The translations under genes were made by a program, and so were the position numbers. Below, piece after piece: positions 1-64,000 of a stretch of 64,000 nucleotides of DNA. Below the pieces are notes generated by a model. That model worked only from the letters and a program-made list of their open reading frames with translations, was not told the DNA's origin and ran no database searches. Where the stretch lies: assembly GCA_903929355.1 (NCBI GenBank), contig CAIYUN010000036.1, positions 1 to 64,000 of the forward strand. Reading direction: 5' to 3'. Position 1 is the stretch's first letter. Each line of letters starts with the position of its first letter. This DNA is from an uncultured Opitutaceae bacterium. GTDB lineage: Bacteria > Verrucomicrobiota > Verrucomicrobiia > Opitutales > Opitutaceae.

Positions 1-84
1 GCGGGCGGCGCGGGTGCCGCCGGCGGGCGCCGTGGTGGCGCCGCGGCCCCGGTCGCACCTCCGGCCGTCACGCCCACTCCCTGA
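1..84 (+). CDS. C-terminal tail of an unidentified protein
   Basis: An open frame runs from the window edge to a TGA at 82-84 and encodes 27 residues of Ala, Gly, Arg and Pro. This looks like a disordered C-terminal tail. The body of the gene lies outside the window, so no function can be given. A similar Gly/Arg/Ala/Pro-rich stretch closes the beta-propeller protein at 37702-38829, so such tails occur elsewhere in this genome. Confidence 0.45.
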   Translation, partial: AGGAGAAGGRRGGAAAPVAPPAVTPTP

Positions 85-110
85 CCGCGGCTACAACCAG
101 AACGCAGTCC

Positions 111-130
111 GGATTAGACTCGTCTAATCC
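111..130. promoter_or_regulatory. Perfect 8-bp inverted repeat upstream of nadK
   Basis: GGATTAGA and TCTAATCC are separated by CTCG. There is no T-run after it, so it is not an obvious intrinsic terminator. It could be an operator or a hairpin between the preceding gene and nadK. Confidence 0.4.
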
Positions 131-215
131 AGGAACCTGGGGCGGTGCCCGTTCGTGTAATGCCGCAAATTGGGATTGGAATCCTGGCGTCATCGCCTGA
201 ACCTTGCCCGTGGCC

Positions 216-1100
216 ATGACTCCCATCCGTCGACTCGCCTTTGTGGTCAACGCGCAGAAATCCGGCGCGACCGAACTGGCGGCGGTCCTCGCCGACGGCG
301 CGCGCGCGGCCGGGGTCATGGTCCGGCTCATCGGCGAGCCGCCGGCCGGGGAGGGCTGGCTGGCGGGACAGGACGCCTGCTGCGTCATCGGCGGGGACGG
401 CACCATCCTCGGAGTGGCGGGCGAGGCCGCCCGGGCGCAGGTGCCGGTCATTGGCGTGAACCGGGGCGGGCTCGGCTTTCTCACGACTTTTTCCGATGCC
501 GAGGCGCGGGAGAATTTTTCCGCGCTGCTCGCCGGATCCTTCCAGATCTCCCCACGCTCGCTGCTCAGCTGCACCGGCAGTGCCGGGCCGGTCGGGCTGG
601 CCCTCAACGAGGTGCTGATCAAGGCCGAGGATGGCCTCCGCCTTGTCCGGCTGGAGGTGGTGGCCGACGACGAGCTGGTCACGGAATACTCCTGCGACGG
701 GCTGATCTTTTCCACCCCGACCGGCTCGACCGCCTACAACCTCTCCGCCGGCGGCCCGCTCGTCCATCCCGGCGCGGAGGTCATCGCGCTGACCCCCGTT
801 TGTCCGCACACCCTCAGCAACCGCTCGATCATTTTTCAGCAGGGGGTGAGGCTCCGGGTGCGCCTGCGGTCGCCCGGGGCGCGGCTGCTCGTCGCGCTGG
901 ATGGCCAGCGCGGTGTCGCCGTCGGCGAACAGGGCACCGTCGAGATTGCGGTGGCACGCGACCGTCTGCTCCTGGCGCAGCGGCCCGACTATTCCCATTT
1001 CGCCATCATGCGGGCCAAGCTCAAGTGGGGCGGCAGCGCCACCGGGGAACAGAAGCCGGAAGCCGGAGGCCAGAGGCCAGAGCCTGGCCAAGGGGTCTGA
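216..1100 (+). CDS. nadK: NAD kinase
   Basis: Phosphorylates NAD to NADP in the cytoplasm using ATP or polyphosphate. The 294-residue product has the family GGDGT nucleotide motif at residues 59-63, the conserved Asn-Glu pair at 131-132, and the TPTGSTAY and SAGGP segments of the C-terminal beta domain. Start: ATG at 216 is preferred; in-frame GTG (210) and TTG (204) lie just upstream and would add two or four residues. The last 16 or so residues (Gln/Lys/Pro/Glu/Gly-rich) are encoded by a 7-bp repeat array and are probably not part of the fold. The gene stands alone, convergent with the M16 peptidase. Function is secure from the motifs. Confidence 0.95.
   Translation: MTPIRRLAFVVNAQKSGATELAAVLADGARAAGVMVRLIGEPPAGEGWLAGQDACCVIGGDGTILGVAGEAARAQVPVIGVNRGGLGFLTTFSDAEARENFSALLAGSFQISPRSLLSCTGSAGPVGLALNEVLIKAEDGLRLVRLEVVADDELVTEYSCDGLIFSTPTGSTAYNLSAGGPLVHPGAEVIALTPVCPHTLSNRSIIFQQGVRLRVRLRSPGARLLVALDGQRGVAVGEQGTVEIAVARDRLLLAQRPDYSHFAIMRAKLKWGGSATGEQKPEAGGQRPEPGQGV
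1052..1090. repeat. 7-bp degenerate tandem repeat at the nadK 3' end
   Basis: Units of the type AAGCCGG / AGGCCAG are repeated about five times. The array lies inside the last codons of nadK and supplies its C-terminal extension. Related arrays are at 12222-12312 and 37290-37325. Confidence 0.75.
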
Positions 1101-1156
1101 GCGGAGCGCGGGCGGGTGGCCCACCTTTCGGCCGCTGGGGAGGGCGCCCAGGCGGC

Positions 1157-3736
1157 CTACGGCCGCACTATCAGCTGCACGCGGGCCGCACGGGTCAACC
1201 GCCGGCGCGCGAACCCGCGCAGGGCGTCCACCGTCACGGCGTCGATCCGCGCGTCGTAATTCTGCCAATCGTTGGGGGGCAGGCCGTACAACACGCCCAG
1301 CCCGGCCTGCATCGCGCGCGAGGAATTGGTCTGCAGGCCCATCACCCGCGCCGCCTTGAGCCGGGTCTGGCAGCGCGCGAGCTCGCCCGGCGCGAGGTCG
1401 CCCGCCTGGACGCGCGCGATTTCGCCGTCGATTTCCGCCAGCACCGCGGTTTCCTTGCCCGGCGCGGTGCCAGCGTAAAAATAAAACATCCCCTCCTCCA
1501 CCCCCGTGACCCGGGCCGCCCGGACAAAATACGCCAGCCCCTGCTCCTCGCGCACGCGCTCGAACAGGCGCGACGACATGCCGCTGAACAGCTCGTCGGC
1601 CACCTCCGCCGTGTAAAAATCCTCCGAGAGAAAACCTGGGCCGGGAAAAGCCTGAAACACCACGGCCTGCTCGCGCGGCTGCTGTTCGAGGAAGTCGCCG
1701 GCCGCAGGGGGAAACGGCGGGGACGGGTCGGAGACCGGCCCCCCGGCCGGACCACGCGGCAATTTGGCGAGCAGCGCGCGGAGTTTGGGGCCGAGTTTGC
1801 GGGCATCAAAATCGCCCGCGACCGCCAGCACGAGGTTGCCCGCCACCCCGAGGCGCCGCCAGTGCGCGGCCACCCCGGCCGGCGAGAGGGCCTGCAGGCC
1901 GGGGATGTCGCCCGCGGCGTCCAGGGCGAGGGGGTGCGCGCCGAAAAACCGAGCCCGCAGCCGCCGCCGGCCGAGCTCCACCACATCGTCGTCCGCGAGG
2001 CGCAGGTCGGCGATCTGCGCATCGCGCTCGATCGCAAACGAGGCGGGGTGGAAGGCAGGCGCCAGCAGCGCGTCACCCAGCACCGCGAGCGCCCGGACCG
2101 AGTCCCCCGGCAGCACTTCGACCGCGAGACCCAGGCTGTTGTTGCCCGAGAAGGGGTAGAAGCTCCCGCCGACCTCCTCGATCCGCTCCGCCACCTCGGC
2201 CGCAGAATGGCGGCGGGTGTCGCGCGTGAGGAGGGTGGCGAGCAGCGCCGTCACCCCCCGCTCGCCGGCCGGCTCCTGCACCGGACCGCCCCCGCAGAGC
2301 AGGCGGAAGTGGAGGTTGGGCAGACGGTTGTCGGGCTGGAGCAAAAGCCGCGCGCCATTGGGCAGGGTCTCGAGCGTAAAATCAGGCACGGAGACGGCCC
2401 GGCCCGCGCCGACGGGTGGCGCCGGCCGCGCCGCCACGGGATCAAGCGAGATTTCCGTGAGCCGGGCGGGCACCAAGTGGGCGCGCAGCACCCCGCGCAA
2501 CCCGGCGTTGGTGACCCGGGCCAGCCGGCGGAACCACGTTTCGCCAAACCGGAGGTCGCCGGCCACCACCTCGGCGGCGCCGAGGCGCGCGGCGAGGCCG
2601 CCCATGGTCTTGCGGGAGTTGACCTCGCCCACCGCGGACTGGCGCACGGCCTTGCGGATTTGCGCGGCGGTGAAACCGCGCGCCGCCACGCGCTCCAGCT
2701 CACGGTGGATGGCGGCCGTGGCCGCGGCGTGCTTGCCCGGTTCACAGGTGAAGGAGAGGTAAAACAAACCCTGCCCGCCCGGATTCCAACTGTGGGCGTC
2801 GATGCTGTGCACCAGCCGCGCGCGTTCGCGGACCGACTGCCAGAGCACCGAGCTGTCCCCGTGGCCGAGCAGCGTGGCGAGCAGGTCGAGCGCGGGCGCG
2901 TCCGGATGCGTCAGGCCGGGGATCGGCCAGGCGAGTCCGGCCCGCGTCACCTCGACGTCCTCGAACAGGCGCACGGCCCGGGGCGCGAGCTGCGCAGGCT
3001 CGGGGGGGATGAAGACCGGCGCGAGGCCGGTGCGGGGCGCCGGGCCGAAGTGCTGCGCCACCGCCGCCCGCACCGCGGCCGGATCCACATCGCCGGCCAC
3101 GATGACGACCAGGTTGTCCGGCACATAGCGCGCCCGATAATGGGCGAGCAGATCGTCGCGGGTGACCGCCGCAAAGATCTCGCGGTGGCCGATGATCGGG
3201 TGGCGGTAGGGGTGCTCGCGGAACGCGGTGGCAAACAACGCCTCGGCCAGCCGGTTGTCCGGGTCGTCGCGGGTCATGGCGATCTCGCGCAGAATGACCT
3301 CGCGCTCCTTGTCGACCTCCGCCGGCGGCAGCGTGGAATGAAGCACCAGGTCGGCCAGCACATCGAGCGCGAGCCCGGTGTGGACGGCCGGCAGGTCGAT
3401 GTGATAGACGGTGCGGTCAAACGTGGTGTAGGCGTTGATGTTGCCCCCGTGGGCCTGCACCGTGGCGGAGATCGCGCGGCCCTCCCGGCGGGCGGTCCCC
3501 TTGAACATCATATGCTCAAGAAAGTGCGCGAGACCCGCGCCGGTCTGCCCGCCCTCGTGAATGCTGCCGGTCCGGACCCAGACCTGCACGGCTGCGACCG
3601 GCGCGGTGTGGGCGGGCTGCACCAGCAGGGTGAGGCCGTTCGGCAGCACGGTGCGCTCGACCGGCTGGCGCCAGAGTTTTTCGAGGAGTCGCAGATCGGC
3701 CGCAGCCGTCCCGCCGCGCGCGGCGCGGGCGCTCAT
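1157..3736 (-). CDS. M16 family zinc metallopeptidase, two-domain
   Basis: Insulinase/processing-peptidase family protein of 859 residues with two M16 halves in one chain. The inverted zinc motif HFLEH is at residues 71-75, with candidate third-ligand glutamates at 144-151. The second half (from about residue 430) lacks the motif, as is usual for the non-catalytic partner domain. No clear signal peptide is visible, so it may be cytosolic or exported by an unrecognised route. Its start codon overlaps the stop of the Minf_1886-type gene by 4 bp (ATGA), so the two are co-translated. Substrate unknown; pitrilysin-like peptide degradation is the family expectation. Confidence 0.9.
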   Translation of the reverse strand: MSARAARGGTAAADLRLLEKLWRQPVERTVLPNGLTLLVQPAHTAPVAAVQVWVRTGSIHEGGQTGAGLAHFLEHMMFKGTARREGRAISATVQAHGGNINAYTTFDRTVYHIDLPAVHTGLALDVLADLVLHSTLPPAEVDKEREVILREIAMTRDDPDNRLAEALFATAFREHPYRHPIIGHREIFAAVTRDDLLAHYRARYVPDNLVVIVAGDVDPAAVRAAVAQHFGPAPRTGLAPVFIPPEPAQLAPRAVRLFEDVEVTRAGLAWPIPGLTHPDAPALDLLATLLGHGDSSVLWQSVRERARLVHSIDAHSWNPGGQGLFYLSFTCEPGKHAAATAAIHRELERVAARGFTAAQIRKAVRQSAVGEVNSRKTMGGLAARLGAAEVVAGDLRFGETWFRRLARVTNAGLRGVLRAHLVPARLTEISLDPVAARPAPPVGAGRAVSVPDFTLETLPNGARLLLQPDNRLPNLHFRLLCGGGPVQEPAGERGVTALLATLLTRDTRRHSAAEVAERIEEVGGSFYPFSGNNSLGLAVEVLPGDSVRALAVLGDALLAPAFHPASFAIERDAQIADLRLADDDVVELGRRRLRARFFGAHPLALDAAGDIPGLQALSPAGVAAHWRRLGVAGNLVLAVAGDFDARKLGPKLRALLAKLPRGPAGGPVSDPSPPFPPAAGDFLEQQPREQAVVFQAFPGPGFLSEDFYTAEVADELFSGMSSRLFERVREEQGLAYFVRAARVTGVEEGMFYFYAGTAPGKETAVLAEIDGEIARVQAGDLAPGELARCQTRLKAARVMGLQTNSSRAMQAGLGVLYGLPPNDWQNYDARIDAVTVDALRGFARRRLTRAARVQLIVRP

Positions 3737-4173
3737 GCCGGCTCCGCGGTCGCGGAGGAGGCCGGGCGGGCGCGGCGCGGCTCCCGCGGCAGAAAGGGCT
3801 TCACAAAGGCATCCGCAAAATCATAGACCTCGGAAAAATCCTCGCGGCGGTCGGTGTCGGTTTTGCTGAACATCCGGTACTCAATCAGGTTGAAAACTAT
3901 CTCGCCAAAGTCGCCGCACCGGCGCACCCCCCAGGCGTGGAGCACGGTCTGGGTGAGCGGGCCATATTGGTCGAGCGCGTGGGCCCGCAGGCCCTCCAGC
4001 AACTCGGGACCGCTCACATGTCGCGGTCCGGTGGCGCGGGCCCGCTCCTTTTTGCGCAGCTCCTTGACGGTGCGGTCGAGGCCCTCGCGCACAAAGGTGT
4101 AGGCCTTGCGGTCATAGCGGGGGTCTTCCTTGCAGATGACCTCCACCACGGCGTTGAAATCGGTTGCGGACAT
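3733..4173 (-). CDS. Minf_1886 family conserved protein
   Basis: A 146-residue protein of the conserved family found mainly in Verrucomicrobia and Planctomycetes (NCBI name Minf_1886 family, TIGR04138 type). The biochemical role is not known. Start: ATG at 4173 gives the family-like beginning MSATDF; a longer frame to 4200 exists but adds only nine unrelated residues. The C-terminal 20 residues are Arg/Ala/Pro-rich. It overlaps the M16 peptidase start by 4 bp. The lineage restriction of the family is one reason for the taxonomic call. Confidence 0.75.
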   Translation of the reverse strand: MSATDFNAVVEVICKEDPRYDRKAYTFVREGLDRTVKELRKKERARATGPRHVSGPELLEGLRAHALDQYGPLTQTVLHAWGVRRCGDFGEIVFNLIEYRMFSKTDTDRREDFSEVYDFADAFVKPFLPREPRRARPASSATAEPA

Positions 4174-4448
4174 GGGAGTGGGAGGAAACGAACACAGCAA
4201 CCTTGGCCGCGCAACTCCTCAATCGCGAGATTTTCCCATCTCTTCGACGGGGTGGTTGCAAATGGAAAAATAATTTTCCTCGCGACGTAATTAACCGATC
4301 CCAGATACACTTACCCGAAAAACGCGAGTATAAGCAGAACCGTCAGAGTGATATAAACCTCCCAAGTAAATGCAAATCGATGGCTGTTAAAATGTTTCCA
4401 TTTTGCGTTTAATGTGTCCATATTTTCGCACATCCGAAAGGCAAGTGT

Positions 4449-4991
4449 ATGATTGCATCAACCCAAACCAACCACCCGATCTCCGGCGCTCCCGCCGGTG
4501 AGGCCGTGGGCGACACCGTGGAACGGGCGTGTGCCCGGCTGCGGGAGGCTGGGTTGCGGATCACCCAACCACGCATCTCCATCCTGCAGGCTCTCGCCCA
4601 GCGGTCCCAACCGGCCTCGATTGAGCAGTTGCACGAGGATCTGGCCGGCACTTCGTGCGACCTCGTCACGGTGTACCGCTGTCTGGCCGCCTTTCAGGAG
4701 CTGGGCTTGGTCCGTCGCTGCTACTTCGAGAATGGCACCAGTCTCTATCAGCTCCATCGCGAGGGCGATGCCGTCTTTCATGTCGTCACGCGCGAGGGCA
4801 ACGTGGTCGAACAGATCGGCACCGACCTGGCGGCCGAGCTCAATGTGGTGGTCGCCAAAGTCGAGGCCCAGCTCAAGGCGCAGGGCTACACCGGGGTCGC
4901 ACACCTCGTGGAGTTTTTTGCCAACGCCCCCCGGGCCGTGGCGGCTCCCACCCGCGTGGTCCCCGCCCCGCCGACCGTGCTGAAACACTGA
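4449..4991 (+). CDS. Fur-family regulator lacking canonical metal ligands
   Basis: Transcription regulator of the Fur/Zur/PerR superfamily, 180 residues. Residues about 24-100 match the winged helix: an LREAGLRIT-type first helix, ILQAL, and the DNA-reading DLVTVYRCL. The dimerisation domain departs from the family. Where Fur has the His-His-Asp-His-x-x-Cys-x-x-Cys cluster, this protein reads FHVVTREGNVVEQI, with no cysteine and one histidine. The C-terminal CxxC site is also absent, replaced by an Ala/Pro tail. It may sense something other than Fe or Zn, or act constitutively. The divergent gap to 4173 is AT-rich and contains two similar blocks (TCCATTTTGCG and TCCATATTTTCGC) that could be promoter or operator elements. 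Confidence 0.85.
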   Translation: MIASTQTNHPISGAPAGEAVGDTVERACARLREAGLRITQPRISILQALAQRSQPASIEQLHEDLAGTSCDLVTVYRCLAAFQELGLVRRCYFENGTSLYQLHREGDAVFHVVTREGNVVEQIGTDLAAELNVVVAKVEAQLKAQGYTGVAHLVEFFANAPRAVAAPTRVVPAPPTVLKH

Positions 4992-5100
4992 TCTTCACGA
5001 TTTGGTGGCTGGTCACAGCGACCGCAGCGGTGGATACCGGGTTCAGGGACGAAGTCATTCGCCGGTCCGGAGATTTGGGTGGGTCCCGCCCGGCGGGTTT

Positions 5101-5811
5101 TCAGCTGCCGGCCTCGTGGCGGTAGCCCACGCCATGCACGGTCACCAGTGCCGTGGGCTTCTCCGGGTCGGCCTCTGTTTTCTTGCGCAACTGCGCGACA
5201 TGCTGGTCGAGCGTGCGCGTCGTGCCAAAATAACCGGTGCCCCAGACGGCGGCCAGCAAGGACTCGCGTGGGAGCACTTCTCCGGGATGCGCCGCGAACA
5301 TCTCTGCCAGCTCCAGCTCGCGCGCGGTGAGCGGGGACGTGCGGCCGGCCACGGTCGCCGTGAACTGATGCCGGTCAATCTCCGCCGCGCCGAGCCGGAA
5401 CCGCGGCGGTCCCGCCGGCTTGCCCATCGGGAGCGCACCACCCGCGCGTGCGCGCCGGAGCAAGGACTCCACCCGTGCGAGTAGCTCATGCACCCCGAAA
5501 GGTTTGGTGACATAGTCGTCGGCGCCGAGCCGCAGGCCCACCACCTTGTCAATCTCCTCCCCTTTCGCGGTCAGAAACAGCACGGGCACGCGCGCGTCGT
5601 GGGCACGGATCTCCCGGCACACGTCATAGCCGCTCACTTTGGGCATCATCACGTCGAGGATCACGAGGTCGTATTTCGCCTGCGGCCACAGGGCGAGGGC
5701 CTGCGCGCCGTTGCCCGCCGTGGTCACGGTGCACCCCTCGCTCTCCAGCGTGGCGCGCAGGCCCTCGCGGATGCTGCGGTCGTCTTCGGCGATGAGGATG
5801 CGGGCGTTCAT
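5101..5811 (-). CDS. OmpR/PhoB-family response regulator
   Basis: Two-component output protein of 236 residues. The receiver domain (1-120) has the acidic pair EDD near residue 9, the phospho-acceptor Asp in LVILDVMMP and the Lys in DYVTKPFG. The winged-helix DNA-binding domain occupies about 140-233. Start: ATG at 5811; its ATGA overlaps the kinase stop, so it is translationally coupled to the kinase at 5808-7712. It is the last gene of a VWA protein/kinase/regulator operon. The four TTGTCA repeats upstream of the operon (9166-9204) have the spacing such regulators bind, suggesting autoregulation. The signal is unknown. Confidence 0.93.
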   Translation of the reverse strand: MNARILIAEDDRSIREGLRATLESEGCTVTTAGNGAQALALWPQAKYDLVILDVMMPKVSGYDVCREIRAHDARVPVLFLTAKGEEIDKVVGLRLGADDYVTKPFGVHELLARVESLLRRARAGGALPMGKPAGPPRFRLGAAEIDRHQFTATVAGRTSPLTARELELAEMFAAHPGEVLPRESLLAAVWGTGYFGTTRTLDQHVAQLRKKTEADPEKPTALVTVHGVGYRHEAGS

Positions 5812-7712
5812 GGCAGCTGCAGAATGAAGGTCGCGCCGCCCCCCGCGCGCACCTCGTGCCGCAGGTCGCCGCCCAGGCCGCGCGCGAGCTGGCGCGCGAT
5901 GCTCAGCCCGAGTCCCGCGCCGGTCTGTTCCGCCGTGAGCGCGGCGTCCACCCGGTGAAACTGCTCGAAAATCCGCTCCCGATGCGCCGCCGGCACGCCG
6001 GGACCGCGGTCGAGCACCCGCAACTCGGCCCCGCCGCCCGCCCGGGCCGCCAGCGCCACGGTCACCTCGCCGCCCTCCGCCGCATATTTGCACGCGTTCT
6101 CCAGCAGGTTGAGCACGATCTGGGCGAGGGCGTCGCGGTCCGTCGTGATGGGCAGCGGGTCGGCGGGCAGCTCGCGGTCCAGACGGAGCCCGGCCTCCGC
6201 AACTCGTGGCGCATGCGCGTCGAGCACGGCGGCCAGCCCGGCCCGCAGGTCGAGGGGCTCGCGCGTGTATTCCCGCCGGCCCTGCTCCAGCCGGCTGAAA
6301 TCAAGGACGTTGTTGACCAACCGCGCCAGCCGCTGGGTCTCGGCGCCGATGGTGCGCAAATAACCGTCGCGCTGGGCGTCGTCGCGCACGCGGCCCTGCT
6401 CCAGCAGCTCGGCGTAGAGCCGGATCGTGGTGAGCGGCGTCTTGAACTCATGCGAGACGTTGGCGACAAAGGAGGTCTTCTGCCGCGCCTCGGCCGCGCT
6501 GGCCCGCGCCTGCCACAGCAGCAGCGAACCGCTGGCCAAAATGACGGCGACCAGGAGGCCCGTGAGCAGCGACCCCATCACGAACAGCGGCCGGCCCGCG
6601 CCCACCGCGCTGCCCGCCGGCATGAAGCCCGCCGCCTGCCAGCCGGGGAGCAGCGCGGCGTCGAGCGGCACGATCGCGTCCGGGGCCAACCCGGCGGGCA
6701 CGTCGCCGCGCGTGCCCAGCGCATGCCCGGCGGCGTCCAGCAACGCGTAACCATCGCCCGGCGCGAACTCGGCCGGCAAGGTGTCGGCGAGCTGGGCGGC
6801 CAGCGCCCCGACCCTGAGCTCCGCGCCGCGCACATCGTCGCCACGACTGCGTTGCAGCCAGACCGCGATGGCCGGGGACGCCGCCGCGCCATCGTCCAGC
6901 GGCACCCAGCCGCTGTGCTCCATCGCCACGGCCGGTGGCGGGGGCGAGCCGGCCTTTGAGAGATTTTGCAATTCCTTGCGCTGCGACTGGTACAGGCCGG
7001 CGTTGTTGCTGGCCGGGTATACGTTGCTCCCATTGGCCATGAGGTTTAGGGCCCCGGGGCTGTTTTGGGCCGTGAGGTTGGTGGAATTTATGGCACCGTT
7101 TTGGGTGATGATGGCGTTGTTCGCCAGCGGGTTGTTGGCCGCGCCCCCATTGGTGATGATAAAGTTGCCACCGTTCATGGTGTTCACTCCGGAGAAATTG
7201 CCATTGCCGCCGCCCTGGAGCTGCGGGACTTGCGAGGTCAGGGTCAGGCGCTGCCCTGGCAACGGCGCGGTGGGGACGCCGGCCGGATCGGCGCGCCACG
7301 GGCGGAGGTCCGTCAGCAGGAGGTGGCAGCGTTGCAGGAAATCCCGTCCCTCGGCGCTCGCGGGAACGGGAAACTTCAGCCCGCCCTCGGGGTTCAGGAC
7401 AAAGCCGGCGCGCACCAGCGGGTTTTCCTGCGGCCAATGCGCCAGTTGGTCCGGCAACCCGTCGCGCGGAAAGTCGCGCAGCGCGGTGAGGAGGGCGTCG
7501 CGCACGTCTCCGGCGAGCAGGTCCATGTTTTCCGCTACCAGCCGGGTGCGCCCGACAATGGCCGCGAGGTGGGCGGCGCGGGCGGTCTCCGCGCCCGCCT
7601 CGACCCGCGCCTGCTCGCGGCGCAGCAGCAGGATCGCCCCCGCGCCGACGGCCAGGGTCGGCAGCAGGAGCAGCAGCCAGAGGAGGTAAATGCGACGCGG
7701 AGAGCGGGCCAC
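5808..7712 (-). CDS. Membrane sensor histidine kinase with Asn-rich sensor insert
   Basis: About 634 residues. An N-terminal membrane helix (YLLWLLLLLP), a periplasmic sensor region of about 370 residues, and a second helix (FVMGSLLTGLLVAVIL) precede the kinase core. The H-box is SHEFKTPL (His about 421), followed by N (LLENACKYA), G1 and G2 (GAGLGL) boxes. Residues about 170-246 form an Asn/Gly/Thr-rich low-complexity block whose DNA is less GC-rich than its surroundings. Start: GTG at 7712 is preferred, because upstream in-frame codons lie within or against the VWA gene, which ends at 7762; a TTG at 7748 is the alternative. The partner regulator follows with an ATGA overlap. Confidence 0.88.
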   Translation of the reverse strand: MARSPRRIYLLWLLLLLPTLAVGAGAILLLRREQARVEAGAETARAAHLAAIVGRTRLVAENMDLLAGDVRDALLTALRDFPRDGLPDQLAHWPQENPLVRAGFVLNPEGGLKFPVPASAEGRDFLQRCHLLLTDLRPWRADPAGVPTAPLPGQRLTLTSQVPQLQGGGNGNFSGVNTMNGGNFIITNGGAANNPLANNAIITQNGAINSTNLTAQNSPGALNLMANGSNVYPASNNAGLYQSQRKELQNLSKAGSPPPPAVAMEHSGWVPLDDGAAASPAIAVWLQRSRGDDVRGAELRVGALAAQLADTLPAEFAPGDGYALLDAAGHALGTRGDVPAGLAPDAIVPLDAALLPGWQAAGFMPAGSAVGAGRPLFVMGSLLTGLLVAVILASGSLLLWQARASAAEARQKTSFVANVSHEFKTPLTTIRLYAELLEQGRVRDDAQRDGYLRTIGAETQRLARLVNNVLDFSRLEQGRREYTREPLDLRAGLAAVLDAHAPRVAEAGLRLDRELPADPLPITTDRDALAQIVLNLLENACKYAAEGGEVTVALAARAGGGAELRVLDRGPGVPAAHRERIFEQFHRVDAALTAEQTGAGLGLSIARQLARGLGGDLRHEVRAGGGATFILQLP

Positions 7713-7761
7713 GGGGAAAAGCCTGGGGGACTTTGGCCGCCGGCTCAATGCCGGCGTGCGG

Positions 7762-9117
7762 TCAGGGCCCTTGGCGGCCGTTCCTCTGCTGGGAGATGGT
7801 GTTGGCTCCGTCGGTGCGGTAGTCCTTGCGCGTGGCGTTGTCCAGGCCGTCGCGGCCCAGGCGGTCGGCCTCGATGCCATTGAGCCCAGAGATCGTCAGC
7901 ACGACGCCGTTGTGGTAGGTATTGCCCATCGTGTCGAGCGCCCGGGCCTGGGCGCGCAGCACCGCGGCGGCCTCGGCGCGGCGGCCGGCATCGGCCAGCG
8001 CGACCGCGCGGTCCTTGGCCACCGCGATGGCGTTGGCGGCGTAGTCCGCCTGCACCTTGAGGTTGGCCGAGCGCACCACCGCTTCGCGGTCGTCGCTGAA
8101 CCGCGCCGTCGCCCCCATGGTGAGGGTGACGGCCTGTTCCGTGCCGGCATCCTCGAAGGTCGCGGTCGCGCGGGCGATCTCGCGTCCGGCCCCCGCCCCA
8201 CCCGGTGCCACTTCCACCTCCACCAGGGCAAATTTTTCCTGCCCGCCGTACAGCTGGTTCAGGGTGATCTCGGCCGTCTGCCCGTTGATCAAGCCCTCGC
8301 GGCCCACGAAGCCGACCGGCCGGACTCCGGCCGGAAAAACCACCGCGACGACCACGCGCCGTGCGACCACGCTCAGCACATCGCCCAGTTCAGCCGCGAA
8401 GAGGTGGGGCAGCTCTTCCGCCGTCTGGGCAAAGTAGGTGTTGCCGTCGCTGCGCCGCGCCAGCTGGGTCATGAGGTCCTCGTTGTAATCGAGCCCGAGG
8501 CCGACGGTCGTGACGGCGATGCCCTCCTTCATCAGGGCCGCGCCCAGCCGGCCCAGCTCGTCCGGCGTGCTCGGGCCGGCGTTGGCCACCCCGTCCGACA
8601 CCAGAAGGAGGCGGGGCACATAGCCCGGCCGGTCGAGATTCTTGCGCACCTCCGATGCCCCCTGTGACACCCCGGCGAACAACGGCGTGCCGCCGCCGGC
8701 CTCGATCCCCCGGATCGCCGACGCAACTTCGCGGCCGTCACCCACCCGCTGGGCGGGCACCACCGTGCGCACATCGCCGCCGAAGGTGACCACGGAAACA
8801 AGGTCGTCGGCCGCCAGACGGTCGAGCGCCTCCAGGGCGGCCGCCCGGGCGTTTTGAATCCTATGGTCGCTGTTCATCGAGCCGGAGCGGTCAATGACCA
8901 AGGCGAGGTTGACCGGCGGCCTTGCGTCGGGCCGCGGCGGGCGCGCGCTCGCGAGCGCCACCTTGACAATGGTTCTTTCCGTGGAGCCCGCCGGGAGCAC
9001 GCCCCGGTCGAGCTCGACGCGCAGTTGGACGGAGGAATCGGTGGGGGCGGACCGGACGGACGGAAGCGCGGCCAGCAGCAGCGTGACGGAGAAGGAGAAC
9101 AGGCGGGATGATTTCAT
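7762..9117 (-). CDS. Exported von Willebrand factor type A domain protein
   Basis: A 451-residue secreted or periplasmic protein. A signal peptide (MKSSRLFSFSVTLLLAAL, cleavage near VRSA) is followed by a VWA domain (about residues 60-240) with an intact metal-ion-dependent adhesion site, DRSGSMN, and the later T and D positions (GGGTPL, VSDGVAN). The C-terminal part resembles the beta-rich region of YfbK-type VWA proteins. It is the first gene of an operon with the sensor kinase and regulator, separated from the kinase by about 50 bp. A natural reading is an envelope protein sensed or regulated by the kinase, but that is inference. Confidence 0.88.
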   Translation of the reverse strand: MKSSRLFSFSVTLLLAALPSVRSAPTDSSVQLRVELDRGVLPAGSTERTIVKVALASARPPRPDARPPVNLALVIDRSGSMNSDHRIQNARAAALEALDRLAADDLVSVVTFGGDVRTVVPAQRVGDGREVASAIRGIEAGGGTPLFAGVSQGASEVRKNLDRPGYVPRLLLVSDGVANAGPSTPDELGRLGAALMKEGIAVTTVGLGLDYNEDLMTQLARRSDGNTYFAQTAEELPHLFAAELGDVLSVVARRVVVAVVFPAGVRPVGFVGREGLINGQTAEITLNQLYGGQEKFALVEVEVAPGGAGAGREIARATATFEDAGTEQAVTLTMGATARFSDDREAVVRSANLKVQADYAANAIAVAKDRAVALADAGRRAEAAAVLRAQARALDTMGNTYHNGVVLTISGLNGIEADRLGRDGLDNATRKDYRTDGANTISQQRNGRQGP

Positions 9118-9503
9118 GGTGGTGAGGATTGGCTGGCCCCATTAAACCACAAACCGCACGCCCGGTTGTCACGGGCTTGTCAGAAGTTTGTCAGGTAATT
9201 GTCAGGGCTGGAAATGAGACTGGGGCGAAGCGGTTGCCCGGCCGGCGCGGCGTGCCCCCGCCATGTCCCCCCCCTCCCCTCACCCGCCGCGAAGCCCTGG
9301 CCTCGCTCAAGCCGATCGCCGCAGCCCGCGAAAAGGCCGGAGTGATCGTTCGAGTTCACGGAGGAAACCACCGGGAAATCCGAGCGTGGTTGGGAACATC
9401 AGCCCCGGTCAGGGAGGCCAAAGCCTGAGGCCAGGCCGATTTATTTCTCAGTGAACTCGAGTCTTATCCCTGTGGCCGCTGTGACCAACTTCCGAAATCA
9501 GGC
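9118..9503. other. Gene-free stretch upstream of the VWA operon
   Basis: 386 bp between the VWA start and the FGE-lipoprotein stop. The VWA-proximal part holds the TTGTCA array. The remainder has a short plus-strand frame (9129-9428) whose Pro-rich translation matches no family I recognise, and otherwise nothing clear. Confidence 0.5.
9166..9204. promoter_or_regulatory. Four TTGTCA direct repeats at 11-bp spacing
   Basis: TTGTCA begins at 9166, 9177, 9188 and 9199, an exact 11-bp period (one DNA turn). This is the geometry of PhoB/OmpR-type sites, where half-sites such as CTGTCAT recur every 11 bp. The array lies 49-87 bp upstream of the VWA start codon and the operon encodes a PhoB-type regulator, so autoregulation is likely. 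The repeats read on the plus strand, opposite to the operon. Confidence 0.8.
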
Positions 9504-10349
9504 TCATTTCGCCGGCACAAGCGCGAGACGGAACCCAAGATAGTTGTCCAAAAAACCGGTGGAATGATTGTCGCGAAAGGCGGACCGGCAGTTGGCCCCA
9601 CCCCACAGACCACCGCCGCGCAGGACGGCCCGCTCCCCCGAAGCCGGGCCGGTGGGATCCGTCACCGTTCCGCCGGGAAAGGGGCCATACCAATCGTAAC
9701 ACCACTCCAGGATGTCACCGTGCAGATCGTGCAGACCCCAGGCATTGGGTTGGTTTTGGCCGACGGGATGGGCGATCTTGCCGTTGGCCTTGTCGTGCCA
9801 GACCATCGCGGGCAAGTTGTCGGGATTGGCGCCCGTCGAGCCGGCCCGGCACGCATACTCCCACTGCGCCTCGCTCGGGAGCGAGAACAGCCAGTCGGCC
9901 GGCAGTCGGCCGGCCGCGTGTTCCCGGTCGGTCAGTTTTTTGCAAAACGCCATCGCGTCCTCCCACGAGACGCTGTCCACCGGAAAATTATCGCCTTTGA
10001 ATTCGGCCGGATTGGCGCCCACGACGGCCTTATATTGGTGCTGGGTGACCGCGGTCGCGCCCAGAAAAAAATTTCTGGTCAGGATCACCCGGGTCTGCGG
10101 GCCCTCGTCCGCCTGACGACCGGGCTCGTCGGACGGGCTGCCCATGGTGAAGGAACCAGCGGGAATTGGAACGAGCGTGATGCCGGTGCTGGCGGCAAAC
10201 TGGTCGGGAAACCCGGGGGGCAGGGGCCGGCTGCTCGGCACGGAAACAGTCGCCTGATCCACCCTGGTCCGACCGCAACCCGTGGCCAAGGCGAGGCAAA
10301 ACACTCCGGATAGAGCTGGGACAATAAAGCGAAGGCCAACCATGGTCAT
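9504..10349 (-). CDS. Lipoprotein with formylglycine-generating-enzyme (SUMF1) fold
   Basis: A 281-residue lipoprotein. The N-terminus is hydrophobic and ends in a lipobox (LATGC). The rest is an FGE-sulfatase/SUMF1-type domain: IPAGSFTMGS opening, TQHQYKAV, VSWEDAMAFC, LPSEAQWEYACR, GLHDLHGDILEW and a final LRGGG...GFRLAL. The two active-site cysteines of true formylglycine-generating enzymes are not both present near the end (only GANCRS is seen), so sulfatase activation is unlikely; a binding or structural role is more probable. Start: ATG at 10349, with ATG 10343 as alternative; the longer frame to 10604 lacks a credible N-terminus. Confidence 0.82.
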   Translation of the reverse strand: MTMVGLRFIVPALSGVFCLALATGCGRTRVDQATVSVPSSRPLPPGFPDQFAASTGITLVPIPAGSFTMGSPSDEPGRQADEGPQTRVILTRNFFLGATAVTQHQYKAVVGANPAEFKGDNFPVDSVSWEDAMAFCKKLTDREHAAGRLPADWLFSLPSEAQWEYACRAGSTGANPDNLPAMVWHDKANGKIAHPVGQNQPNAWGLHDLHGDILEWCYDWYGPFPGGTVTDPTGPASGERAVLRGGGLWGGANCRSAFRDNHSTGFLDNYLGFRLALVPAK

Positions 10350-10880
10350 CCCGGTAGTCGGGTTGCAAACAAGACCACCACACCAACAACCGCCCAGGCG
10401 ATCCTGCGCTTCAACAACAGGGAGGGGCTGCATGCGGATCTCATGGGATGGTGTTGGCCAAGGAAATATCCGCGGGTGCCGGGTGTCAAAGTGCAAACAT
10501 GGGTGACCGTCTGGGCCCACTGCTGATTCACGAAGGAAGGAATTTCGAGACCACCAGGGCGTTGCCTTCGCCAATGACCCACCCAAACAAAAACCTTTAA
10601 CCACTTATGCACACTAACCTGCACTGATCCGATCCTCAGAATCAGTGTTCATCAGTGTCCATCAGTGGTTCAAATCTGACCGTTCAAAAAGTTTTCATCG
10701 TGGTTTTCCAGGAGTGTTGTTGTCTTTCAAAATCTTTGGTTTATGACCATTCATGAATCAGCGCTGGGCTGGGCCCAGATGGGCGATTCGAATTGCCCGG
10801 CACCCAAGCCGGGGCCAAAAGCTGTTTGCTCGCATCTGATGGCGAACGCCTGATTCGCCCTTGCTCCCCACCACCCCATC
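10350..10880. other. Intergenic region with a dispersed repeat
   Basis: 531 bp between two divergently oriented lipoprotein genes. It holds the dispersed repeat at 10594-10660 and must contain both promoters. I see no further gene or RNA. Confidence 0.5.
10594..10660. repeat. Dispersed intergenic repeat, copy A
   Basis: About 67 bp with a second copy at 44818-44884. Shared blocks include ACCACTTATGCACACTAA and AGAATCAGTGTTCATCA. It ends in a 10-bp tandem pattern (ATCAGTGTTC, ATCAGTGTCC, ATCAGTGGTT). Both copies lie between genes. Confidence 0.85.
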
Positions 10881-12164
10881 ATGTCGCCACCCCTGCCGCC
10901 GTGTCCTAACTCTCCCCCATTCCGGGCGCGCCACGCCGATTTTCTGCCATGGCTCGCCGCCGTCCTGGCGTGGAGCCTGGCGGGATGTGTCGGCTCGATG
11001 CCCTCACCGGCAACCACCATGGCGCCAACCAAATGGGTCGACGCCTGGGCCGCGAGCTATCTGCCCACCCTGCGCAACGGGGTGGTCCAGCCGGTCCCGA
11101 CGTTTGCCAACCAGACATTGCGCCTGAATGTTTTGTCCCGGCTGGCCGGATCGTCGGCCCGCGTGAAGTTCACCAACCGTTTCCAGTCCGCCCCACTGGT
11201 CATCGGCGCGGCGCGGATTGCCCTGCGCGCCACCGGCGGCGCCATCAAGCCCGAGACCGACCACGCGCTCACTTTTGACGGCGCGCCGTCGCTCACGCTG
11301 GCCCCCGGGGCCGAGCGGTGGAGCGACCCGGTGAACCTGGACGTGCCGCAGCACGCCGACGTGGCCATCAGCCTCTTTCTCCCGGAGCGGTTCACGCCCA
11401 CCGCCTTTCATGCCACCGCCCTGAAGACCGGCTACCTTTCCGCACCGGGCAACCACACCGCCGACGCCACGATGGCGCCCGCGGCCGGCAACGCCCGGGC
11501 GAGGACGACGGACATGGAGTTCTTCGTCTCCGATCTGCAGGTCATGGCGCCGGCGCGCACGAAGGTCATTGTCGCGTTCGGCGACTCGATCACTGATGGC
11601 GCGGCCGCGACGATGGAGACCAACTCATCCTGGCCCGACGCTTTGTCCCAACGCCTGCCCGTGCTGCCGGACGGCACACCGGTCGCGGTCATCAACATGG
11701 GCATCGGGTCGAACCGCCTGATGTCGGCCGACGCCGCCGGTCCGGCAGGGGTGAAACGCTTTGCCGAGGAAGTGCTGGCGCGGCCCAACGTCACCCATGT
11801 CATCGTGCTGGAGGGGATCAACGACATCAGCTACGAACAGGCACCGCCGGCACAGCTGATCGCGGCGGACCAGGATCTCATCGCCCGGGCCCATGCGAAG
11901 GGCATCAAGATCTTCGGCGCCACGCTGCTGCCGATCCAGAATTCCGTAAAGGACACCCCGGAAAACGAGGCAACCCGTCAGGCCGTCAACCGCTGGATCC
12001 GCACCAGCGGGGCGTTTGACGCGGTAATTGATTTTGAGCAGGTCGTGCGGGACCCACAGAACCCGCTGCGCATCCGTCGGGACCTGACCAGCGACTATGT
12101 CCACCCCAACTCGACCGGTTACCGCATGATGGCGGAGGCGATTGATTTGAAGCTGTTTGAATGA
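10881..12164 (+). CDS. SGNH/GDSL hydrolase, lipoprotein
   Basis: A 427-residue exported esterase-type enzyme. A long N-terminus with a hydrophobic segment and lipobox (SLAGC, about residues 32-36) predicts a lipoprotein. An N-terminal beta region (about 50-210) precedes the SGNH domain: block I FGDSITDG with the nucleophile Ser, block II glycine in GIGSNR, block III GINDI, and block V DYVHPNSTGY with the catalytic Asp/His. Such enzymes deacetylate or hydrolyse esters on polysaccharides, but the substrate cannot be read here. It is monocistronic. Confidence 0.88.
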   Translation: MSPPLPPCPNSPPFRARHADFLPWLAAVLAWSLAGCVGSMPSPATTMAPTKWVDAWAASYLPTLRNGVVQPVPTFANQTLRLNVLSRLAGSSARVKFTNRFQSAPLVIGAARIALRATGGAIKPETDHALTFDGAPSLTLAPGAERWSDPVNLDVPQHADVAISLFLPERFTPTAFHATALKTGYLSAPGNHTADATMAPAAGNARARTTDMEFFVSDLQVMAPARTKVIVAFGDSITDGAAATMETNSSWPDALSQRLPVLPDGTPVAVINMGIGSNRLMSADAAGPAGVKRFAEEVLARPNVTHVIVLEGINDISYEQAPPAQLIAADQDLIARAHAKGIKIFGATLLPIQNSVKDTPENEATRQAVNRWIRTSGAFDAVIDFEQVVRDPQNPLRIRRDLTSDYVHPNSTGYRMMAEAIDLKLFE

Positions 12165-12221
12165 AGCGGATCCCGGAATGCCCCGCACCCTCGGAGGGCG
12201 TCGGCGAGCCCCCCCTACAAC

Positions 12222-12312
12222 GACCTCTGGCCTCTGGCTTCCATCTTTCGGCCTCTGCCAGCTGACTCTGACGTCTGACCTCTGGCCTCCGGCCTCCGGC
12301 CTCTGGCATCTT
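12222..12312. repeat. 7-bp degenerate repeat array (CTCTGGC/CTCCGGC)
   Basis: Units such as CCTCTGG, CCTCCGG and GTCTGAC are repeated about ten times between the GDSL gene and ppdK. It belongs to the same loose family as the arrays at 1052, 37290 and 46261. Confidence 0.8.
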
Positions 12313-12399
12313 CATTGACAGTGACCGGCCGCGCACTATTTGCTCTGGCTGAATGCGTGCCTCTGCGCACGTCTTGTCTCCAACCTTCCCTTCCCTCTT

Positions 12400-15189
<2,790 letters not shown>

Positions 15190-15220
15190 TCGAGCAATCG
15201 TGCTCATACTCGTTTTTATC

Positions 15221-15257
15221 CGCCCCGCGCCCTCACCGGGCGTGGGGCGTTTTTTTT
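15221..15257 (+). terminator. Intrinsic terminator of ppdK
   Basis: The CGCCCCGCGCCC and GGGCGTGGGGCG arms pair around TCACC and are followed by eight Ts. It begins 32 bp after the ppdK stop. Confidence 0.93.
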
Positions 15258-15705
15258 GAGCACCGACTCCAGCATCCATGACAAAGATGGATGAAAGGCG
15301 AAATCAAGGTGGTGGTGGAGTGAAGCTTGGAGTTGGGAACGAATTACGGTAAGCTTTCAGGCCATTAAGCAGGCGTTAGGACGATCGACCAGATCACGGG
15401 ACACTCCAGCTGCATGCTTGCCGGCAAATCGTGAAATCCAGCAAGGACGATTCGTTTGTTTCATATTATGATACAATTTATTGTAGTGTAATATCGGTGA
15501 CGACCTGGGGCTCTTTCCCGGACTGGACTCAGCCCGAGACGACTGGGAGGAGCTCACGGTTCACGATGCAACCAATCGCCTTAGCGGTAAATTTATTAAT
15601 TTTTTATCTCTGAACGGTTTTATTAATTTTTCCTTAATGCATGGTGGCATGGATGCTGCGATATTGGTCGTGTTCAGAAACCAACCCTCAACCACCCAAA
15701 AGACC
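15258..15705. other. AT-rich gene-free leader of the permease
   Basis: 448 bp between the ppdK terminator and the permease start. The part from about 15440 to 15650 is much more AT-rich than the surrounding DNA (for example TATTATGATACAATTTATTG), which fits a promoter and long leader. No gene or recognisable riboswitch is seen. Confidence 0.5.
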
Positions 15706-17910
15706 ATGGCCGAAAAATCCACTGCAACAATGAAACCGACGCTAGGTTTGACCTCGCTGACGTTTAACGCTATGGCGCTGATCGCCCCGGGCGCCTTTCT
15801 CTGGCTGACCTTCGAGGAGCAGGCGCTCTATGGCGCACCCATGGCCGCCAGCTCAATGTGGTTTGGCTTCGTCGTCGCCTTGGTGCTGTGCCTGGCCACT
15901 GCGATCAGCTACGCCGAGTTGTCGAAACTTTATCCCGGGGCTGGTTCCTCCTATCTTTACGCGGAGCAGGCCTTCATGGCCGACCACAAGAAGTTCAAGT
16001 ATGCCCGGTTCATCAAGTTCTTCACCGGCTGGGCGAGCCACCTTTATTACTGGGGCTATCCCGGACTGATGGTCGGGGTGACTGCGCTGCTGGGGGGGTA
16101 CATGGCCAGTGTATTCTGGCCCAATACCTTCACCAGCTCGTATAACAGCCCGCTGCTCATGGTCATCATCTGCGTCGTGTTCTCGCTGGGGGTGACCTAC
16201 ATCGCCTATCGCGGGGTCAACGGCACCACCTCGGTCAACATCGCCATGAACGTGATCCAGATCGTCGCGCTGCTGGTCTTCTCGGTCATGGCCATCGGCT
16301 ATCGCTCGAGTCATGCCGAGGGCGTCCATGCCATCCAACTGTCCAACGGGTCCGCCGTGGATTACATGGTGGCCTCGACCCCCGTGACCACGACTGATGA
16401 CAAGGGCGTCGTCACACCCACGCCCGACTCCTATGCCGATGGCTCGCCGAAATACACTTCCTCCGTGAATCTCACGGCCGACGACCTGGATCCGGCCAAG
16501 ACCAAATTGGACGCCGAGGTGCAGGCCTTTGAGAAGGCCGCCGGCGCGAAGGTCGGCGATCCGCTCTACGACTTCGTCAAGGACAAGGACGGCAAATACG
16601 TCAAAGACAAGGACGGCAAGCTCCAGCCCGTGGCCGCCATCAAGACCCAGGACCGCCAGGTCGCGGATGACGATTTGGACAAGACCAAGAACAAGGATGC
16701 CGACCTCCTCGCCGCCCTGACCGGCATGGGGCTGTCCACCGGTGATCCGTATCCGGATTTCCAAACCGACAAGGACGGCAAGTGGCTCAAGGACAAGGAC
16801 GGCAAGCTCCAGACCAAGCCCTTCAACATCAGCTATACCGCGAAGGATGGCGGCGTCACGGGTACGGCGGGCGATGCCAAAAACCCGCTCACGTTCAACT
16901 ATCATGAGTCTCCCGGTTCGGTGGTCGCGCCGCACGGTTTCAGCAACATCGTGGTGCAGGCCTGTATCGCGATTCTCTGCCTCGTGGGTTTCGAGTCCGT
17001 CTCGTCCATGGGCGAGGAGGCGATCAATCCCAAGAAGGACATTGCGCGGGCCATCCTGCTCTCGCTGATCATTCAGGGCGCGATCTGCTATCTGATCGAA
17101 TACTTCGCGGCCAACTTCTTCCTCAACAGCGGCTACACCATGATTTCAGCCGGAGCCTCCAGCGCCCCGATCGGGGACATGATGAAGATTGTCGGGGCGT
17201 GGGCCTTCGGCAGCCCGCATGCCGGGGTCGTCTTCATGGAAGTGCAGGCCTTCACGGTGTTCCTCGCGCTCATCGGCACCACCCTCGCCTGTCTGAGCAC
17301 CGGCGCCCGCGTGACCTATGCCATGGGGCGCGACGCGGAGGTGGGTGACCACTTCGGCGAGCTGCATCCGACCACCCTCTCCCCCCACAAGGCGATTTGG
17401 GCTCTCGGGATCATCTCGATCTTCATCGGCATCTTCACGGTGCTGATCTACCTCGGAGGCACCTCACCGGCCGCACTCGACCCGATGTATGCCAAGAGCA
17501 TCTGGTATAGCTTCGGCATCTTCGCGCCGACGACCTATGCCTCCCTGCCGAACACGGTGCTCATTGTCACCCTGATCAGCAACTTCGGCACGTTCCTGCT
17601 CTACATGACGACCTGCGTCGTGGCCATCGTGGCGTTCAAGGAGCACCACACCTTCAGCGGCTTCAAGCACTTCGTGGTGCCGGTCTTCGGCGTCATCGCC
17701 AACGGCATCTGCATGCTGTTTTACCTCATCGGGCCCATTAAGGTGGGAGACAGCAGCCTGGTGGCGGGCATGAGCTACAAGGAGCCGTATATCGCCCTGG
17801 GCGTCGCGGCCCTGTGGCTCATTGCGGGCTGGTTCTACCTGGCCAAGAAGAGCAAGTCCAGCGGCAAGGAAATCTTCCTGAGCGCGAAGCCGGCGCCCGC
17901 CACAAACTAA
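15706..17910 (+). CDS. APC-family amino acid permease with large hydrophilic insert
   Basis: A 734-residue inner-membrane transporter of the amino acid/polyamine/organocation superfamily with about twelve helices. The core starts LGLTSLTFNAMALIAPG, as in LeuT-fold APC members. Between helices 5 and 6 (about residues 203-405) lies a hydrophilic insert of about 200 residues, predicted periplasmic with the usual N-in topology. It contains four DKDGK motifs at 293, 301, 355 and 363, in two paired units. APC proteins are normally 450-550 residues, so the extra length is this insert. Start: ATG at 15706; 15730 is an alternative. The substrate is not evident. A terminator follows. Confidence 0.88.
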   Translation: MAEKSTATMKPTLGLTSLTFNAMALIAPGAFLWLTFEEQALYGAPMAASSMWFGFVVALVLCLATAISYAELSKLYPGAGSSYLYAEQAFMADHKKFKYARFIKFFTGWASHLYYWGYPGLMVGVTALLGGYMASVFWPNTFTSSYNSPLLMVIICVVFSLGVTYIAYRGVNGTTSVNIAMNVIQIVALLVFSVMAIGYRSSHAEGVHAIQLSNGSAVDYMVASTPVTTTDDKGVVTPTPDSYADGSPKYTSSVNLTADDLDPAKTKLDAEVQAFEKAAGAKVGDPLYDFVKDKDGKYVKDKDGKLQPVAAIKTQDRQVADDDLDKTKNKDADLLAALTGMGLSTGDPYPDFQTDKDGKWLKDKDGKLQTKPFNISYTAKDGGVTGTAGDAKNPLTFNYHESPGSVVAPHGFSNIVVQACIAILCLVGFESVSSMGEEAINPKKDIARAILLSLIIQGAICYLIEYFAANFFLNSGYTMISAGASSAPIGDMMKIVGAWAFGSPHAGVVFMEVQAFTVFLALIGTTLACLSTGARVTYAMGRDAEVGDHFGELHPTTLSPHKAIWALGIISIFIGIFTVLIYLGGTSPAALDPMYAKSIWYSFGIFAPTTYASLPNTVLIVTLISNFGTFLLYMTTCVVAIVAFKEHHTFSGFKHFVVPVFGVIANGICMLFYLIGPIKVGDSSLVAGMSYKEPYIALGVAALWLIAGWFYLAKKSKSSGKEIFLSAKPAPATN

Positions 17911-17940
17911 CGCAAGGCTGGCAGGATTTTGATTGGCGGG

Positions 17941-17980
17941 AAGCGGCGACCATCCTTGATGGTCGCCGCTTTTCTTTTTC
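17941..17980 (+). terminator. Intrinsic terminator after the permease
   Basis: A perfect 14-bp stem (AAGCGGCGACCATC / GATGGTCGCCGCTT) with loop CTT is followed by a T-rich run. It separates the permease from the two-component pair. Confidence 0.93.
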
Positions 17981-18032
17981 GCCCCGCCGACCCGCGCTTT
18001 ACATGACCCCATTCGACGTTTGATTGGTGCGC

Positions 18033-19142
18033 ATGGCTGCGCCGTCCCCACCCAATCCCCTGGCCGGGTCGTTGGGACTTTGGTTTGGTCGGTTCCTCAC
18101 CGAGTCTTCCCAACCGGCATCGGCCGCCTGTCGCAACCGCCTGATCAACCTGGCCTGGATCCTGACCCTGCTGATTGACGTGCTGGACTATTGCTCCGGC
18201 TCCGAAATCACCCTGCGTTTTGTCTATTGCGTGCCCCTGATTCTGGCCGTGGTGGCCCGAGGCCGTGGCTATGCGCTTGGCATGGCCGCACTCTGCGACC
18301 TTTGCTGGCAGACGGGTGATTTGGCCGCCGGAGCCGATTATTCCGACCTGGTCGTGCCCGGTTGGAACCTGTTGATCGCCTTTGCCAACTACGCCCTGAT
18401 CATCTGGTTGTTTGCCGCGATGCTGTCGCTGCATCTGCAGATGGAACAACGGGTGCGTGAGCGCACCCAGGCCCTGTCCGAGGAAATGTCCGAGCGGATG
18501 CGGCTCGAAAGGGAAATTCTGGCCGTCACCCAGAACGAGCGCGCCGCGATGGGTCAGGAGCTGCATGACGGCATTTGCCAGCATTTCACGGGCACCGCCA
18601 TGGTGGCGCAACTGTTGGCCCGGACGCTCGGCCAGGAAGCACACCCGACGAGCCCCAAAGCCCGGAAAATCGTGGAAATGATCGAGGACGGCATCGGTCA
18701 GACCAGGCGCCTCGCGCGGGATCTGCTCCTTTTGACGGTGGACGAGGGGCTCGGTTCGGCCTTGGAGGAGCTGGCGCGTGACAGCCGGGAACGGTTGCAG
18801 ATCGACTGCCGGTTTGAGCAGGCCGGGAGGCCGGACGTCCACGATCAGACGGCGACGCGGCACCTCTTCCGCATTGCCCAGGAGGCGGTCCGCAACGCGG
18901 TCCGCCATGGCGAAGCCCGCCGTGTCACCATCCGGATCGAAGGTGGTCTGCAACGCGTCACGCTGCGGGTGACGGACAACGGCACGGGGTTTTCCGGCAA
19001 GATCACGCCGGATGGCGGGCTGGGTCTGCGCGTCATGGCACATCGGGCGGAGATGATCGGAGCGGATTTTTCGGTGATCGGCGGGCCGGAGACCGGAACC
19101 ATCGTAACTTGCCAATGGCCGGGGACGGTGGCATCCCGGTGA
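18033..19142 (+). CDS. NarX/DesK-type sensor histidine kinase
   Basis: A 369-residue membrane kinase. Residues about 25-140 hold several hydrophobic helices with little soluble sensor sequence, so it may sense a membrane or intramembrane signal. A coiled coil (about 140-170) leads to the HisKA_3 motif QELHDGICQ (His about 178). The ATPase region has AVRNAVRHG, DNGTGF and GGLGLRVM. Start: ATG at 18033; TTG 18024 and GTG 18027 are just upstream. The cognate regulator begins 6 bp after the stop. Confidence 0.9.
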   Translation: MAAPSPPNPLAGSLGLWFGRFLTESSQPASAACRNRLINLAWILTLLIDVLDYCSGSEITLRFVYCVPLILAVVARGRGYALGMAALCDLCWQTGDLAAGADYSDLVVPGWNLLIAFANYALIIWLFAAMLSLHLQMEQRVRERTQALSEEMSERMRLEREILAVTQNERAAMGQELHDGICQHFTGTAMVAQLLARTLGQEAHPTSPKARKIVEMIEDGIGQTRRLARDLLLLTVDEGLGSALEELARDSRERLQIDCRFEQAGRPDVHDQTATRHLFRIAQEAVRNAVRHGEARRVTIRIEGGLQRVTLRVTDNGTGFSGKITPDGGLGLRVMAHRAEMIGADFSVIGGPETGTIVTCQWPGTVASR

Positions 19143-19148
19143 CCCTCC

Positions 19149-19811
19149 ATGCCCCACCCGCGCCACCGTATCTTCCTGGTCGATGATCATCCCCTGGTGC
19201 GGGAGTCATTGGCGGGGCTGCTGGCCGCCGAGCCCGACCTCGAGGTTTCCGGCCACGCGGGTGACATGGCGGCGGCGATGGACGCGATGCGGGCGACTCC
19301 ACCGGACGTGGCCGTGGTGGATCTGTCGCTGCCAGGTCGTTCCGGCTTCGAGTTGATCGAGACGCTGCGGGCGCAGCTGCCGACGGTCCGCCTGCTGGTT
19401 TTGTCCATGCATGAGGAGGTCGGCACGGCGGAGCGCGCCCTGAGGGCCGGGGCGAGCGGATACATCGTCAAACGTGAATCCGGGTCCAAGGTGGTGGAGG
19501 CGATCCGGGAGATCGCCGCCGGCCGCTGCTATGTGAGTCCGGCGCTGATGGGCGCCATGACCGACCGGATGCAAAGCCGCGGTGCGCCTGCGACGGTCGC
19601 GGTGGCGGAGGTGCTCAGCGCCCGGGAAATGGAGGTTTTCCAAATGCGCGGCCAAGGTCTGCGCGGATTCGAAGTTGCGGAAAAAATGGGCATCAGCGCC
19701 AAAACCGTGGGCTCCTATGAGGCGAGAATCAAGGGGAAGCTGGGCTTCGGTGGCGCCGGTGAGCTGCTGCGCGAGGCGATCCTTTGGGTCGAGCACCACC
19801 CTCGCGGATGA
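19149..19811 (+). CDS. NarL-family response regulator
   Basis: A 220-residue regulator: receiver domain (1-125) with VDDH, the phospho-acceptor Asp in VVDLSLPG and Lys in YIVKRES, then a LuxR-type helix-turn-helix (about 155-215) with LSAREMEVFQ, GFEVAEKMGIS and KTVGSYEARI. It follows its kinase by 6 bp and is certainly paired with it. It ends 19 bp before the convergent kup stop. Target genes unknown. Confidence 0.93.
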   Translation: MPHPRHRIFLVDDHPLVRESLAGLLAAEPDLEVSGHAGDMAAAMDAMRATPPDVAVVDLSLPGRSGFELIETLRAQLPTVRLLVLSMHEEVGTAERALRAGASGYIVKRESGSKVVEAIREIAAGRCYVSPALMGAMTDRMQSRGAPATVAVAEVLSAREMEVFQMRGQGLRGFEVAEKMGISAKTVGSYEARIKGKLGFGGAGELLREAILWVEHHPRG

Positions 19812-19830
19812 CCGGGGGAAGGGTTTGGGC

Positions 19831-21738
19831 CTAGAGCTGCAAGGGCAGCCCGAGCTCGATGATTTGTGACGGCGGGATGTGGTAATAATCTTTGGCCGGC
19901 CGCGCGTTGCGGATCAGCACCGCGTAGAGCCGCTTTTCCCATTCCCACATCTTCGCCCCGCCGCCGGTGAGGATCATCTCGCGGTTGAAGAAATAAATCG
20001 CCCCGGCGAGGCTGACCGGCACGCCGGCCGCGTTGATCCGCGCCATGAGCGCGCTCACATTCGGGGACTCCATGTAGCCATAGGTGCCGACCGCGCGCCA
20101 GATACCCTCGCCGACCTCGCGGAGCTCGAGCCGCCGCATCTCCGGAACCAACGGCATCTCCTCAGTAACCACGCTCAACAGCAGGACCGTCCGATGCAGG
20201 CAGCGGTTGGCCTTGACCTGGTGCAGCAGTGCGACCGGGGTGCCCGTCGGCGACCCGGCCATAAACACGGCCGTGCCGGACACGCGCGTGACCCGCGGGC
20301 TGCACGCGATTTTCAACAGCTCGGCCTCGGTGAGATTTTGCTGATATACCCGCGCGTAGACCTCATTGCGCCCCAGCTTCCAGGTGTGCATGACCGCCAG
20401 GACGGCGGCGCCGATTGCCAGCGGGAACCAGCCGCCCTTCGTGATCTTGTCCGCATTGGCCCCGAAAAACGCGAGGTCCATGATCAGAAACAGCACGCAC
20501 ACCGGACCCGCCAGCCACCGCGCCCGCGTCCAACTGGCCCGCGCCACAAAGTAATAGGCGACCGTCGTGATCGCCATGGTGCCGGTCACGGCGATGCCGT
20601 AGGCGGCCGCCAGGTGGTCGGTCGAGCCAAAGAGCACCACCGTGACGATGCATCCGATGGCGAGAAGGGTGTTGACGAACGGCAGGTAGATCTGGCCCGA
20701 CAACTCGGCGTTGGTGTGGCTGATTGTCAATCGTGGGCAGTAGCCAAGTTGGATCGCCTGGCGCGTGAGCGAATACGCGCCTGAGATCAGCGCCTGGCTC
20801 GCGATGATCGCGGCCAGGATGGAGAGACCCGTCAACGACGCCAGCGGCCACCCATGTGGAGCCATGGCGAAAAATGGGTTCTCGGTCGTGCCGGGATGGG
20901 ACAAGATGTAGGCGCCCTGCCCGAAGTAGTTCAAGATCAATGCTGGAAACGCCGCACCATACCATCCCATGGCGATGAACCTTCGGCCGAAATGGCCCAT
21001 GTCCGCATACAGCGCTTCGGCCCCGGTGATGGTTAGGACCACGGCGCCGAGCAGCGCCGAGACCTCGAGTGGTGAGTGCCGGAGGAGCGCAAGACCCCAG
21101 GCCGGGTTGAGTGCGAGGCCTACGGCGGGATAGCTCGCGATGTGCCTGACGCCGAGGGCGGCGAGGGTTGCAAACCAGACCAGCATCACCGGTCCGAACA
21201 CGGCCCCAATGCGCTTCGTCCCCTTGTGTTGGACCCAAAAAAGCCCCGCCAGAACCACGCAAGCGATCCACATCACGACCGAGGGGGTGAAACGTTCCGG
21301 ATTGATCGCCATGAACCCCTCCGCCGCGCCGAGCACCGAGATCGCCGGGGTGATGATCCCGTCGCCATAGAGCAGCGCAGCACCGATCAGGATCAGAATC
21401 ACCACCGGCCCCAGCCCGCGCTTGTGGGCCTTCTCCCGGTCAGCCGCCAGCAGGGCGAGCAGCGCGAAAATGCCCCCCTCCCCATGATTGTCGGCGCTCA
21501 TCACATACCAGATGTATTTCACGCTCACCACCATGAAGAGCGACCAGAACATCAGGGAGAGCACGCCCAGCACCCCGGCTTCCGAGCCATTCGGCACCCC
21601 CTCAGGCAAGTGCGACATGCACTCCTTCATGGTGTAGAGCGGGCTGGTGCCGATGTCTCCGAAGACGACCCCGAGCGCGCCCAGGCAGAGCGCGGCTTTC
21701 GCGCTTGTGGTCAGCGCGGGAGAATGTGGGGTGGTCAT
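19831..21738 (-). CDS. kup: Kup-type potassium transporter
   Basis: Low-affinity K+/H+ symporter of the inner membrane, 635 residues with about twelve helices in the first 440 and a cytoplasmic C-terminal domain. Family marks are GVVFGDIGTSPLYT, the conserved ADNHGEGGIFAL loop, YGDGIITPAISV and SADNH. Start: ATG at 21738 (MTTPHSP). It sits close to KdpD/KdpE (24463-27824), suggesting a potassium-related neighbourhood, although glnK-amtB lies between. A GC-rich hairpin (21865-21889) is in its leader. Confidence 0.96.
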   Translation of the reverse strand: MTTPHSPALTTSAKAALCLGALGVVFGDIGTSPLYTMKECMSHLPEGVPNGSEAGVLGVLSLMFWSLFMVVSVKYIWYVMSADNHGEGGIFALLALLAADREKAHKRGLGPVVILILIGAALLYGDGIITPAISVLGAAEGFMAINPERFTPSVVMWIACVVLAGLFWVQHKGTKRIGAVFGPVMLVWFATLAALGVRHIASYPAVGLALNPAWGLALLRHSPLEVSALLGAVVLTITGAEALYADMGHFGRRFIAMGWYGAAFPALILNYFGQGAYILSHPGTTENPFFAMAPHGWPLASLTGLSILAAIIASQALISGAYSLTRQAIQLGYCPRLTISHTNAELSGQIYLPFVNTLLAIGCIVTVVLFGSTDHLAAAYGIAVTGTMAITTVAYYFVARASWTRARWLAGPVCVLFLIMDLAFFGANADKITKGGWFPLAIGAAVLAVMHTWKLGRNEVYARVYQQNLTEAELLKIACSPRVTRVSGTAVFMAGSPTGTPVALLHQVKANRCLHRTVLLLSVVTEEMPLVPEMRRLELREVGEGIWRAVGTYGYMESPNVSALMARINAAGVPVSLAGAIYFFNREMILTGGGAKMWEWEKRLYAVLIRNARPAKDYYHIPPSQIIELGLPLQL

Positions 21739-21864
21739 GCGGTTGTGGATGGTTGATGAGTCACTCCGGGGCTCCAAGCTGTTTCTCCGTCATTGCTCGT
21801 CCACGTTACCTTCCGGGATTGGTTGCGGGCAACAATCCGGGCCGGTCCGGCCTGAACGCAAGAT

Positions 21865-21889
21865 GGCACCGCCCCCGATGGGCGGTGCC
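21865..21889 (-). terminator. GC-rich hairpin between glnK and kup
   Basis: A 10-bp perfect stem (GGCACCGCCC / GGGCGGTGCC) with a short loop and no T-run. It may end the amtB-glnK transcript weakly or structure the kup leader. Confidence 0.5.
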
Positions 21890-21988
21890 GTGAGGCGGGA
21901 GCCGGGGCTGCCGGAAATCGCAGTCTCGGTGCTGGCTTACCAAGCAAACCACCGGTTCCAAAGCAGACGAGGGGGGATCACTCGCGGC

Positions 21989-23991
<2,003 letters not shown>

Positions 23992-24075
23992 GTTTTTTAT
24001 GTTTGGGTGTTTGGTTGGGTGTGGCTGTATGCTCGTTGTTTGCTGTGGCTGAAGATGCTGGAGTTAGGTGGTGAG

Positions 24076-24102
24076 GGCGCACCGGCCATGGGCCGGCGCG
24101 CC
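24076..24102 (-). promoter_or_regulatory. GC-rich hairpin in the amtB leader
   Basis: GGCGC-A-CCGGCC pairs with GGCCGG-C-GCGCC around ATG, a 12-bp arm with one mismatch. It lies between the predicted sigma-54 start site and amtB. Role unknown; it could be leader structure or a protein site. Confidence 0.45.
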
Positions 24103-24211
24103 AATCGAATTCTGCCGAACCTGCAAGAACCTACCGGCTTTCCACCCGAATCATCGGACGCGTTTGGGCGACCGGGCGAAAAGGATGTTAAACCGAGTAT
24201 TAAAAAAAGAT

Positions 24212-24230
24212 TAAGCAATAGCTGTGCCAA
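24212..24230 (-). promoter_or_regulatory. Sigma-54 (RpoN) promoter of amtB-glnK
   Basis: The minus strand reads TTGGCACAGCTATTGCTT. This matches the -24 GG (TGGCAC) and -12 GC (TTGC) elements with the required 12-bp GG-to-GC distance. Predicted transcription begins near 24204. I did not find a clear NtrC enhancer pair upstream. Inverted copies of AGCTGT flank the -24 element. Confidence 0.82.
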
Positions 24231-24462
24231 CAGCTTTACTCGTTCGAGTTTGAAGCAAAACGAGCCTGTATTTCACAATAAAAGTTTTGTTATTATATGA
24301 TGGTATGTTTGTTGTAATGTTATCGATTTTTGTCATATTATGTCGGCAATAGCTAAATAAAGAACGTATTTTTAATGGCTGATCTGACTCGCCCACCTTT
24401 CTGCGCGCGCCATTATCCCTTGAGCCCCCGTTTCCTCGGCCGCCACCCGAGCCTTGCCCGCG

Positions 24463-27132
24463 ATGAACCCGCCGTCCCCTCCCGATCCTGACGCCATTCT
24501 TGCCTCCCTCCGGCACGAGGCGGCCCGCGCCCACCGCGGGAGATTGAAAGTTTTTTTTGGCATGGGGCCGGGTGTCGGCAAAACCTTTGCCATGCTCCGC
24601 GCCGCCCAGCAGGAATTACGGACGGGGGCCAATGTGGTGGTCGGTCTCATTGAAAGCTCCCAGCCCGCCGAGACCGCAGCGTTGCTCACCGGTTTGCCGG
24701 TCATTCCGCGCCAACGGCTCACTCACCGTGGCGCCCACTCTCCCGCCATGGACCTCGAGGCGATTCTGACGCGCAAGCCGGAGCTGGTGCTGGTGGACGA
24801 GTTCGCCCACGCCAACGCCCCCGGCTCGCGACATCCCAAGCGGTATCAGGATGTCATCGAGCTGCTCGACGCCGGCATCAACGTGTTCACCACCCTCAAT
24901 GTGCAGGACCTCGAAAGCCGGGCCGACGCCGTCCGCCAGATCTCCGGGGCAAGCGGGGGGGAAACCGTGCCCGACTCCGTCTTTGAGCTGGCCGACCAGA
25001 TCGAGCTCATTGATCTGCCGCCCGAGTCGCTGCTGCAGCGCCTGCGTGAGGGCAAGGTCCACCTGGGCGACCACCGCGCCAGCGCGGCCAATTTTTTCAA
25101 ATACGACCGCCTGACCGCGCTGCGCGAGCTCGCGTTGCGCTTTGTCGCGGAGCGGGTGGACAAACGCCTGCGCGAGCTGCGCGGGTCTGGACCGGTCGCC
25201 ACCATCTGGCGCTCCGGTGAACGGCTGCTGGTTCCGGTCGGGCCGGGCCCGGCCACCCCCCGGCGTGTTCGCTGGGCCTGCCGCCTGGCCGCCGCCCAGG
25301 GGGCCTCGTGGATTGCCGTCAGCGTCGAGCCATCGCATTCGCTGGATGCGGGTGGCCAGCTCCGCCTGGAGCAGAATCTGGCCTTGGCCCGCGAGCTCGG
25401 CGCCGAGATTGTGGTGACGCATGACGAGGACACCGCCGACGCGCTGATGCGCGTTGCGCTGCGCAACCATGTCACCCAGATCGTCGTCAGCCAGTCGCAC
25501 GACCCCCGCTGGCTCGACCTGTTGCGCGGGGGCGGCCTCGTGGACCGGCTGCTGCGCCGCGGCGGACCGGTGGACATCCACGTCGTGCCCGCCGAACGCG
25601 CCGTAGAAAAGGCGGGCGGGTGGCTCGGCCGGCAGCCCGCCGCCCGCTCGCCCGCCTGGGAATATGGCGGGGCGCTTGGCACCATCGTGGCGGTCACGCT
25701 GGTGAGCTGGTTCCTCGTGCGGGTCACCGGCTACCAGGCCATCGGCCAGCTATATCTGCTCGCGGGCGTGGTCCTCAGCCTGCGCGTCGGCCGCGGGCCG
25801 ATGTTTGCCGCCGCCGTGGGGAGCGCGCTCCTCTGGAATTTTTTCTTCATTCCGCCCCGTTTCACCCTCGGCATCGCCCGGGTGGAGGATGGCATGATGT
25901 TTGGCGCGTATTTTGTCGTGGCCCTGGTCGCAGGGCAGCTGACCGCCCGCATCCGGGCGCAGGAACGCCTTGAGCGGATCCGGGAGGACCGGGCGACCGC
26001 ACTCTTCAATCTCACCCGGGCCCTGAGCGCGGCGCGCACCCTCGACGACGGGGTCTTCGCCGCCCTGCGGCAGGCCGACCTCCTGTTCGGCGCGCAGACC
26101 GCCCTGCTGCTCGGCGGGGAGCCCGGAGGCCCGGGGGTGCCGCATTTCGCCAGTTCCCTCACCCTGACCGAAAAGGAACACGACGTGGCCGGCTGGGCCA
26201 TGAGGAATCGCCGGACCGCCGGGCGCTTTACCCACACCATGCCGGCGGTGGCGGGCTTTCATGTGCCGCTGGTTCGCGAGAACCGGGCGCTCGGGGTGCT
26301 GGTGGTGGTGGTGCCAACCCGGGCGAGCCTCACCCTGGCGCAACGGGACTTGATCGAGGGCTTCGCCGCCCAGATCGCCCTGCTCGTCGAGCGCGAGCAG
26401 TTGCACGCCGCCGTCGCACGCGAGCAGTTGCTCATCAAGTCCGAGCATCTCCACCGCGTGCTGCTCGACAGCGTCTCGCACGAGCTGCGCACGCCTCTCG
26501 CCGTCATCACCTCCGCAGTGGAAAACCTGCCTGGGGCCGGTCCGGCGGCCCGGACCACCCTGCTCGCCGAGATCCGCGCCGCCGCCCGGCGGCTCAACCG
26601 ACTCGTCGGCCATCTGCTGGACCAGACGCGGCTGGAAAGCGGCACGCTCCGGCCCCGCCCAGGTTGGTGCGACCTGCGCGACCTCATCAACGCCGCCGCG
26701 GACGACATCCGCGACGCCCTGACCGAGCATCCCCTCGAGGTGGACCTGCCCGACGGCCTGCCGCCGGTGAGCGCCGACTTCACGCTGACCCAGCAGGCCC
26801 TGGCCAACCTCCTGCTTAACGCGGCCCTCCACACCCCCGCCGGCACGCCAATTCTCGTCACGGCGGGCCTCGAACCCGAACGCTCGCGGGTATTTTTCCG
26901 TGTGGCGGACCGCGGGCCCGGCCTGCCTGCCGCCATGCAGGGGCGGTGGTTTCAGAAGTTTCAGCGCGGCGACGCCGCCCGCGCCGGCGGACTGGGGCTT
27001 GGCCTGGCCATTGTCCGCGGATTCATCGGTGCCCAAGGCGGCGAGATTGTGGCCGGTGCCAATCCCGGCGGGGGCGCGGTGTTCACCATTTACTTGCCGC
27101 ACTCGCCGTCCCAGCCTGAGCCCTCCGCATGA
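24463..27132 (+). CDS. kdpD: Osmosensitive K+ sensor histidine kinase KdpD
   Basis: An 889-residue KdpD. The N-terminal KdpD domain has a Walker A (GMGPGVGKT, residues 33-41) and DEFAHANAPGSRHPKR. A USP-like domain follows (about 245-375). The DUF4118 membrane region (about 405-500) has four helices, then a GAF-like domain (about 520-650). The kinase core has SHELRTPL (His 673), NLLLNAALHTP and GGLGLGLAIV. Start: ATG at 24463. kdpE overlaps by 4 bp. No kdpFABC is within the window, so the pair may regulate a distant operon, kup, or another K+ system. Confidence 0.95.
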   Translation: MNPPSPPDPDAILASLRHEAARAHRGRLKVFFGMGPGVGKTFAMLRAAQQELRTGANVVVGLIESSQPAETAALLTGLPVIPRQRLTHRGAHSPAMDLEAILTRKPELVLVDEFAHANAPGSRHPKRYQDVIELLDAGINVFTTLNVQDLESRADAVRQISGASGGETVPDSVFELADQIELIDLPPESLLQRLREGKVHLGDHRASAANFFKYDRLTALRELALRFVAERVDKRLRELRGSGPVATIWRSGERLLVPVGPGPATPRRVRWACRLAAAQGASWIAVSVEPSHSLDAGGQLRLEQNLALARELGAEIVVTHDEDTADALMRVALRNHVTQIVVSQSHDPRWLDLLRGGGLVDRLLRRGGPVDIHVVPAERAVEKAGGWLGRQPAARSPAWEYGGALGTIVAVTLVSWFLVRVTGYQAIGQLYLLAGVVLSLRVGRGPMFAAAVGSALLWNFFFIPPRFTLGIARVEDGMMFGAYFVVALVAGQLTARIRAQERLERIREDRATALFNLTRALSAARTLDDGVFAALRQADLLFGAQTALLLGGEPGGPGVPHFASSLTLTEKEHDVAGWAMRNRRTAGRFTHTMPAVAGFHVPLVRENRALGVLVVVVPTRASLTLAQRDLIEGFAAQIALLVEREQLHAAVAREQLLIKSEHLHRVLLDSVSHELRTPLAVITSAVENLPGAGPAARTTLLAEIRAAARRLNRLVGHLLDQTRLESGTLRPRPGWCDLRDLINAAADDIRDALTEHPLEVDLPDGLPPVSADFTLTQQALANLLLNAALHTPAGTPILVTAGLEPERSRVFFRVADRGPGLPAAMQGRWFQKFQRGDAARAGGLGLGLAIVRGFIGAQGGEIVAGANPGGGAVFTIYLPHSPSQPEPSA

Positions 27133-27824
27133 GCACCTCCGCCCCCATCAGCATTCTTATCATCGACGACGAGGTCCCGATCCGACGCCTGGTGCGGGTG
27201 ACCCTGGAAGCGCAGGGCTACCGGGTGCGCGAGGCAGAAAACGGCCACCTTGGCTTAAATGAAATCGCGCAGCAGCCTCCCGATGGCATCGTGCTCGACC
27301 TCGGGCTGCCGGACATGGACGGCATCGAGGTGCTCCGCCGGCTGCGCGAATGGTCGAAGGTGCCGGTGCTCGTGCTGTCCGTGCGCGACCGCGAGGAGGA
27401 CAAGATCAATGCCCTGGACGCGGGCGCGGACGACTATCTGACGAAACCCTTTGGCGGCGGCGAGCTGCCTGCGCGCCTGCGGGCGATCCTGCGCCGGGCG
27501 CAGCCGGGGGCCGAGACGGTGATCGTCAAATTCGGCGAAATTGAGGTGGATCTGGCCGGGCGCAATGTGCGCCGCAACGGCGAGGATGTGCGTCTCACCG
27601 CCAAAGAATACGCCCTGCTGCGGTTGCTGGTGCAGCACCGGGGAAAAGTGGTCACGCATCGCCATATTCTGCGCGAACTTTGGGGCCCCGTCGGCGAGGA
27701 GAACATCCAATACCTTCGCGTGTACATGACTCATCTGCGCCAGAAACTGGAAAAGGATCCCCATGAGCCCCGTCATTTCAGAACCGACTCCGGCATCGGT
27801 TACCGGCTGGTCGAGACCGGTTGA
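27129..27824 (+). CDS. kdpE: KdpE response regulator
   Basis: A 231-residue OmpR/PhoB-type regulator. The receiver has IIDDE, phospho-acceptor Asp in IVLDLGLPDMDG and Lys in DYLTKPFGGGEL. The winged helix includes LTAKEYALLRLL, GKVVTHRHILRELWGP and YLRVYMTHLRQKLE, typical of KdpE. ATGA overlap with kdpD ensures coupled translation. The usual target, a kdpFABC promoter, is not in the window. Confidence 0.95.
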   Translation: MSTSAPISILIIDDEVPIRRLVRVTLEAQGYRVREAENGHLGLNEIAQQPPDGIVLDLGLPDMDGIEVLRRLREWSKVPVLVLSVRDREEDKINALDAGADDYLTKPFGGGELPARLRAILRRAQPGAETVIVKFGEIEVDLAGRNVRRNGEDVRLTAKEYALLRLLVQHRGKVVTHRHILRELWGPVGEENIQYLRVYMTHLRQKLEKDPHEPRHFRTDSGIGYRLVETG

Positions 27825-27865
27825 GGCGGCAGGTGCGGGATGGCATGAAACCGGGCAGTATCCGT

Positions 27866-28228
27866 TCACGTCCCGGCCCCACCGCCGGGCTTGTAGCCGT
27901 ACGCAAACCAGACCGCGAGTAGGATGAGCCCGAAGCTCACCGCGTAATTCCAGCGCAGCCGCTCCCCGAGGACCAGCCACGCAAACCCAATAAACACCAC
28001 CAGGGTGATGACCTCCTGGGTGATCTTGAGCTGGTAGCCGGTCATGCCCTGCATCGCCCCGGCACGGTTGGCCGGCACCATGAGACAGTATTCGAAAAAC
28101 GCGATGCCCCACGACATCAGGATCACGGCCCAGAGAGACTTCCCGGCGAAAACCTTCAGCCGGAGCTGCCCATACCAGGCAAACGTCATGAAAATATTTG
28201 AACAGGCGAGGAGGAGGATGGTCTTCAT
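27866..28228 (-). CDS. DMT-family small membrane protein (DUF486)
   Basis: A 120-residue inner-membrane protein with four predicted helices, matching the DUF486/DMT family: LLLACSNIFMTFAWYG, SWGIAFFEYCLMVPANR and QLKITQEVITLVVF. These resemble half-size drug/metabolite transporters but no substrate is known. Start: ATG at 28228, which fits the usual family length; the longer frame upstream lacks a membrane-protein start. It is divergent from the KAS III fusion, with about 110 bp for both promoters. Confidence 0.88.
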   Translation of the reverse strand: MKTILLLACSNIFMTFAWYGQLRLKVFAGKSLWAVILMSWGIAFFEYCLMVPANRAGAMQGMTGYQLKITQEVITLVVFIGFAWLVLGERLRWNYAVSFGLILLAVWFAYGYKPGGGAGT

Positions 28229-28337
28229 CGTGGCAAAATCCTCAACCCTGGCGGAGTTCAAGTCCAGATTTGCCGCTTCGTCTCGGTCATTGACCCCGCC
28301 CGGCGACGCCTCATGCTTCGTACGCAACAACTCCCGG

Positions 28338-29921
28338 ATGGATACCTTTCTCATTGATGTGCCCATGCCTTCCATGGGCGCGACTGTCGGCGAACTCACC
28401 ATCATCGACCTCAAAGTCGTGCCGGGCGCAACCGTGGCCAAAGGCGAAAAAATCGCCGAACTGGAGAGCGACAAATCGGTGTTCGAGTTTGAGTCCCCCT
28501 GCTCCGGCACCGTGCGCGCCATCCGCTGCCGTGCGGGTGACATTGTCCCCTCCGGCGCCCCGTTTCTTCAATTGGAGACCTCGGATGCCGCACTGTTGCA
28601 TCTGCGGGCAAATGCGGAGTGCGGAGTGCGGAGTGCGGAATCCAAACCAAGCCCTGCCGCGCCCACCACCGAAAGCGCGCCAGCCCCCTCCGCCAAACCT
28701 GCGCCTGACCATTCCGCACTCCGCACTCCGCACTCCGCACTCTCATGGACTCCCCGTGCGGCCAAGCTCGCGCAAGATGCCGGCCTCGACCCCTCGACAC
28801 TCACCGGCATCGCCGCCACCGGCCCCGGCGGGCGTGTCTCCGGCGACGACGTGGCGCGCTATCTCGCGGCCCAACCAGCCGCCAACGGCTCTCGCGCCCC
28901 GCAATCCGCAATCCACCATCCACAATCCGCATTCGCCGAGACCGTCTGCATCGCCGGCGTCGGCTATGCCGTCCCAAAAAACATCCGACCCACCAGCGAG
29001 ATATTGAAGTCGTTCCCCGGCCGGACCGAGGCCGAGATGATCAAACTCACCGGCATCAAGGAGCGTCGCTACGCCGACGGCGACGAAACCGCCACCAGCC
29101 TGGCCATCACCGCGGTGCAGCACGCCCTCGCCCAGGCCGGGCTGGCCGTCGGACAGATTGACGGCGTCATCATGGCGACCATCATCCCCGACCAGCCGGT
29201 GCCCGCGATGGCGAGCGCGCTGGCGCGTGGGCTGGGCATACCGCGCGCGCTGGCCTTCGACCTCAACGCCGCCTGTGCCGGCTGGCTCTACGCCCTGGAG
29301 GTCGGCCGGTCGTTCATCCGGGGCGGCACGGCGAAAAACCTCATCATTGTCACCGCCGAGCTGCTTTCCCGCATCACGAACCCCGAAGACCATGAGACGG
29401 CCTTTCTCTTTGGCGACGGGGCGGGCGCGGCCATCCTCACCGACGCGCCCGGCGGCCACCGCCTGCACCGCATGGCTTTGTCGGGCGACGCCAGCCATTT
29501 TGACGCCATCCAACGGCGCGGGGGCGGCGCCACGCGGCCTTTTCCCCTGCCCGGCGGCCAGGACCGCGCGGATTTTTACCTCCAGATCAACGGCGCGGTG
29601 GTGTTCAAAAGCGCCGTGGTCGCCTTTGCCGACAAGATTGAGAAGACGCTCGCGCAGCACAACCTGCGGCCCGATGATGTGGCGTGGATTGTGCCCCACC
29701 AGGCCAACGAGCGCATCCTCCGCGCAGTCAGCAAACGGGTGGGCATCTCCTTTGAACGTTTCGTGATGACCATCGGCCAATACGGCAACACCTCGGGCGC
29801 GAGCGTCTCGATGGCGCTGGGTTGGGCGGCCCAGGAGGGTATTTTCAAGCCCGGCGACAAGATCATCTTTTGCAGTGTGGGCGCCGGCCTGACCTTTGCC
29901 GGTGGACTTCTGGTCTGGTGA
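28338..29921 (+). CDS. Lipoyl domain / E3-binding domain / ketoacyl-ACP synthase III fusion
   Basis: A 527-residue protein with an unusual order of known domains. Residues 1-80 are a lipoyl domain with the lipoylation site ESDKSV (Lys46). Residues about 137-177 are a peripheral-subunit (E3)-binding domain (TPRAAKLAQDAG, GPGGRVSGDDV). Residues about 203-527 are a FabH-type synthase with Cys313 (NAACAG), His454 (PHQANER) and Asn484 (YGNTSGA). In a dehydrogenase E2 the third domain would be the acyltransferase; here it is replaced by a condensing enzyme. The linkers (about 90-135 and 180-200) are encoded by 7-bp repeat DNA. Start: ATG at 28338. It could hand an acyl group from a 2-oxoacid dehydrogenase to fatty-acid or polyketide initiation; this is inference. 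Confidence 0.9.
   Translation: MDTFLIDVPMPSMGATVGELTIIDLKVVPGATVAKGEKIAELESDKSVFEFESPCSGTVRAIRCRAGDIVPSGAPFLQLETSDAALLHLRANAECGVRSAESKPSPAAPTTESAPAPSAKPAPDHSALRTPHSALSWTPRAAKLAQDAGLDPSTLTGIAATGPGGRVSGDDVARYLAAQPAANGSRAPQSAIHHPQSAFAETVCIAGVGYAVPKNIRPTSEILKSFPGRTEAEMIKLTGIKERRYADGDETATSLAITAVQHALAQAGLAVGQIDGVIMATIIPDQPVPAMASALARGLGIPRALAFDLNAACAGWLYALEVGRSFIRGGTAKNLIIVTAELLSRITNPEDHETAFLFGDGAGAAILTDAPGGHRLHRMALSGDASHFDAIQRRGGGATRPFPLPGGQDRADFYLQINGAVVFKSAVVAFADKIEKTLAQHNLRPDDVAWIVPHQANERILRAVSKRVGISFERFVMTIGQYGNTSGASVSMALGWAAQEGIFKPGDKIIFCSVGAGLTFAGGLLVW
28611..28642. repeat. 7-bp repeat array inside the KAS III fusion, left arm
   Basis: GCGGAGT units repeated about four times. Inverted relative to the array at 28711-28744. 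It encodes part of the first interdomain linker. Confidence 0.85.
28711..28744. repeat. 7-bp repeat array inside the KAS III fusion, right arm
   Basis: CCGCACT units repeated about four times, the inverse complement of the array at 28611-28642. The pair encloses about 68 bp that code for an Ala/Pro-rich linker. Confidence 0.85.
28900..28936. repeat. 7-bp repeat array in the second linker of the fusion
   Basis: Units of the type ATCCGCA / ATCCACC / ATCCACA. Encodes the Pro/His/Ser-rich linker between the E3-binding and synthase domains. Similar to the intergenic array at 59583-59668. Confidence 0.8.
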
Positions 29922-29992
29922 AGGGGCGGGCCCGGATCGCCGAAGGTGCCGCCATTGGCGGGTAAACTCCCCGCCTGCCTCCGTTGCCTTGA

Positions 29993-30064
29993 GGTGGAGC
30001 GGGTTGACCTCAACACGCTGAGTTGGGACGACCGGAAAGCCGGTTGAGGTCAACCGGCTCCACC
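29993..30064. repeat. REP-like palindromic element, copy 1
   Basis: Two 22-bp arms (29993-30014 and 30043-30064) are inverted copies with one mismatch, containing GGTTGACCTCAAC. A related element with the same downstream motif (CCGGCGCTAC) is at 58286-58360, and a partial one at 59538-59570. It lies between the convergent fusion gene and rsmE. Confidence 0.85.
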
Positions 30065-30089
30065 TTGATGGCGGGCAAGGATACCGGCG

Positions 30090-30842
30090 CTACCCCTGCA
30101 ATTCGTGACTCAACACGCTGACGGCGTAGATCGCAGCCGTCTCGCAGCGCAGCACGAGCGGACCCAGCGTGATCGGCTCAAACCCACAGCTTTGGGCCCG
30201 GCTTAGCTCCGCCGGAGTGAAATCCCCCTCGGGCCCGATCAGCCAGAGCACTTTCTTCGGCGCCCGTTGGTTCGTGAGCTGATACGCAGCGAGCACGCTT
30301 TTGAGCGGCTTGGCGCCAGGCTGGAGGCTCGCGATGAGCTTCAGGTCATACCCGCGCGCCGACTCGATGAAGTTGTCGGCGGTTTGCACCGGGGCGATCT
30401 CGGGCAGCCAGGGGTTGCCGCACTGCTTCGCCGCCTCGAGGGCGGCCGTGTGCCATTTCTCCACCTTTTTGTCCGACCGGTCACGGTCGAGGCGGACCTG
30501 GGTGCGCTCGCTCTCCAACGGCACGATGCGGGCGACGCCCAACTCGGTGGCCTTGCGCACGATCGTCTCCATGTGCGGTCCTTTGGGCAACGCCTGGCCA
30601 AGGGTGATCTCGAAGGGGAGCGGCTTGGCTTTTTGGGCAAAGCGCACCTTCAGCACCACCCTGGTGCGGTTGTCGTCGGCCAGTTCACAAATCCACTCGG
30701 TGCCACGGCCGTCAAAGGCGACCACGGTGTCGCCCCGGTTGGCCCGATTGACAATGACGAGGTGGTGCGACTCCTCGAAGGAGAGGAGGATCTCCAGCGG
30801 TTCGCGTTCGGCCGGAGAGCAGTGGGCGCGGAAGTCGGGCAT
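30090..30842 (-). CDS. rsmE: 16S rRNA m3U1498 methyltransferase
   Basis: A 250-residue SPOUT-class methyltransferase acting on U1498 of 16S rRNA. An N-terminal PUA-like domain (1-75) precedes the knot domain with GQALPKGPHMETIVRKATELG, the SAM-binding IGPEGDFTPAEL and LGPLVLRCETA. Length matches the family (about 240-250). Start: ATG at 30842; the upstream frame extension has no methyltransferase-like sequence. Divergent from the GH2 gene. Confidence 0.95.
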   Translation of the reverse strand: MPDFRAHCSPAEREPLEILLSFEESHHLVIVNRANRGDTVVAFDGRGTEWICELADDNRTRVVLKVRFAQKAKPLPFEITLGQALPKGPHMETIVRKATELGVARIVPLESERTQVRLDRDRSDKKVEKWHTAALEAAKQCGNPWLPEIAPVQTADNFIESARGYDLKLIASLQPGAKPLKSVLAAYQLTNQRAPKKVLWLIGPEGDFTPAELSRAQSCGFEPITLGPLVLRCETAAIYAVSVLSHELQG

Positions 30843-31008
30843 CGGACCCGCAGTGGAACCCACCCACCGTCCCTGGTGCAAGCTTGGTCTGAGCCAGGGC
30901 GGCGGACTGGGGGATGGCACGGTCTTCTCCGAAATTCCTCCGGCACCCCTCCGGCTCGCGATTAAAATCTTGCCCGGGCGGCCCCAGCCGCAAAAAATCC
31001 CCCCTGCC

Positions 31009-33894
31009 ATGAAACCCCGTCCATCCTGGTCTCTTGTTGCGTCAGTACTGTTTGCTTTTGCCTGGAGCGGGCCGCCGGTGGCCGCAGCGGTGCCTCCCCC
31101 GGTCACCATGCCGGCCGGCACCATCGTCCGCTATCTCTCCGGCACCGGCAAGGACGACCCGGTGCTGTGGGATTTCTACTGCACCGCCGGCATGCAAAGC
31201 GGTGTATGGAAGAAGATTGCCGTGCCCTCCTGCTGGGAGCTGCAGGGCTTTGGGGTCTATAATTACGGGACGGTTTTCCGCCCCCGCAACACCAGCGAGG
31301 ATGTTTCGCTCCGTCCGGGGTTTGCGTCGGAACAGGGCAAATACAAAACCGAGTTCGACGTGCCGGCGGACTGGCGGGACAAGGTGGTGCGGATTGTTTT
31401 CGGGGGCGTCATGGTCAAAACCGAGGTGTTCGTCAACGGCCGGTCGGCCGGGCCGGCGCATGAGGGCTCCTTCTACGAATTCAAATATGACATCACGCCG
31501 CTGTTGAAATTCGGCGGCACGAACCTGCTCGAGGTGACGGTCAGCAAAGTCGCGGACGACCCCAGCGTGATGCGGGCCGAGCGGCAGGGTGATTTCTGGA
31601 ATTTCGGCGGCATTTTCCGTCCGGTGTCCCTGGAGGTCCTGCCGGCCAGCTACGTTGACTGGACGGGCATCGACGCGCAGGCCGGCGGCGACTTCAAGGC
31701 GGATTTGCATCTCGGCCCGGGCCTCACACCGCCAACCGAGGTGGAGGCGCAAATTTTTGACGCGAACAACCAGCCGGTGGGCGCAGCGTTTACCGGCGTG
31801 TTGGCGGCGGGCAAGGACACCGTGAGCGTACAGGCTCATTTTGACGGGGTGAAACCATGGACGGCGGAAACACCGAATTTGTATCATGCCCAGTTCACCC
31901 TGCTCCAAAATGGCGTGCCAAAGCACTCCATCACGAATCGTTTTGCTTTTCGCACCATCGAGTTGCGCAAGAACGACGGCTTTTACCTGAACGGCACAAA
32001 AATTGTCATGAAAGGGGTGAACCGGCACAGTCTTTGGGCGGATTCCGGCCGCACGCTCAGCAAGGAACTGTGCTACGAGGATGTGCGGCTGATCAAGGAC
32101 ATGAACATGAATGCCGTGCGCATGTCCCACTATCCGCCGGACCGTGATTTCCTGGAGGCGTGCGACGAACTGGGTCTCTATGTGCTCGATGAGCTGACCG
32201 GCTGGGGCGGCCACTATGAAACCCCCATTGGCCAGAAGCTGGTCGGCGAAATGGTCCGGCGCGATGTGAATCATCCGTCCATCCTGGTGTGGGACAATGG
32301 CAATGAGGACGGCTGGAACAACGCCCTCAATGACGAGTTCGCCAAGTGGGACCTGCAACAACGCATCGTCATGCACCCGCGCTCCACCGATCGCGGCGTC
32401 AACGACCCGCACTATCCCGATTATGCCGCCGTTGTCCGGGGCAGCGCCGGGCCGGCCGTTTATTTTCCCACCGAGTATTTGCACGGCCTCTATGACGGCG
32501 GCCTGGGCAGCGGCTTCCACGACTATTGGGCGGCCATGAGCAAAAGTCCCGTCTTGGGCGGCGCGTTTTTCTGGGTGCTGGGTGACGATGGCGTGGTGCG
32601 CACCGACAAGGGCGGCATCATCGACAACTCGGGCAACTATGGGCCGGACGGCATCGTGGGGCCGCGGCGGGAAAAGGAGGGCAGCTATTACACCATCAAG
32701 GAAATCTGGTCACCCGTGGAGATCGAAGCACCAGAGGAAGGGGTGCTCCTTGGCCTCAATGGCTGGCAAGGCGGGCTAAAAGTCCGGAATCACTACGACT
32801 TCACCGACCTCCAACAATGCTCATTTGCCTGGGAATACCTGGGTTTCCCGGGACCCCACGACGGCCGGGCTGGTCACACCGTTCTGGCCGGCGGCAGGAT
32901 CACACCCCCGGCGGTCAAACCGCACGGCAGTGGAGAATTAAACCTGAATCTGCCGGCCATGCCGGGAGTCGCGGCGGTCAGTCTGACCGCGAAAGATCCC
33001 ACGGGCCGGGTGCTGTGGACTTGGTCATGGCCGGCCGCAACGCTCCCGATCCCCGCCCCGAAAAACACCGTCGATCGGGTCACGAAGGACGAAACTGGCG
33101 GGGCATTGGCCGTCACGGTGGGCGCCTTGCAATTGCAGTTCGACCAAACCTCCGGCCTGCTGATCCGGGTCAGCAACGGTGGCAAAATCATCCCCTTGGG
33201 CAACGGTCCGCGCCTCGTCGCCTACACCCACAACCCGCAAGGACGCGGAACGGTGACCTATCGCGATGTCGCCGGGACCAACGCTCTCACCAGCTTGACG
33301 TCTTCCACGGACAACGACGGCGGTTTGACGGTCGAGGCCAATTATGGCGGCGAGTTCAAGCGGGCCACCTGGCTCATTTCGCCGGATGGCCGGGTGAAGC
33401 TCACTTACACCTATGCCCACGACGGGCCGGTGGATTTGCTGGGCGTTAACTTCGATTTTCCCGAAACCGACATGAAAGGCATCACCTGGCTGGGCTACGG
33501 ACCGTATCATGTCTGGCAAAACCGCCTGCAAGGCACCTGGCTTGATGTCTGGCACAACGCGCACAACAATACCATCCCCAGCGTGGCCTATTCCTTTGAC
33601 CCCGATTTCAAAGGCTATTTTCGCGGCTGGCGCTGGGCCACCTTTGACACCAATGAAGGCCCTTTCACCGTCACCTCCCCGGCGGGACAGTCCTATCTTG
33701 GGGTTTACCATCCCAACGACGGCCCGGTGGGGGCGTTGCTGGCGCTGCCCCCGACTGGTCTCGCTTTCCTCGATGTCATACCGGCGATGCGCGACAAGTT
33801 TCTGACGCAAGAGCGGATGGGGCCGCAGTCGGCGGAAAGAACCGTGACCGGCGAGCACACGGGGGAAGTGACCTTTGACTTTGGGGTGAAGTGA
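31009..33894 (+). CDS. Exported glycoside hydrolase family 2
   Basis: A 961-residue secreted enzyme. A signal peptide (residues 1-26, ending AAA) is followed by the GH2 sugar-binding domain (about 50-215, WKKIAVPSCWELQG), an immunoglobulin-like domain and the TIM barrel (about 320-560). The acid/base Glu433 lies in DNGNED and the candidate nucleophile Glu489 in PTEYLHG. The C-terminal half (about 690-961) resembles the small-chain domain of LacZ-type beta-galactosidases. Activity is probably beta-galactosidase or beta-glucuronidase-like; the sugar cannot be decided. Start: ATG at 31009. No transporter or regulator is beside it. Confidence 0.9.
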   Translation: MKPRPSWSLVASVLFAFAWSGPPVAAAVPPPVTMPAGTIVRYLSGTGKDDPVLWDFYCTAGMQSGVWKKIAVPSCWELQGFGVYNYGTVFRPRNTSEDVSLRPGFASEQGKYKTEFDVPADWRDKVVRIVFGGVMVKTEVFVNGRSAGPAHEGSFYEFKYDITPLLKFGGTNLLEVTVSKVADDPSVMRAERQGDFWNFGGIFRPVSLEVLPASYVDWTGIDAQAGGDFKADLHLGPGLTPPTEVEAQIFDANNQPVGAAFTGVLAAGKDTVSVQAHFDGVKPWTAETPNLYHAQFTLLQNGVPKHSITNRFAFRTIELRKNDGFYLNGTKIVMKGVNRHSLWADSGRTLSKELCYEDVRLIKDMNMNAVRMSHYPPDRDFLEACDELGLYVLDELTGWGGHYETPIGQKLVGEMVRRDVNHPSILVWDNGNEDGWNNALNDEFAKWDLQQRIVMHPRSTDRGVNDPHYPDYAAVVRGSAGPAVYFPTEYLHGLYDGGLGSGFHDYWAAMSKSPVLGGAFFWVLGDDGVVRTDKGGIIDNSGNYGPDGIVGPRREKEGSYYTIKEIWSPVEIEAPEEGVLLGLNGWQGGLKVRNHYDFTDLQQCSFAWEYLGFPGPHDGRAGHTVLAGGRITPPAVKPHGSGELNLNLPAMPGVAAVSLTAKDPTGRVLWTWSWPAATLPIPAPKNTVDRVTKDETGGALAVTVGALQLQFDQTSGLLIRVSNGGKIIPLGNGPRLVAYTHNPQGRGTVTYRDVAGTNALTSLTSSTDNDGGLTVEANYGGEFKRATWLISPDGRVKLTYTYAHDGPVDLLGVNFDFPETDMKGITWLGYGPYHVWQNRLQGTWLDVWHNAHNNTIPSVAYSFDPDFKGYFRGWRWATFDTNEGPFTVTSPAGQSYLGVYHPNDGPVGALLALPPTGLAFLDVIPAMRDKFLTQERMGPQSAERTVTGEHTGEVTFDFGVK

Positions 33895-34088
33895 GCCGTC
33901 GAGACCTGCCGAAACACCCGGTCAACGGTGGCGGCAGCGCCGGTTCATCAAGGGGAAATATTCCTGGCCGCGCCGGCCCGAAACAATCCTGAACTCAAAC
34001 GGGTGACATCCATTCAGGTTCAGGTAATTGGCGGATGATACCTCGCGTCCTCGCCTGCGCCCGACCGGTGGGGTGGTGCGGTGATTGC

Positions 34089-34194
34089 ACGGCAAAATTG
34101 CTTGTCACCCATTTTGGCCGGGGCCTAATGGTCCCTTCGCGGTTCAAGGTCAGTTCGGCGCGGTAGCCAAGTGGTAAGGCCGAGGTCTGCAAAA
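34089..34194 (+). repeat. Left 106-bp direct repeat of the tRNA-Cys island
   Basis: Matches 36010-36115 at 104 of 106 positions (differences near 34094 and 34139). It includes about 68 bp upstream of tRNA-Cys and the first 38 bases of the tRNA, ending in the anticodon loop at CTGCAAAA. Beyond that point the two copies differ completely. Confidence 0.95.
34157..34194 (+). pseudogene. Truncated tRNA-Cys (5' half)
   Basis: Identical to the first 38 bases of the intact tRNA-Cys at 36078: acceptor 5' strand, D arm, anticodon stem 5' strand and anticodon loop. The 3' half is absent, so it cannot make a functional tRNA. Confidence 0.92.
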
Positions 34195-34462
34195 ACGAAC
34201 CGGCCATTTTGGCCTGAAAAGGACTGGGTCGTCCTGTGTCGTAAATAGCCAGCGCAACGATTAGAAGCAGAATAATATGGCCGTCTGAAAGGTCCCGGAA
34301 AGTCAGAAATTCTTGGGTCGGGTGACAACTCGGGTGACAACTTTTCCAGGCGGTGAGCGCCTCCGTGCGAGCAAATCCGGTTGAACCGGGCAGATGACCT
34401 GAACTTGGGGCTCCAGGTTCTTTGGCGCTTGCCTCCCGCCTGCGGCAATGCAGCATTGCCGC

Positions 34463-34723
34463 ATGACCACCGCACTTCCCATCAGCAAACGCGGGACGCT
34501 CACCCTGCCGCCCGCACTACGCCGCAAGCTGGGCCTCAGCCAGCTGGCCCGCCCCATGGTGCTCGTCGAGGAGCGCGATGGCGGTGTGTTCCTCCAGCCC
34601 GCCGCCGCCGTGCCCGTGCGCGACATCCCCAAGGCCACGCTCACCCGTTGGCTGGCCCGCGACGAGGCGGACCTGAGACAATTCATGGCGACGGCCCCCG
34701 CCAAACTCGCGCGAGGCAAGTGA
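34463..34723 (+). CDS. AbrB/MazE-type antitoxin
   Basis: An 86-residue protein. Residues 1-45 form a swapped-hairpin AbrB DNA-binding domain (ISKRGTLTLPPALRRKLGL, VEERDGGVFLQP). The C-terminal 40 residues would wrap the PIN toxin. Start: ATG at 34463. The stop overlaps the GTG start of the downstream PIN gene (GTGA), as in many VapB-VapC pairs. The antitoxin is intact while its toxin is frameshifted, so it may persist as an orphan repressor. Confidence 0.85.
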   Translation: MTTALPISKRGTLTLPPALRRKLGLSQLARPMVLVEERDGGVFLQPAAAVPVRDIPKATLTRWLARDEADLRQFMATAPAKLARGK

Positions 34724-35141
34724 AGCTGTTCCTGGACACCAGCGTGCTCCTGACCGCCTCCGGATCGGCGGCCGGGGCGTCGCATTTTATTGTCCTCGCG
34801 GCGTCCGGGCAGGGTTGGACTTTGCTCACCTCGCCATGGTGCGTGGAGGAGACCGACCGCAATGTCCGCAAGTTCGACGCCAAGGCGGTGTCCGTGTGGC
34901 GGACTTTCCTCCAACCGGCGCTGACGCTGGTGCCCACGGAACTGGCCTTTGACCGTGCCTTGGTCTTCCCCAAGGCAAAGGACCGTCCCGTCCTGCTCTC
35001 CGCACTCGGGCGAAAGCCGATGTGCTGCTCCCCCATGATGAGGCGGATTTTCAACGGGTGATCGGCGCGCAGGTCTATGGCGTGGCCATCCGCACCCCCG
35101 GTCGGTTTCTCCTCGAACAGCGCGTGGCGGGGAAAATATGA
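34720..35141 (+). pseudogene. PIN-domain toxin with a frameshift
   Basis: Starts at GTG 34720 and reads LFLDTSVLL, the first PIN aspartate, then VEETDRNV with the conserved Glu. As written, the frame ends at 35061 (113 residues) with a foreign tail. From about 35010 the next frame continues the family: ADVLLPHDEADF with the last acidic residues, then GVAIRTPGRFLLEQ, to a TGA at 35139. The 422-bp span is one base short of a full codon count, so a single-base deletion near 35008-35012 explains it. The catalytic site is split, so the RNase is probably inactive unless frameshifting occurs. Confidence 0.85.
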
Positions 35142-35361
35142 TCAACGGCAGCTGTGCGACGCGAGAGCCTCAACTTGTTTGTCGCGAAGCCCTGGCCGGG
35201 GCGTGAGACCGGACCCCAAGGAACACCCCGAGGTCAAAGTCGAGGGGGAGAGGGTGGTGGCCACTCGGGAGACAACATGACCGGAACAGGGAGAGTTTGC
35301 GGATGGGGCCCGGCTTCCTTGCTTGACAGCGCCCACCATCTCAACACAGGTTCAACACACC
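35142..35361. other. Spacer between two toxin-antitoxin modules
   Basis: 220 bp without a gene. A TTGACA hexamer near 35321 could be the -35 of the vapBC promoter; a good -10 is not obvious. Confidence 0.35.
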
Positions 35362-35568
35362 ATGGCCACCAAGACCATCACCGTCACTGAGAAAGCTTAC
35401 CGCACGCTCGCCCGCTGCAAGGCACCGGGCGAATCCTTCACCCAGACCATCGAGCGCGAGCTCGGCCGGAGACTGGAGACCATCGGCGCGCTGCGTGAGT
35501 TCGCCCACACCCGGCGCGGCGTCGGCCTCGGCTTGCGCCAGCGCGTCCGCCGCAAAGCCGCCGCATGA
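35362..35568 (+). CDS. vapB: VapB-type antitoxin
   Basis: A 68-residue antitoxin of the VapB/DUF217 type with the opening TKTITVTEKAYRTLARCK, an N-terminal DNA-binding segment followed by a helical, Arg-rich tail. Start: ATG at 35362 rather than the longer frame from 35323. Its stop overlaps the VapC start (ATGA), so the pair is co-translated. Part of the 1.8-kb segment between the tRNA-Cys repeats. Confidence 0.82.
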   Translation: MATKTITVTEKAYRTLARCKAPGESFTQTIERELGRRLETIGALREFAHTRRGVGLGLRQRVRRKAAA

Positions 35569-35957
35569 ACGCTGGCTACCTGCTCGACACCAGCTTTCTG
35601 GTGGACTACGAGCGCGAGACGGCCGCCGGCGTGCCCGGCCCGGCCACGCGCACCATCGACAGTCTGCCGGCCTCCGCCCGCTTCTACGTCTCGCCTGTCA
35701 CTGTCGCCGAAATTTTGGAGGGGGCGGACGATCCGGCGGAAAGCACCCGCGTGCTCGCCACCTACCAGCAGCAGACCATGGGCTGGGCCGTCGCGCTACG
35801 CTGCTCCGCCCAGCAGAGCCGCGCGTCCCACCGACTCGGCGAGAACGATGCCTGGCAGGCCGCTCTCGCCGTCGGCGGCGGGCTGACCCTGGTCGGCCAT
35901 GACAAAGCCTTCGAGCGCGTCCCCGGCCTCGTTTACCGCGACCACCGGGCCGCGTGA
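35565..35957 (+). CDS. vapC: VapC PIN-domain ribonuclease toxin
   Basis: A 130-residue PIN nuclease with all acidic positions: LLDTSFLVDYE (Asp about 8), VTVAEILEG (Glu), ENDAWQAALA (Asp/Glu) and VGHDKAFERV. VapC toxins cleave tRNA or rRNA and are silenced by VapB. It appears intact, unlike the PIN gene of the first module. Insertion of a tRNA-targeting toxin family at a tRNA gene is notable, but the target of this one is unknown. Confidence 0.9.
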   Translation: MNAGYLLDTSFLVDYERETAAGVPGPATRTIDSLPASARFYVSPVTVAEILEGADDPAESTRVLATYQQQTMGWAVALRCSAQQSRASHRLGENDAWQAALAVGGGLTLVGHDKAFERVPGLVYRDHRAA

Positions 35958-36009
35958 TTCGATGGACAGCCGCCGGTCGCCCAGCTTGCGATCATTGGTT
36001 TTCTAGGAA

Positions 36010-36115
36010 ACGGCGAAATTGCTTGTCACCCATTTTGGCCGGGGCCTAATGGTCCCTTCCCGGTTCAAGGTCAGTTCGGCGCGGTAGCCAAGTGGTAAGG
36101 CCGAGGTCTGCAAAA
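36010..36115 (+). repeat. Right 106-bp direct repeat of the tRNA-Cys island
   Basis: Partner of 34089-34194 (104/106 identical). It includes the presumed promoter region and the 5' half of the functional tRNA-Cys. Confidence 0.95.
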
Positions 36116-36152
36116 CCTCTATGCGTCGGTTCGATTCCGACCCGCGCCTCCA
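36078..36152 (+). tRNA. tRNA-Cys (GCA)
   Basis: 75 bases including encoded CCA. The acceptor stem GGCGCGG/CCGCGCC, D arm, anticodon stem GAGGT.. with loop CTGCAAA (anticodon GCA) and T arm GTCGG-TTCGATT-CCGAC are all present. Only this copy is complete. Confidence 0.97.
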
Positions 36153-36181
36153 TTTTTCTTTCCAAATTGGAAAGAAAAATG
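36151..36181. repeat. Palindrome after tRNA-Cys and its partial second copy
   Basis: A near-perfect 31-bp palindrome around TTTCCAAATTGGAAA with flanking A/T runs, usable as a bidirectional terminator for the tRNA. The same core plus a following CCGCAGCC..GGCGAAGGCGG motif recurs at 36282-36327, so it is also a local repeat. Confidence 0.75.
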
Positions 36182-36456
36182 CCACGCCGCAGCCTCGGCG
36201 AAGGCGGGCCGCCTGCCGGACTGATTCCCGCCAAGTTGATCCCGACCGACCGCCCTTTCGTACAAACCGCTCGTCTTTCCAAATTGGAAAGAAAAATGTC
36301 CGCCGCAGCCTTGGCGAAGGCGGACCGACCCACAGGTCAGATTCCCGTCAAATCCGCCCTTCCGCCCTCCCAATCTTTTAATCTGCTGGTTCCTGCCAAG
36401 CTGGAAAAGAGCAATCCCCCGGGGTCAGTCCGGCGAAGAGAAAAGATTCCACCTGT

Positions 36457-36495
36457 TTTTCATTGGTCATTGGCCATTGGTCATTCTTCATTCCC
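36457..36495. repeat. 7-bp repeat array just upstream of parA
   Basis: TCATTGG / CCATTGG / TCATTCT / TCATTCC units run to within 5 bp of the parA ATG, occupying the position of the ribosome-binding site. Confidence 0.85.
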
Positions 36496-36499
36496 CCTC

Positions 36500-37282
36500 A
36501 TGCCCACCACTGTTTTCACCATCGCCAACCAAAAGGGGGGCGTCGGCAAGACCACCACCGCAGTCAATCTCTCCGCCGCCCTCGCCGACAAAAAAATCCC
36601 CACCCTGCTGATCGACCTCGACCCGCAGGCCAATGCCACCAGCGCCCTCGGGGTGGAGAAACAGGAGGGCCGCAGCCTCTACGGCCCGCTGCGCGGTGAG
36701 GCGGTCGCGCTGGCCATGGTGACGCCCACCGGGATCCCCCACCTCTCCATCATCCCGAGCGAGGAGGATCTGGCCGCCGCCGAAATCGAGCTGGCGCAGA
36801 CGGAAAACTACCTCGCGCGTCTGCGCGGCGTGCTCGAACCCGTGCGCGCCAGCGGGGAATACCGGGCCATCATCATCGACTGCCCTCCCTCCCTCGGCAT
36901 GCTTTCGATGAACAGCCTGGCCGCCGCCGATTACCTCCTGATCGCGCTCCAATGCGAATACATGGCCCTGGAGGGCCTCGGCCAGATCCTGCGGAACGTG
37001 GACCGGCTCAAGACCGCCGGAGTCAACCCGGCCCTGGCGTTGGGTGGCGTGGTGATGACCATGTTCGACACGCGGACCTCCCTCTCCCGGCAGGTCGTGG
37101 AGGAGGTGAAAAAGCATCTGCCGGAGAAGATCTTTGCCTCGGTGATCCCGCGCACGGTGCGGTTGAGCGAGGCGCCCAGCTTCGGCCAGACCATTTTTGC
37201 CTACGATCCGCTCTCCCCCGGCGCGACCGCCTACCGGAACCTCGCCAAGGAGTGCATCGAGCGGTTTGGCCTGAAGGATTGA
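36500..37282 (+). CDS. parA: ParA-family ATPase
   Basis: A 260-residue Walker-type ATPase (ParA/Soj). The deviant Walker A is KGGVGKTTT (residues 11-19), with LLIDLDPQANAT and the Walker B IIIDCPPSLG. It lacks a DNA-binding extension, so it is the short chromosomal Soj type. It would partition chromosome origins with ParB, but no parB follows; a terminator region and a beta-propeller gene come next. Start: ATG at 36500; the upstream frame runs through repeats and the tRNA. The Shine-Dalgarno position is occupied by a 7-bp repeat, so translation may be leaderless or weakly initiated. Confidence 0.93.
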   Translation: MPTTVFTIANQKGGVGKTTTAVNLSAALADKKIPTLLIDLDPQANATSALGVEKQEGRSLYGPLRGEAVALAMVTPTGIPHLSIIPSEEDLAAAEIELAQTENYLARLRGVLEPVRASGEYRAIIIDCPPSLGMLSMNSLAAADYLLIALQCEYMALEGLGQILRNVDRLKTAGVNPALALGGVVMTMFDTRTSLSRQVVEEVKKHLPEKIFASVIPRTVRLSEAPSFGQTIFAYDPLSPGATAYRNLAKECIERFGLKD

Positions 37283-37539
37283 GGTGCTGAAGCCAGAAGC
37301 CGGTAGCCGGAAGCCGGAGGGCCGGACGGCAGGAATCGGATACAGGCACGAAACGGCCCACGCCACCGTGCAGGAACTTGTCAGGTCAAGCGGTTCGCAG
37401 CCGATTCCGGCGTAGCGCAGGCAGCCTGACTGTATCTGGGGGAATTTTCTCAACCCCATTGAACAGAGGCAGTTGAGGCATGCGGACAAGCGGTAAGCAA
37501 GCAACCTTTGTCTCGACCGGACAATCGGGAAAAAAAGTT
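37283..37539. other. Structured gene-free region after parA
   Basis: A 7-bp repeat array (37290-37325) is followed by sequence with nested complementarity: GGAATCGG (37332-37339) pairs with CCGATTCC (37401-37408), enclosing two smaller hairpins, and it leads into the terminator at 37540. It could be a small RNA but matches no family I can name. Confidence 0.35.
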
Positions 37540-37578
37540 GGCCGGTCGCCTACCCCTAAGCGACCGGCCATTTTTTTT
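37540..37578. terminator. Bidirectional intrinsic terminator
   Basis: GGCCGGTCGC pairs with GCGACCGGCC and is followed by eight Ts on the plus strand. The minus strand also has a T-run just beyond the stem. It separates parA (+) from the convergent beta-propeller gene (-). Confidence 0.9.
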
Positions 37579-37701
37579 CTGAGTTACCCCAAAAATGTCC
37601 CCGCTAAGCGGGAACAGGGGATATAATGCATGAGGCGTGCCAACTGTCAAGCGCCGGTGCGAAGATTTTTCTGGAATCTTCACCCGGCCCTTACACCGGC
37701 T

Positions 37702-38829
37702 TTATCGTCCGACCACGATCAGGTCGAGCAGCGCCGGGCCGCCACGACCACCACCACCACCGCGCCGACCACCGGCAGGGGGGGCGCCCGCAGCGGGCGT
37801 GGCACCAGCAGCCGCCGGGGGGGGCGTTCCAGCTGCGGCCGGGGCGGCCGCCGCACCCGCCGCACCGGCGGGGATCGGCTCCGTGGTGATCACGATTACC
37901 TGGTTGGTTTTCGCGTCGAAGGTGCAGGTTTTGGCCCCTGACTTGGTCTGCACCGTCTGCTCAATCGCAAAGTCGGTCGGGCTGTTTTCCTTGATGACGG
38001 AGAGCGTGCCATTGCCGTGCGAGCTGAAGGCCTCCAGCGTGGTGGGGTTGAAGGTGCCGCCGTCCGAACCACCGGCCAGCGGGAGGCTGGTGAGAATCTT
38101 GCCGTCGTTGGCATCGAGGATGACGCACATGCTGGGGGTGCGGCACATCGCGAAGAGAATATGATTCTTGATGTCGAGCGCCAGACCAGCCGGCTGGCTG
38201 GCCTTGCTGCTGATGTCGTAATGGCCGGTCACGGCCAGGGTCTTGGCGTCCACCACGGCGATGTTGGCCTTGTCCTCGACGTCAATATAGACGTGGCCCT
38301 GGCCGTCGCTCTGGCCCTGCTCCGGCGCGCCACCGAGATCAATCGTGCCGACAATGCTGCCATCCTTGGCGTCCAGCACCGTGACGTTGGGTGCGCTGTG
38401 GCTGAGGACGTACACGCGCTCGGTCAACGGCTCAAAGAGCATGCCATCGGGGCTGCCCGTCACGGTGATCGTCTTGAGAATGGCGTGGGTCTCAGAATCA
38501 AACATCACAATGGCGCGGCTGCTGCAGAAACCGTGGTGCGTGAGGGGGTCCACCACCGCGCCATGGGCCTGAGCCGCGATGGTGGGGAGGAGTTCGTTGA
38601 GCTTGTCGGAGTCGAGGTCGAACACATGGACCTGCGCCCCACGCGCCACATACAGGCGGCGGCCGACGCTGTCGGCAAAGACGTAGTCGAGGCCGCCGGT
38701 GCCGGTAAACTGGGCGGTCTTGACAATTTTGTAGGGGGCGGCGGCGTTGGACTGGGCAAAGCCGGCGGACGCAATGAGCGTGAGGCCGGCGACAAGACAG
38801 AGGCGGGTGAGGTGCAGGGTTGATTTCAT
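37702..38829 (-). CDS. Secreted YncE-like beta-propeller protein
   Basis: A 375-residue exported protein. A signal peptide (1-25, ending GFAQS) is followed by repeated 40-residue blades of the YVTN/YncE type, with recurrent VxDAKxGxIVxTI patterns (about 30-320). The C-terminal 50 residues are Ala/Pro/Gly-rich, then Arg/Gly-rich. Such propellers bind ligands or proteins in the periplasm; no enzymatic motif is seen. The gene is alone and ends near the bidirectional terminator. Confidence 0.85.
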   Translation of the reverse strand: MKSTLHLTRLCLVAGLTLIASAGFAQSNAAAPYKIVKTAQFTGTGGLDYVFADSVGRRLYVARGAQVHVFDLDSDKLNELLPTIAAQAHGAVVDPLTHHGFCSSRAIVMFDSETHAILKTITVTGSPDGMLFEPLTERVYVLSHSAPNVTVLDAKDGSIVGTIDLGGAPEQGQSDGQGHVYIDVEDKANIAVVDAKTLAVTGHYDISSKASQPAGLALDIKNHILFAMCRTPSMCVILDANDGKILTSLPLAGGSDGGTFNPTTLEAFSSHGNGTLSVIKENSPTDFAIEQTVQTKSGAKTCTFDAKTNQVIVITTEPIPAGAAGAAAAPAAAGTPPPAAAGATPAAGAPPAGGRRGGGGGRGGPALLDLIVVGR

Positions 38830-38896
38830 GTGGGGACGGGAGGGTTGGATACTGGCAGAAAGACCATTACGCCAAGATTATGTCGACCGGGAAATA

Positions 38897-38971
38897 AATG
38901 GATGAAAGGATGAGGGGCTGAATGGTTGAAAGGTCGAAGGAGGAGGAATTGAGGCCTGAAAGGCTGCCCTC
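38897..38971. repeat. 7-8-bp repeat array (TTGAAAGG/ATGAAAGG family)
   Basis: Units such as GATGAAAG, GGTTGAAA and GGTCGAAG lie between the divergent propeller and phosphofructokinase genes. The same family recurs at 44450-44546 and 47955-48010. Confidence 0.75.
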
Positions 38972-39097
38972 GGAGTGTGCCGCCAATACTTCGGGAATCC
39001 GTGGAGACGAGCCGGGGGAGGCCGGGTTTCGCTCCCTGCGCAGAATTCACAAACGCAGGCTCGGCATCAGGCCGCGCACCCGCCAACCTGCAGACCC

Positions 39098-40240
39098 ATG
39101 GCTCAAAAACCTCGCGGCACCATCGGCATCCTCACAGCGGGCGGCGACTGCCCGGGCCTCAACGCGGTCATCCGCGGGGTGGCCAAGGCCGCGATGCACC
39201 ACGGCATCCGCGTGGTTGGCATCCGTGACGGATTCCGTGGACTCGTCGAAAACCGCACGATGGAGTTGAGCAACAGCCTCGTCAGCGGCATCCTGATGCA
39301 GGGCGGCACGTTTCTCGGCAGCAGCCGGGACAAGCCTCACAAGATGCCCGTCGGCCAGCGCATTGTGGACATGACGGAGGTCGCGGTAAAAAACTACCGC
39401 CGGCTCAAGCTCGACTGCCTCGTGTGTCTCGGCGGCAACGGCACCCAGAAAAACGCCCTCCGACTCCACACTCGTGGCGGCATCAATGTCCTCACCCTGC
39501 CCAAGACCATTGACAACGATGTCGCCGAGACCGACATCACTTTCGGCTTCGATTCCGCGATGTCCATCGCCACGGAGGCGATTGACCGGCTGCACACCAC
39601 CGCGACCAGCCATCACCGCATCATCGTGTGTGAAATCATGGGGCACGACGCAGGCTGGCTGTGCCTGGGCGCGGGCATCGCCGGAGGGGCCGACGTGATC
39701 CTCATCCCTGAGATCCCCTATGACCTGGATGTGGTCGTCCGCACCCTGACCCAACGCCGCCGCAGCGGGAAGCGGTTCTCCATCATCGCGGTCGCCGAGG
39801 GCATCATTTCCCGCACCGAGGCGGACCGGCGCGCGCTGCAGGGCAGGAAAAAATCGAAGACCCCCTCCACCACCCCGGCACCGGCCGCGCCGCAGGCGCC
39901 CGACGCCGTCCACCTCGTCCACGAGCCCGTGGCCAGCCGGCTGGCGCGCCACATCCAGCAGCTCACCGGGGTCGAGGCGAGGGTGACCTCGCTCGGCCAT
40001 GTGCAGCGCGGCGGCCCGCCGACGGCCTTTGACCGGCTGCTCTGCACCCGTCTCGGCACCAAGGCGGGCGAACTGCTCGCCCAGGGCCACTACAACATCA
40101 TGGTGGCGGTGAAAGGCACTGAATGCGTGCCGGTTCCGCTTGAAAATGTCGCCGGGCTCAAACGCGTTGTCCCCCTCGACCACCCGTGGCTCAGAACCGC
40201 CCGCCTGGTCGAGACGTGCCTGGGTGACGAGGCGGTCTGA
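39098..40240 (+). CDS. pfkA: 6-phosphofructokinase, mixed-substrate type
   Basis: A 380-residue phosphofructokinase. It has TAGGDCPGLNAVIRG, GGNGTQ (112-117), PKTIDNDV (135-142), MGHDAGW and LGHVQRGG near the C-terminus. The Gly after Asn in GGNGT resembles ATP enzymes, while Lys in PKTIDND resembles PPi enzymes, as in the group III mixed-substrate class. ATP or PPi use cannot be fixed by sequence alone. An Ala/Pro-rich loop (about 255-275) is inserted. Start: ATG at 39098 (MAQKPRG). With ppdK in the same window, PPi-linked glycolysis is possible. Confidence 0.92.
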   Translation: MAQKPRGTIGILTAGGDCPGLNAVIRGVAKAAMHHGIRVVGIRDGFRGLVENRTMELSNSLVSGILMQGGTFLGSSRDKPHKMPVGQRIVDMTEVAVKNYRRLKLDCLVCLGGNGTQKNALRLHTRGGINVLTLPKTIDNDVAETDITFGFDSAMSIATEAIDRLHTTATSHHRIIVCEIMGHDAGWLCLGAGIAGGADVILIPEIPYDLDVVVRTLTQRRRSGKRFSIIAVAEGIISRTEADRRALQGRKKSKTPSTTPAPAAPQAPDAVHLVHEPVASRLARHIQQLTGVEARVTSLGHVQRGGPPTAFDRLLCTRLGTKAGELLAQGHYNIMVAVKGTECVPVPLENVAGLKRVVPLDHPWLRTARLVETCLGDEAV

Positions 40241-40244
40241 CCGC

Positions 40245-41366
40245 TCACTTTTTCAGCACCGCGTTCCACTTATCGAGGTTGGCGGCCTGGGCCTTGAAGA
40301 GGGCGTCGGTGGAGTCGAGAATCTCGATGCTGACGATCTTGTCGCCCCCCGCGATCTGGTTGACCACATTCTGCCCCTTGGTCACGTCGCCAAAGATCGT
40401 GTGCATGCCGTTGAGCCAGTCGGTCGGGACGTGGGTGATAAAGAACTGGCTGCCGTTGGTGTGACCGGCGTTGGAGTACGCCACCTTGCCCTGGTCGGAA
40501 TTGGCCATCGCAAACACCCCCGGATGGTCAAATTTGAGGTCCTTGCGGGTCTCATCGCCAAACTCATAGCCGGGACCGCCCGTGCCGTTGCCGCGGGGAT
40601 CGCCGCCTTGGATCATGAAGTTGGGGATGACGCGGTGGAAGGTGAGGCCGTTGTAAAAGCCTTTGGTGGCGAGATTGAGAAAATTGGCGACCGTCGCGGG
40701 AGCCTTGCTGGCGTAGAGCTTGCCGGCGATGTCGCCCTTGCTCGTATGGAGGATCACGCGGATGTCCGCCAGGCCCGGCGGCTGGCTGGCGGCCGCTGCC
40801 GCGGCGGCCCCACCGCCCATGGAGGTGGGGGTGAGCGCGCCCTCAAGCGCCTTGATGAGGTCCGGGGAGTCCGGTTCGACGGCCGAGTCAAAGCGCGCGA
40901 GGATCTTTCCGTCGGGCCCCACCAGGAACTTGTTAAAGTTCCAAGTGATGTCGCCGGGAAACGGTGAAGACGGTCCGGCCAGGAGCGCGTAGAGCGGATG
41001 GCGTTGCGCACCATTGACCTCGATCTTGTCGAAAAGCGGGAAGGTGACGTTGTACGTGTCGGTGCAGAATTTCTTGATGTCGGCGGCAGTGCCCGGCTCC
41101 TGCCCGCCAAACTGGTTGCACGGGAAACCGACAATGGTGAGTCCCTTGGCCTGGTATTTCGTAAACAAGGCCTCGAGGCCGGCATATTGTGGCGTGTAGC
41201 CACATTCGGAGGCCGTATTGACCACGAGCAGCACGCGGCCCTTGTAAGGCGCCAGCGTGGCCGGCTTGCCGTCGATGTTTTTCAACGGCACTTCGTAGAG
41301 CGACTGGGCGCGGAGCGCCGTGACGGCGAGCATGAGGAGCGCGAGGAGAGAGGGGATTTTTCGCAT
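40245..41366 (-). CDS. Periplasmic glutathione peroxidase / cyclophilin fusion
   Basis: A 373-residue exported protein. A signal peptide (1-21, ALRAQS) precedes a thiol peroxidase of the GPx family (about 22-180): peroxidatic Cys55 in TASECGYTPQY, Gln/Gly in FPCNQFGGQEPG and Trp/Asn in WNFNKF. A Gly/Ala linker (about 183-200) leads to a cyclophilin-type prolyl isomerase (about 202-373): FHRVIPNFMIQGGDP, GSQFFITH and HTIFGDVTKG. GPx and cyclophilin are normally separate proteins. The pair suggests a tethered peroxidase and foldase in the periplasm. It is convergent with pfkA, 4 bp apart. Confidence 0.92.
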   Translation of the reverse strand: MRKIPSLLALLMLAVTALRAQSLYEVPLKNIDGKPATLAPYKGRVLLVVNTASECGYTPQYAGLEALFTKYQAKGLTIVGFPCNQFGGQEPGTAADIKKFCTDTYNVTFPLFDKIEVNGAQRHPLYALLAGPSSPFPGDITWNFNKFLVGPDGKILARFDSAVEPDSPDLIKALEGALTPTSMGGGAAAAAAASQPPGLADIRVILHTSKGDIAGKLYASKAPATVANFLNLATKGFYNGLTFHRVIPNFMIQGGDPRGNGTGGPGYEFGDETRKDLKFDHPGVFAMANSDQGKVAYSNAGHTNGSQFFITHVPTDWLNGMHTIFGDVTKGQNVVNQIAGGDKIVSIEILDSTDALFKAQAANLDKWNAVLKK

Positions 41367-41632
41367 GGGGGGAACAGCGTGCCAACCGGGGCGGGGATGT
41401 CAAATCCCGGGCGAAGGGGGAGTGGCCGCGAACAAGTAAAAGGAGGGGCGATTTGAACCGCTAATCTTCGCTAATCCCCGGTAATCGGCCATGACGGGGA
41501 AGGATTCTTACAGGAGGTCACGGAGGAAACAGAGCAACGGTTCCGCCGCCTGTTTGGCTTTGTCGCGGCAACGGAGAACCAGAAAGAATCCTTGGAAAAA
41601 TATCATTCCGGCCTCAAATCGAGCCCGACCCC

Positions 41633-42715
41633 ATGAACATTGTCGAGGCCACTCAGGAATATGAACTCTGGCTGGCCGGGCGTATCCGGGTGCTGCCGGC
41701 GGATTTGGCGACCAAGCACGAAAGGATGAAGCAGGATGCGTTTAGCTTTCTACGCGCGACCTTTTACCGGTGGATGCAGCTTTTTCCCGCGCTGTGCCCG
41801 GAACTGGCGGAGACGCCGACCGTGCTGGGCGTGGGCGACCTGCATGTCGAGAACTACGGCACCTGGCGCGACTCCGAGGGCCGGCTGGTGTGGGGGATCA
41901 ATGATTTCGACGAGGCCTTTCCCCTCCCCTACGCGTTGGATCTCGTGAGACTGGCCGCGAGTGCCTGTCTAGTCATCCGCCTGAACCACCTGCCGTTCGC
42001 CCCGACCGATGCCTGTGCGGCAATCCTCGACGGTTATGCCGCCGGGTGGGAGGACGGAGGCGAGCCCTTTGTGTTGTCGGAACGCCATCGTGGATTGCTC
42101 GCCGCGGTCACAGGGCGGGAACGCGACCCGACAGAATTCTGGGCCAAACTCGCCGCGCTCCCAACGGCCACGCAGGTACCCGCCGCCGTATACAAGCGGC
42201 TCAAATCGGCCATGCCCCAAAAGGGGCTTAAATTCCGCGTTGCGCACCGGATGGCCGGGCTGGGCAGCCTGGGCCGGGAGCGGTTCATCGCCATCGCCGA
42301 CTGGTGTGGCGGGAAAATCGCCCGGGAAACGAAGCCGCTGCTGCCGTCGGCCTGTGTCTGGGCCGGGGCAAAGGCGGGTAGCGGCAAGATTTATTACACG
42401 GACATCCTGCGCCAGTCGGTGCGTGCGGCGGACCCGTTTCTGACGGTGCGCGACGGCTGGGTGCGGCGGCGGCTTTCGCCCTTTTGCAGCCGGATCGAAC
42501 TCGCCCAGCTGGCGCGGGGTCATGACCGGACCAAGCTCGTCCACGCGATGGGGCGCGAGCTTGCCAACATCCATCTCGGCACGCCGGCCGCGGTGGCTGC
42601 GGTGCGAAGGGATCTGCGGCGGCGCAAGCCGGACTGGCTGCGGACGGCGGCGGAGACCATGGTCGAAGCCACCATGAGAGACTGGCGCGAGTGGCGAGGA
42701 GCGAGGAAAGGCTGA
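41633..42715 (+). CDS. DUF2252 family protein
   Basis: A 360-residue cytoplasmic protein of the DUF2252 family, distantly related to aminoglycoside/choline kinases. The kinase-like marks are GVGDLHVENYGTW and INDFDEAFPLPYALDLVRL, which resemble the catalytic loop and metal-binding motif of that fold. No substrate is established. Start: ATG at 41633. The 265 bp upstream hold 10-bp repeats (GCTAATCTTC type) and no other gene. Confidence 0.85.
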   Translation: MNIVEATQEYELWLAGRIRVLPADLATKHERMKQDAFSFLRATFYRWMQLFPALCPELAETPTVLGVGDLHVENYGTWRDSEGRLVWGINDFDEAFPLPYALDLVRLAASACLVIRLNHLPFAPTDACAAILDGYAAGWEDGGEPFVLSERHRGLLAAVTGRERDPTEFWAKLAALPTATQVPAAVYKRLKSAMPQKGLKFRVAHRMAGLGSLGRERFIAIADWCGGKIARETKPLLPSACVWAGAKAGSGKIYYTDILRQSVRAADPFLTVRDGWVRRRLSPFCSRIELAQLARGHDRTKLVHAMGRELANIHLGTPAAVAAVRRDLRRRKPDWLRTAAETMVEATMRDWREWRGARKG

Positions 42716-42720
42716 TCCGC

Positions 42721-42840
42721 CTTCGCCGATCCTTCGCCAAGGCTTTGGATCGCAAGCAAGGCTACGGCGCGACAAGAGGGCTGAAAGCGGTTCGAACACG
42801 GGGTCGTCCGCCTGCGCCAAGGCTGCGGCGCGACAAGTCG
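42721..42840. repeat. Dispersed CGCCTTCGCCAAGGCT-type repeats
   Basis: At least two copies of a motif close to CCTTCGCCAAGGCT..GGCGCGACAAG lie between the convergent DUF2252 and cimA genes. Related motifs occur at 36188-36210 and 36302-36327. Confidence 0.7.
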
Positions 42841-42862
42841 ACCCCGGCTACCACCCGATCCG

Positions 42863-44434
42863 TCAGACCGATCCGCTCATCAGCTTGTAGTTCACGGCGT
42901 CGGTCAGGGCCTCCCAACTGGCGTCGATGATGTTATCGCTCACGCCGACCGTGCCCCATACCGCATGGCCGTCGCCGCTCTCGATCAGCACCCGCGTGCG
43001 CGCGCCCGTGCCCGCGCCGCTGTCGAGGATGCGCACCTTGTAATCGCGCAGCGTCAGCGTCCCGAGCTGGGGATAATTCTTCTCCAGGGCCAGCCGCAGC
43101 GCCTTGTCGAGCGCCCCGACGGGGCCGGTGCACTCGGCCACCGTGTTGAAGGGCTGCCCGTCCACCTTGAGCTTGACGGTGGCCTCGGCCACCAGGTCCG
43201 CGCCGCGCCGCTCGACGATCACGCGATAGCCCTCGACGACGAAAAACGTGCGCCGCTGCCCCAGGCATTTGGCGATGAGCAGCCGCAGGGAGGCGTCGGC
43301 CGCCTCAAACTCGTAACCGCGGAACTCCAGCTCCTTGAGCTCCTCCACCAGGGTTTTCATCGCGGGGTTTTTCTCGTCGAGCGCAAAGCCCAGCTCCTTC
43401 GCCTTCATCACCATGCTGCTGCGGCCGGCCATGTCGGATACGAGGACCCGGGTGCGGTTGCCGACGAGCGCCGGGTCGATGTGCTCGTAGCTGCTTTTCA
43501 CCTTCTGCGCGGCATTGGCGTGCTGGCCGCCCTTGTGGGCGAAGGCCGACGCGCCGACGTAGGGCGCCTTCGGGTCGGGCCGCAGGTTGGCCAGTTCATC
43601 AAAGAAGAGCGAGAGCTCGCGCAGCTCGCCGAGCTGGGGTGCGCAATGGGCGGTGCGGCCCATTTTCAGGAAGAGGCCGGGCAGGATCGTCACGAGGTTG
43701 GCGTTGCCCACGCGCTCGCCATAGCCGTTGATCGTGCCCTGCACTAACGTTGCGCCCGCGTCCACCCCCGCGAGCGAGAGCGCCACGCCGAGCCCGCTGT
43801 CGTTGTGGCAGTGCACGCCGACCTTGTCCGCGCCGAACTCCGCCACCACGTGCGCGACGATGGCCTTGAACTCGTCCACCAGCGTGCCGCCATTGGTGTC
43901 GCAGAGCGTGAGATTGCCGGCGCCACCCTTGATCGCGGCGGCCAGCGAACGCAGCGCGTAGTCCGGGTCGGCCTTGTAGCCGTCGAAGAAGTGTTCCGCG
44001 TCATAGACCACCTCGCGGCCCTGCGTGGTGAGGAAACGCGCCGAGTCCTCGATCATGGCGAGGTTTTCCTCGAGCGTGGTGCGCAGGATGTCGGTGACCT
44101 GGATCGTCCAGGTTTTGCCCACGATGGTCATCACGGGCATCCCGCTGTCGAGCAACAGGCGGAGCTGCGTGTCGTCGGCCGCCTTGGTGCCCGCGCGGCG
44201 GGTCGCGCCAAAGGCGGCGAGTCGGGCGTGCTTGAGGCGGAGATTTCTGGCCTCCTGAAAAAACGTGATGTCGCGCGGATTGGAGCCGGGAAACCCTCCC
44301 TCGATGTAGTCCACCCCGAACGCGTCGAGCTTTTCCGCGATGCGGAGCTTGTCGGTCACGGAGAAGCTGATGCCCTCCCCCTGCGTGCCATCGCGGAGGG
44401 TGGTGTCGTAGATTTTGACGGTGGTGGAGTTCAT
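42863..44434 (-). CDS. cimA: (R)-citramalate synthase
   Basis: A 523-residue enzyme that condenses acetyl-CoA and pyruvate to citramalate, the first step of threonine-independent isoleucine synthesis. The N-terminal HMGL-like barrel has YDTTLRDGTQGEG, CDTNGG and the metal ligands of HCHNDSGL. GNANLV and FAHKGGQHANA match the CimA class (TIGR00977) rather than LeuA. A LeuA-type allosteric domain (about 395-520) likely binds isoleucine. An Ile-rich leader peptide and attenuator lie upstream (44545-44676), adding transcriptional control by the same end product. It is downstream of thrC on the same strand. Confidence 0.96.
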   Translation of the reverse strand: MNSTTVKIYDTTLRDGTQGEGISFSVTDKLRIAEKLDAFGVDYIEGGFPGSNPRDITFFQEARNLRLKHARLAAFGATRRAGTKAADDTQLRLLLDSGMPVMTIVGKTWTIQVTDILRTTLEENLAMIEDSARFLTTQGREVVYDAEHFFDGYKADPDYALRSLAAAIKGGAGNLTLCDTNGGTLVDEFKAIVAHVVAEFGADKVGVHCHNDSGLGVALSLAGVDAGATLVQGTINGYGERVGNANLVTILPGLFLKMGRTAHCAPQLGELRELSLFFDELANLRPDPKAPYVGASAFAHKGGQHANAAQKVKSSYEHIDPALVGNRTRVLVSDMAGRSSMVMKAKELGFALDEKNPAMKTLVEELKELEFRGYEFEAADASLRLLIAKCLGQRRTFFVVEGYRVIVERRGADLVAEATVKLKVDGQPFNTVAECTGPVGALDKALRLALEKNYPQLGTLTLRDYKVRILDSGAGTGARTRVLIESGDGHAVWGTVGVSDNIIDASWEALTDAVNYKLMSGSV

Positions 44435-44449
44435 GGCGGGGTCGGGAAG

Positions 44450-44546
44450 GTTGAAGAGGGGAAAGGTTTAAGCGTTGAGGGGACCAGAAGTCGAACGTCT
44501 AAAGGAAGCTGAAGGGTTGAAAGGTCCAAAGGTCGAAGGGTGGAAA
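44450..44546. repeat. 8-bp repeat array between the attenuator and cimA
   Basis: Units such as GTTGAAAG, GTCCAAAG, GTCGAAGG and GTGGAAAA follow the attenuator terminator and run to near the cimA start. Confidence 0.8.
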
Positions 44547-44575
44547 ACAAAAAACCCGGGCGGAAAGGCCCGGGT
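44545..44575 (-). terminator. Attenuator terminator upstream of cimA
   Basis: ACCCGGGC (44554-44561) pairs with GCCCGGGT (44568-44575). On the minus strand the hairpin is followed by TTTTTTGTTTTCC. It lies between the leader peptide and cimA. The alternative pairing uses leader DNA 44619-44628 with 44569-44579 (10 bp, one bulged base), which would destroy this hairpin. Confidence 0.9.
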
Positions 44576-44604
44576 CAGGAAACTTGGCGTTGCTTGTCTT
44601 GTGC

Positions 44605-44676
44605 TTACGCCGCGTCGTCCTGCCCGGGTTGGCGGGCAATCGAAATAATCGCGGCAATAATGGGTGAGGCTTTCAC
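44605..44676 (-). CDS. Isoleucine-rich leader peptide of cimA
   Basis: A 23-residue frame: GTG start at 44676, an AAGG-type Shine-Dalgarno a few bases before it, TAA stop at 44605. The product is MKASPIIAAIISIARQPGQ followed by DDAA. Five of residues 6-13 are isoleucine, all ATT codons. The codons after the Ile run lie in the DNA segment (44619-44628) able to form an antiterminator with the 5' arm of the downstream terminator. This is the arrangement of ribosome-mediated attenuators: stalling at Ile codons when Ile-tRNA is scarce would expose the antiterminator and let RNA polymerase reach cimA. Confidence 0.87.
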   Translation of the reverse strand: MKASPIIAAIISIARQPGQDDAA

Positions 44677-44817
44677 GTTGAGCCTTACCTGGCATGGCGG
44701 GTTGAGTTTGTCGAGCGGAAAAGTTTACAGAGATCTGGCCGCCACGCTGATTCAATGAAGAAACGCTTTCGAGGCTGCAAGAGCATGCGGATCGCCCATG
44801 ACCTCGCCGAACAAATA

Positions 44818-44884
44818 CCTTAACCACTTATGCACACTAATTTTCACTTATCCGATCATCAGAATCAGTGTTCATCACTGTCTG
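44818..44884. repeat. Dispersed intergenic repeat, copy B
   Basis: Partner of 10594-10660. It lies between the thrC stop and the cimA leader, so the cimA promoter probably lies in or just beside it. Confidence 0.85.
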
Positions 44885-44896
44885 GCTGCAAAGGCC

Positions 44897-46258
44897 TCAC
44901 ACCGCGTGCGCTTCGATGAAGGCGCGGATGGCGGCGGGGGTGGCGGCGATTTTGTGCTTCACCAGTGGCCGGGACTTGAGCGCCTCCAGACTGGGGTCAG
45001 TTGGCTCAATACCGATGGCAGCGCGAATGGTGTCGGGGAACTTGGCCGGGCTGGCGGTCGCGAGCACCACGCTCGGACGGCCGGGCGCAAGATCCTTGAA
45101 GCCGCAGGCCGTGTGCGGGTCGGTGATGTAGCCGTACTGGTCGTGAACGCTTTTGATGATCACGGGAATCTCGGCGTCGGTGCAACGAGAGGCGGTGAAC
45201 GTGTCGCGGTTGAAGTGCTCGAACCGGTAGCCACCGGTCGTGTTGAAGGTCTCCATGATCGCCCGTACTTTGGCCGGGTCGCGGCCGACGCTGTAGTAGA
45301 GGAACCGCTCAAAATTTGAGGCCACCTGGATGTCCATGGAGGGCGCGAAGCTCGGCGTGACCGCGCCGACCCGGTAGTCGCCGGTCGTGAAGAGGCGGTG
45401 GAGGATGTCGTTCTGGTTGGTCGCCACCCGGAAACCGCGAAGGGGCACACCCATCTGCTGGAGCAGCCAGCCCGCCAGCACATTGCCGAAATTGCCGGTG
45501 GGCACGACGAACTCCGCGTCATTCCGCACCTGGGCCGGCAGCCGCAGCCACGCCCAGAGATAATAGACGCACTGGGCGAGCACGCGCGCGAGGTTGATCG
45601 AGTTGACGGCCGAGAGGCGGTGGCGCGTGCGGAACGCCTGATCGCCGAACAGCTCCTTGAGGGCGGACTGCGCGTCGTCGAAAGTGCCATCCACCGCGAG
45701 GGCGAAGACATTGGCCGCGCCGGTGCAGGCCATCTGTCGCTCCTGGAGGGGTGAGACCCGGCCGTCAGGATAGGCGATGAAAATGGCGGTGCCCGGCTTG
45801 CCGAGCAGGCCGTGGATCGCGGCCGCACCCGTGTCGCCCGATGTGGCGCCCAGGACGTTGATCGTTTCACCGCGCACGCGGCACTGGCGCTCATAGAGGT
45901 TGCCGAGGACTTGCAGGGCAAAGTCCTTGAACGCGAGCGTCGGCCCGTGGAACAGCTCCAATACGAACAGATTGTCGGCGAGGCGGACGAGCGGCGCGAT
46001 TTCCGGACGCGAAAAGCGCGTGTAGGACGCACGAATAATGGCCTGCAGCTCCGCCTCCGGAATGTCCGTCGCAAAGCGCCGCATGAACTCGTAGCACAGG
46101 TCGGCGTAGCCCAGCGGGGCGAAGCCGGCGAGCTCAGCCGCGGTAAACTGCGGCAAGGATTCCGGGAGAAACAGCCCGCCATCGGGCGCGAGGCCGGTGG
46201 CCACGGCGTCGGAGAAGCCGAGGGGCGGAGTTTGGCCTCTGGTGGAGATGTAGCGCAT
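44897..46258 (-). CDS. thrC: Threonine synthase
   Basis: A 453-residue PLP enzyme converting O-phosphohomoserine to threonine. It begins MRYISTRGQTPPLGFSDAV, as in the E. coli-type (class II) enzyme, with the PLP lysine in LAFKDFALQ and the phosphate loop TSGDTGAAA. It completes the lysC-hom-thrC set of this block. The short gap to the four-helix-bundle gene carries a 7-bp repeat. Confidence 0.96.
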   Translation of the reverse strand: MRYISTRGQTPPLGFSDAVATGLAPDGGLFLPESLPQFTAAELAGFAPLGYADLCYEFMRRFATDIPEAELQAIIRASYTRFSRPEIAPLVRLADNLFVLELFHGPTLAFKDFALQVLGNLYERQCRVRGETINVLGATSGDTGAAAIHGLLGKPGTAIFIAYPDGRVSPLQERQMACTGAANVFALAVDGTFDDAQSALKELFGDQAFRTRHRLSAVNSINLARVLAQCVYYLWAWLRLPAQVRNDAEFVVPTGNFGNVLAGWLLQQMGVPLRGFRVATNQNDILHRLFTTGDYRVGAVTPSFAPSMDIQVASNFERFLYYSVGRDPAKVRAIMETFNTTGGYRFEHFNRDTFTASRCTDAEIPVIIKSVHDQYGYITDPHTACGFKDLAPGRPSVVLATASPAKFPDTIRAAIGIEPTDPSLEALKSRPLVKHKIAATPAAIRAFIEAHAV

Positions 46259-46260
46259 AG

Positions 46261-46300
46261 ATGTCAGAAATCAGAGGTCAGAGGTCAGACCGAAGGTCAG
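46261..46300. repeat. 7-bp repeat flanking the four-helix gene, left arm
   Basis: GTCAGAA / ATCAGAG / GTCAGAG / GTCAGAC units. Inverted relative to the array at 46699-46736 on the other side of the gene. Confidence 0.85.
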
Positions 46301-46710
46301 CGCTTCGCAACAAATGAAGCGGGTTTGTTGATCATGCTACCGAGCATCCGACCTACTTCCGCCAGCAGTGAGCGCAGCTCCGTGAGCTGGGCTTGGGAGA
46401 TATAGCCGTGCGCCTCGGCATTGATCAGCCAGGGTTCGGTCTCATACCCCTCGCCGTCCGCATCCACCAATTTGGCGACAAAGGAAGCCTCATAGCGGCG
46501 TTTGCCCCAGGCTTCCGCGATGTTTGCGCCAACCGAACGCGAAGCGCGGCGTGCTTGATCGGTGAGTGAGTAGCGTTCTTCGGGCGGCCAGGTCTTCGAA
46601 AGGCGAAACACCAGCAACGCCACTTGATGGGCCTTTTGCCAGACAATCAGGTCTGTAAAATGCCTGATCGCCACAGGGCTTCGGGCCGATGCTTTGCTGA
46701 TCTCTGACAT
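46297..46710 (-). CDS. Four-helix-bundle protein (S23/23S rRNA IVP family)
   Basis: A 137-residue protein of the family first described in 23S rRNA intervening sequences. Family marks are FTDLIVWQKAHQVALLVF, LTDQARRASRSVGANIAEAWGK and a C-terminal AEVGRMLGSMINK. Here it is a free-standing gene inserted between lysC and thrC, bracketed by inverted 7-bp repeats; the repeat reaches into the first codons. Start: ATG at 46710; a longer frame reads only through the repeat. Function unknown (family members form pentameric bundles; some, such as Avd, bind RNA). Confidence 0.88.
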   Translation of the reverse strand: MSEISKASARSPVAIRHFTDLIVWQKAHQVALLVFRLSKTWPPEERYSLTDQARRASRSVGANIAEAWGKRRYEASFVAKLVDADGEGYETEPWLINAEAHGYISQAQLTELRSLLAEVGRMLGSMINKPASFVAKR

Positions 46711-46736
46711 CTGATTTCTGACCTCTGCTTTTGGCC
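46699..46736. repeat. 7-bp repeat flanking the four-helix gene, right arm
   Basis: TCTCTGA / CATCTGA / TTTCTGA / CCTCTGC units, inverted relative to 46261-46300. Abuts the lysC stop. Confidence 0.85.
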
Positions 46737-47948
46737 TCACCCGAGGCCAAACGCCGCATGTGCGACGCGCGCGGCCTCGTCGGCCTGGGTGGAGGCGATG
46801 ATGACCGAGATCTTGATCTCCGAGGTGCTGATCAGCTCGATGTTGATGCCCTTGTCGGCCAGCGCTTGGAAGAGGGTCGCGGCCACGCCGCTGTGGGTCT
46901 TCATGCCCACCCCGACCACGGAGAGCTTGGCGATGCCTTCGTGCACGGCGACCTCGCCGCCCCCGAGCGCGAGCACGACCGGCTCGAGCGCCCGCTGCGC
47001 CCGGGCCTTGTCGGTCAGCGGCACCGTGAACGTGAGGTTGGCCACGCCGCCCCGCCCCTCGTTTTGCACGATCATGTCCACGATCACGGTGGCGTCGGCC
47101 AGCGCTCGGAAGACCTTGGCGGCGGAGCCGGGCTTGTCGGGCAGGTGGCTAACGACGACCTTGGCCTGGTCCTTGTCCACGGCCACGCCGCGGACGGCAA
47201 CTTTTTCCATGTAGGCGACTTCTTCTTTCACGATGGTTCCTGGGTTTTGGTTGAATGAGGAGCGGACTTCAAAAACGACGCGGTATTTCTTGGCGAACTC
47301 GACGGAACGCGACTGCATGACCTTGGAACCGGACGAGGCGAGCTCGAGCAGCTCGTCGTAGGAGATCTCGGGCAACTTGGTGGCGTTTTTCACGACCCGC
47401 GGGTCGGCGGTGTAGATGCCGTCCACATCGGTGTAGATCTCGCACTTGTCGGCCTTGATGGCGGCGGCCAGCGCGATGGCGGTCAGGTCGGAGCCGCCCC
47501 GGCCGAGCGTGGTGATCTGCCCCTCCTCGTTGATGCCCTGGAAACCGGCGACGATGATGACCTTGCCGGCGCGGAGGTCCTCCTCCAGCGGGCGGGCGTC
47601 GATGGTCTTGATCTTCGCCTTGGTGTGGACGGTATCGGTGAAGATGCCCGCCTGCGCGCCGGTGTAGCTCACCGCGTCCACCCCGACCCCCTGCAGCGCC
47701 ATCGCGGTGAGTGCGATGGTTTCCTGCTCGCCGATGGCCAGGAGCTGGTCCATCTCGCGCTCGCTGGGGTTGGCGCACAGCGCGTGGGCGCGGGCGATCA
47801 GCTCGTTGGTCACACCCGCGCGGGCCGACACGACGACCACCAGCTCGTGGCCCTCCGCCCGGAAGGCCTTGATGCGCTGGGCCACATTTTTGATGCGCTC
47901 GACGTCACCGACCGAGGTGCCGCCGTATTTTTGGACGATTCGAGCCAT
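46737..47948 (-). CDS. lysC: Aspartate kinase
   Basis: A 403-residue monofunctional aspartokinase: MARIVQKYGGTSVG opening, GRGGSDLTAIALA catalytic region and two C-terminal ACT domains (about 265-400) for feedback control. In related enzymes an internal start yields a beta subunit; a candidate here is the Met of MEKVAVRGV at the start of the ACT region. It feeds hom and thrC, encoded on either side. The short upstream gap (69 bp) has a repeat array and leaves no room for a lysine riboswitch. Confidence 0.97.
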   Translation of the reverse strand: MARIVQKYGGTSVGDVERIKNVAQRIKAFRAEGHELVVVVSARAGVTNELIARAHALCANPSEREMDQLLAIGEQETIALTAMALQGVGVDAVSYTGAQAGIFTDTVHTKAKIKTIDARPLEEDLRAGKVIIVAGFQGINEEGQITTLGRGGSDLTAIALAAAIKADKCEIYTDVDGIYTADPRVVKNATKLPEISYDELLELASSGSKVMQSRSVEFAKKYRVVFEVRSSFNQNPGTIVKEEVAYMEKVAVRGVAVDKDQAKVVVSHLPDKPGSAAKVFRALADATVIVDMIVQNEGRGGVANLTFTVPLTDKARAQRALEPVVLALGGGEVAVHEGIAKLSVVGVGMKTHSGVAATLFQALADKGINIELISTSEIKISVIIASTQADEAARVAHAAFGLG

Positions 47949-47954
47949 GCGGGA

Positions 47955-48010
47955 GTTTGAAAGGAGGGGTGGAGGGTTGAAAGGTTGAAGCGTTGAGGGG
48001 ATGAAAGGAA
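47955..48010. repeat. 7-8-bp repeat array between hom and lysC
   Basis: GGTTGAAAGG / TTGAAGCG / TTGAGGGG units, same family as 38897 and 44450. The string AAGCGTTGAGGGGA also occurs at 44470. Confidence 0.8.
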
Positions 48011-48017
48011 CGGAGAA

Positions 48018-49325
48018 TCAGCCGGTGAAATCGCCGATGCGCAAGAGCAGCGGCGGCTCGAGCACGCAGGCGAGCCGGCCGAGGCGCGTGACGGTGGCGC
48101 GGATGGCCTTCTCGTTGCTCGCGTGCGTGGTCAGGATGAGCGTGGCCGCGCCCCGGCGGGCGCTCGGGCGCTGGACCATGCTGGCGATGCTCACGCGCGC
48201 CTGGGCGGTGGCCGTGGCGATCTTGGCGAGCACGCCGGGCTCGTCCTTCACGTCAAAGCGCAGGTAGTGGCGGCCGTGGACGCGCTCGAGCGGCGCGAGC
48301 GGGCAGCGCTGGAGCACGGGCACGGGCAAAGGGGCGTTGCCCCGGAGCCGCAGCACGACCGCGTCGACAATGTCGCTGATGACCGCGCTGGCGGTCGCAT
48401 CCTGGCCCGCACCCCGGCCGATATAGACGGTCTCGCCGACGACATCACCGGTGACGGAGATGCCGTTCTGCACGTCGTTGACGTTGGCGAGCACCTGGGT
48501 GACCGGCAGCAGCGTCGGGTGGACGCGCACGAACAGCTCGCCGTTGGCAAAGTCCCGCGTGATGACGGCGAGCAACTTGATGGCGAACCCCTGCTCGCGG
48601 GCAAACTGGAGGTCGGCCTGGGTGATGCGGGTGATGCCCTCGACCAGCATGGCCCGCGTCGACACCCACGCGCCATGCGCAAGGTAGGCGAGGATGCTGG
48701 CCTTGTGCGCGGTATCCCAGCCCTCGACATCGAGCGACTCGTCGGCCTCGGCGTAACCCAGGCGCTTGGCGTCCGCGAGGATTTCGGCGTAGCCCAGGCC
48801 CTCGCGCTCCATGCGGGTGAGGATGTAGTTGCAGGTGCCGTTGAGGATGCCGTAGATCAGGCCGAACCGGTTGGCGACCAGGCCCTCGCGCAACGCCTTG
48901 ATGATCGGGATGCCCCCGGCCACCGAGGCCTCGAAAAAGAAATGGCCGCCGTGCCGGCGCGCCGCCGTGAAAATCTCCGGCCCGTGCGCGCAAAGCAGCG
49001 CCTTGTTGGCGGAGACGACCGTCTTGCCCTGGCGGAGCGCGGCGAGCGTGACCTCGCGGGCGAGCGTGGTGCCGCCGATGAGCTCGCAGACAATGTGGAT
49101 GTCCGGGTCAGTCGCGACGGCGAGCGGGTCGGTGGTCAGCTTGGACAACGGGACGCGGACCGCGCGCTTCTTCTTGAGGTCGCGGACGCTGGCGCGATGG
49201 AGATTGAGCCGCACGCCGAGCTTGGGCTCCAGCGAGGCGCGGGCGCTCTCAAGGTGTTTCCACACGCCCTGCCCCACGGTGCCGAGACCGCAGATGCCGA
49301 TATTGATGATGGGAAGCTGGCTCAT
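48018..49325 (-). CDS. hom: Homoserine dehydrogenase
   Basis: A 435-residue enzyme reducing aspartate semialdehyde to homoserine. The NAD(P) motif is GICGLGTVGQG, the catalytic region includes SANKALL and GILNGTCNYILTRM, and DESLDVEGWDTAHK holds the active acid. The C-terminal ACT domain (about 355-435) allows threonine feedback. Start: ATG at 49325, overlapping the plsY stop (ATGA), so hom is translated with plsY. It belongs to the minus-strand Asp-family block with lysC and thrC. Confidence 0.97.
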   Translation of the reverse strand: MSQLPIINIGICGLGTVGQGVWKHLESARASLEPKLGVRLNLHRASVRDLKKKRAVRVPLSKLTTDPLAVATDPDIHIVCELIGGTTLAREVTLAALRQGKTVVSANKALLCAHGPEIFTAARRHGGHFFFEASVAGGIPIIKALREGLVANRFGLIYGILNGTCNYILTRMEREGLGYAEILADAKRLGYAEADESLDVEGWDTAHKASILAYLAHGAWVSTRAMLVEGITRITQADLQFAREQGFAIKLLAVITRDFANGELFVRVHPTLLPVTQVLANVNDVQNGISVTGDVVGETVYIGRGAGQDATASAVISDIVDAVVLRLRGNAPLPVPVLQRCPLAPLERVHGRHYLRFDVKDEPGVLAKIATATAQARVSIASMVQRPSARRGAATLILTTHASNEKAIRATVTRLGRLACVLEPPLLLRIGDFTG

Positions 49326-50017
49326 GTTCGGGAAGTCTCGGGGGTGGCGGGCTTTTTCACAAACTTGTTTTCCGTGCCGTTCAGGAGTCGGACGATATTG
49401 GCGCGGTGACGGAGGGTAACGAAGACGGCGATGAGGGTGGCCAAGCCGAGCAGAATGGGTGGCTCGCCGAGAAAAAACGCCGCAAGGGGTAACGCAAGGG
49501 CGGCGAGAATCGAGGCGAGGGAAACGTAGCGCGAGAGACGGAAGGTGACCAACCATGTCGCGAGGGCGCCGGCCAAAACACATGGCATGAGAACAAGTAA
49601 TCCGCCCGCGGTGGTCGCGACACCCTTGCCGCCACGGAATTTGGTGAAGAGGGAATAGCTGTGGCCGACGAGGGCAGCGATCAAGCCGACCACAGCCATC
49701 TCAACGGGTTGCGAAAAGTTGAAATGGACGAAGCCAAACGGCGTCGCCATGCCGAATTGCCAGAAGACGTAACCCTTGCCCTCGAACGCGAGCAGAGGCC
49801 AACCGGAGGCGGCGGCCCCCTTCAAGGCGTCGAGCAGAAACACCAGATTGCCTGGACCACGGCCCAATACCCGTCGCACGTTGGTCGCGCCTGGGCTCTT
49901 ACTTCCGACCTCAAAGATATTGACCCCCTTGCCCTTAGCCACGAGAAAACCAAACGGGAGCGCACCAAGCAGGTACCCGACCAGAGCGGCGAGGCAATAT
50001 GCATTGAAGAGGTCCAT
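49322..50017 (-). CDS. plsY: Acyl-phosphate glycerol-3-phosphate acyltransferase
   Basis: A 231-residue inner-membrane enzyme that acylates glycerol-3-phosphate with acyl-phosphate, the first step of phospholipid synthesis. The motifs are SKSPGATNVRRVLG (family SGNPGATN), GHSYSLFTKFRGGKGVAT and a C-terminal RHRANI. About six membrane helices. The ATGA overlap with hom is probably just compact organisation. A 90-bp gap separates it from serA. Confidence 0.96.
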   Translation of the reverse strand: MDLFNAYCLAALVGYLLGALPFGFLVAKGKGVNIFEVGSKSPGATNVRRVLGRGPGNLVFLLDALKGAAASGWPLLAFEGKGYVFWQFGMATPFGFVHFNFSQPVEMAVVGLIAALVGHSYSLFTKFRGGKGVATTAGGLLVLMPCVLAGALATWLVTFRLSRYVSLASILAALALPLAAFFLGEPPILLGLATLIAVFVTLRHRANIVRLLNGTENKFVKKPATPETSRT

Positions 50018-50108
50018 GAAAGGTGGAGCGCGGCGTCCCGGCGTGCTCAGGCCACCCTTGGGCGTTCAAAACGCGCCGGGACGTCGCGTTCCACTTCGGA
50101 GGGGGTCC

Positions 50109-51698
50109 TCACAGCTGCACAAACTTCGCCAGCTTGATGGCCGGGTGGCCCTTGATCTCGGCGCGCGCGGCCTCGCCCGGCTCGTTGTCCACCCGCACCA
50201 CCATGTAGGCGGTGCCGCCGGGCGTCAGGCGCGAAAGCGACATGTCGGCGATATTGACCTTGGCCTTGCCGAGGATGGTGCCCACGGCGCCGACCATGCC
50301 GGGCTGGTCAATGTTCTCCAGCACGAGCAGCTTGCCCTCGGCGGCGACCTCGACCTCGCGGCCATTGATGCCGACGATGCGAGGCTGGTTCCCCTTGCCG
50401 GTGAGCGTGCCCTGCGCGGAGTGGCTGGTCCCGTCGGCCGCGATCGCCTCGACCGCGATCAGGTCGGTGTAGCCGCTGTCGGTGTTGGATTTCACCACCT
50501 CGGCCTGGATGCCAAGGCGCTGCAGCACCACGGGCGCATTGACGAAATTGACCTCCTCGCCGCTGATGCGACGGAGGAACCCGCGCTCAATCGCGCGGGT
50601 GACGGAGTTGGAGTCGAGTTCACCGATCTTGCCCCAGTAGGTGATGCGCAGCGTGGCAATCTGCGCCGGGGCGATCTGCTGCACCAGCGTGCCGAGCTTG
50701 GCACCCAGGTCGAGGTAGGGCCCGAGGATCTTGAGCGCGCCAGCATCAATTGAGGGCATGTTGACGGCGTTGCGGATGACGCCACCGGCCAGCACGTCGG
50801 CAATCTGCTCGGCAATCTCGATGCCGACCGACTCCTGCGCCTCGGCCGTCGAGGCGCCCAGATGCGGCGTGAGCACGACATTGGGCAGGGTGCGGAACTC
50901 GCTGTCCTTGGCCAGCGGCTCGTCCTCATACACATCGAGCCCGGCCGCGGCGACCTGGCCGGACTTCAGCGCGGCGAGGAGCGCGGCCTCCTTGATGATG
51001 CCGCCTCGGGCGCAGTTGAAAATGCGGAGTCCCTTTTTGCATTTCGCAAACGCCGCCTCGTCGATCATGTACTTGGTGTCGTCGGTGAGCGGCATGTGGA
51101 CGGTGATGTAGTCCGACTGCGCCAGCAGCTCGTCGAGGGTGACGGCCTCGACCTGCATGGCCTTGGCCCGGCTCGGCGCAAGATAGGGGTCGTAGGCGAG
51201 CACCCGCATCCCAAACGCCTGGGCGCGCTTGGCGACCTCGCCGCCGATGCGGCCCAGGCCGACCACGCCAAGGGTCTTTTTGAACAACTCGATGCCGGAA
51301 AAGCTCTTCCGATCCCATTGGCCGGCCTTCATCGAAGCGGCGGCCTGCGGAACGGGGCGCGCGCCGCAAAGGAGGTGGGTGAACGTCAGCTCGGCGGTGG
51401 CGATGGTGTTGCCCGCAGGGGTGTTCATCACGACGACCCCGCGCTCCGTGGCGGCCTCGACATCCACGTTGTCCACCCCCACCCCGGCCCGGCCGACGAC
51501 CTTGAGCAACGGCGCGGCGGCAAACACCGCGGCGGTGATCTTCGTCTCCGAACGCACCGCGATGGCATGCACGTCTTTCACGAGCTCCAGCACCTTCTCC
51601 GGCGAGGAGCCATAGGCCTCCACGACTTCAAAGCCTGGCTGCTGACGCAGGAAGGCAACGCCCTTGGGTGAGATCTTGTCGGCGACGAGGATTTTCAT
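50109..51698 (-). CDS. serA: D-3-phosphoglycerate dehydrogenase
   Basis: A 529-residue long-type SerA. Substrate-binding and NAD domains include MKILVADKISPKG, VGRAGVGVDNVD, GLGRIGGEVAKRA and catalytic His in TPHLGASTAEAQ. An intervening ASB domain (about 320-450) and C-terminal ACT domain (about 455-529) allow serine feedback. Start: ATG at 51698; an in-frame upstream extension lacks family sequence. It supplies serine for glycine and one-carbon metabolism; gcvTH are nearby at 56650-58133. Confidence 0.97.
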   Translation of the reverse strand: MKILVADKISPKGVAFLRQQPGFEVVEAYGSSPEKVLELVKDVHAIAVRSETKITAAVFAAAPLLKVVGRAGVGVDNVDVEAATERGVVVMNTPAGNTIATAELTFTHLLCGARPVPQAAASMKAGQWDRKSFSGIELFKKTLGVVGLGRIGGEVAKRAQAFGMRVLAYDPYLAPSRAKAMQVEAVTLDELLAQSDYITVHMPLTDDTKYMIDEAAFAKCKKGLRIFNCARGGIIKEAALLAALKSGQVAAAGLDVYEDEPLAKDSEFRTLPNVVLTPHLGASTAEAQESVGIEIAEQIADVLAGGVIRNAVNMPSIDAGALKILGPYLDLGAKLGTLVQQIAPAQIATLRITYWGKIGELDSNSVTRAIERGFLRRISGEEVNFVNAPVVLQRLGIQAEVVKSNTDSGYTDLIAVEAIAADGTSHSAQGTLTGKGNQPRIVGINGREVEVAAEGKLLVLENIDQPGMVGAVGTILGKAKVNIADMSLSRLTPGGTAYMVVRVDNEPGEAARAEIKGHPAIKLAKFVQL

Positions 51699-51825
51699 GG
51701 GAAAAGGAGGGACAGCAAAACAGCTTGGGCCAGCCGCAGGCAAGGAAAACTGCGCTCGTCTGTGACCCGGGCGCATCTCAGTTTATTGCAGGATGAACAG
51801 GAGACTGAATCAACCGGGCCGGACC

Positions 51826-51871
51826 GGAAATTTGAACAGAAGGGAACGAAGGAAACAAAGAGACCAAGGTA
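51826..51871. repeat. AACAGAAGGG/AACGAAGGAA 10-bp repeat
   Basis: AT-richer tandem units between serA and uvrB. A weaker relative of this style is near 41510-41535. Confidence 0.65.
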
Positions 51872-51975
51872 CTTTGGAGGGAGGATGATACAGCGGTAAC
51901 TCTGGCGTAGAAACGCGGGGAGACTATCGTCGGAGGTTCGAGAGATATCGTAACTCAGGAAAAAGGCCGCACGAT

Positions 51976-54024
51976 TCATTTACGCCTCCGCGCTTCGCCC
52001 CCATTCCCCTTCGGGTAGCGCGTCTCTTTTGCCGACCGGGCCAGCTTCTTGTAGTCACCCGTCCGCAGCGCGTTGATCTGGTCGCGGAGGAGCGCGGCGC
52101 GCTCGAACTCCAGTTTGCCCGAGGCCTCCGTCATCTCGTCCTCAAGCTCGGCGATCACCGCGGCGACGTCCTCAGTGCCGGGATCGGCCACGACCAACGC
52201 TTCGTCATCCCTGCCGCTGCCGTCGTAGGTGTGCAGGCTGGCCTGCGCGGAGCGTTTCACCCCCTGCGGGGTGATGCCGTGTGCGGTGTTGTAGGCGAGC
52301 TGTTTGGCCCGGCGGTGCCGTGTGACCGCCAACGTGCGCTTGATGGACTCCGTCTCACGGTCAGCATAGAAGATCACCCGGCCTTGCTCGTGCCGTGCGG
52401 CCCGACCGGCCGTCTGGATGAGCGAGGTCTCGCTGCGGAGAAAACCCTCCTTGTCGGCGTCGAGGATGGCCACCAGTGCGACCTCGGGCAGGTCGAGCCC
52501 CTCGCGCAGGAGGTTGATGCCCACCAGCACGTCGAAGTTGCCCAGTCGCAGGTTGCGGAGAATCTCCACCCGCTCGATGGCGTCGATGTCGCTGTGGAGG
52601 TATTCGACACGGAGTTTCGCTTCGCGCAGGTAGCTGGTAAGATCCTCGGAAAGGCGCTTGGTCAGGGTGGTGACGAGCACGCGTTCGCCCGCGATCACGG
52701 CGGCGCGGACCTCCCCGATGAGGTTCTCCACCTGCCCCTTGGTCGGACGCACCACAATCTCCGGGTCGAGCAAGCCGGTCGGGCGGATGACCTGCTCCGC
52801 GATCACGGCCGAGCGCTCCAGCTCGAACTTTGCGGGGGTGGCGGAGACATAGAGCGTCTGCCCCGTGATTTGCTCGAACTCCGCAAAGCTCTGCGGGCGG
52901 TTGTCGAGGGCGGACGGCAGGCGGAAGCCGAAATTGACCAGGTTCTGCTTGCGGGCCCGGTCCCCGTTGAACATGCCGCCGATCTGTGGCACGGTGGCGT
53001 GGCTCTCGTCCACGAAAAGCAGGAAATCCTTGGGGAAAAAATCAATCAGGCAAAACGGCCGATCCCCGGGTTTCCGGCCGGTGAGGTGCCGGGAGTAGTT
53101 TTCGATGCCGTTGCAAAAACCCATTTCCGAGAGCATCTCGAGATCGTAGTTGGTCCGCATGCGGATGCGCTGGGCCTCGAGGTACTGGTTGTTCTTCTCA
53201 AAAAACGCCACGCGTTCCTCCAACTCGGCCTTGATCCCGGTGATGGCCGGGTTGAGCTTGTCCCGCGTCGTGACGTACTGGTTGGCCGGATAGAGGTCGA
53301 ACTGCTCCAGCGGGCGCAGCACCTCGCCCGTGAGCGGCTCGAACTCGCTCAACCCCTCGATTTCGTCGCCGAAAAACTCCACCCGCAGACCATGCTCGGA
53401 GTAGGCGGGCATCACGTCCACCACATCGCCGCGCACGCGGAACCGGCCGGGCTTCAGCTCGTAGTCGTTGCGCTCATAGATGTTGTCCACGAGCTTTTCG
53501 AGCAGGGTGTTGCGCGCGAGCTGGGCGCCGCGCCGGAGCGGGATGCGCATGGCGGTGAACTCCTCGGGCGAGCCGAGGCCGTAGATGCACGAGACGCTGG
53601 CGACCACGATCACGTCGCGCCGGGAGACCAGCGCGCTGGTCGCGGCCATGCGGAGGCGCTCGATCTCCTCATTGATGGACGAATCCTTCTCGATGTAGGT
53701 GTCGCTGGACGCGATGTAGGCCTCGGGCTGGTAGTAGTCGTAATAGCTGACAAAATACTCAACGGCGTTGTCGGGGAAAAAGTTTTTGAACTCGGAGTAG
53801 AGCTGGGCCGCCAGGGTCTTGTTGTGCGACATCACGAGGGTCGGCCGGTCGAGCTGGGCGATGACGTTGGCCATCGTGAAGGTCTTTCCGGATCCGGTGA
53901 CGCCGAGCAGCGTCTGGTGCTTGTGGCCGGCCCGGAGCGAGCGCACGAGGGCGTCAATCGCCTGCGGCTGGTCGCCGGTCGGCAGGTAATCGGAGACGAG
54001 TCGGAAGGAGGAGGAGGAGGACAT
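51976..54024 (-). CDS. uvrB: Excinuclease ABC subunit B
   Basis: A 682-residue DNA-repair helicase that loads UvrC at lesions. Walker [10 protein letters not shown], beta-hairpin [19 protein letters not shown], and helicase motifs SATPAKFE and QTAGRAARH are all seen. The C-terminal UVR domain (about 620-655) contacts UvrC. Start: ATG at 54024 ([19 protein letters not shown]); the longer frame upstream is not conserved. It follows the GxxExxY remnant, from which a repeat separates it. Confidence 0.98.
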
Positions 54025-54029
54025 TAAGG

Positions 54030-54256
54030 GGGAAGCCAGGAAACCAGGAAAAATACTATGCGCGGACAGGGAGGTCGGGGCCGATGCGTTTGGGTTGGAT
54101 GGTAAGGGCGGCGAAGTTGAGCAGCAAACCGACAGATTTTCCCGTGGCCCGCAAATAGGAGCGCAAAGTGACGTAGAAGATGGCCGCACCGATGATCTTC
54201 CCTGTCAGTCCTTCTTGTTCCATTCCGACCTTTCTTGGCTTCCTGGCTTCCCCCTT
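54030..54256. repeat. Inverted 8-bp repeats bracketing the GxxExxY remnant
   Basis: Left arm 54030-54055 (GGGGGAAGCCAGGAAACC) and right arm about 54232-54256, whose complement reads GGGGGAAGCCAGGAAGCC. The arms nearly match and enclose about 175 bp with the gene remnant. Confidence 0.85.
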
Positions 54257-54259
54257 CAA
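54056..54259 (-). pseudogene. Internally deleted GxxExxY-type protein
   Basis: The frame (67 residues) keeps the family N-terminus ([10 protein letters not shown], normally followed by a GxxExxY helix region) and the C-terminal strand ([16 protein letters not shown], normally GLLINFG). The central 50 or so residues with the nuclease-like signature are missing. The first residues (MKGEARKPRK) are encoded by the flanking 8-bp repeat. Full-length relatives are about 125 residues. I read it as a decayed copy, unlikely to be functional. Confidence 0.75.
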
Positions 54260-54918
54260 AACAAATCCAGCAAATCCTCCACCCCCAGCTCATCAAGGCG
54301 GTGGACCACCCGGTCCACCCGGTCCGTCAGGTCTTCGGCAGGATGAGTTGTGGCCACGCCGACGACTTTCATGCCACCCGCCCGCGCGGCCTCGATGCCG
54401 GCCAGCGCGTCCTCAAACACCACGCAGCACCCCGGTGCACGGCCAACCTTGGCGGCAGCCTTGAGAAAGACATCCGGGTGCGGCTTGCCCTGCCTGACGT
54501 CCTCCGCCGTGACCATGCCGCCAAAGAGACCCTCGAAACCGAGCACCCCGAGGATCGTGGTGATATTCTCCCGATGGGTGGACGAGCCGATGCAGCACGG
54601 CACGCCGGCCTGGCGCAGCCGCTCCAGAAATTCGCTCACACCGGGCAGCGCCTCCAGCCCGCGCTCGACGATAATCTCGCGGTAAAGCGCCTCCTTGCGC
54701 AACGACAGCCGGTGGATCTCGGCGGGGTCACGGGTCCAACGGAGCAGTTCCGGGATGATCCATTCATTCTTCTTGCCGAAGCCGGCCTTGAAGTGCCCCG
54801 GCGGCAGCACGCGATCCTCCTCGGCCGCCAGCCGCTCCCAGCTCGCCTCATGCTGGCGGGACGAGTCAATGATGACGCCGTCCCAGTCGAAGATGATGCC
54901 GATGGAATCTTGGTTCAT
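54256..54918 (-). CDS. HAD-superfamily hydrolase, phosphoglucomutase/phosphatase type
   Basis: A 220-residue HAD protein with motif I FDWDGVIIDSS, motif II IGSST, motif III Lys in GKPHPDVFL and motif IV VVFEDALAGIEAA. The helical cap after motif I resembles beta-phosphoglucomutase and phosphatases of the same subfamily. In motif I the order is DWDGV rather than DxDGT, which is common in phosphatases. Substrate unknown. Start: ATG at 54918; the longer upstream frame has no HAD sequence. Divergent from the dehydrogenase gene. Confidence 0.9.
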   Translation of the reverse strand: MNQDSIGIIFDWDGVIIDSSRQHEASWERLAAEEDRVLPPGHFKAGFGKKNEWIIPELLRWTRDPAEIHRLSLRKEALYREIIVERGLEALPGVSEFLERLRQAGVPCCIGSSTHRENITTILGVLGFEGLFGGMVTAEDVRQGKPHPDVFLKAAAKVGRAPGCCVVFEDALAGIEAARAGGMKVVGVATTHPAEDLTDRVDRVVHRLDELGVEDLLDLF

Positions 54919-55220
54919 GGAGCCCGCAATGGTCGGGCATCTGAAACAGAATTCAACGCAAAGACGGCAAGCCGCCGCGATTTGGCAAAACTGCGCCCGC
55001 CCGCATCCCGGAGTTGCTCCAATCTCCTCCCTGCCTGCCGGCCTCCCCGCGCGTCTTGCCACAGTTGGCGGTTGTGACGCATTTTGCCGTCTTTGGGCCG
55101 GGACGGCTCGGAGAGCCGCCCCTACCGTTGTGGTGGCATTTCAAAATGCGTCACCACCCAGTTGGGATCGCGTTTGCCTTGTGCGCGACCGCACGCATGA
55201 TGTTCACACCCCTCTCCCCC
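54919..55220. other. Divergent intergenic region with repeat and long palindrome
   Basis: 302 bp. AACGCAAAGACGGCAAG near 54956 is inversely matched by TTTTGCCGTCTTTGGG near 55081, and a 13-bp inverted repeat spans 55073-55154. Promoters for the HAD and dehydrogenase genes must lie here. Confidence 0.6.
55073..55154. repeat. 82-bp palindromic element upstream of gdhA
   Basis: GTGACGCATTTTG (55073-55085) and CAAAATGCGTCAC (55142-55154) are a perfect 13-bp inverted repeat. Inside, GGCTC-GGA-GAGCC (55104-55116) forms a small hairpin. The whole lies 66 bp before the dehydrogenase start. Confidence 0.85.
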
Positions 55221-56495
55221 ATGTCCAAAGCCGTCGTTTCCCAACTCTACAATTCCGAGTTTTTCAAGATGGCCTGCCGCCAGTTCGACGTGGCGGCGGA
55301 CGCCATCAGCTTGCCCGAGGACATGCGCGACCGCACCAAATACCCCCGCCGAGCCCTGTGTGTCGCCCTGCCCATCCGCCGCGACGATGGCAGTGTGGTC
55401 GTCTTCGAGGGCTACCGGGTGCAGCACAATCTCTCGACCGGCCCGGCCAAGGGTGGCATCCGCTTCCACCAGGATGTGACCATCGGCGAGGTCGCCGCGC
55501 TGGCCATGCTGATGAGCTGGAAGTGCGCGCTCGCCGGCCTGCCCTACGGCGGGGCCAAGGGCGGCGTGATCGTGAACCCCGGCCTGCTCTCGTTGGGCGA
55601 ACTCGAACGCCTTTCCCGCCGCTACATGCAGGAGTTGCTGCCCGTGATCGGCCCACAGGTGGACGTGCCCGCGCCCGATGTCGGCACCAACGAGCAGATC
55701 ATGGGCTGGATGCTCGACACCTACTCGACCCACGTCGGCCACCACGAGCCGGCCGTCGTCACCGGCAAACCCCTCGCGCTCGGCGGCTCGCAGGGCCGCC
55801 GCGAGGCCACCGGGGTGGGCGTGGCCTATCTGATCAAACGCTACCTCGAGGACCTCGGCATCCCAATCACGTCGGCCACCGTCGCGATTCAAGGCTTCGG
55901 CAACGTCGGCAGCGAGACCGCGGTGGCTTTGGCAGGATATGGTGCCAAGATCATCGCCATCTCCGATTACACCGGCGGCATTTTCAATGCCAACGGGATC
56001 AACATCGCCAAGGCGTTGGAGTATGTGCGCAGCCAGAAAGTCCTGCACGATTTCGGGGGCGGCGAGCCCATCAGCAATGACGACCTCCTCGCGCTGCCCT
56101 GCACCGTGCTCGTGCCCGGGGCGCTTGAGCGGGTGATCACCGCCGCCAATGTGGGCCGGCTGCGCTGCCGGGTGCTGGCCGAGGCCGCCAACGGCCCGAC
56201 CACCGACGAGGCCGACCGCCTGATCGAGGCCCGCGGCGACATTGAGGTCATACCCGACATCCTCTGCAACTCCGGCGGGGTGATTGTCTCCTATTTTGAG
56301 TGGCTGCAGAACCTGCAGCACTACTACTGGACCCGCGACGAGGTGCTGGCCAAGCTCACGGTGGTGCTCGACCGCGCAAAGGAGGCGGTGGAGCAGCAGA
56401 AGCTCAAATTCAAGTTCAGCCGCCGCCTGGCCGCCCTCACGCTTGGCATCGGCCGCGTGGTCGAGGCCAAGCAGCGGCGCGGGTTGTTTCCGTAA
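55221..56495 (+). CDS. gdhA: Glu/Leu/Phe/Val dehydrogenase, glutamate type
   Basis: A 424-residue hexameric amino-acid dehydrogenase; interconverts glutamate and 2-oxoglutarate + NH3. Motifs are STGPAKGGIRFHQDV, the catalytic Lys in LPYGGAKGGVIV, PAPDVGTNEQIMGW, and the NAD fold IQGFGNVGSE. Length and PYGGAKGG fit glutamate dehydrogenase better than leucine dehydrogenase. Start: ATG at 55221 (MSKAVV); ATG 55197 and 55200 are also possible. With amtB-glnK it ties into ammonium assimilation or glutamate catabolism. Confidence 0.92.
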   Translation: MSKAVVSQLYNSEFFKMACRQFDVAADAISLPEDMRDRTKYPRRALCVALPIRRDDGSVVVFEGYRVQHNLSTGPAKGGIRFHQDVTIGEVAALAMLMSWKCALAGLPYGGAKGGVIVNPGLLSLGELERLSRRYMQELLPVIGPQVDVPAPDVGTNEQIMGWMLDTYSTHVGHHEPAVVTGKPLALGGSQGRREATGVGVAYLIKRYLEDLGIPITSATVAIQGFGNVGSETAVALAGYGAKIIAISDYTGGIFNANGINIAKALEYVRSQKVLHDFGGGEPISNDDLLALPCTVLVPGALERVITAANVGRLRCRVLAEAANGPTTDEADRLIEARGDIEVIPDILCNSGGVIVSYFEWLQNLQHYYWTRDEVLAKLTVVLDRAKEAVEQQKLKFKFSRRLAALTLGIGRVVEAKQRRGLFP

Positions 56496-56544
56496 GTGCA
56501 TTGCCCGCTGCTTCCCAAAACGCCGCGGACAAATTCTCCAGATT

Positions 56545-56636
56545 AAACGCAAAGGCGCCAGGACGCCAAGGCCGAGGCAGCCTCCGAGCACGGCTTATTT
56601 TCTTTGCGTCTTCGCGCCTTGGTATCTTTGCGTTTG
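56545..56636. repeat. Inverted 8-bp repeats (CGCAAAGG family), no gene between
   Basis: Left arm 56545-56571 (AAACGCAAAGGCGCCAGG) and right arm 56600-56636 (ending ATCTTTGCGTTTG) are inverted relatives separated by only about 28 bp. It looks like the bracket of a missing cargo or a self-pairing element. A related short stretch is near 54956. Confidence 0.8.
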
Positions 56637-56649
56637 TTCCGACCCCGAT

Positions 56650-57033
56650 TCACCCCAGCAGCTTCCCATACGCCGTCGCGTCGAGCAGCGAAGCGGGTGC
56701 CGCCGCATCGGCCAGCTTGAGCTTGAGCATCCAGCCGGTCTCGTAGGGCGACTGGTTGACCGTCTCCGGCGCCGAAATGAGCGCGGGGTTAACCTCCAAG
56801 ACCGTGCCGGCGACGGGCGCGTAGAGGTCGGAGGCGGCCTTGACCGACTCGACCACCCCAAACACCTGCCCGGCGGCCAGGGTCGCGCCGGGCTTCGGCA
56901 GTTGCACATAGGTGATGTCACCCAGGCTGCCTTGCGCGTAGTCAGTGATGCCGACCACTGCGGTGCCATCGGCGGCGGGGCGCACCCATTCGTGGGACTT
57001 GGCGTAGCGGAGATCGGCGGGGATGTTGCTCAT
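56650..57033 (-). CDS. gcvH: Glycine cleavage system H protein
   Basis: A 127-residue lipoylated carrier of the glycine cleavage system. Lipoyl Lys is in [21 protein letters not shown] and [16 protein letters not shown] are family marks. It overlaps the gcvT stop (ATGA), so T and H proteins are made together. gcvP is not in the window. The fusion at 28338 also needs lipoylation, so both depend on the same lipoate machinery. Confidence 0.97.
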
Positions 57034-58133
57034 GTGGTTTTCTTCAAAGGAACAAAGGGTGGCTTGACGAGGTGCAAATTGATTTTATCGCCACGGATGT
57101 CCACTGCCAGCGGGCCGGCGGCATTGGTGGCGGGCACCAGCACGGAGCCGATGGCCTCGTTGAGCATCGGCGAAAGCGTGCCGGAGAGCACGCGGCCCAC
57201 CGCCATGCCATCCGGACCGAGGACGGGCGTGTCGGCACGGACAATGCGGCGGTCACCGGTCCGGAAGAACACCACGCGGTGCGAACCACCCTGCGCCTGC
57301 TCGGCCCGCAACGCCCCGGCGCCCACAAATCCGCCGGGCTTGTCGAGCTTGACCGTCCAGCCGAGGCCGGCCGCCAGCGGTGAAATGGTCTCGCTTAATT
57401 CATGCCCGTAAAGCGGGTAGCCCGCCTCCAGACGAAGGCTGTCGCGCGCGCCCAGGCCGGCGAGCTCCAGCCCGAGCGGCGTGCCGGCCGTGAGCAACGC
57501 TTCGGCGAGCGCCAAGGCGTCACCGGCGGGATGGTAAAGCTCAAACCCGTCCTCGCCGGTGTAACCGGTCCGGCTGATGAGGCAGGGGATGCCCGCCACC
57601 CGGCCCTCGGTGAAATGGTAGTATTTTACAAGACTGAGATTGGCCGTGGTGAGCGACTGCACGATGGTGGCGGCGCGCGGGCCCTGCACCGCCAGCAGGG
57701 CGTAGTCGGCGGAACGGTCGGTCACCGTCACCGCGAATCCCGCTGCCTGCTCCCGCAGCCACGCCAGGTCCTTGGCGATGTTGCCAGCGTTGAAACAGAG
57801 GAAATAATCATCCTCTCCGCGCATGTAGACCAGGAGGTCGTCCACCACGCCGCCGGTCGGGTGGCACATCGGCGTGTAGAGCACCCGGCCGGGAAATAGT
57901 TTGGCCACATCGTTGGTGACGAGGTGCTGGAGAAATTTCCCCGCCTCCGGCCCGCGCACGTCCGCCTCGCCCATGTGGCTCACGTCGAACAACCCGGCGG
58001 CGCGTCGCACGGCGCGGTGCTCCTCCAAGATGGAGCGGTATTGGACGGGCATCTCCCAGCCGGCAAAGTCCACCAGCCGGCCGCCGTGGGCGGCGTGGAA
58101 ATCGCGGAGGGGAGTGCGCTGGAGTTCGCTCAT
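57030..58133 (-). CDS. gcvT: Glycine cleavage system T protein (aminomethyltransferase)
   Basis: A 367-residue folate-dependent enzyme that releases ammonia and forms methylene-tetrahydrofolate from the H-protein-bound aminomethyl group. Marks: [24 protein letters not shown] opening, [10 protein letters not shown], and [13 protein letters not shown]. Start: ATG at 58133. The gene starts the gcvT-gcvH pair. I looked for a glycine riboswitch in the upstream 320 bp and did not find one. Confidence 0.97.
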
Positions 58134-58459
58134 GCGGCCCCGACTACGGCGGGGTGGTGGGCGGCGCGCAAGCCGCTTTCGGGGAAAATGCGGGCAGGCC
58201 CGACTGTCCCCTCGTGCCCTTTCCCTTTCCTCATTAGCTTTCTCTTTCGTCAGCAATCCGGCCTGTCCCAGCTCCGACCAGTTGTGGTGGAACGCGTTGA
58301 CCCCAACGCGGTGGAATGAAGCACGGCCCAAGCCAGCGCGTTGGGTCAACGCGCTCCACCTGACAGACGCGGAGGCAGGCAGGGATGCCGGCGCTACTGG
58401 CAGATCCGCCACCAAAATTTGGGGTTCGCCCGCGCCCGCGGATGGGTCAGGCTCGGCCC
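58134..58459. other. Divergent region between gcvT and the CNNM gene
   Basis: 326 bp holding the REP-like element 58286-58360. Nothing else is recognised. Confidence 0.5.
58286..58360. repeat. REP-like palindromic element, copy 2
   Basis: GGTGGAACGCGTTGACCCC and its near-complement (58337-58360, ending GCGCTCCACC) form a long hairpin. Shares arm sequence and the trailing CCGGCGCTAC motif with the element at 29993. Confidence 0.85.
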
Positions 58460-59509
58460 ATGAACTGGCTCATCCTCGCCGTCAGCGTCACGCTGACGGT
58501 CTCCTTCATCTGCTCCCTCTTTGAGGCGCTGGTGCTCAGCACCACGGTTGCCGAGATCGAGGGGTTGAAGAAGACGCACCCGCGGCGGGGCCAGTTGCTC
58601 GAGCTGATCAAGCAGGAGCTGGACGAAACCATCTCGGCCATCCTCACGCTCAACACCATCGCCAACGGCCTGGGCGCCGTCGTCATCGGCGCCATTGGCG
58701 CACATCTCTTCGGCGACCGCACGCTGGTCGTGTTCACGCTCGGGTTCGGCGTCGTGCTGCTGGTGGGCGCGGAGGTGCTGCCGAAGAACATCGGGGTGGT
58801 CTGGCGCCGGGCGCTCCAGCCGCATGTCGTGTACCCGTTGTGGTGGCTGCGCCGCGTGTTCACGCCGCTCACCTGGCTGTGCAACGGCATGGTCCGCCTG
58901 GTGGTCCGGCAGCAGGCCCGCGGCCACCGCTCGGACGAGGAGATCGTCCTGCTCGCGGAGCGGGGCGCGCGGCAGGGCACCTTGAGCCAGAGCGAGTCCA
59001 GCCTCATCACCAACGCCCTCGCCCTCGACGATGTGCGCGTGACCCAGATCATGACCCCACGCACGGTGGTCACCGCACTGCGCAAAAACGCCACCGTGGG
59101 CGAGCTCTTCCGGGAGCACCCCACCATCCCCTTCGCCAGGCTGCCGGTGTATGGCCGCAGCCTCGACGACATCACCGGGCTGGTGCGCCGCCGCGACCTG
59201 CTCAAGGCCAAGGCCAACGACCAGGACACTGTCATGGTCACCCAACTCATGCAGGAGATCCATTTCATCCCCGAGACCGCCACCGTCGCGGCCGCGCTCC
59301 AGGTTTTCCTCAAGGCGCACCAGCAACTGCTCGTCGTCGTGGACGAGTTTGGCGCCACCGCCGGGGTGCTCACCATGGAGGACGTGATCGAGCAGCTGCT
59401 CGGCCGGGAGATCTTCGAAAAGGATGATGTGGCGGTGGACATGCGCGAGCTCGCCCGCGCCAAGCTGCAACGGCAGGCCCAGGACCGAGGTGGCGACTTC
59501 CCGGCCTGA
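58460..59509 (+). CDS. CNNM/CorC-type membrane protein with CBS domains
   Basis: A 349-residue inner-membrane protein. The DUF21/CNNM domain (1-170) has three to four helices, including FICSLFEALVLSTTVAEIE and AEVLPKNIGVVWR. The CBS pair (about 190-330) has TQIMTPRTVVTAL and DEFGATAGVLTMEDVIEQLLG. The family covers Mg2+ and other divalent-cation efflux or resistance proteins. It lacks the C-terminal CorC_HlyC domain, which the shorter length reflects. Start: ATG at 58460. Confidence 0.92.
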   Translation: MNWLILAVSVTLTVSFICSLFEALVLSTTVAEIEGLKKTHPRRGQLLELIKQELDETISAILTLNTIANGLGAVVIGAIGAHLFGDRTLVVFTLGFGVVLLVGAEVLPKNIGVVWRRALQPHVVYPLWWLRRVFTPLTWLCNGMVRLVVRQQARGHRSDEEIVLLAERGARQGTLSQSESSLITNALALDDVRVTQIMTPRTVVTALRKNATVGELFREHPTIPFARLPVYGRSLDDITGLVRRRDLLKAKANDQDTVMVTQLMQEIHFIPETATVAAALQVFLKAHQQLLVVVDEFGATAGVLTMEDVIEQLLGREIFEKDDVAVDMRELARAKLQRQAQDRGGDFPA

Positions 59510-59537
59510 GCCGCCGGGAAAGATTGACGCCGTGAGC

Positions 59538-59570
59538 CGAAAGCGCGTTGAGGTCAACGCGCGCCACCTC
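59538..59570. repeat. Partial REP-like element
   Basis: AAAGCGCGTTGAGGTCAACGCGC is an almost perfect palindrome sharing the core of the REP-like elements at 29993 and 58286. Confidence 0.75.
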
Positions 59571-59582
59571 AATACTCATTCG

Positions 59583-59668
59583 AAATTCCACATCCCGCAC
59601 TCCGCACTTCGCAATCCCACTTCCATCGGGTAGGAATTCCGCAATCCACACTCCGCCTTCCGCAATTG
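59583..59668. repeat. 7-bp repeat array upstream of and into lgt
   Basis: CCGCACT / TCGCAAT / TCCGCAA units run up to the TTG start codon of lgt. Same family as the arrays in the KAS III fusion (28611, 28711, 28900). Confidence 0.85.
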
Positions 59669-60499
59669 AATCCCTCTCCCCTCGCCTACTGGGTCCACAA
59701 CCTCGACCCGTTCCTGATCCGTTTCCACGGCGCCTTTGGCATCCGTTACTATGGCCTGGCCTATGTGCTGGGTTTCGCGGGCGGCTGGCTGCTCCTGCAC
59801 GCGGCCGCGCGCCGCGGCCGCTCGCCGCTCAAGGGCGACGCCCTCGACGACCTGATCTTCGCCGTCGTGGCCGGCGTGCTGGTCGGCGGGCGGCTGGGCT
59901 CGGTGCTGCTCTATGATGGCTGGCAAAAGTTTGCCGCCGACCCGCTCAGCCTGCTGCGGGTCTGGGAGGGCGGCATGGCGTCGCACGGCGGTTTCATCGG
60001 CGTCATCCTCGCCCTGGCCTGGTTTGCCCGCCGGCGGAAAATTCCGTTCCTGCAGCTGGGTGACCTCATCGTGTCCGTGGTGCCGCTCGGCCTGCTCTTC
60101 GGGCGCATCGCCAACTTCATCAACGGCGAGCTCTGGGGCAAACCCGCCACCGTGCCGTGGGCCGTGATTTTCTTGAACACCGGTGGCGGGCCCGAACCGC
60201 GCCACCCCTCGCAACTCTACGAGGCCGCGCTGGAGGGCGCGCTGCTGCTGGCGTGGGTCCAGTGGCGGTTCTGGCGCACCGACGTGATCCGTCGTCAGCC
60301 TGGTCGGCTCGGGGGGGAATTTCTCGTCGGGTATGCGTTGGTGCGGATGTTCGGCGAACTCTTCCGCGAACCTGACGCCTCGCTCATCCTCGGCCTGAGC
60401 CGCGGCACGTTTTACTCGGTTTTCGTACTCGTGGCCGGGGTCGCGCTGGTGCTTTTCACCCCGAAGACCAGGCTCGCAGCTCCACCCCCTCCTCCCTGA
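59666..60499 (+). CDS. lgt: Prolipoprotein diacylglyceryl transferase
   Basis: A 277-residue inner-membrane enzyme that attaches diacylglycerol to the lipobox cysteine, needed by the lipoproteins at 9504 and 10881. About seven helices. Family motifs are IRYYGLAYVLGF, GGRLGSVLLYD, WEGGMASHGGFIG and the signature GRIANFINGELWG, then RHPSQLYEA. The start is TTG at 59666, since no ATG or GTG lies near; the codon is the last unit of the 7-bp repeat. The 3' end overlaps the convergent pxpA by 44 bp. Confidence 0.95.
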   Translation: MNPSPLAYWVHNLDPFLIRFHGAFGIRYYGLAYVLGFAGGWLLLHAAARRGRSPLKGDALDDLIFAVVAGVLVGGRLGSVLLYDGWQKFAADPLSLLRVWEGGMASHGGFIGVILALAWFARRRKIPFLQLGDLIVSVVPLGLLFGRIANFINGELWGKPATVPWAVIFLNTGGGPEPRHPSQLYEAALEGALLLAWVQWRFWRTDVIRRQPGRLGGEFLVGYALVRMFGELFREPDASLILGLSRGTFYSVFVLVAGVALVLFTPKTRLAAPPPPP

Positions 60500-61187
60500 G
60501 CGCAGCGCGGAGCGCCCGGGCCAGTTCCACCGCCTCCGGTCCGTCGCCATGGAGGCAAACGGTGTCGGCCTGCACGGCGATCTCGGTCCCGTCGGTCGTG
60601 CGCACGGAGCCGGTCCGCACGATGTGCCGCACCTGCGCCACCGCCACCCCGATACCGAGCAGCGCCCCCGGCGTGCTGCGCGGGGCCAGCGTGCCATCGG
60701 GCGCGTAGGCGCGGTCGGCAAAGACCTCGCTGGCCACGCGCAATCCCGCAGCCCGACCCGCCTTCAGGAGTTCGCCACCGGCCAGACCAAAGAGCACCAG
60801 CGAGGCATCCGTCGCCCGCACGGCTTCCGCCACCGCGCGCGCCACCCTGACGTCGCGCCCCGCCAGATTGTAGAGGCCGCCATGCGGCTTCACATGCCGG
60901 AGCGGTGCCAGGGTGCGCAACGCCGCGATCTGTCCGCTCACGAGCCGCCGGATATCCTCCGGTGGCAGCTGCAGCTCGCGCCGCCCCAAATGCTCCCGGT
61001 CTGCAAACCCCGGGTGCGCTCCCACCGCGACCCCATGCCGGTGTGCCAGAGCGACCGCTGCGCCCATCGTGACGGCATCCCCGGCATGCCCGCCGCACGC
61101 GATGTTCGCCGAGGTGATCAGCGGCATGAGCTCCGCATCGTGCCCCGCGCCCTCGCCCAGATCGCAGTTGAGGTCGAGCGGGCGCAT
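60456..61187 (-). CDS. pxpA: 5-oxoprolinase subunit A
   Basis: A 243-residue LamB/YcsF-family subunit that with PxpB and PxpC hydrolyses 5-oxoproline to glutamate using ATP. Family marks: LNCDLGEG, ANIACGGHAGD, GAHPGFADREHLGRRE, LRHVKPHGGLYN, and VSEVFADRAY-like VASEVFADRAY. It follows the fused pxpBC by 4 bp. The 3' end overlaps lgt on the opposite strand, an unusual convergent coding overlap for a tidy genome. Confidence 0.95.
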   Translation of the reverse strand: MRPLDLNCDLGEGAGHDAELMPLITSANIACGGHAGDAVTMGAAVALAHRHGVAVGAHPGFADREHLGRRELQLPPEDIRRLVSGQIAALRTLAPLRHVKPHGGLYNLAGRDVRVARAVAEAVRATDASLVLFGLAGGELLKAGRAAGLRVASEVFADRAYAPDGTLAPRSTPGALLGIGVAVAQVRHIVRTGSVRTTDGTEIAVQADTVCLHGDGPEAVELARALRAALREEGVELRAWSSG

Positions 61188-61191
61188 GGCC

Positions 61192-62862
61192 TCAGCTCTG
61201 GAGACGTGCGGCCACGCCCAGCCTCAGCAGGGCGAGCGCCTTCTCCATCTCCAAGGCAACCACCTGCGCCGCGGCCACCGGAATCTCGGCAAAACGCACG
61301 GTGTCGCCCGGCCGGACCTGCGCCAGCCGGGGCAGGTCGGCGGTAATGACGTGGCCGATCTTGGGGTAGCCGCCCAGCGTCTGCCGGTCGGCCATCAGCA
61401 CGATGGGCTGCCCGTTCGGTGGCACCTGCACCGAGCCAAAGGCCACCCCCTCCGAAATCATCTCCCCCGGCAGCTCCGAGGTGAGCGCCGGGCCCGTGAG
61501 CCGCAAGCCCATCCGGTCCGACTGCCCCCGCACCTTCCACGCGGTCTGTTTGAACGCCGTGCGCGCGTCTTCGTCAAAACCCGCCCACCGGCGGCCGCGC
61601 ACGAAGCGCACGGTGATTTCGCGGCCGCCCGCCGTCCAGAATTCCCCCGCCGCCGCCCAGTCCCGCCGGACGGCCCCGGGCGGATGGGCGGCCGGGCCCA
61701 CCGCAAGACGGTCGCCCGCCCGCAACGTGCGGCCGCGAAACCCACCGAAGCCGGCACGCAGCAGTGTGCCTGCACCCCCCAATACCGTGGGCACGCTGAA
61801 GCCGCCTGCCACCGCGACATAGACGTGCGCCCCGCGCACCAGCTCCGCCAGCGAGAGCCGCGCCCCGGCCGCAATCCGCAGCGGCCGCCAGCCCGGCACC
61901 CCGGCGACCGCGGCGCCCGTCACGGCAATCCAGGTGTCGGCGTGAAAACGCAGCTCCGGCCCCGTCAGCGCGCTCTCCAACACCGGCGCGTTGTCGGGAT
62001 TGCCGAGCAGAATGTTCGCCACCCGGGCCGCCTGGCGGTCGATCACCCCTCCCGGGGTGACCCCCACCCGCTGCCAGCCGGGGCGGCCCAGATCCTGCAC
62101 GGTCGTGAGCCCGCAAGCCTGGATGATCTCGACCGTTCCCGCCGCCTCGGCTTTGGCCTCGATCCTTTTTTCATTGGCCGCCTCCGCCGGCCAGAGCCCG
62201 GGCGGAATGGCACGAAAGCGGACAAAATCGCCCGGATAAACGAGTGCGGGATGTTTGGCTTCGGGGCGGAAAAAGGTCAGCGGCGTGCGGCCGATGAGCT
62301 GCCAGCCGCCCGGGGTGGCAAACGGATACACCCCTGTCTGCGCCCCGCCGATGCCCACGCTGCCGGACGGCACCCGGACACGGGGCGTGGCGCGCCGGGG
62401 CATCTCCAATCGCTCCGGCAGACCCAGCAGATACGGAAACCCCGGCGCAAAGCCGACGGCCGCGACGCGGTAAAGGGCGTTGCTGTGCAGCTTGACGGTT
62501 TCAGCCTCGCTCAATCCCGCCCGGCGCGCGACGGCCGGCAGATCGGGGCCGTGTTCCCCTCCATAGCACACCGGCACCTCGACCACCTGGCCGGCCGCAC
62601 GCTTCAGCGCCTTGGCCTTCGCCGCCGTGAGTCGCAGCCACTCCGCCACCCTGGCGACGGGTGCGCCCGGGCCGGGCGGGATTTGCGTCAGGTCATAGTG
62701 CACGGTGACCGAGGTGAAAGCCGGCACGATGTCGGTCACGCCCGGCAGCAGCGCAGCCGCCAGCGCGCGCGCGACGGCGAGCACCCGGTCGAGCGTGGCC
62801 TCGTCGGCGATCGTCCCCAGCTCGGCCAGCATGGCGCTGTCCCCCATCGGCGTGATCTGCAT
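61192..62862 (-). CDS. pxpBC: 5-oxoprolinase subunits B and C, fused
   Basis: A 556-residue fusion. Residues about 1-210 match PxpB (KipI type): GDSAMLAELG, GFAPGFPYLLGLPERLEMPRR and PSGSVGIGG. Residues about 245-556 match PxpC (KipA type, biotin-dependent carboxyltransferase fold): TTVQDLGRPGWQRVGV, ESALTGPEL and GYPKIGHVITADLPRLAQ. In E. coli these are separate genes. With pxpA it forms a complete ATP-dependent 5-oxoprolinase. Start: ATG at 62862; the upstream frame to 62943 is repeat-derived. Confidence 0.94.
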   Translation of the reverse strand: MQITPMGDSAMLAELGTIADEATLDRVLAVARALAAALLPGVTDIVPAFTSVTVHYDLTQIPPGPGAPVARVAEWLRLTAAKAKALKRAAGQVVEVPVCYGGEHGPDLPAVARRAGLSEAETVKLHSNALYRVAAVGFAPGFPYLLGLPERLEMPRRATPRVRVPSGSVGIGGAQTGVYPFATPGGWQLIGRTPLTFFRPEAKHPALVYPGDFVRFRAIPPGLWPAEAANEKRIEAKAEAAGTVEIIQACGLTTVQDLGRPGWQRVGVTPGGVIDRQAARVANILLGNPDNAPVLESALTGPELRFHADTWIAVTGAAVAGVPGWRPLRIAAGARLSLAELVRGAHVYVAVAGGFSVPTVLGGAGTLLRAGFGGFRGRTLRAGDRLAVGPAAHPPGAVRRDWAAAGEFWTAGGREITVRFVRGRRWAGFDEDARTAFKQTAWKVRGQSDRMGLRLTGPALTSELPGEMISEGVAFGSVQVPPNGQPIVLMADRQTLGGYPKIGHVITADLPRLAQVRPGDTVRFAEIPVAAAQVVALEMEKALALLRLGVAARLQS

Positions 62863-62940
62863 GAAGACGGTTTGGCGCGATTTCGGTCCAAGCTCAAGAC
62901 AAGGTGGTGGTTCTTGGTGTGACCGCGCTGCACCAACCCT

Positions 62941-62970
62941 CACGGGTGGGACGCCCGTGCCACGTCGGCG
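62941..62970. repeat. CACGGG..CCCGTG intergenic repeat
   Basis: CACGGGTGGGACGCCCGTG forms a small hairpin followed by CCACGTCGG. Only this copy is seen in the window, so its status as a dispersed repeat is a guess. Confidence 0.4.
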
Positions 62971-63037
62971 TTGACAGGTTTGCTATCCTGCTTGGAACCC
63001 TCTCGCTTTCACTCCAGTCGCCCCCCATCCTCCCGTC

Positions 63038-63763
63038 ATGTCCCCGCCGTCCCCTACCCTGACGCAAACGAGCCCAGCGACCGGGCTCCTCCGGGTGCGC
63101 GGGCTGCAAAAGTCATTTGTCTCCCCCGACGGCAGTCGCACCCAGGTCGTGGACGTCCCGACCTTCGCCCTCGACGCGGGCGAGCAGGTCGCCTTGCGCG
63201 GTGAGAGTGGCAGCGGCAAGACCACTTTTCTCCACCTCATCGCCGGACTGCTCTCGGCGGACGCCGGCGAGCTGCTGCTCGACGGCCGCAACCTGGCCAA
63301 ACTCGGCGAGGCGCAGCGCGACCGGTTGCGCGCGGACACCATCGGTTATATTTTCCAGACCTTCAACCTGCTCCAAGGGCACACGGTGCTGGAAAACGTG
63401 GTGCTCGGCATGGCTTTTGGCCGCGGGGCGGACCGCGCCCGGGCAACCGCGCTCCTCCAGCGGGTCGGCCTCGGCGACAAGCTCCGCCACCGCCCGCGCC
63501 AGCTTTCCACCGGCCAGCAGCAGCGCGTCGCCGTCGCCCGCGCACTCGCCAACCGGCCAAAACTGGTCCTCGCCGACGAGCCGACCGGCAACCTCGACAC
63601 CCGCCATTCCCGCGAGTCGCTGGCGCTGATCCGCGAGGTCTGCAGGGAAAACGGCGCCGCCCTGCTCCTTGTGAGCCATGACGAGCAGGTGCTCGCGCAA
63701 TTCGAGATCCGGCGCGACTTTTCCGAACTGAATCGGGCCGCGCGCAAGGAGACTGCCGCATGA
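63038..63763 (+). CDS. ABC transporter ATPase, MacB/LolD type
   Basis: A 241-residue ATPase: Walker A GESGSGKTTF, Q-loop FQTFNLLQGHTVLENV, signature LSTGQQQRVAVARAL, Walker B LVLADEPTGNLD and H-loop VSHDE. The Q-loop and LLQGHTVLENV are typical of the LolD/MacB/FtsE class that moves lipoproteins or uses a mechanotransmission mechanism. It overlaps the start of the permease (ATGA). An unpaired LolD-like role with Lgt nearby is tempting but unproven. Confidence 0.93.
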   Translation: MSPPSPTLTQTSPATGLLRVRGLQKSFVSPDGSRTQVVDVPTFALDAGEQVALRGESGSGKTTFLHLIAGLLSADAGELLLDGRNLAKLGEAQRDRLRADTIGYIFQTFNLLQGHTVLENVVLGMAFGRGADRARATALLQRVGLGDKLRHRPRQLSTGQQQRVAVARALANRPKLVLADEPTGNLDTRHSRESLALIREVCRENGAALLLVSHDEQVLAQFEIRRDFSELNRAARKETAA

Positions 63764-64000
63764 CCTTTCTTCTGCTCATCTACCGCTCGCTCCGACAGCA
63801 CCTGCTCTCCACCGTGGTGACCGCCGGGAGCATCGCGCTTGCCACCGGGCTGCTGCTCACGGTCTGGGTGGTGAAAACCCAGTCACAGGAGCTCTTCGCC
63901 CAGACGAACTCGGGCTTCGATGCCGTGCTGGGCGCCCGCGGCTCACCGCTCCAGCTGGTGCTCAACTCCATTTTCCACCTCGAGGCCTCTCCGGGCAATG
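63760..64000 (+). CDS. ABC transporter permease, FtsX/MacB type (partial)
   Basis: The first 80 codons of a permease: MTFLLLIYRSLRQHLLSTVV opening, one long membrane helix, then the start of a periplasmic region (SFD-like GFDAVLGARGSPLQLVLNS). The rest lies beyond the window. ATGA overlap with the ATPase links the two. Confidence 0.85.
   Translation, partial: MTFLLLIYRSLRQHLLSTVVTAGSIALATGLLLTVWVVKTQSQELFAQTNSGFDAVLGARGSPLQLVLNSIFHLEASPGN

Follow-up and report, generated by a model that had tools for sequence, protein, structure and literature searches.

How is cimA, the gene for citramalate synthase, controlled in an uncultured Opitutaceae bacterium in which a small frame crowded with isoleucine codons and a hairpin separate it from thrC? 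In the window (the whole stretch of 64,000 nt that was analysed), the minus-strand order is hom, lysC, thrC, leader, cimA, and cimA is identified by a TIGR00977 match of 685 bits against a cut-off of 450. A 147-aa frame that presumably resembles four-helix-bundle (S23-type) proteins lies between thrC and lysC (46297-46740, minus strand). Threonine dehydratase (ilvA) is the other route to 2-oxobutyrate. Since no threonine dehydratase was found at E 1e-20 in the window's own genome (96% complete), cimA alone is present of the two entry routes examined. The genome has three PALP-family genes: thrC, a gene read as trpB, and a third that is taken, from the neighbouring sulfate-type ABC transporter gene, as a cysteine synthase. 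Inspection of its ilvB by eye revealed no comparable leader.

We read the element before cimA as a ribosome-mediated, isoleucine-specific transcription attenuator that would respond to charged tRNA-Ile, and we put the probability of this reading at about 0.9. Transcription would start at the leader start codon or shortly before it. With charged tRNA-Ile, the ribosome would reach the stop codon and cover arm 2 of the leader RNA, arm 3 would then pair with arm 4, and transcription would end before cimA. A ribosome stalled at the Ile codons would instead let arm 2 capture arm 3 before arm 4 is synthesized; once 2:3 has formed, RNA polymerase would continue into cimA, and isoleucine starvation is thus predicted to raise cimA transcription. 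The same device would control an ACT-less threonine dehydratase in sister lineages. The core of this account was already present in the sequence-only reading of the locus and is supported; missing from it were the ilvA target, the probable (nearly) leaderless start and the footprint-like spacing between the Ile codons and arm 2.

Table 1. Features of the cimA leader locus in the window, in minus-strand order.
Feature	Position	Strand	Basis
hom	48018-49583	-	named by NCBIfam
lysC	46737-47948	-	named by NCBIfam
thrC, threonine synthase, upstream neighbour of the leader	44897-46258	-	named by NCBIfam
TCGACA, -35-like box, putative leader promoter	44709-44714	-	recurrence of TNGACA in relatives
Leader ORF, GTG start, TAA stop, 23 codons, VKASPIIAAIISIARQPGQDDAA	44605-44676	-	sequence; compared with 50 other distinct leaders
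Regulatory Ile codons 6, 7, 10, 11 and 13, all ATT	44638-44661	-	sequence; spacing to arm 2 in 51 leaders
Pause hairpin 1:2, TTGCCCG / CGGGCAG, loop CCAACC	44620-44639	-	folding, swap-test reading
Arm 2, CCCGGGCAGG, within the leader ORF, starts 21 nt before the stop codon	44619-44628	-	sequence
Arm 3, CCTGACCCGGG, partner of arm 2 (antiterminator) or arm 4 (terminator)	44569-44579	-	swap tests, folds
Intrinsic terminator 3:4 with T-rich tail	44544-44576	-	sequence; pair counts in relatives
cimA, citramalate synthase, 523 aa, LeuA_dimer regulatory domain	42863-44434	-	NCBIfam and domain scan

The leader, its relatives and its isoleucine codons

Reading upstream of cimA yielded 21 leaders, from which the alignment A1 and the model R1 were built; R1 matches the window at one place. 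Named relatives in the GTDB collection are Opitutaceae (e.g. Rariglobus). At E 0.001, cimA matches were present in 51 of 57 close genomes, some only to relatives such as leuA, and at E 1e-100 in 206 of 252 family genomes. R1 matched 168 of these 252 genomes at E 0.01, many of the weak matches covering only the 3′ part of the model, and many relatives have no strong leader match. The strong set consists of 84 R1 matches with E values up to 4.6e-7, all of them full-length but for one that lies at a contig end. A subset of 51 distinct leaders (33 before cimA, 18 before ilvA) was measured, with L163 and L172 dropped as duplicates of L075 and L073, and L197, the contig-end match of G118, left out. 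All 53 leader rows match R1, but they were selected by the model and are not independent evidence. Among 273 genomes drawn from the order, R1 matches stronger than 1e-6 were confined to the family, and eight genomes outside it gave matches of 1.6e-6 or weaker. The weak order-search matches L239-L244 (five outside the family, one inside) were rejected; none is leader-like, and their only Ile-rich frame, of 37 aa in L243, does not resemble a leader either.

No Rfam family reached its cut-off on the window's leader. Among 14 loci scanned, no gathering score was exceeded at the leader in L008, L014, L015, L183, L188 and L189, and the only match was a tRNA in L269. A T-box, riboswitch or other Rfam family was rejected, as no covariance model scored above its cut-off at the leaders scanned.

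The 23-codon frame with five ATT codons in eight positions, described in the sequence-only reading, is present. It is the sole frame of 8-60 codons in the 64 kb to hold five or more Ile within eight codons, a terminator follows it, and no comparable Ile-rich frame arose in 60 dinucleotide shuffles of the window. Each of the 51 leaders has 2-7 Ile codons, and 46 have at least four. The proposed check of codon conservation came out in favour of the attenuator, in that Ile recurs in the 33 distinct cimA leaders as a property, not at fixed positions. ATT makes up 121 of 171 Ile codons (71%) in the cimA leaders and 59 of 81 in the ilvA leaders; its share in the window's cimA, thrC, lysC and hom is 10 of 101 (10%). 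A rarely used codon such as ATT would fit a sensor role. The codon bias and the recurrence of Ile also point towards translation of the leader. The leader peptides are hydrophobic, and their residue order and length vary.

The motif TNGACA lies 29-45 nt upstream of the leader start in 33/33 distinct cimA leaders and 12/18 ilvA leaders. If a 17-nt spacer after the -35-like box is assumed, the predicted +1 would fall on the leader start codon or a few bases upstream of it, and the position of TNGACA thereby suggests a nearly leaderless start of the leader peptide. The Shine-Dalgarno-like AAGG noted earlier does exist in the window but is not conserved: in the tested stretch, such a motif occurs in two of the 53 leader rows (the window and L014), and the other 51 are without it. 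Given TNGACA at 29-45 nt, a (nearly) leaderless start is more probable than one driven by a Shine-Dalgarno sequence. Such a start is not new in itself, since passages of PMC11857589 place the transcription start of Corynebacterium glutamicum ilvBNC one nucleotide from its leader start codon.

Alternative pairing and coevolution of the arms

The strong terminator hairpin reported before cimA (44576-44553, minus strand) has 9 pairs and a loop of 6, followed by a T-rich tail, and the alternative pairing of arm 2 with arm 3, with one bulged base, likewise exists in the sequence. The fold of 44545-44690 has z = -3.08, and none of 200 shuffles was as stable. The 51 leaders fall into 38 of a CCCGGG type and 13 of a TCAGGG type, between which arms 2, 3 and 4 change jointly from CCCGGGC, CCCGGG and CCCGGG(G) to TCAGGGC, GCCCTGA and TCAGGGC. 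Within the TCAGGG type, the second helix occurs as GTGA/TCAC, GTGG/CCAC and ATGG/CCAT.

The subtypes differ by a one-base shift of arm 3, which makes a single-column count of the 2:3 helix impossible. Swap tests were substituted, which cover arm parts outside the core and treat the leaders as independent although they are related. The tail of arm 2 paired with its own arm-3 head at -14.09 kcal/mol versus -11.54 kcal/mol when swapped (n = 51), and 0 of 20,000 permutations were as good (p < 0.0001). With 32 non-redundant leaders, the values were -13.98 versus -11.13 kcal/mol, again with no permutation of 20,000 as good. Within subtypes, the non-redundant test gave p = 0.0001 for the CCCGGG type (23 leaders) and p = 0.0003 for the TCAGGG type (9 leaders). 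A first swap test on 21 cimA leaders had given p = 0.008; for five of these (L015, L022, L056, L073 and L075), pairing with the leader's own arm was weaker than with 15-18 of the 20 other arms. In the terminator, double changes occupied 44 cells versus 13.7 in shuffles and at most one with slid partners, and the covariation score was 0.242 versus 0.127 in shuffles; for both measures, 0 of 500 shuffles were as high. The number of terminator pairs with double changes (3 of 9) was equalled or exceeded in 310 of 500 shuffles, the pair-type count was reached by all of them, and a large part of the terminator signal is the single split between the two subtypes. Taken together, these results show that the two alternative hairpins coevolve, as the sequence-only reading had proposed to check: arms 2 and 3 by the swap tests, and the terminator by the pair counts.

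Counted from its first base, the last Ile codon lies 12 nt before arm 2 in 41 of the 51 leaders, 15 nt in nine and 9 nt in one. A ribosome extends about this far beyond its A site, so that one stalled there would cover arm 1 and just free arm 2. The stop codon follows the start of arm 2 by 21 nt (CCCGGG type) or 24 nt (TCAGGG type) in 49 of 51 leaders, the exceptions being L007 and L022, and a ribosome at the stop should thus cover arm 2.

Snapshot folds were made for the 51 leaders on the RNA as it is before arm 4 is synthesized, with the ribosome placed at set positions. With the ribosome on the last Ile codon, arms 2:3 were paired (P > 0.5) in 50/51. With the ribosome on the stop codon, they were paired in 0/51, which holds by construction since arm 2 was omitted from the fold. 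Without a ribosome, 2:3 was still preferred in 39/51, a point against the model. Full-length equilibrium folding separates the stalled from the free state poorly: the terminator prevailed (P > 0.5) in 43/51 leaders with the ribosome on the last Ile codon (0.82 in the window), and it also won in 46/51 with the ribosome on the first Ile codon, in 51/51 with the ribosome on the stop and in 50/51 without one. This speaks against a purely thermodynamic reading. Since the terminator wins at equilibrium even in the stalled state, the model relies on arms 2:3 forming first, as known attenuators likewise do, and we read antitermination as set by the order of synthesis, not by final stability.

A second target and other elements upstream of cimA

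The sequence-only reading knew the leader from cimA alone, which proved too narrow: 56 of the 84 strong matches lie before cimA, 23 before the gene for a short, ACT-less threonine dehydratase in relatives that carry no such leader at cimA, and five elsewhere or without an assigned place (G142 and G146, with no cimA position to compare; G118:C33, at a contig end; G258:C27; and G172, before a long ilvA). For the 23 ilvA placements, both leader and gene were read in 18 and the gene in G095, G102, G113 and G134, and G249 was placed from coordinates. No genome carries the leader at both cimA and ilvA at a strong score (Fisher p = 0.003, with kinship ignored); G118 has a second, cut-off match at a contig end. 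At E 1e-100, cimA is also present in 21 of the 23 genomes with an ilvA leader, and the cimA leader is absent at all ten cimA loci that were read in such genomes. A CTTGCC promoter-like site stands 39-43 nt before the cimA start at 9 of these 10 loci and at 17 of 23 loci from family genomes listed for neither placement; loci with CTTGCC and no leader at cimA include L006, L012, L050 and L068.

The dehydratases that follow the leader are 330-348 aa long where intact, and the five scanned contain the PALP domain only. For two of them that were scanned, the best NCBIfam model was threonine ammonia-lyase, below its cut-off, as is expected for a shorter protein. Of the dehydratases without a strong leader match, the four scanned are 401-408 aa long, and all four have a weak ACT or ACT_4 match below the Pfam cut-off. 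Among the 23 ilvA genes, three seem to be broken or degenerate (L185, L194/L212 and L195). The decayed-looking dehydratases of L185 and L195 keep the leader, with SSR in place of SFK, and internal stops. When leader placement (at cimA, at ilvA, or no strong match) is mapped on a 64-row cimA tree, at least 18 changes of state are needed, but the well-supported branches alone force only 4-5 per state, and absent leaders may be assembly gaps. Even genomes that share a genus code, g67 or g6, differ in where the leader is placed. A long biosynthetic ilvA of the TIGR01124 type, from a different genus of the family, is preceded by MRTASARLLATTTIIISPIPG and a hairpin resembling a terminator (L191:1011-1145).

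Ile-rich small frames also precede cimA outside the family (L042, L044, L086, L108, L147, L269, L299, L309 and L324). Their sequences differ, several have no obvious T-run, and they are candidate attenuators only. Another recurring element, from other Verrucomicrobiota, was seen at L299, L309, L312, L324, L288 and L294; it contains TCGAATTA (ATTCGAATTA in 5/6), followed by GGGC and often by a CTGCG..CGCAG-like hairpin, and lies in short frames such as MASQSAIFAIRIISGLLCA; these six loci have no Rfam match. Short frames also occur at L108 and L142, the one at L108 reading MGTESDAFSSIIITAIMIG; behind them lies a possible long stem without an obvious terminator, in which GGTGAT/ATCACC changes to GGCGAT/ATCGCC as read by eye; this may be another mode of control. 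L031 and L087 share the ending AIxRIR* with CGAATTCGGTAGCCCGGGATCC, possibly a further leader type. In other phyla, the Ile-containing frames MISTSEIKIS... upstream of cimA turned out to match the end of the window's lysC and were discarded.

Alternative explanations and known attenuators

The hairpin could be a mere terminator of thrC, with the small frame accidental and cimA served by a promoter of its own farther downstream. The hairpin does lie between thrC and cimA, the 109 nt from the T-run to cimA in the window would hold a promoter, and relatives without the leader often have the CTTGCC site about 40 nt before cimA. This would not explain why the frame recurs with its Ile codons and coevolving arms, or why the same leader precedes ilvA. 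Moreover, the T-run ends at most 15 nt before the gene at 24 of 51 loci (12/33 cimA, 12/18 ilvA), directly abutting it at two, which leaves no space for an intervening promoter. We therefore regard this explanation as very improbable, and slightly less credit still goes to a peptide that acts without codon counting, either as an arrest peptide sensing through the nascent chain or as a small hydrophobic protein. The hydrophobic peptides and a PG frequent near the end would suit such a role, yet the residues encoded by arm 2 are PG in 35/51 leaders, SG in 14/51 and LG in 2/51 with the pairing kept throughout, and peptide order and length vary. The strong preference for ATT over ATC and the nearly fixed spacing from the last Ile codon to arm 2 also argue against it.

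It is likewise improbable, though less so than these two, that attenuation is real and that the leader family additionally senses methionine or other branched-chain amino acids. Several ilvA leaders (L179-L198, from several genera) mix ATG with ATT, as in AAMIMIR and MIIGMIII, and the L185 leader before ilvA is rich in Leu and Val. However, the branched-chain codons of the window's leader after the GTG start are all Ile, and L185 precedes a dehydratase without the usual SFK motif, where decay is probable. Isoleucine-specific attenuation is the reading that the recurring Ile codons and the coevolving alternative hairpins support.

Amino-acid attenuators are known from the proteobacterial ilvGMEDA, ilvBN, thr, leu and his operons. 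As outlined in passages of PMC1262725, they combine a leader ORF rich in codons for the product with a pause hairpin, an antiterminator and an intrinsic terminator. The Opitutaceae leader has the same anatomy and also stands before a biosynthetic gene; it differs in the dominance of Ile codons, in its target (cimA or ACT-less ilvA) and in mostly lacking a Shine-Dalgarno sequence, its sequence having been compared with theirs via Rfam alone. C. glutamicum ilvBNC resembles it in having a branched-chain leader peptide and a near-leaderless start, like the one suggested here, but belongs to another phylum, and its leader peptide has mixed Ile/Val/Leu codons and precedes ilvB (PMC11857589, in part). 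A title cited in PMC13158618 concerns leader-peptide synthesis in the absence of a ribosome binding site. The ilvB-II, ilvB-OMG and ilvB motifs have predicted uORFs rich in branched-chain codons, with AUG, GUG or UUG starts in ilvB-II, according to an excerpt of PMC10272879; they precede ilvB, and the window's leader scores below every Rfam cut-off. A literature search of titles and openings, with subscription papers mostly outside it, returned no attenuator before cimA or in Verrucomicrobiota. By word search, PMC11683593, PMC13158618 and PMC9026213 share terms but treat other matters, and PMC2965389 and PMC2864571 gave no mention of citramalate or Verrucomicrobiota. The target gene, the phylum and the alternation with ilvA thus appear to be new, and attenuation itself is classical.

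It is about an even bet, in our judgement, that one Opitutaceae leader family is a portable isoleucine switch that moved repeatedly between the two entry enzymes, sitting on ilvA where an ilvA without ACT is used and otherwise on cimA, with attenuation replacing or following feedback control along with the route. On this view the switch works from a leader peptide with a leaderless start, and Ile-rich leaders of unrelated origin arose before cimA in other Verrucomicrobiota. The finding would extend classical amino-acid attenuation to citramalate synthase and to the Verrucomicrobiota. It would also offer a natural experiment, in which one regulatory RNA sits on either of two 2-oxobutyrate-making enzymes within one family, and it opens the question of whether loss of the allosteric domain accompanies the gain of attenuation. 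For each genome, the placement of the leader would predict which route carries the isoleucine flux.
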